A DNA stretch of 18,977 nt, from NCBI GenBank assembly GCA_029570205.1, contig JAKQSI010000092.1, positions 1 to 18,977 on the forward strand. The letters run 5' to 3'. Position 1 is the stretch's first letter. Every line of letters begins with the position of its first letter. The DNA comes from Candidatus Omnitrophota bacterium (GTDB taxonomy: Bacteria; Hinthialibacterota; Hinthialibacteria; Hinthialibacterales; JAKPRU01). The notes beneath the pieces were generated by a model. It searched no databases. It worked only from the letters and a program-made list of their open reading frames with translations, and was not told where the DNA came from. Shown in pieces: positions 1 to 18,977 of the stretch. A program made the translations under genes and the position numbers.

Positions 1-214
1 TCCTTCCCGTTTGTCCCATTCAAGGCCCCCTTCAGAGCCGAGGTCTGTCTGTTGCTCTCTCCCGGAAGCCCCATCCGGCCCTTTTGGGGTGCGGGTTTCT
101 CTGTTCATCCTGACTTGCATGGTCTCATCTCTTCAAGAAACCACTCGCCGCGATTATTCTCGCGATATGCAACGGGTCTCACCCCTCTTCTGACAGGCTT
201 GTGAGAAATGCGGG
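1..214. other. Gap at left edge, no supported gene
   Basis: No convincing gene is seen here. A short open frame runs from 11 to 193 on the + strand, but it has no ribosome binding site, a compositionally odd translation and no recognisable domain. The stretch lies downstream of the minus-strand gene ending at 215. Positions 191-214 read like the dispersed intergenic repeat sequence found elsewhere in the window, although no second copy is visible here. There is no clear terminator with a T-run. Confidence 0.5.
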
Positions 215-1708
215 TTAATCTTTAATTTCAAGAACGCGGCATTGGCCCGGGGCGGTCCGGATTTCCAGCGTTCCTCCGCCGACCCGGATTGAAATCGGTT
301 TCTTTTCATCGGTGAAGTCCGTGCGGCGAACCAGGACCCGGTTTCCCATGCGCAAGCCGGAGATCACCGGCCCGGGCTGCGAGGGCACATCAAAGCAAAT
401 CGGGGTTCCTCGTTCCAGGAATTCACCGTATTCCTGCGCTGCCGCCCAGACCGGATGCAGCAACTCCACTTCTTTTGCATTCTCTTCCGCTGTACACCAC
501 AAGAAGAAGGTGTCGGAACCTCTCAGTAGAAGATGCCAGAGAATCTCCCGGTATGCCCATTCACTCATCTGTTCCGCCTTGGCGGTTTTTGCCGGGGAGG
601 GCGTTTCTTCTTCGCACGTTCCGACATCGACCGTGTGCCAGTGAACAAACGGGATAATGGGAATACTTTCCGGGGTGTACAGTCCCGCATTACTCCCGAC
701 TAATAAAGCGTTATAGAACCAGCGATAATCGCCCGGCTGGAAATCGTACCAGTTCCAGGTCCAGGACCAGGGATAGACGACGGGCATGGCAAAGGTAAAT
801 CCGGTTCCCTGAAAGTCGTTAGACCAATGACGGTAATGGGCCTTCTGATCGTGTAGCGCCGGTTGGCCGTCTACATAACGTTCGAAGTAGTCATACCAGT
901 ACCGCCATCCGTTGTGCGGGTATACGGCGTAATTGCCGACAAGACATTTCGGGAATTGTTCGAGGATCGGTTCCGCGTAAGCGACTCGCTGAAGATGGCT
1001 GCGGATTTGACGCAGCGCATCCTGGTACGCCAGGAAATCGCTGAGTTGCGGAATATGCTCCCGGCAAACCTTGCAGCGCTTGGAGGCGTCGTATGCTCGA
1101 TTCCACTCCAGTGGGCCGTCGATCTCCCAATCGGTAAACACAAAATCCAACGGCAGACCTTCCTTGCGGTAGGCATCGACAAACTGCTCGAATCGTTCGC
1201 GAATGGGTAAAATGCGGTGATCCAGTCGAAACGGGCAGCCCATGGTTTTGGTTCCGAACGTTTCATCAAAGAACGACTTGCCGTTTTCATCAATGTGAGC
1301 GGTCTCTTCTGTACCGTCGCAGAAACTATAAATCAGGCCCGATGCGTTGATATTGACACGAAGCCCCAGTTTCTTCTGGGCACGGGCGACCGGAAGACAT
1401 TCTGCGAGGCTTCCATTAACGTTCGCGTGGTTCCAGGAGCAGACGAGGCCGATGCCGCGCTCATCCAGCAGGCGTACCAGTTCCCCCGCCTGGGCGTCGC
1501 TGACCTTGCCGGGATTCATGGCGGGCCACAAGTACAGGGGTAAGCGATGCCCGCGACTGAACGCAAGGGGTTTCGCAGTGTCCAGGACCAATTGGATCGA
1601 TTCGGGCCAAGTCATTCTATTTGTGTCGTCCGCATATCCTGTGAGAGATATGGCAAAAAAGATGGGGATAAAAATTCGGCAGAAAGACACATTGTAACAA
1701 TGGTTCAT
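215..1708 (-). CDS. Secreted TIM-barrel glycoside-hydrolase-like protein, unknown family
   Basis: This is a 497-residue protein with an N-terminal signal peptide (residues 1-25: a short polar start, then a hydrophobic core RIFIPIFFAISL ending near GYADD), so it is probably exported. The rest looks like a (beta/alpha)8 barrel. Strand-like segments are LPLYLWPAM (about 56-64), GIGLVCSWNHAN (86-96), LRVNINASG (116-124) and LDFVFTDWEIDG (187-198). D193-W194-E195 at a strand end is a plausible acid/base site. A CxxC (C212, C215) follows. The C-terminal 70 residues look like a small beta domain, common after hydrolase barrels. I chose the ATG at 1708 because GGGAGG lies 8 bases upstream and the signal peptide follows directly. 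A start at 1744 would add 12 residues without a good site. I do not recognise the family; glycoside hydrolase is inferred from fold-like features only. Confidence 0.8.
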   Translation of the reverse strand: MNHCYNVSFCRIFIPIFFAISLTGYADDTNRMTWPESIQLVLDTAKPLAFSRGHRLPLYLWPAMNPGKVSDAQAGELVRLLDERGIGLVCSWNHANVNGSLAECLPVARAQKKLGLRVNINASGLIYSFCDGTEETAHIDENGKSFFDETFGTKTMGCPFRLDHRILPIRERFEQFVDAYRKEGLPLDFVFTDWEIDGPLEWNRAYDASKRCKVCREHIPQLSDFLAYQDALRQIRSHLQRVAYAEPILEQFPKCLVGNYAVYPHNGWRYWYDYFERYVDGQPALHDQKAHYRHWSNDFQGTGFTFAMPVVYPWSWTWNWYDFQPGDYRWFYNALLVGSNAGLYTPESIPIIPFVHWHTVDVGTCEEETPSPAKTAKAEQMSEWAYREILWHLLLRGSDTFFLWCTAEENAKEVELLHPVWAAAQEYGEFLERGTPICFDVPSQPGPVISGLRMGNRVLVRRTDFTDEKKPISIRVGGGTLEIRTAPGQCRVLEIKD

Positions 1709-2247
1709 ATCGCAAACCTCCCATACTTGATGTCTGTATTTCATTCCTGCTCGGAACGGTTAAGCCGGATTTCGCTCTAAATCCTGTCTGCGAGCGCTCC
1801 TGTAGACATCCCCCGGCGAAGCCAATGATTTGGCAAAGAAAGTATAGTATCCCGCATAATAGCAAAGAGGGGCAAGATACGCACAACCCTCTCTGTATCT
1901 CTCACAAACGCGGATACCCCCGCAAAAAATCGACGGCGCGAACCAGAGAGAATGACGGGGAGAATCCAGAAACAGTGCGCGGGAACGGATATTTCCCCCC
2001 GAAGTTCGGGGGGGAATACAAAGGGGGTTGATTTCGGGCTTGCGGGATTTCGGCCGGGTTTCGCGTCAACCCCTACCTCACCTCCCCCATCTTCAGGGGA
2101 GGAACTCGCCCTGGGTTTCCGCAGCCTTGGAGAGGGAAATCCTGAGGAGCGGATTGGCTCCGCACAGACGATATTCCCTCTTGCATATTACGACCTTTTG
2201 AGACAGTCTCATTTGAATGGTCGGTTCCATTTTTCAGGACGGATGTC
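1709..2247. repeat. Divergent gap with GC-rich palindromes
   Basis: This 539-base gap separates two divergent genes. No gene is supported. It contains a hairpin of CCCCCCGAA facing TTCGGGGGG (1995-2013), an inverted pair GGGGTTGA / TCAACCCC (2024-2031 and 2066-2073) and a hairpin CCTCCCC / GGGGAGG (2081-2102) with an 8-base loop. These resemble C-run/G-run hairpins in other gaps of this window, near 6339, 10160 and 14739. An AT-richer stretch at 1830-1860, with TTGGCA and CATAAT 19 bases apart, could be a weak + strand promoter, but it is 390 bases from the next start. Short open frames across the gap are translations of the repeats. Confidence 0.6.
2199..2211. promoter_or_regulatory. 13-base palindrome, possible operator
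   Basis: TGAGACAGTCTCA is a perfect palindrome of two 6-base arms around a central A. It sits 36 bases before the ATG at 2248, where an operator or a leader structure could act. No clear -35/-10 pair is visible around it, so a regulatory role is a guess from position and symmetry. Confidence 0.3.
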
Positions 2248-3582
2248 ATGCGGACTCGTCTCAGATCGAATTGGGTTTCGTATTTCATTGCTGTCGGCCT
2301 GCTGCCGGTGTTCTGGTATTTCCGTGCGTTCTATGCGGAGGGGGATGGGGACCAGATCGCGCGGTTTATCGAAGCCGGGATTTGGTTCATCAAAACCGAG
2401 GTACTGTCCCAGGCGATACTTCAATTTGCTTACAAAATCTGTTCTCTCTGGAACTGGGATGGGATGCTGACCTTAAACCTGGTCTCCTCCATTGCCGGGG
2501 TCGTAATGGTCTTTTTCCTCATTCGAGCCGGAGAGGAAATGGGGGAGAATCGGTACACCTTTTTGGTAACGCTCTCGTCCGGATTCATAGTCCTCGCCTG
2601 TGGCCATACGGAGTATTATCCGCAACTTCTGGCGGGGATGGCGGCCTGGAATTGGGCATCCATGCGATACCTGCGCGGGTACGGATCGTCATTGCTTTCG
2701 TCGCTGCTGTTTTCGCTCTGTGTGTGGTTTCACCAGGAAGCGATTTTTGCCTTTCCCGCTCATTGTTTTCTGCTCATACTCCGAAAAGAAAAGAATCATT
2801 GGATTCCCTGGGCTTTCGGGCTTCTTCCGCTCGTGTTGCTTGCGATCATTCGGCTGGTTCCGCAGATTTCGCCGCTTCGCCTGGAAGGGATGTCGCACGG
2901 GTGGAATGTTGTTCCGCTATGGTCCACAGAGGGGACGGAGAAGTTGTACTCCATGTTCGAGTGGGCGCATGTGCGGGATATTCTGTATGCGTGGGGGCGA
3001 CGCTCCATTGTGGCCTGGCCGATGATTGTGGCCAGCATTGTCATGCAGCGTTTCTCGGCCGTTCCCGGACAGGTGAATGAAACCGGGCAGATTCGATGGT
3101 TCCTGGCGGTCCAGTGTGCGGGGTTCTGGTTGTTGTGCATTTTGTGGCATCCCAACCTGGGAATTGAGGCGGATTGGGATTTGTTCGCAGTGGAGGCGAT
3201 TCCTTCCACGCTTCTTGCGCTGACATTCATTCCCGTCATTGTTTCCAAACGAGTGACCTATTATTGCCTGATTATTCTGTTGTCATTCTCCGCACTGGAT
3301 ACATGGACCCGGATTTACGATCGGGCGCAGCCGGGAGCACGCGATCGGGGAAGTGTTGTGATTGAAGTGGGAGGCTCCGAAGACTTGTTGATCGTTCTGG
3401 ATGGGCATCAGAAAGGGAAGGTGATTCCCTCCGTTCCGGAGGGTCGGCACTACCTGAAAATGATCGACCCGATTGAGCGATGGTCTGTGGACTACGTGCT
3501 TGTGGTGTCCGGCGGGCGTGAGACGAGGGTTATTGTGTCCAAATCACGCGATCTTCAGTACAAACCTGTACCGCATAGATGA
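2248..3582 (+). CDS. Polytopic membrane protein, possibly GT-C-like, with PEGA-like tail
   Basis: This 444-residue protein has roughly nine hydrophobic segments, near residues 10-27, 77-93, 104-118, 147-163, 166-178, 187-205, 254-268, 283-300 and 320-350. After the first segment comes an acidic loop, EGDGDQ (31-36). A motif GHTEYYP (119-125) sits at the end of a membrane segment, and HPNLGIEADWDLFA (301-314) follows a later one. An acidic loop after the first helix is typical of GT-C glycosyltransferases that use polyprenyl-linked sugars, so that role is possible, but no family signature was confirmed. The last 75 residues are soluble and contain GHQKGKVIPSVPEGRH (386-401), resembling a PEGA-type beta domain. 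The start has only a modest AGGA site at 2235-2238. It is the first gene after a divergent gap; the next gene, dnaK, is 235 bases downstream beyond repeats. Confidence 0.8.
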   Translation: MRTRLRSNWVSYFIAVGLLPVFWYFRAFYAEGDGDQIARFIEAGIWFIKTEVLSQAILQFAYKICSLWNWDGMLTLNLVSSIAGVVMVFFLIRAGEEMGENRYTFLVTLSSGFIVLACGHTEYYPQLLAGMAAWNWASMRYLRGYGSSLLSSLLFSLCVWFHQEAIFAFPAHCFLLILRKEKNHWIPWAFGLLPLVLLAIIRLVPQISPLRLEGMSHGWNVVPLWSTEGTEKLYSMFEWAHVRDILYAWGRRSIVAWPMIVASIVMQRFSAVPGQVNETGQIRWFLAVQCAGFWLLCILWHPNLGIEADWDLFAVEAIPSTLLALTFIPVIVSKRVTYYCLIILLSFSALDTWTRIYDRAQPGARDRGSVVIEVGGSEDLLIVLDGHQKGKVIPSVPEGRHYLKMIDPIERWSVDYVLVVSGGRETRVIVSKSRDLQYKPVPHR

Positions 3583-3583
3583 C

Positions 3584-3698
3584 GACAGGCACGGAGGGAA
3601 TGACAGGCACGGAGGCCTGTCCTACCGGGATGACCGGGTGACAGGCACGGAGGCCTGTCCTACCATTTTTCCAGTAGGCCAGGCGTCTCTGCCTGGCG
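3584..3698. repeat. Cluster of short hairpin repeats, four copies
   Basis: Two complete 25-base copies (3602-3626 and 3640-3664) have the structure GACAGGC-ACGGAG-GCCTGTC followed by CTACC. A partial copy (3584-3597) precedes them. A fourth related unit (3674-3698), in the opposite orientation, is GTAG followed by GCCAGGC-GTCTCT-GCCTGGC. All have 7-base arms around a 6-base loop. The cluster begins directly after the stop codon of the membrane protein gene. It resembles REP-like intergenic elements; there is no associated transposase in the window. Confidence 0.8.
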
Positions 3699-3752
3699 AT
3701 TAGCGTCAATCCGCAATCCACAATTCGTAATTGTTGAGGGTTTGCGTTTTTG

Positions 3753-3840
3753 TAGGAGAAGGCTTAGCATAGCGATGTGTGACTCGCCGGGAGGTAGCTC
3801 GATATCGACGGGACGCCATGTCATCGGTTCTGGGCATTGA
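3753..3840 (+). promoter_or_regulatory. dnaK leader with possible 21-codon upstream frame
   Basis: A strong Shine-Dalgarno-like TAGGAGAAGG lies at 3753-3762, but it does not fit the dnaK ATG at 3818. It is 12 bases from an ATG at 3775 that opens a 21-codon frame (MCDSPGGSS...) ending with TGA at 3838-3840, overlapping the dnaK start in another frame. It is also 16 bases from an in-frame GTG at 3779. TTGCGT (3742-3747) and TAGCAT (3765-3770), spaced 17, form a weak promoter candidate. This may be a translational-coupling leader or coincidence. Confidence 0.25.
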
Positions 3841-5542
3841 TTTAGGTACGACGAATTCGGTGGCCGCCATGGTCATCGGTGGCTGCCCTGTTGTGATTCC
3901 CAATTCGTTCGGTAAACGTATTACTCCCTCGGTGGTTTCATTTGCCCGCGATGGGGAGATTTTTGTCGGCGAACCGGCCCGCAACCGGGCCGTCATCGAC
4001 AACGCGCGAACTATTTTCTCTATCAAGCGCCGGATGGGGATGTCGCACAAGGTGTGGATTGACGGCGCATCTTACCTTCCCCAGGAAATTTCCGCGATGA
4101 TTCTGCGGAAGCTTCGACGCGATGCCGAATCGTACTTGAAACACCAAGTCACACAGGCAGTCATCACAGTCCCCGCCTATTTCAACCATGCACAACGGCA
4201 GGCCACGCGAGAAGCCGGAACCATCGCCGGACTGGATGTGATTCGTATTATCAACGAACCGACCGCCGCTGCCCTCGCGTATGGCCTTCATGAGGCAACA
4301 GAGTCCAAGACGATTTTGGTCTATGATCTGGGCGGAGGAACCTTCGACGTTTCCCTGCTGGAGATCGGTGACGGGCTTTTTGAGGTTTTGGCAACCGGCG
4401 GTAACAACCGCCTGGGGGGCGATGATTTCGACCGTGCCCTGATGGAGGATGTTCGGGTGCGGTTCAAGACCCGAACGGGGGTGGATCTATTCAACGATCC
4501 GTTTGCCTGTGCCAAGATTCGCGAGGAAGTTGAGAAGGCCAAGATCAGCCTTTCCCAACATCGGCAGGTATCCATCAGCATCCCTTTTATCTCGGCCACC
4601 GACAATGGCCCGCTGCATCTGGAAGAGGAATTCACACGGATTCAATTCGAGCAGATGATTGAGCCTCTGGTCACCTCCACGATAAGCCCGATTCAACGGG
4701 TGTTGAGAGAGGGGAAAAAGGACACGGAGGAGATCGATCAGGTCCTGTTAGTTGGTGGGTCCACACGAATTCCGCTTGTTCAGCGTGTACTCCAGGAAAC
4801 TGTCGGAATCCGCCCGGATATGGCGCCCAATCCCGATGAGCTGGTGGCCATCGGCGCGGCGCTTCAGGCATCAATTCTGGAAGGGGAGCTGAAAGGCTCC
4901 GTTCTTATGGATGTGACACCGTTCACGTTGGGGGTCGAAACGGAAGGAGGGGAATTCGCGCCGATCATTCCCCGAAACAAACCCATTCCGATAGGAAGGA
5001 GCCGGGTGTTCACGGCGCCCCCGAAAGAACAGGGAGCGGTTGAGATCCATGTGCTGCAAGGCGAATCCAATCGTGTGGATCAGAATATCTCGCTCGGGCG
5101 CTTTCACCTGGATCATATCGGGTGTTCGGGAAAGGAATCCCAAGTCCGAGTTACTTTCTTTGTCAATTCGGATGGGATTGTGCAGGTCAGCGCGGCCAAT
5201 ACCGGCACGGGCCACCAGGAAAATCGGTTGATTTCAGGATTACAGACGCTCTCGCGCTCCCAGTTGGACGAGCTGACCCAGTCCGCCCAACAACGCGAAT
5301 TGGATGCCCGGAGACGTGAGCGTGAAATGGACCGGCTGGTTCGGGAGGCACGGGAGATGATCCGCCGAGCCAGAAATCTGCTGGAAAGTCTGGTAAAAAG
5401 CGAACAAAGCGTTATGCTGGAAAGTATTGAATTGCTCAACGAAGCCCTGCTCACCGGCGATCGGGATTCTCTCAAGAACTGCATTTCCGATATGGGGTTC
5501 CTGTTAGAGCAGATGGAAGAAACGACGGAACCTGTGAGTTGA
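3818..5542 (+). CDS. dnaK: DnaK-type Hsp70 chaperone, compact form
   Basis: This is an ATP-dependent cytoplasmic chaperone of 574 residues that binds and releases exposed hydrophobic peptide segments. All nucleotide-binding signatures are present: GIDLGTTNS (6-14), AVITVPAYF (114-122), NEPTAAALAYG (146-156), YDLGGGTFDVS (169-179) and, later, LLVGGSTRIP. The linker VLMDVTPFTLGVE leads into the beta substrate-binding domain, and a charged helical lid with many RRREREM-type repeats ends the protein. It is about 60 residues shorter than E. coli DnaK (638), with the loss in the lid and tail; no EEVD-like or acidic disordered tail is present. I chose the ATG at 3818 because MSSVLGIDLGTTNS aligns with the family start, although an in-frame GTG at 3779 is possible. 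The gene lies 34 bases before a J-domain gene, which suggests a dedicated pair. No GrpE is in the window. Confidence 0.95.
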   Translation: MSSVLGIDLGTTNSVAAMVIGGCPVVIPNSFGKRITPSVVSFARDGEIFVGEPARNRAVIDNARTIFSIKRRMGMSHKVWIDGASYLPQEISAMILRKLRRDAESYLKHQVTQAVITVPAYFNHAQRQATREAGTIAGLDVIRIINEPTAAALAYGLHEATESKTILVYDLGGGTFDVSLLEIGDGLFEVLATGGNNRLGGDDFDRALMEDVRVRFKTRTGVDLFNDPFACAKIREEVEKAKISLSQHRQVSISIPFISATDNGPLHLEEEFTRIQFEQMIEPLVTSTISPIQRVLREGKKDTEEIDQVLLVGGSTRIPLVQRVLQETVGIRPDMAPNPDELVAIGAALQASILEGELKGSVLMDVTPFTLGVETEGGEFAPIIPRNKPIPIGRSRVFTAPPKEQGAVEIHVLQGESNRVDQNISLGRFHLDHIGCSGKESQVRVTFFVNSDGIVQVSAANTGTGHQENRLISGLQTLSRSQLDELTQSAQQRELDARRREREMDRLVREAREMIRRARNLLESLVKSEQSVMLESIELLNEALLTGDRDSLKNCISDMGFLLEQMEETTEPVS

Positions 5543-5576
5543 CCGCGACAAGGGGCGAGATTCCCATTTCGGGAGT

Positions 5577-6293
5577 ATGACAGTGACCGCTATCTTCGAT
5601 CCGTATCTGATTTTACAGGTTCGGCGCAATGCAACCCGTGAGGAGATCAAACGCTCCTATCGCAGGCTTGTTGTTCGATGTCATCCCGATGTGTGCAGCG
5701 AACCGGACGCCGCCGACCGATTCCGGCGTGTCGTTGCGGCTTACGAGATGATCGACGAAGAAAAGAAATCCACGGTTCGTCCGGCGCATACAGGCCGTCA
5801 TTTCCAGGCTGCCGCCGGTCCGCGTCCCGCGCCGTCCGCTCAGCAGGCTCAGCAGTCTGCTCGGAAGCGATTCAGTATGAAGCTGGGACGGAAACTGGAT
5901 CATCTCAGTATTCAGGAATTGATTGCGCGGTTTGAGGGATCATACAACCGTTATGTGAGAATTGCGGCGGCGCAAGCTCTCGGAAGACGTCGGTGCCTGG
6001 CGGCTGTCCTGGCCTTGTCGCGAAATGTGGCGTCTTGCACCGATAAAGAGGTACTCCTGGCCATTATCGGCGCGCTCGGTGAAAGCCGGATCCCACGGGC
6101 GGCATATACACTCGCGCCGCTTTTGGGGCATCGGGACCTGGATGTTGCCTCGGCGGCGGAACAGGCGATCTATGCGCTGAAAACGGAGGTCACTGTTCCC
6201 ATCCTGGAACGTCTGCTGCGTACGGAGCCTCTGATTATCCGTGCGCGGATGGTGCGTACATTGAGGCGGATTCTCCGTTTTGCAGCGGCATGA
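5577..6293 (+). CDS. J-domain protein with HEAT-repeat-like C-terminus
   Basis: This 238-residue protein probably stimulates the ATPase of the Hsp70 encoded just upstream. Residues 8-68 form a J-domain: DPYLILQVRRNATREEIKRSY, then the essential HPD at 36-38 and a third helix (RFRRVVAAYEMIDEEKK). A polar linker rich in Ala, Pro and Gln spans about 72-100. Residues 105-235 are repeated helical hairpins of HEAT type, with units starting near YVRIAAAQALG, KEVLLAIIGALG and DLDVASAAEQAIYAL. Classical DnaJ has a Gly/Phe region, zinc finger and peptide-binding domains instead; none is present. GGGAG at 5571-5575 is too close to the ATG at 5577 but sits 7 bases before an in-frame GTG at 5583, so translation may begin two codons later. 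It ends before a hairpin terminator. Confidence 0.9.
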   Translation: MTVTAIFDPYLILQVRRNATREEIKRSYRRLVVRCHPDVCSEPDAADRFRRVVAAYEMIDEEKKSTVRPAHTGRHFQAAAGPRPAPSAQQAQQSARKRFSMKLGRKLDHLSIQELIARFEGSYNRYVRIAAAQALGRRRCLAAVLALSRNVASCTDKEVLLAIIGALGESRIPRAAYTLAPLLGHRDLDVASAAEQAIYALKTEVTVPILERLLRTEPLIIRARMVRTLRRILRFAAA

Positions 6294-6338
6294 TTCGCTG
6301 AGATTCTTCCGGCTCATTTCTGAGTCACCCCTCCCCCC

Positions 6339-6369
6339 AATCCCTCCCCCGATCTTCGGGGGAGGGATT
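6339..6369. terminator. Strong hairpin between convergent genes
   Basis: Arms AATCCCTCCCCCGA (6339-6352) and its exact complement (6356-6369) form a 14-base-pair stem with a TCT loop. The hairpin lies between the stop of the J-domain gene at 6293 and the end of the oxidoreductase gene at 6393, the expected place for a bidirectional terminator. The T-run after it is short (ATTTCG). The same C-run/G-run design recurs in other gaps, so it is also a member of a repeat family. Confidence 0.6.
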
Positions 6370-6392
6370 TCGTCGCACCAATCGAGGTCCGG

Positions 6393-7715
6393 TCACACTT
6401 GGTCCGGAATCACGTAAGGCTCGCGATACTTGCGTTTCAACAGCGCATTGGCTTCATCGTCGCCGACGATTTGTTCCTTTTCAGGATCAAAGACCAATTG
6501 CCTTTTGACCCGGTGTGCGATCATACCCAGGTGGCACAGCGCCGCGGAATAATGCCCCTGAAGGACCTCGCCGTTCTGATCCTCGCGTTTCCGGCTGCGG
6601 ACGGCCTTGATGAAGTTGGCCTTGTGGTTGCCGCCCTCGTTGCGTTTCTTGCCGGGTTCCCGCTTTTCCCCCATAAAGAACTCATATTCGTCATATCCGC
6701 GAATGACCAACATGCCTTCTGAACCGTAGAAGAGGTTCCCGACCCCTGTGCCTTCTTCCTCGTTGGTGATCCAGGGCCGGACATCAAAAACAATCTGCTT
6801 GTTTTCCTTGGGATACCGGAACGCGGAAACACTGACATTGGGGATTTCCTTGTCATCATCGGTCCAGATGTACATGCCCGCCATGGTGCAGATCTCTGTG
6901 GGGAGAGTAACACCCAGCCCCCACATGCACATGTCCATTTCATGCACGCCCTGGTTGCCCAAGTCGCCGTTACCGTAGTCCCAGAAATAGTGCCAATTGT
7001 AATGGAACCGGTTTTGTGTGAACGGGCGCAGGGGCGCCGGGCCGAGCCACATATCATAATGCACCCCGGGAGGTACAGGTTCCTCTTCCTTGTGCCCGAT
7101 CGTAGGTCGATTGCGGTAACACAGGCCACGCGCCATATAGACCTCGCCGATCTCGCCGTCCCGCATCAATTGGACGGCCTCCTGGACAGCCGGGGAGCTG
7201 CGCAATTGCACGCCGTACTGGACAATTCGATCGTATTTCCGCGAGGCCTCGACCATCTTGCGTCCTTCCCAAACATTGTGGGAAGCCGGTTTCTCGACAT
7301 ACACGTCTTTTCCGGCCTGGCAGGCCCAGATCGTTCCCAGAGCGTGCCAATGATTGGGAGTTGCGAACGACACGGCGTCAATCGAGGAATCCTCGAACAC
7401 TTTCCGCATATCCCATTCGGTTTTCGGCTTCCGTTTGTAAGTCTCCTCGAAGGATTTCGCCCGCTCCATGAGGATGTTTTCATCGATATCGCACAGCGTG
7501 ACAACTTCCACGTCGTCCAGCTCTTCAAATCCCTTAATATGTCCTTTTCCCTGGCCCCGGATTCCGATGCAGGCCATACGAATCCGTTCGTTCGCTCCTT
7601 TTGGACGTGCGGCCGGATTGACCGCCTGCGCCATCGACTGATACCCACCCAGCGCCACCATTCCCGTCACTACACGGGCGCTGCTTTTCAAGAAATCGCG
7701 TCTCTTTGTTTCCAT
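6393..7715 (-). CDS. Tat-exported Gfo/Idh/MocA family oxidoreductase
   Basis: This is a 440-residue NAD(P)-dependent sugar or inositol dehydrogenase-type enzyme. The N-terminus carries a twin-arginine signal (KRRDFLKSSARVVTGMVALGG, with RRDFLK at 5-10), so the folded protein with its cofactor is probably exported to the periplasm. A Rossmann fold follows, with CIGIRGQGKGH (49-59) and LCDID (75-79). The family EKP motif is at 141-143. The C-terminal domain includes GNQGVHEMDMCMWGL (253-267), where H258 and D261 fit the usual catalytic His/Asp region. The length suits the exported subgroup common in planctomycete-like bacteria, which is often encoded near DUF1080 and glycoside hydrolase genes, as here. 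The start at 7715 has GAGAGG about 10 bases upstream. The substrate cannot be told from sequence. Confidence 0.93.
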   Translation of the reverse strand: METKRRDFLKSSARVVTGMVALGGYQSMAQAVNPAARPKGANERIRMACIGIRGQGKGHIKGFEELDDVEVVTLCDIDENILMERAKSFEETYKRKPKTEWDMRKVFEDSSIDAVSFATPNHWHALGTIWACQAGKDVYVEKPASHNVWEGRKMVEASRKYDRIVQYGVQLRSSPAVQEAVQLMRDGEIGEVYMARGLCYRNRPTIGHKEEEPVPPGVHYDMWLGPAPLRPFTQNRFHYNWHYFWDYGNGDLGNQGVHEMDMCMWGLGVTLPTEICTMAGMYIWTDDDKEIPNVSVSAFRYPKENKQIVFDVRPWITNEEEGTGVGNLFYGSEGMLVIRGYDEYEFFMGEKREPGKKRNEGGNHKANFIKAVRSRKREDQNGEVLQGHYSAALCHLGMIAHRVKRQLVFDPEKEQIVGDDEANALLKRKYREPYVIPDQV

Positions 7716-7845
7716 CTGTCACGATCCTCTCTTTTTGAACAAATTGACCGTTTCCGAGCCGTTCTCTGGGACGGTCCCGGACCATTCATCCTATCCCTCT
7801 CCCGCCGCGCTTGATAGGGAAACGGAAGTGACATACTGTTCTTAT

Positions 7846-7913
7846 GGGAGGGCGAGGCTCCTGCCGAGCCGCAGGCAATAAGAATATCGGCTCGGCAGGA
7901 GCCTCGCCCTCCC
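7846..7913. repeat. Perfect 25-base inverted repeat
   Basis: The arms 7846-7870 and 7889-7913 are exact reverse complements of 25 bases separated by an 18-base spacer. The core reads GGCGAGGCTCCTGCCGAGCC. On the + strand the element stays open and translates to GRGSCRA...GSAGASPS, a peptide string I associate with dispersed repeats in planctomycete-like genomes (from memory, unchecked). It would form a very stable cruciform or RNA stem. It lies just upstream of the gene starting at 7946 and artificially extends that reading frame. Confidence 0.85.
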
Positions 7914-7945
7914 GGAAATCCGTGATCCAAAGGGGGTATTCAGCG

Positions 7946-8974
7946 ATGCCGCGAGCTCTTTTCTCAACCTTCTTTGCGCTTTTGCTTACCGCCCTGGTTT
8001 TGCCCGTGTCCGCCGATGAATTCGACGGCCTGCGGGATGCGCTGAAACGGGCGTGGGAGCCGTTTACGCATTATTCGGCAGAGATTCATGCGCTGACATA
8101 TCAAATCACTGCAAACAATCGCACCATGCATCTGGTTGGGGAAGCGACCCGAACCGTCGAAATCCAGAAGATCCATGATCCTGCCAAGGGGGGCCAGGAA
8201 TGGCTGCACGATCTGACCGAAGAGTGGGGCATGGGCCAGGATTCACCAGGAAGGGAGTACCGACGAAATGAATATGCCTGGACACCGGAATCACTGTACT
8301 GCCAGCTATTGAGTACACGAGAACCCAACGGGCAGACTCATTATGTCGGAATTGTCGGGCAGGATGTTGCCATATCATTCTTCTATCCTCATGCCGTCAT
8401 AGGCAGGCGCTTGTCAACCGTCTATCCTGCACCGGACGTTACTTATACGTATTCCCAGCCTGCTGAGGACTACCAGGGATTGCCCGGAATGCGGATGACC
8501 TCCCGGAGTGCCGATATAACCGTATGGTTTTCTCCGGAAAAGGACCTTTTCCCGATCCGCTGTTTGTATTGCGCGCCGCAAATCGGCAACATAGATCGAT
8601 CGATCCATACCGTTGAGGAATTCGGCACGGCGGATTACAGGGGACGCTCGGTTTACTATCCGAAGAATTACACATACGAGGAATTCGAGCCGGGTTTCAG
8701 CACGTGTCGTGGACGGTATGTCATGGAAATCCGTTCGATTCAGTTCCACGAGTTCGATCCGCAGTTCAATCCCACAGTGACATTCCCTCGTGGTATTGAA
8801 GTCAAAGGCGGTCAGGCGGGAATCTACGAGTATCGCACGTTTGTTCCCGAAGATCATCCCGGCGGGCACTGGAATTCCATCACACTGGCTACGTCCATTT
8901 CATACGGTGCGCTGATTGCGCTTTTGTTTGGTATCTGGCTGCTGATTCGGGCGTATGACAAGTATCGGTCGTAG
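7946..8974 (+). CDS. Exported, C-terminally anchored protein of unknown function
   Basis: This 342-residue protein has a signal peptide (MPRALFSTFFALLLTALVLPVSA, about 1-23) and a single hydrophobic helix near the C-terminus (about 316-334) followed by RAYDKYRS. It is probably anchored in the membrane with its body outside the cytoplasm. The middle region is rich in beta-type sequence with many Tyr, Trp and Arg residues, including SADITVWFSPEKDLFPIRCLY, which is reminiscent of LolA-like or DUF1571-type folds; this is only an impression. The start at 7946 is supported by AAGGGGG ten bases upstream and by the signal peptide directly after it. A frame open from 7844 is a repeat artefact. It is flanked by minus-strand genes and is probably monocistronic. 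Confidence 0.8.
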   Translation: MPRALFSTFFALLLTALVLPVSADEFDGLRDALKRAWEPFTHYSAEIHALTYQITANNRTMHLVGEATRTVEIQKIHDPAKGGQEWLHDLTEEWGMGQDSPGREYRRNEYAWTPESLYCQLLSTREPNGQTHYVGIVGQDVAISFFYPHAVIGRRLSTVYPAPDVTYTYSQPAEDYQGLPGMRMTSRSADITVWFSPEKDLFPIRCLYCAPQIGNIDRSIHTVEEFGTADYRGRSVYYPKNYTYEEFEPGFSTCRGRYVMEIRSIQFHEFDPQFNPTVTFPRGIEVKGGQAGIYEYRTFVPEDHPGGHWNSITLATSISYGALIALLFGIWLLIRAYDKYRS

Positions 8975-8992
8975 AGAGCAGAGAGAATTAGG

Positions 8993-9004
8993 AATTACGA
9001 ATTG
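8993..9004. repeat. 12-base sequence shared with 3721-3732 in inverted orientation
   Basis: AATTACGAATTG here is the exact reverse complement of CAATTCGTAATT at 3721-3732. Both lie in gaps next to GC-rich hairpin repeats, and AT-rich strings of the same style (AATTAAGAATTAA) recur at 18513-18525. They look like fragments of a dispersed AT-rich spacer repeat. Confidence 0.5.
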
Positions 9005-9020
9005 AAGAGAAGAAGGGGAG

Positions 9021-9039
9021 CGGGGGCGTCTCGCCCCCG
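9021..9039. terminator. GC hairpin between convergent genes
   Basis: CGGGGGCG (9021-9028) and CGCCCCCG (9032-9039) form an 8-base-pair stem with a TCT loop, followed by GTTTTC on the + strand. It lies between the end of the unknown exported protein gene (8974) and the end of mutY (9044), where a two-way terminator is expected. The T-run is short, so efficiency is uncertain. Its core GGCGTCTC resembles the hairpin repeat at 3674-3698. Confidence 0.55.
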
Positions 9040-9043
9040 GTTT

Positions 9044-10141
9044 TCACAGAAGGTCCAGGAATTTTAAATCGGCGGCGGGAAGAGGGTAATCTTTCAACCG
9101 GGAGCGCAAAATCCATTTGATTTCCTGGTGGTACTCCGGCCTGGGTATCCCGGATCGATGTCGGCATTCATACACGTGCAGGGTGATTCGAAAATGGGAG
9201 TACGTGTGCTCCACCATGACCAGGTACGGGCCGACCTCGATTTCAATCCCCATCTCCTCTCGCAGTTCACGGATCAATGCCTGCTCGTGGTTCTCTCCGG
9301 GTTCCACCTTGCCACCGGGGAACTCCCACAATCCACCCAGCATTCCGCCGGAAGGACGTTTGCCGAGCAAATACCGTCCATTCTTGCGAATTACCGCCGC
9401 AACGACCTCATAGTGCGGGATCTTTTTTCTCTGTGTACGAGTCGGCAACTCTTCAACGTTGCCCTGCTGCAAAGCATCGCAGACCTGTCGGACCGGGCAT
9501 TGTGGACAAATCTGTTTTTTGGGCAAACAGATCCGTGCGCCGAGTTCCATCATGGCCTGGTTGAAATCGCCGGGATGTTTCGGCGGAACGAGATCCCCGG
9601 CAATTTCCCACAACCGCTTTCGGATTTGCGCGTCTTCCAGGGCATCGCGAATGGCGAACAGGCGAGCCAGAACCCGTTTGACATTGCCATCCAACACCGG
9701 CGCACGAATCCCCAGCGCAATGCTCGCAATTGCCCCCGCTGTGTATGGCCCAACACCCGGCATTTGTGACCATTCCTCCGCCGTCTGTGGGAAGGCGCCG
9801 TTTCTCTCGCTGATAATGATTTTCGCGGCACGTTGAAGATTCCGCGCGCGGGTGTAATATCCCAGCCCCTGCCAGACCCTCAATAATTCATCCTCCCCTG
9901 CTGACGCAAGATGTTTCACCGTGGGGAACCGTCGCATAAATCGCTCGAAATAGGGAATCACTGTTTCCGCGCGGGTTTGTTGCAGCATGATTTCCGAAAC
10001 CCAGATCGCATAGATGTCGTGTGACCGACGCCATGGAAGATCGCGGGCGTGTTTTCGGAACCAGTTCAGCAAGGCTCTGCGGATGCGGGGACGTTTTGCG
10101 GTGAGGGCGTTATTGGTTAAGTAGGATTTTTCTGGTGGCAT
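9044..10141 (-). CDS. mutY: A/G-specific adenine glycosylase MutY with intact Nudix box
   Basis: MutY removes adenine mispaired with 8-oxoguanine in base-excision repair. In this 365-residue protein the catalytic Glu is E50 (SEIMLQQT), the helix-hairpin-helix is MPGVGPYTAG (127-136), and the catalytic Asp is D151 in LDGNVKRVLARL. The iron-sulfur cysteines are C205, C212, C215 and C221 (CX6CX2CX5C). All sit at a constant 13-residue offset from E. coli MutY. The C-terminal MutT-like domain carries HTYSH (312-316), matching the FSH loop that reads 8-oxoguanine. It also has a full Nudix consensus: G277, E283, R291, E292, E295, E296 and G298. In well-studied MutY proteins this box is degenerate. 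The ATG at 10141 has CAGGAT 8 bases upstream. An open frame to 10366 only translates repeats. The role is cytoplasmic and the gene is probably transcribed alone. Confidence 0.96.
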   Translation of the reverse strand: MPPEKSYLTNNALTAKRPRIRRALLNWFRKHARDLPWRRSHDIYAIWVSEIMLQQTRAETVIPYFERFMRRFPTVKHLASAGEDELLRVWQGLGYYTRARNLQRAAKIIISERNGAFPQTAEEWSQMPGVGPYTAGAIASIALGIRAPVLDGNVKRVLARLFAIRDALEDAQIRKRLWEIAGDLVPPKHPGDFNQAMMELGARICLPKKQICPQCPVRQVCDALQQGNVEELPTRTQRKKIPHYEVVAAVIRKNGRYLLGKRPSGGMLGGLWEFPGGKVEPGENHEQALIRELREEMGIEIEVGPYLVMVEHTYSHFRITLHVYECRHRSGIPRPEYHQEIKWILRSRLKDYPLPAADLKFLDLL

Positions 10142-10470
10142 GTTGGTATCCTGAAGACCCTCACCCCGACCCTTCCCGGAGGGAGAGGGAAACGATGAAT
10201 TCTCTCCCGGAGGCGATGTTATTGAGTCACGGGCATTCGGGAAGGGCCGGTTGTTGAGCTTGTCGAAACGCCGGCCCTCCGATCCTTCGGCAAGATCAGA
10301 AACCGGGACTGAGATCGCCACGTCGCCGCCCGGAGTCTGCGAAGGGCGGCGACGTGGCGATCTCATGGCTTGCGTTCCGCGGCGGCGAGATTGCCACGCT
10401 TCGCTCGCAATGACAGACCGCCGCCTCCCGCAACGACGGTTGCAGGCGAGCCTTCTCAGGAGAAAACACG
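10142..10470. repeat. Mosaic of dispersed intergenic repeats between divergent genes
   Basis: This 329-base divergent gap contains no gene. From left to right it holds a C-rich/G-rich block (CCTTCCC ... GGGAGAGG, 10171-10188), sequence translating as KLNNRPFPN-type repeat (about 10225-10265), and a perfect 21-base inverted repeat (arms 10311-10331 and 10344-10364, 12-base loop). A further inverted pair GCGGCGG / CCGCCGC (10379-10385 and 10418-10424) encloses a GAGATTGCCACG...CGCAATGAC motif. All of these look like known types of dispersed intergenic repeats. AGGAG at 10458-10462 is the ribosome site of the following gene. Confidence 0.75.
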
Positions 10471-11724
10471 ATGAAAAGATTCTTTCTCATCAGTTGGGCG
10501 CTCTTTCTTCCGGTGATGTTCATTTCTATGAATGTTGCCGGTGAAGGAGAGTTGCCGAAAGTGAAATGGATCAACCAGGGAATGGGGCAATATTATGTTC
10601 ATCCCCTGGCTGCGGATTTTGCCTATACGCCCGGTCTTGAGATTCTGGCTGTGAGCGGGGATGACCGGATGGTCAAGCTGATCAATCCACAGGGCAAGAC
10701 GATCTGGACATTCAACCACTTCGACAAACGTCTGACCGCTGTGCCCGCAGCGGGCGATGTGGATCAGGACAAGGAAATGGAGATCCTGATCGGTAGCGGG
10801 GACCAGTCGATCACCTGCCTTGGAGCGGATGGAAAAGTGGAATGGAAGAATCGCCTGGAGAGCGGGATTGTCTGGTCCGGGGTGACAATTGCAGATCTGG
10901 ACGGATCGGGCGCATTGACCATTGTCACCGGCACAGAGAAGGGGGATGTTCTGGCTTTCGATGGCCGGGGGCATCCACTCTGGACCCGTCCGTTGGGGAA
11001 TGGAGTCAGCAAGCCGCTGCTGGTGGCGGACCTCAACGGAGAGACGGGGCTGGAGATGGTTGCGCTGTGCGACCACCGTTGGCATGGCCTTTCCGGCAAG
11101 GGAGAGGCGCTTTGGCAGCGGATGGGCGCCCAGGCGGCAAGCAGCCCGATAGCCGCCGACCTGGACCGGGACGGATTGCCGGAGATTCTTCTTCTCACCT
11201 CGGATGGGCAGGCGCTTTGCCTGGAAGGAAAGACGGGCGCACCCCGTTGGGCGCATCGCACAGCAGGCGGGAATATCACCGGTGGGTGCGGGATTGCACT
11301 CGGTGACCTGGACGGAGATTCCTCACTTGAAATTGTTTTTGCCGATGACGCCGGATTTGTGTATATCCTCAACTGGAAGGGTGAAGAGATCCGCGCGATT
11401 CGCCTGGAACATGCCGCCTCCGGCAGCGCGTCCATCGGCGATGTGGATGGCGACGATGATCTGGAGATTCTGTGTTCCGGCATGGACGGCATTCTGCGTT
11501 GTCTCAATTTCGCCGGTCAAACCGAATGGGACTATCGAACACAACGTCGGTTACAGGTCCCGCCGACACTCGCCGATATCGACCAGGATGGCACGGTTGA
11601 GATTCTTCTCGCAACCGGCGACGGCGATCTGGTTTGTCTTTCGTGTAATGGGAAATATCAGCCTGAACGGTTGCCCTGGCCGAGTCGCCTCTTTGATCTT
11701 GGACAGACAGGGTGGATGCGATGA
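10471..11724 (+). CDS. Secreted eight-repeat VCBS/PQQ-like beta-propeller protein
   Basis: This 417-residue protein has a signal peptide (MKRFFLISWALFLPVMFISMNVAG, 1-24) and is otherwise made of eight repeats of about 43-48 residues. Each unit has an Asp-rich loop followed by LEI/PEIL and a sugar-binding-type strand ending in G..W. The loops include GDVDQDKEMEIL, ADLDGSGALTI, ADLDRDGLPEIL, GDLDGDSSLEIV, GDVDGDDDLEIL and ADIDQDGTVEIL. The DxDxDG loops are typical of calcium-binding FG-GAP/VCBS repeats, while the G..W strands are PQQ-like. Eight units suggest an eight-bladed propeller. The start has AGGAG 8 bases upstream. The stop TGA overlaps the ATG of the GH9 gene by the sequence ATGA, so the two are coupled and probably act together outside the cell, perhaps in substrate binding. 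Confidence 0.9.
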   Translation: MKRFFLISWALFLPVMFISMNVAGEGELPKVKWINQGMGQYYVHPLAADFAYTPGLEILAVSGDDRMVKLINPQGKTIWTFNHFDKRLTAVPAAGDVDQDKEMEILIGSGDQSITCLGADGKVEWKNRLESGIVWSGVTIADLDGSGALTIVTGTEKGDVLAFDGRGHPLWTRPLGNGVSKPLLVADLNGETGLEMVALCDHRWHGLSGKGEALWQRMGAQAASSPIAADLDRDGLPEILLLTSDGQALCLEGKTGAPRWAHRTAGGNITGGCGIALGDLDGDSSLEIVFADDAGFVYILNWKGEEIRAIRLEHAASGSASIGDVDGDDDLEILCSGMDGILRCLNFAGQTEWDYRTQRRLQVPPTLADIDQDGTVEILLATGDGDLVCLSCNGKYQPERLPWPSRLFDLGQTGWMR

Positions 11725-14297
11725 ACAAACATCTTACGAAATCATTCCTGATTCTTCTTTCGACCGTTTTCTTTGTTCCGCCGGTTCTCGGCGGGCGGTT
11801 GGTAGCGGGACGGTATGAGGTTCGCGATCTTGTGCCGGACCCGGATTTTGCTCAATCCGGTGGTGCGATGACGATCTCGGATCAGAAGGTGCAAATCGGA
11901 GACCTGACCCTGGTCAGCGGACTGCCGTACAGCGTCGGCGTTCGCGCACAGGGGGATGGGAACCTTCTCATTTCGCTGGAGCCGAAACAGGCGGGAAGTG
12001 AGGCCGTATCGCTGACTATTCCTCTTGACGATTCCAGGTTGACATACACACATCGGACTTTCACGATTAAGTCGTCGGGACATGTCGCGGAGTTCACGCT
12101 GTATCTCCAATCCTCTGCAGGCAAGGCAATTGTTGATGAACTGCACATCACGCCACCTGCCAACCTGCTTCGGAACGGCGGATTCGAGGAGCGAATGAAC
12201 GCGCATCAGGATGTGCATCTTGATGAGGATCTAAAGAAATTCTTTTCGGCAGTGGCCGCTTTCTGGTCCATAACGGGAGGGGATCTGCAGGCTGTATTGT
12301 GTGAGAATGCCGGATACGGCGCCTCGACAGGGCTGTCGATCGAGGGTGGAGCCGGGGACATCGAACTGACCTCATCACAGATTGTGTTGGATTCCCTCCT
12401 CGGTCCCGCCATGCTGGGGACATGGGTGAATGCCCCCGATGGTGCGCATGTTGAAATGTCGGTTCGGGGTCATCCGCTTGAGGTACAGAAATTGACTACA
12501 GAGGTCAGTGGCCTGCAATTTCTGTCTTCGCCCATCGAATCGTTTCCAACAACCGTGAACCGTATCTCGGTTTCTTTTCGCATTTCCAAAAAAACGGACA
12601 AGGCGGTTGTTCTGGATGATGTGCAGCTGATGGAATTAACTCCACCCAAACCCGATCTGAAAGTGTTTGTCAACCAGGTCGGATACGAGCCGGGAATGCC
12701 CGGTCGGTTTGTGGTAGCAACAACATTTCTCGATGAAGATGGGGTGAAATATGCTCTCCGTCCCGCCGGTGGGGGCACGCCGCTGGCCGAGGGGACGCTG
12801 GAGTGTGTCGGCAGGGTGCATGAGGGGCGGGTTGACGATTGGGGTGCGTTCTACTGGCCGGGTGAATTCCCCGCGAACATTCCCGATGGCGAGTATGTTA
12901 TCGAGGCTCGGACGGAGGAAGCGCAGGCCGTCTCCGAGACATTTCAAATCGGGCAAAGCCTGTTGTCGAAAGAGACATCGGAGCTTGCGGTGGATTTTTT
13001 CCGGTATCAGCGATGTGGCATGGAGATACCGGGCTTTCACAAGGCGTGCCACCTGGATGATGCGCGGCTGCCGGATGGAACCCACGTGGAGGGATGGGGC
13101 GGCTGGCATGATGCGGGGGATTACAACAAGTATCTGGGTGGAGGCTCCTATACAGGCATAGCGGCTTTTTCCCTGGCGTACGCTGTGCATGATGGCCCGG
13201 CGCGTTTCGACAAGATGGACCGCAATGGAGACGGTGTGCCGGATGCGCTGGATGAGGCCGTGTGGGGTGGAGATTTCCTGCGTCGGATGATGGACTGGGA
13301 GGGGGGAATGCACAGTTCCATCAGTACCGGCTACACCTTCTTTGGTGACCCATCTCTTGAAACGGACGGGTGGATCGGCAATGACGATGACCGGCCGGTC
13401 CACCCAGGAAGTAGTTACCAGCATTTTGCCGTCGCAACTTGGGCTATTCTGGCAATGGAAATCCCGGACCGTCGGGAAGAGTATCTTGCCTCTGCGCGGA
13501 AACACTGGGATTACGCTCTTACTCACCGTGGGGCGGGTGAGCAATTTCTTATAGACGCTCTCTATTTTTATGAAGCCACAGGGGATGAGAAGGTCTATGG
13601 AGAAGTGACTCGCCTCGTTTCGAATCTCCTGAAGGGACAGATCAAGGAAGGCCCGTGGCGGGGCGGGTTTGGTGATCCGAAGGCTCCGGCAACGGACTTG
13701 GTGAATATGGGGGTTCGTCCGGCGGCATTGGCGTTGTTTGCTCTTAAGCATCCCGATGATCCGCTTTCGGTGCAGGTTCGAGACTTTCTGAAAAACTATC
13801 TGAGGTTCTGTGAGGCGATTTCCGACAATCCATTCGGGATCACACGATTGATGCACGGAGAGGAGCCGAATTATTTCTTCCCTCGCGGTGGATGGGCGGT
13901 GGGCAATGACAGCCAGTATCTGTCTCAAGCCTGGGCGGCCTGCCTGGCGAACCGAGTGGTTCCGGATGAACGCTGGTTGGCGTATGCCGAAAGGCAGCTG
14001 GATTGGGTACTGGGACTGAATCCGCTGAATGTCTGCCTGATGGAAGCGGCGGGGTCGATCAACCTGCCGACCTATCATCATCGGTATGTCATGATTCCGA
14101 ACAATCCACGCGGCGCGGTTCCCGGCGCGGTGGTGAACGGGATTGTCGGGACGGACCCATATCACGATTCTCCGCACGTCGATATGGACCCGTTCCCTCT
14201 GGCGGAATACGAGTGCAATGAACCATGGCTGCCGCACAATGCGTTTTTTGTTCTGGCAATCTGCGAATGGGGGACCAGTCGTTGCGAGAAGCACTGA
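11721..14297 (+). CDS. Secreted multidomain GH9 family glycoside hydrolase (endoglucanase-type)
   Basis: This 858-residue protein likely hydrolyses beta-1,4-glucan or related polymers outside the cytoplasm. It has a signal peptide (1-25), a beta-rich N-terminal domain (about 27-145) and a second module starting with NLLRNGGFEE (about 147-300) that resembles a CBM4/9-type carbohydrate-binding fold. The CelD-type Ig-like module follows (about 310-400, VFVNQVGYEPG), then the GH9 (alpha/alpha)6 barrel (about 405-855). GWHDAGDYN (461-469) contains the conserved catalytic aspartates D464 and D467; E834 in YECNEPW is the proton donor. YHHRYVMIPNNPRG fits the third GH9 signature. The ATG at 11721 overlaps the propeller stop, so translation is coupled; a GTG at 11712 would add three residues. 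No dockerin or cell-surface anchor was seen. It is followed by a 94-base gap. Confidence 0.95.
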   Translation: MNKHLTKSFLILLSTVFFVPPVLGGRLVAGRYEVRDLVPDPDFAQSGGAMTISDQKVQIGDLTLVSGLPYSVGVRAQGDGNLLISLEPKQAGSEAVSLTIPLDDSRLTYTHRTFTIKSSGHVAEFTLYLQSSAGKAIVDELHITPPANLLRNGGFEERMNAHQDVHLDEDLKKFFSAVAAFWSITGGDLQAVLCENAGYGASTGLSIEGGAGDIELTSSQIVLDSLLGPAMLGTWVNAPDGAHVEMSVRGHPLEVQKLTTEVSGLQFLSSPIESFPTTVNRISVSFRISKKTDKAVVLDDVQLMELTPPKPDLKVFVNQVGYEPGMPGRFVVATTFLDEDGVKYALRPAGGGTPLAEGTLECVGRVHEGRVDDWGAFYWPGEFPANIPDGEYVIEARTEEAQAVSETFQIGQSLLSKETSELAVDFFRYQRCGMEIPGFHKACHLDDARLPDGTHVEGWGGWHDAGDYNKYLGGGSYTGIAAFSLAYAVHDGPARFDKMDRNGDGVPDALDEAVWGGDFLRRMMDWEGGMHSSISTGYTFFGDPSLETDGWIGNDDDRPVHPGSSYQHFAVATWAILAMEIPDRREEYLASARKHWDYALTHRGAGEQFLIDALYFYEATGDEKVYGEVTRLVSNLLKGQIKEGPWRGGFGDPKAPATDLVNMGVRPAALALFALKHPDDPLSVQVRDFLKNYLRFCEAISDNPFGITRLMHGEEPNYFFPRGGWAVGNDSQYLSQAWAACLANRVVPDERWLAYAERQLDWVLGLNPLNVCLMEAAGSINLPTYHHRYVMIPNNPRGAVPGAVVNGIVGTDPYHDSPHVDMDPFPLAEYECNEPWLPHNAFFVLAICEWGTSRCEKH

Positions 14298-14312
14298 GAG
14301 TTCATCAATCTC

Positions 14313-14340
14313 TTGCCCCTGTTTCTGTGCCTGTGATAAT
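14313..14340 (+). promoter_or_regulatory. Candidate sigma-70 promoter before STAS gene
   Basis: TTGCCC (14313-14318) and GATAAT (14335-14340) are separated by 16 bases in the 94-base gap between the GH9 stop and the STAS start. Spacing and matches (4/6 and 5/6) are fair. It would let the STAS gene be expressed independently of the GH9 operon. Confidence 0.4.
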
Positions 14341-14391
14341 TTGAACCGTGCGAAGGATGTTTTTACAGGACAGAACTGTGGAGTGTGGATC

Positions 14392-14715
14392 ATGATCGAA
14401 TGCACCACGACGAAAGAATCGGGTCTTGCCAGGTTGAATATCAAGGGGCGCATTGACACGAACACGGCTCCGCAAGTGCAGAAAGAGTTGGACGATCTGA
14501 TTGCGGCAGGGGAGCAGAAGATCGTGTTGAACCTGGAAGAAGTGCATTATGTCAGCAGCGCCGCACTGAGGGTGTTTCTGGTCACCCAGAAGCAGTTGAA
14601 ACGATCCGGGGGTGAGGTGATTCTGTGCGGGGCGGCTCCATCGGTGATGGAGGTTTTCAAATTGAGCGGATTCGACCAGATTTTCCGGGTGGTTAAGGGC
14701 GAGGAGGGGATGTAG
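14392..14715 (+). CDS. STAS-domain anti-sigma-factor antagonist (SpoIIAA-like)
   Basis: This 107-residue cytoplasmic protein is a single STAS domain. Such proteins bind or release an anti-sigma kinase depending on phosphorylation of a Ser. The pattern is typical: ARLNIKGRIDTNTAPQVQKEL (13-33), then IVLNLEEVHYVSSAALRVFL (44-63), and a last helix VMEVFKLSGFDQIFRVV. S56 in VSSAAL aligns with the phosphorylated serine of SpoIIAA. GGAG lies 8 bases before the ATG at 14392. A frame open back to 14143 runs inside the GH9 gene and is not coding. No partner kinase (SpoIIAB/RsbW-like) or phosphatase is in the window, so the pathway is unknown. It may have its own promoter at 14313-14340. Confidence 0.93.
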   Translation: MIECTTTKESGLARLNIKGRIDTNTAPQVQKELDDLIAAGEQKIVLNLEEVHYVSSAALRVFLVTQKQLKRSGGEVILCGAAPSVMEVFKLSGFDQIFRVVKGEEGM

Positions 14716-14738
14716 CCGAGTTATACCCTCCCCCCAAT

Positions 14739-14787
14739 CCCCCCGTAAACGGGGGGAAGGTTCTTAACTCCCTCCCCGTTTACGGGG
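14739..14787. terminator. Twin C-run/G-run hairpins after STAS gene
   Basis: CCCCCCGT-AA-ACGGGGGG (14739-14756) is an 8-base-pair stem. CCCCGT-TT-ACGGGG (14774-14787) is a second, related stem that is partly complementary to the first, so the two could also pair with each other. They follow the STAS stop by 23 bases and precede the DUF1080 gene. They may act as a transcription terminator, but they lack a T-run and are also copies of a gap-filling repeat. Confidence 0.45.
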
Positions 14788-14909
14788 ATGGTTGGGCCGT
14801 GGGAGTGTGGCGCTGGAAGCCGCTATTTGCCGTACACCTTTTATCGCGGGCGCGGGTTTGGTAGCATGAATCTCAATTTCGATATTCCACATTCAGAAAG
14901 GACGTATCC

Positions 14910-15590
14910 ATGAAAATCTCTCGTTTCTTCATGATGGTTGGGATTGCCGGTCTGTTGGTTGTGCCGTTCGCCTCGGCGCAGATGACCTCTCCGCCGGAAT
15001 GGAAGCCCCTGTTCAATGGGACCAATCTGGACGGATGGCATCTGAAAGTCCCGGCAACCGATCGGGATGTCCCAAGCTGGGCAGCGGTGAACGGCGTGCT
15101 GGTCAATGTTCCGCCCTCGGAGCGCGGTCGGCACGGGATCGATCTGGTCAGTGATATTACACTCGGCAGCCATGAGCTCTATATCGAATTCATGGTTCCC
15201 AAAGGCAGCAACAGCGGTGTGTATATCATCGGCCAGTATGAGATCCAGGTGTTTGACAGTTTCGGTGTAACCCCCCCCTCGAAAACCGACTGCGGCGGTA
15301 TCTATAACATTATTGCCCCCAGTGAAAACGCTTCGCTGCCGCCCGGAGTGTGGCAATGCTTCCATGTTATCTTCCACAAGGCCAAAGTGGATAAGAGCGG
15401 CAAGGTTCTCCAGAAACCCCGAATTACCGTTTATCATAACGGCAAGATGGTGATCGATAACCAGGAAATCGAAGGTGTGACCGGCGCAGCCCTGAACGAC
15501 AATGTGATCGAGCAAGGCCCGCTGTATCTCCAGGGCAATCACGGGATGGTGTTCTATCGCAATATCTACTACAAACTGATTGAAGACTGA
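14910..15590 (+). CDS. Secreted DUF1080 (3-keto-disaccharide hydrolase fold) protein
   Basis: This 226-residue protein has a signal peptide (MKISRFFMMVGIAGLLVVPFASA, 1-23) and a single DUF1080 domain, a lectin-like beta sandwich. Diagnostic segments are WKPLFNGTNLDGWHLK (31-46), the central SHELYIEFMVPKGSNSGVYIIGQYEIQVFDSFG (87-119) and the C-terminal PLYLQGNHGMVFYRNIYYKLIE. Members of this family have been linked to hydrolysis of 3-keto-sugars produced by exported Gfo/Idh/MocA-type oxidation. That fits the Tat-exported oxidoreductase 7 kb away in the window, but a joint pathway is inference. AAAGGA lies 7 bases upstream of the ATG. The gene is followed by a strong terminator, so it ends its own transcript. 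Confidence 0.92.
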   Translation: MKISRFFMMVGIAGLLVVPFASAQMTSPPEWKPLFNGTNLDGWHLKVPATDRDVPSWAAVNGVLVNVPPSERGRHGIDLVSDITLGSHELYIEFMVPKGSNSGVYIIGQYEIQVFDSFGVTPPSKTDCGGIYNIIAPSENASLPPGVWQCFHVIFHKAKVDKSGKVLQKPRITVYHNGKMVIDNQEIEGVTGAALNDNVIEQGPLYLQGNHGMVFYRNIYYKLIED

Positions 15591-15619
15591 TCGCTCTGTC
15601 CCGCAATCGGATCTGAGGC

Positions 15620-15662
15620 AAAAAAGGCCCGGCCCGAGACTGTCGAAGGCCCGGCCTTTTTT
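15620..15662. terminator. Rho-independent terminator after DUF1080 gene
   Basis: An A6 run, then GGCCCGGCC (15626-15634) and, after a 13-base loop, GGCCCGGCC (15648-15656) and a T6 run (15657-15662). Stem pairing runs GGCC-C-GGCC on both sides with one C-C mismatch in the middle, plus six A-T pairs. The symmetry means it could terminate transcription from either side. It lies 30 bases after the DUF1080 stop at 15590. Confidence 0.85.
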
Positions 15663-15769
15663 CTGATCTCGAACCGGCGGGCCGTAAGCGAATCAACCGG
15701 ACATATTATTCTTTACGAAAGAACCCTCACTCCAATCTTCACCGAAAGGAACAGGCAGAAAAGGCTGTG

Positions 15770-15786
15770 ACAGGTTTCCAACCTGT
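15770..15786. repeat. Short palindrome in leader of 15841 gene
   Basis: ACAGGTT-TCC-AACCTGT is a 7-base-pair hairpin with a TCC loop, 54 bases before the ATG at 15841. It may be a fragment of a dispersed repeat of the kind seen elsewhere in the window, or a leader structure. The rest of the 250-base gap (15591-15840) holds the terminator and otherwise nothing recognisable. Confidence 0.4.
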
Positions 15787-15840
15787 GAAGTTACAGGACG
15801 CTGAACAGCGCCAGGCATTCCAACTCAGGAGCGTACAATC

Positions 15841-17772
15841 ATGCGCCGACGATCCGTCATTATCCGTATGTATCTTGGTTTGTTTCTGACTTTTGTCTGC
15901 GGTTTTGTTTTAGCCGCGCCGGTTCCGGTCTATCAGGCGGACCGGCTGGAAACCTGTTTTCGGGAGTGGCTGCTCTGCGGTCCGTTTCCGAACACACTTC
16001 CGGGAAATGAGGATGTAACCGACTATAAGCACGGCGAACGCTGTGTCGGATTCTTCCACGACTATCTCGAATCCATCGGTGGAGAGAAGAACGCGAATCC
16101 AAAGGACGGCGAGGCAGGGTGGCGTTATTTCAAGTCCGATTCGGATTTCATCCGCCTGAACGACATTTTCCATCCCAATGAATTGGTAGTGGGGTATGGA
16201 TTCTGTCTGATCGAATCGCCGCAGGATCAGGACGCCATGCTGTCATTCGGCTGCAATGATGGGGGGCGAATCTGGCTGAACGGGGAGATGGTCCATGAAA
16301 TCCATCTTCCCGACGGTCGCTGGCTGGAGAAAGATGACGATTACATTCCGATCAAGCTCCGGAAAGGAACGAACCGACTTTTGGTGAAGATTGACGAGGG
16401 CAGCGGCGATTACGGCTTCGTTGTGCGCCTGTTGGATTACAAAAAGACGGTGGCGGAACTGCGGAAGAACCTGGAAACGCACAAGCATCTTTCGGTTGTA
16501 ACGCTTGACGAGGATCTCACTTTCATGTTCGGCACGCCGCACAGGATTGCCGCGCTCGCGGCGCCGGGGACCAAAGTAAAATTTGAAATAGTCGACAAAT
16601 CTGGCCGGGTGTTTCGGACGCTATTCGGGCAGCCCGGTTTTCTGGTAACCATGCCGCTTCAGGGTATTCCACAAGGGGAGTTTTCCGTTCGCGCCTCATT
16701 TGAACTGGCGGATGGCGATATGGCCGTTTCCGAGGTGCGTCATTTCAAAGGCCGTCTTCCGCGTCATGGCTCGCCCGAACGCCTCGGTGCAGACTTGGCC
16801 TTGCGCGACGAGAATGGGAAACCGTATCTGCCGATTGGGACATACGGCGCGCCACAGGCTGATTTTGAAACAATCCGCAAAGCGGGGTACAACTTTGTCA
16901 TGGGCGGGGCGAATGATCTCGATGCCGCCCAGGCGGCCGGTCTCAAAGTCGGGCTTGGTATGCACGGGCAAGGCAAGACGTGGTTGGACGAAATCCGCGA
17001 GACGGTCAGAGCCAACCGCGAGCATCCTGCACTGCTTTTCTACATGCTGTTTGATGAACCGGGATACAATCGGGCGGACCTGATGTTGATCTATGATGCG
17101 TACAACCTGATCCACAAGGAAGACCCCGTTCATCCGATCTACCTGGTGATCACCAATTCAAAGGTCTACGAGACTTTCGGGCGATGCTGCGATGTCCTTG
17201 CCATCGACACGTATCCCATTTCACGCGGCACGATCGAGAATGTGGGGGATTGCATTCTGAAAGCGTATCGGCTTTCGGATGGCGATATCCCGGTCTGGCA
17301 TTGCGGGCAGTTGTTTGCCTGGCCGGCAGACCGGTATCCCACTCCCGCCGAACACCGAATGATGACCTATATGGCCGTTCAATCCGGTGTCAAAGGACTT
17401 CTGTGGTACACCTACAAATGGGACCGGAATTCCCTGCCGGATGATGAGCCGGTTTTGTGGCAGGAACATATCCGGATCATGGCAGAACTCAAAGAACTGG
17501 AGCCGGTAATTGTTTATCCGGGACTCGGAGAACATCTGGGCACAGGAAACTATTTCCTGAGAGCCTCCGCAAAACAAGGCCCCGGCGGAGAGACTTACGT
17601 GTTTGCGGTTAATACCTCCAAAACCGAGATGCTGACCTCCAAAATCCAGTTGCCGACAACTCTAACCGGCGACATTGAAGTCTGGAAAGAGAATCGGAAG
17701 GTTTCCATCAAGGATGGACTTCTTGTGGACCGGTTTGAGCCGTTGGGGGTGCATGTGTATCGGTTTCGGTGA
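15841..17772 (+). CDS. Secreted TIM-barrel glycoside-hydrolase-like protein with N-terminal beta modules
   Basis: This 643-residue exported protein has a signal peptide (1-26, hydrophobic core MYLGLFLTFVCGFVLA). Residues 36-200 form a PA14/galactose-binding-like beta domain (FREWLLCGPFPNT; LSFGCNDGGRIWLNGE; KLRKGTNRLLVKIDEGSG), and 215-305 are a second beta module. A (beta/alpha)8 barrel runs from about 328 to 540. YLPIGTYGAPQAD, GYNFVMGG, LLFYMLFDEPGYN (398-410) and DVLAIDTYPI (451-460) mark its strands. E406 in FDEPG is a plausible acid/base; the strand where a nucleophile Glu normally sits reads IPVWHCGQLFAW (483-494), with no Glu. A small beta domain ends the protein. The start has AGGAG 9 bases upstream. 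The likely substrate is unknown. It follows a terminator, so it is transcribed separately from DUF1080. Confidence 0.85.
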   Translation: MRRRSVIIRMYLGLFLTFVCGFVLAAPVPVYQADRLETCFREWLLCGPFPNTLPGNEDVTDYKHGERCVGFFHDYLESIGGEKNANPKDGEAGWRYFKSDSDFIRLNDIFHPNELVVGYGFCLIESPQDQDAMLSFGCNDGGRIWLNGEMVHEIHLPDGRWLEKDDDYIPIKLRKGTNRLLVKIDEGSGDYGFVVRLLDYKKTVAELRKNLETHKHLSVVTLDEDLTFMFGTPHRIAALAAPGTKVKFEIVDKSGRVFRTLFGQPGFLVTMPLQGIPQGEFSVRASFELADGDMAVSEVRHFKGRLPRHGSPERLGADLALRDENGKPYLPIGTYGAPQADFETIRKAGYNFVMGGANDLDAAQAAGLKVGLGMHGQGKTWLDEIRETVRANREHPALLFYMLFDEPGYNRADLMLIYDAYNLIHKEDPVHPIYLVITNSKVYETFGRCCDVLAIDTYPISRGTIENVGDCILKAYRLSDGDIPVWHCGQLFAWPADRYPTPAEHRMMTYMAVQSGVKGLLWYTYKWDRNSLPDDEPVLWQEHIRIMAELKELEPVIVYPGLGEHLGTGNYFLRASAKQGPGGETYVFAVNTSKTEMLTSKIQLPTTLTGDIEVWKENRKVSIKDGLLVDRFEPLGVHVYRFR

Positions 17773-17871
17773 GAGGGGGTTACCTCAGTCCGAGGTTCCC
17801 TCATCCTAACTCTCTCGCCGGTCCGCGAGCAACCGGGTGTTCTTGCGCGGGCAGGGATTTGCTTCTCTCCC

Positions 17872-17900
17872 GATACAAGCGTTTTTTTCTGCCCTATAAT
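17872..17900 (+). promoter_or_regulatory. Promoter candidate with consensus -10
   Basis: TATAAT (17895-17900) is a perfect -10 box, with a weak -35-like GATACA (17872-17877) 17 bases upstream. It lies 88 bases before the VOC gene ATG and would start transcription just before the hairpin at 17922. Confidence 0.5.
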
Positions 17901-17921
17901 ATGTATCTCATTGGAGAGATT

Positions 17922-17940
17922 ACCGGGACAGGGTCCCGGT
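17922..17940 (+). promoter_or_regulatory. Perfect hairpin in VOC gene leader
   Basis: ACCGGGAC (17922-17929), loop AGG, GTCCCGGT (17933-17940) form a perfect 8-base-pair stem. It lies between the TATAAT promoter and the ribosome binding site, so it should be in the 5' untranslated RNA. It could be an operator or an RNA structure affecting stability or expression. There is no T-run, so it is not a terminator. Confidence 0.5.
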
Positions 17941-17988
17941 GTAATTGACTCCGACAGATTCTCCAAAAGGGACAGGAAGGGCACGGAG

Positions 17989-18507
17989 ATGTCCTGGTTT
18001 TCGGTTCTCGTTGTTTTTTTGATTCTGATGACCTTCTCTGCGGTCGTGCTGATCGTGTTGGGGATTGGGGTGTTTCTGTTCTGGTGGTCCAAAGAGGAGA
18101 AGCATCCCTCGATCACAGCGGATCATTTTGCATTCGAGGTCTCGGATCTGAAAAAGTCGGTGGAGTTCTACACCAATCAATTGGGGTTGAAACTCCTTTC
18201 CACGAACATTGATGAAGAGCACCATGAAGCCTTTGCTTTCATCGAGCTGGGTGGAGGAAATCTGGAGCTGCTTCAGATGCTTGATGAGGACAATAAGCCC
18301 CTTCCCATTCTGGAGAAAAAAGAGTTTCATCCGCTTTACTGTCCCCACCTGGCAATGAAGACCAGGGACATGGACAAACTGGTGCGGTCCCTGCGCGAAA
18401 AGAACTTGTCGATTGTGAAAGGTCCGCTGGAGATTCCCGGTACGGTCCGCTGGCTGTACTTGGCAGACCCCGACAATAATATCCTGGAGTTTGTGCAATG
18501 GCTGTAA
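17989..18507 (+). CDS. Membrane-anchored VOC (glyoxalase-fold) protein
   Basis: This 172-residue protein begins with one long hydrophobic helix (WFSVLVVFLILMTFSAVVLIVLGIGVFLFWW, 3-33) and then a VOC domain of about 130 residues. The four metal ligand positions of glyoxalase-type VOC enzymes all appear filled: H46 (DHFAFEVSD), E93 (NLELLQ), H120 (CPHLAMK) and E167 (ILEFVQW). The two halves show the family's paired beta-alpha-beta-beta-beta pattern. It is probably a divalent-metal enzyme or binding protein (glyoxalase I, epimerase or dioxygenase type) tethered to the membrane; orientation is unclear because the helix is followed by SKEEKH, which favours the cytoplasmic side. AGGAAGG sits 8 bases before the ATG at 17989. 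Glyoxalase I itself is soluble and lacks such an anchor. Confidence 0.88.
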   Translation: MSWFSVLVVFLILMTFSAVVLIVLGIGVFLFWWSKEEKHPSITADHFAFEVSDLKKSVEFYTNQLGLKLLSTNIDEEHHEAFAFIELGGGNLELLQMLDEDNKPLPILEKKEFHPLYCPHLAMKTRDMDKLVRSLREKNLSIVKGPLEIPGTVRWLYLADPDNNILEFVQWL

Positions 18508-18977
18508 GGAAAATTAAGAATTAAACCGAATTTCCTTTCGCAGAATAATTTCCTATCATTTCATCGAATACATGAGTACCCTTTTTCGCCCCAAAAAATC
18601 CCCTAACCTGCCATAATGCTGACTTTATGTAATCGATCCCATAAAAAATTTGTCGGGAGTTTCATCTCGGGCAATTCGGGTGGGTTGCCCCTGTATTCAC
18701 TCGTAAGCGCCATTCCTCCCCGGTGATTCCGGTAAAAACCGAAATCTCGACTATCGTCAGGATTTTCCCATCCTTCAGAGAACCGGATCGTCTGAACCAT
18801 GATTTCCCCGATTCGCGGATTATCATGATTTTCTTCATCAAGGTCATCCCGAAATCAAGCAAATCATGGTTCAGACAATCAATCATCAGGCGCCCCTCCA
18901 CCCACCCTCTCTCTACAACCCGGAATCCGCTGCCCACAAATTGTATGGTATAGATTCCCGCACGTACCCACCTGGCA
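18508..18977. repeat. Gene-free right edge with large imperfect inverted repeat
   Basis: No gene is supported in these 470 bases. AT-rich spacer sequence (AATTAAGAATTAA) follows the VOC stop. Around 18671-18705 is a GGTTGCCCCTGTATTCACTCG motif type that I associate with dispersed repeats. TCTGAACCATGATTT (18791-18805) and its exact complement AAATCATGGTTCAGA (18861-18875) form an inverted pair separated by 55 bases. The match extends imperfectly outward to about 18787-18880 and inward by several bases. Open frames on both strands here are translations of these repeats. Confidence 0.6.

Follow-up and report, generated by a model that had tools for sequence, protein, structure and literature searches.

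A conserved Hsp70/J-HEAT gene pair from a Candidatus Omnitrophota bacterium, probably a dedicated chaperone machine beside the DnaK system

An Hsp70 gene and the gene that directly follows it, coding for a J-domain protein with a HEAT-repeat tail (hereafter J-HEAT), probably form a dedicated Hsp70/J-domain protein (JDP) machine that operates beside the DnaK-DnaJ-GrpE system and is addressed by the HEAT tail, in a manner resembling HscA/HscB. Several lines of evidence support a dedicated machine: the canonical system is encoded separately, the two genes are adjacent across phyla, the Hsp70 belongs to a lineage of its own with shared residues, the J-HEAT tails are homologous, both proteins are under purifying selection, and the pair lies in informative operon contexts.

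The window, i.e. the whole stretch of DNA analysed, is the entire contig C58 (18,977 bases) of a 4.39-Mb genome assembled in 131 contigs and estimated to be 93% complete. The Hsp70 gene (3818..5542, + strand) encodes 574 aa, with a Pfam HSP70 match of 588 bits over residues 4-556; its start is the ATG at 3818, and an in-frame GTG found further upstream (3779) is not kept in the congener G001. The J-HEAT gene (5577..6293, + strand; 238 aa; Pfam DnaJ and HEAT_2) begins after a spacing of 34 bases, and Pfam matches confirm both reading frames as given in the preliminary description. Its J domain (5598..5768, + strand; residues 8-64; Pfam DnaJ, 59.6 bits) carries the HPD motif at residues 36-38, which is invariant in nine J-HEATs, and is joined by a linker rich in Ala, Pro and Gln to the HEAT-repeat tail (5898..6275, + strand; approximately residues 108-233; HEAT_2, 62.8 bits at residues 112-198). 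Sequence inspection and family profiles found no Gly/Phe region, zinc finger (CxxCxGxG) or DnaJ C-terminal domain in the window protein, bearing out the architecture first proposed. An HPD-containing J domain, together with the lack of a G/F region, of a zinc finger and of class A/B C-terminal domains, makes J-HEAT a class C JDP by domain content, predicted to stimulate Hsp70 ATPase activity. In the predicted J-HEAT model (mean pLDDT 45, from an input of three near-identical sequences), helices reach residue 237 with low confidence.

A putative promoter-like element, TTGCGT-N17-TAGCAT (3742..3770, + strand), lies upstream of the Hsp70 gene; in a scan of 255 loci, each of the three species of the genus had TTGCGT-N17-TARCAT 5' of Hsp70 and none of the other loci did, and the window element was not among the calls of a stricter sigma-70 consensus scan of the window. 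Just 3' of J-HEAT, a strong hairpin (6339..6369, + strand; -27.7 kcal/mol, z -4.3) is followed by a weak T tract and then by a convergent gene; it was not among the calls of an intrinsic-terminator scan of the window, and probably marks the end of the transcription unit. Because the promoter-like element is kept at the 5' side and the hairpin lies between the pair and the convergent gene that follows, Hsp70 and J-HEAT are probably transcribed as a two-gene unit. No grpE adjoins the pair in the window.

Three Hsp70 systems coexist in this genome. Contig C1 carries a canonical grpE-dnaK (DnaK of 652 aa), and contig C119 the canonical dnaJ (409-aa frame) that goes with it; contig C99 bears an operon coding for a J-TPR protein (448 aa), a second GrpE (GrpE2, 173 aa) and an Hsp70 (584 aa). 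Since both of these systems are present in the genome, the window pair is an additional machine beside the housekeeping one. The search for a second, canonical dnaK/grpE/dnaJ set suggested at the outset was thus successful, and the window Hsp70 is not the sole dnaK. The label "without GrpE" holds for the immediate surroundings of the pair, but not for the cell, as two GrpEs are encoded outside the window, nor for the protein, whose GrpE-binding loop is undeleted (see below). The J-TPR/GrpE2/Hsp70 operon occurs in every member of the class in which a second Hsp70 region was read (G001, G003, G005, G008, G010, G011, G012 and G013), as well as in G025, a genome that does not belong to the class. 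It resembles the window pair in combining an extra short Hsp70 (~584 aa) with a J protein bearing an alpha-helical repeat tail, but differs in having its own GrpE, a J-GrpE-Hsp70 gene order, and TPR rather than HEAT repeats.

Within the class, the Hsp70/J-HEAT pair was seen in the window's genus only. In the congeners G001 and G002, both reading frames, their order and the 34-base gap are all kept, identities being 96-97% with one of these two species and 89-91% with the other. The dN/dS ratios obtained against G001 (dS ~0.6) are 0.077 for Hsp70 and 0.104 for J-HEAT, values indicating that both proteins are maintained by purifying selection. When 85,000 named genomes were scanned with Hsp70 patterns, which proved genus-specific, the matches were limited to the two congeners ("Candidatus Omnitrophota bacterium" MAGs) and to three Hsp70-like proteins, all of them remote, and a tblastn search of plasmids with J-HEAT gave no match.

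The distribution of the pair is nevertheless far wider than this genus. J-HEAT profiles were searched in two largely overlapping sets of 386 genomes (~390 genomes in all, from many families), and then in the phyla with matches; as the large scans scored no more than seven candidates from each genome, the counts are lower bounds. J-HEAT directly follows an Hsp70 gene on the same strand in at least 11 genomes, three of them from the window genus, and in at least five phylum-level lineages, so that the conserved order anticipated in the preliminary description extends from the congeners to at least four further phyla. Outside the genus, the two genes overlap slightly or are at most ~10 bases apart. 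The pair measures 586/238 aa (Hsp70/J-HEAT) in G368, 571-576/222-227 aa in G270, G397, G133, G399 and G400, which belong to one seven-genome phylum with J-HEAT in six of its members, 626/263 aa in G092, and 485/307 aa in G248, whose Hsp70 stops after the substrate-binding subdomain SBD-beta and is truly lidless. A match in G110, from the same phylum as G248, was rejected as an ordinary DnaJ. No GrpE was detectable in any of the flanks read around pairs (at least 11 genomes).

The J-HEATs look like one family rather than a repeated invention, with the reservation that HEAT repeats always share some generic signal. The motif E-L-x-x-R-[FLM]-x-x-[ST]-x-N-x-[YF]-V precedes the repeats in most J-HEAT tails, and a tail-only profile built from other phyla recognizes the window tail with 53.7 bits in a single domain (E 1e-14), compared with 38 and 24 bits, also for one domain, for the two best unrelated HEAT proteins in the genome sample; one of these two, a multi-repeat protein, reached a summed score slightly above that of the window tail. 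Could J-HEAT then be an all-purpose recruiter of canonical DnaK, its position next to an Hsp70 gene being incidental? The J-HEATs of G011 (from the window's class) and of the more remote G076, which have no Hsp70 within ~7 kb, would agree with such a role, as would the wide interchangeability of J domains (PMC8215388). The neighbour, however, is an Hsp70 of the separate lineage, and never a canonical dnaK, wherever the adjacent sequence was readable (11 of 11 genomes), and we consider incidental adjacency very improbable.

This separate lineage, expected in the preliminary description, is recovered in Hsp70 phylogeny. In a tree with nine paired Hsp70s, the canonical clade (33 rows) leaves out every paired Hsp70, including the window copy, with a support of 98/97, and the paired lineage is split off at 99/94 once long-branch rows are removed, so that the paired Hsp70s form a lineage of their own apart from canonical DnaK. 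In a tree of 56 rows, the window Hsp70s group with the paired Hsp70 of G368 (97/92), while the canonical DnaK of G368 itself sits inside the canonical clade, and the Hsp70s linked to J-TPR/GrpE2 form a separate clade (100/100). In the tree with nine paired Hsp70s, all of them, including the long-branch G248, fall on the same side of a weakly supported branch (69/40). The sporadic spread of the pair would fit either transfer between phyla or an old ancestry followed by losses.

Alignment to E. coli DnaK, HscA and HscC, and comparison of the nine paired with the canonical Hsp70 rows, show where the window protein departs from DnaK. Its domain plan (3818..5542, + strand) consists of a nucleotide-binding domain (NBD) with a deletion in lobe I, a DnaK-type linker, SBD-beta and a full helical lid without a disordered tail. 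The lid had initially been described as shortened, a view that does not survive the comparison: it spans the whole E. coli DnaK lid except for ~4 residues in the connection of helix B to helix C, and the predicted model (mean pLDDT 72.9), which matches DnaK structures in Foldseek, contains lid helices at residues 480-522, 527-546 and 549-569. The protein is compact because the lobe-I segment corresponding to DnaK residues ~76-101 and the acidic C-terminal tail of ~35 residues are missing.

Two functional sites are altered, the first in most and the second in all of the paired Hsp70s. In the nucleotide cleft, codon 56 (3983..3985, + strand) encodes Asn at the position of DnaK Arg56, the partner of E264 in a salt bridge; eight of the nine paired Hsp70s have Asn here, and all 33 canonical rows with a residue at this site have Arg. 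In the substrate arch, codon 376 (4943..4945, + strand) encodes Glu in place of Met404 of DnaK, and codon 401 (5018..5020, + strand) encodes Pro in place of Ala429. Position 404 is E/D in eight paired Hsp70s and K in the ninth, as against no acidic residue in 38 canonical rows, and position 429 is P, I or V in 9/9, as against Ala in 36 of the 38 canonical rows. Among prokaryotic DnaKs, A429 shows high conservation and position 404 is M or L, and substitution at either modulates substrate specificity; the loss in HscA of both salt bridges, K55-E267 and R56-E264, explains its fast ADP release (PMC8215388). The window Hsp70 carries every marker of the lineage (adjacent J-HEAT, loss of R56, charged 404, non-Ala 429, separate branch). 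The paired Hsp70s nevertheless keep the 55-267 salt bridge (R55-E267 in the window protein) and V436, and the GrpE-binding loop of the window protein (around residues 283-297) retains P293 and H295. Intrinsic nucleotide exchange would thus be expected to be moderately faster, with GrpE still able to act, and GrpE independence appears doubtful, because this loop and one of the salt bridges are retained. The loop and the bridge also count against the dedicated-machine reading, together with the lone J-HEATs of G011 and G076, the weak 69/40 grouping with G248, and the results on common neighbours and on Flg/Che matches given below.

An alternative reading is that of a generalist duplicate, in which a redundant DnaK paralog and a simplified DnaJ have no dedicated target and handle proteins at large, helped by GrpE in trans. 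The intact GrpE loop, K/R55-E267, V436 and lid, and the availability of two GrpEs in the genome, speak for this possibility, and in Myxococcus the dnaK duplicates have split but broad interactomes (PMC11019930). A lineage common to at least five phyla is, however, not a recent duplication, arch residues that are near-invariant in DnaK are altered in all pairs, and J-HEAT has no substrate-binding C-terminal domain, making the generalist duplicate an unlikely explanation.

Bacterial Hsp70 machines have been reviewed as three types, DnaK, HscA and HscC (PMC8215388), and the window Hsp70 should not, on the features compared, be filed under any of them, since for each type the comparison found at least one defining feature that this protein does not share. 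It scores below every NCBIfam DnaK cut-off (636.9 against 648 for NF001413, and 623.5 against 822.6 for TIGR02350), although the paired Hsp70s of G368 and G397 exceed the looser one (648); DnaK identity was rejected on these scores, on the position outside the canonical clade, and on an arch with E/P instead of M/L404-A429, the GrpE loop being as in DnaK. HscA/HscB resembles the pair in organization: an extra Hsp70 works beside DnaK, and the adjacent gene encodes a J protein other than DnaJ, with a helical tail for binding the target; HscA also has a reduced nucleotide clasp and a changed substrate arch. HscA is nevertheless defined by the deletion of the GrpE signature (290-295) and the loss of both salt bridges (PMC8215388), whereas the window Hsp70 retains the loop and one bridge, having lost only R56; it reaches 477.8 against a cut-off of 708.6 with the HscA family model, no isc genes are found in the window, and the tail of HscB is not a HEAT array. 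HscA identity was accordingly rejected.

HscC of E. coli is likewise a short extra Hsp70 (550-580 aa), which lacks DnaK residues 76-101 and has dedicated class C JDPs (DjlB/DjlC) encoded nearby. The 76-101 deletion shared with the window Hsp70 is also found in the canonical DnaK of G059, and is common outside Proteobacteria (PMC8215388). Identity to HscC is 34%, and HscC differs in having no GrpE signature, further deletions in its NBD and an insertion in L1,2; these last two traits are not found in the window Hsp70, and HscC identity was rejected. Moreover, djlC and hscC are convergent, unlike the Hsp70-then-J operon of the window. MxDnaK1 and MxDnaK2 of Myxococcus also represent an additional DnaK-like Hsp70 beside a housekeeping copy, with a DnaK-type domain plan, but family models class both as full DnaKs. 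The Hsp70/J-HEAT pair was not found described in the open literature searched, although an earlier mention in catalogues of prokaryotic J-domain architectures is possible; dedicated Hsp70/JDP pairs are already known, and it is the J-HEAT architecture and the Hsp70 lineage that are apparently new.

Taken together, the dedicated machine would work as follows. The HEAT tail of J-HEAT may dock on certain partner proteins or on some structure of the cell; the J domain, through its HPD motif, would recruit the co-encoded Hsp70 as a physical partner and trigger ATP hydrolysis at the docking place. Hsp70 would then bind extended segments via its modified groove, in which the acidic residue and the Pro/Ile/Val in the arch may change the choice of clients. 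With one of the two ADP clasps lost, exchange may be faster and less dependent on GrpE, which the cell may still supply to this Hsp70. The result would be a local cycle of binding and release at the target, as HscB provides for HscA. Of the proposal made in the preliminary description, the dedicated machine is well supported by the separate Hsp70 lineage and the J-HEAT adjacency, while client selection through the HEAT scaffold is a step that we infer, and the J-HEATs of G011 and G076 stand alone. If correct, the pair would offer a compact natural system for understanding how an Hsp70 is directed to its target by a J protein acting on its own, and a test case for an Hsp70 with a charged arch, one nucleotide clasp gone, or no lid (G248).

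Which clients could be concerned? A meaningful PADLOC match was not obtained, and a defence-system reading was set aside. Comparison of contexts across lineages revealed no neighbour common to all pairs that would indicate a single client, and the best lead, flagellar and chemosensory assemblies, comes from the gene order of two other lineages and not from that of the window. In G092, FapA, Hsp70, J-HEAT, FlgF, FlgG, FlgA, FlgH, FlgI and a FlgJ-like protein are encoded on one strand, as a flagellar rod/ring operon; in G248, the order is CheA, STAS, CheW, Hsp70, J-HEAT, a sigma-54 activator, a TPR/AMIN protein and a sigma-54 response regulator, a chemotaxis operon. These contexts amount to a concrete client hypothesis, to which G368 adds a weak FliK-like neighbour (E 5e-4). 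Precedents exist in Myxococcus xanthus, where the Hsp70-like StkA and SglK affect motility and exopolysaccharide (PMC4319316) and represent specialised, non-housekeeping proteins linked to motility or surface functions; stkA is, in contrast to the pair, followed by the SCP2-like stkB and then stkC, with no J-HEAT gene (PMC4319316). In its strongest form, the hypothesis would have the pair serve the flagellum or chemosensory array in every host, with J-HEAT docked on proteins of the rod/ring, of export or of the array, where Hsp70 would keep subunits competent for assembly. Such neighbours are nonetheless absent around the pair in the window genus and in the G270/G397 group, and no true match to the Flg/Che queries turned up in the 862 kb screened, 20% of the genome to which the window belongs, so that a role of this kind in every host seems quite improbable. 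It is conceivable, though we put it forward only tentatively, that the pair stands beside DnaK, HscA/HscB and HscC as a kind of bacterial Hsp70 machine not recognised so far, present in five or more phyla and characterized by a charged arch and a HEAT-tailed J protein; it would serve sizeable structures like the flagellar basal body and the chemosensory complex, in one lineage with an Hsp70 devoid of a lid. In the window genus, the pair is preceded in all three species by a membrane protein of unknown family, and in G001 groEL lies further upstream.

A second Hsp70 operon, with the gene order J-TPR / GrpE2 / Hsp70, is present across the window's class (L043:5288-9083, or G000:C99:17287-21082, in the window genome; relatives' copies at loci L095-L103) and, outside this class, in one genome, G025. 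Its Hsp70s, of about 584 aa, form a 100/100 clade and carry Leu at position 403 and Thr at position 429 (10/10). Unusual Hsp70 operons were also seen in G029 (L087:6310-14130, G029:C48), composed of DnaJ, a 1331-aa protein with TPR-like similarity, GrpE and a 581-aa Hsp70, and in G047 (L104:5809-9701, G047:C177), composed of a 127-aa J protein, a 570-aa protein containing GrpE and a 590-aa Hsp70.

Directly upstream of the Hsp70/J-HEAT genes, each of the genus's three species retains a membrane protein gene (window 2248-3582) whose product has no Pfam match. In G092 (L156:1915-11280, G092:C131), a single strand carries FapA, Hsp70/J-HEAT and then FlgF-FlgG-FlgA-FlgH-FlgI-FlgJ. In G248 the setting is a CheA/STAS/CheW operon, where the paired Hsp70 (L157:5448-6905, G248:C44; 485 aa) ends directly past SBD-beta, lacks a lid, and is separated from the downstream J-HEAT gene by 6 bases. 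G011, a member of the window's class, encodes a solitary 242-aa J-HEAT protein (L042:9381-10109, G011:C1) with no Hsp70 nearby; a GAF-sensor kinase-like gene and a xylulokinase-like gene are its neighbours.

Elsewhere in the window, a small STAS-domain protein of the anti-sigma antagonist type (14392-14712) has no evident partner gene within the window. The gene at 9047-10366 (minus strand) encodes an adenine glycosylase of the MutY type that carries a NUDIX domain at its C-terminus, and it probably starts downstream of its called start. Short dispersed repeats lie at 3585-3672 (GACAGGCACGGAGGCCTGTCCTACC type, near 3590-3672) and at 7690-7930 (type coding for 'GRGSCRA...GSAGASPS').
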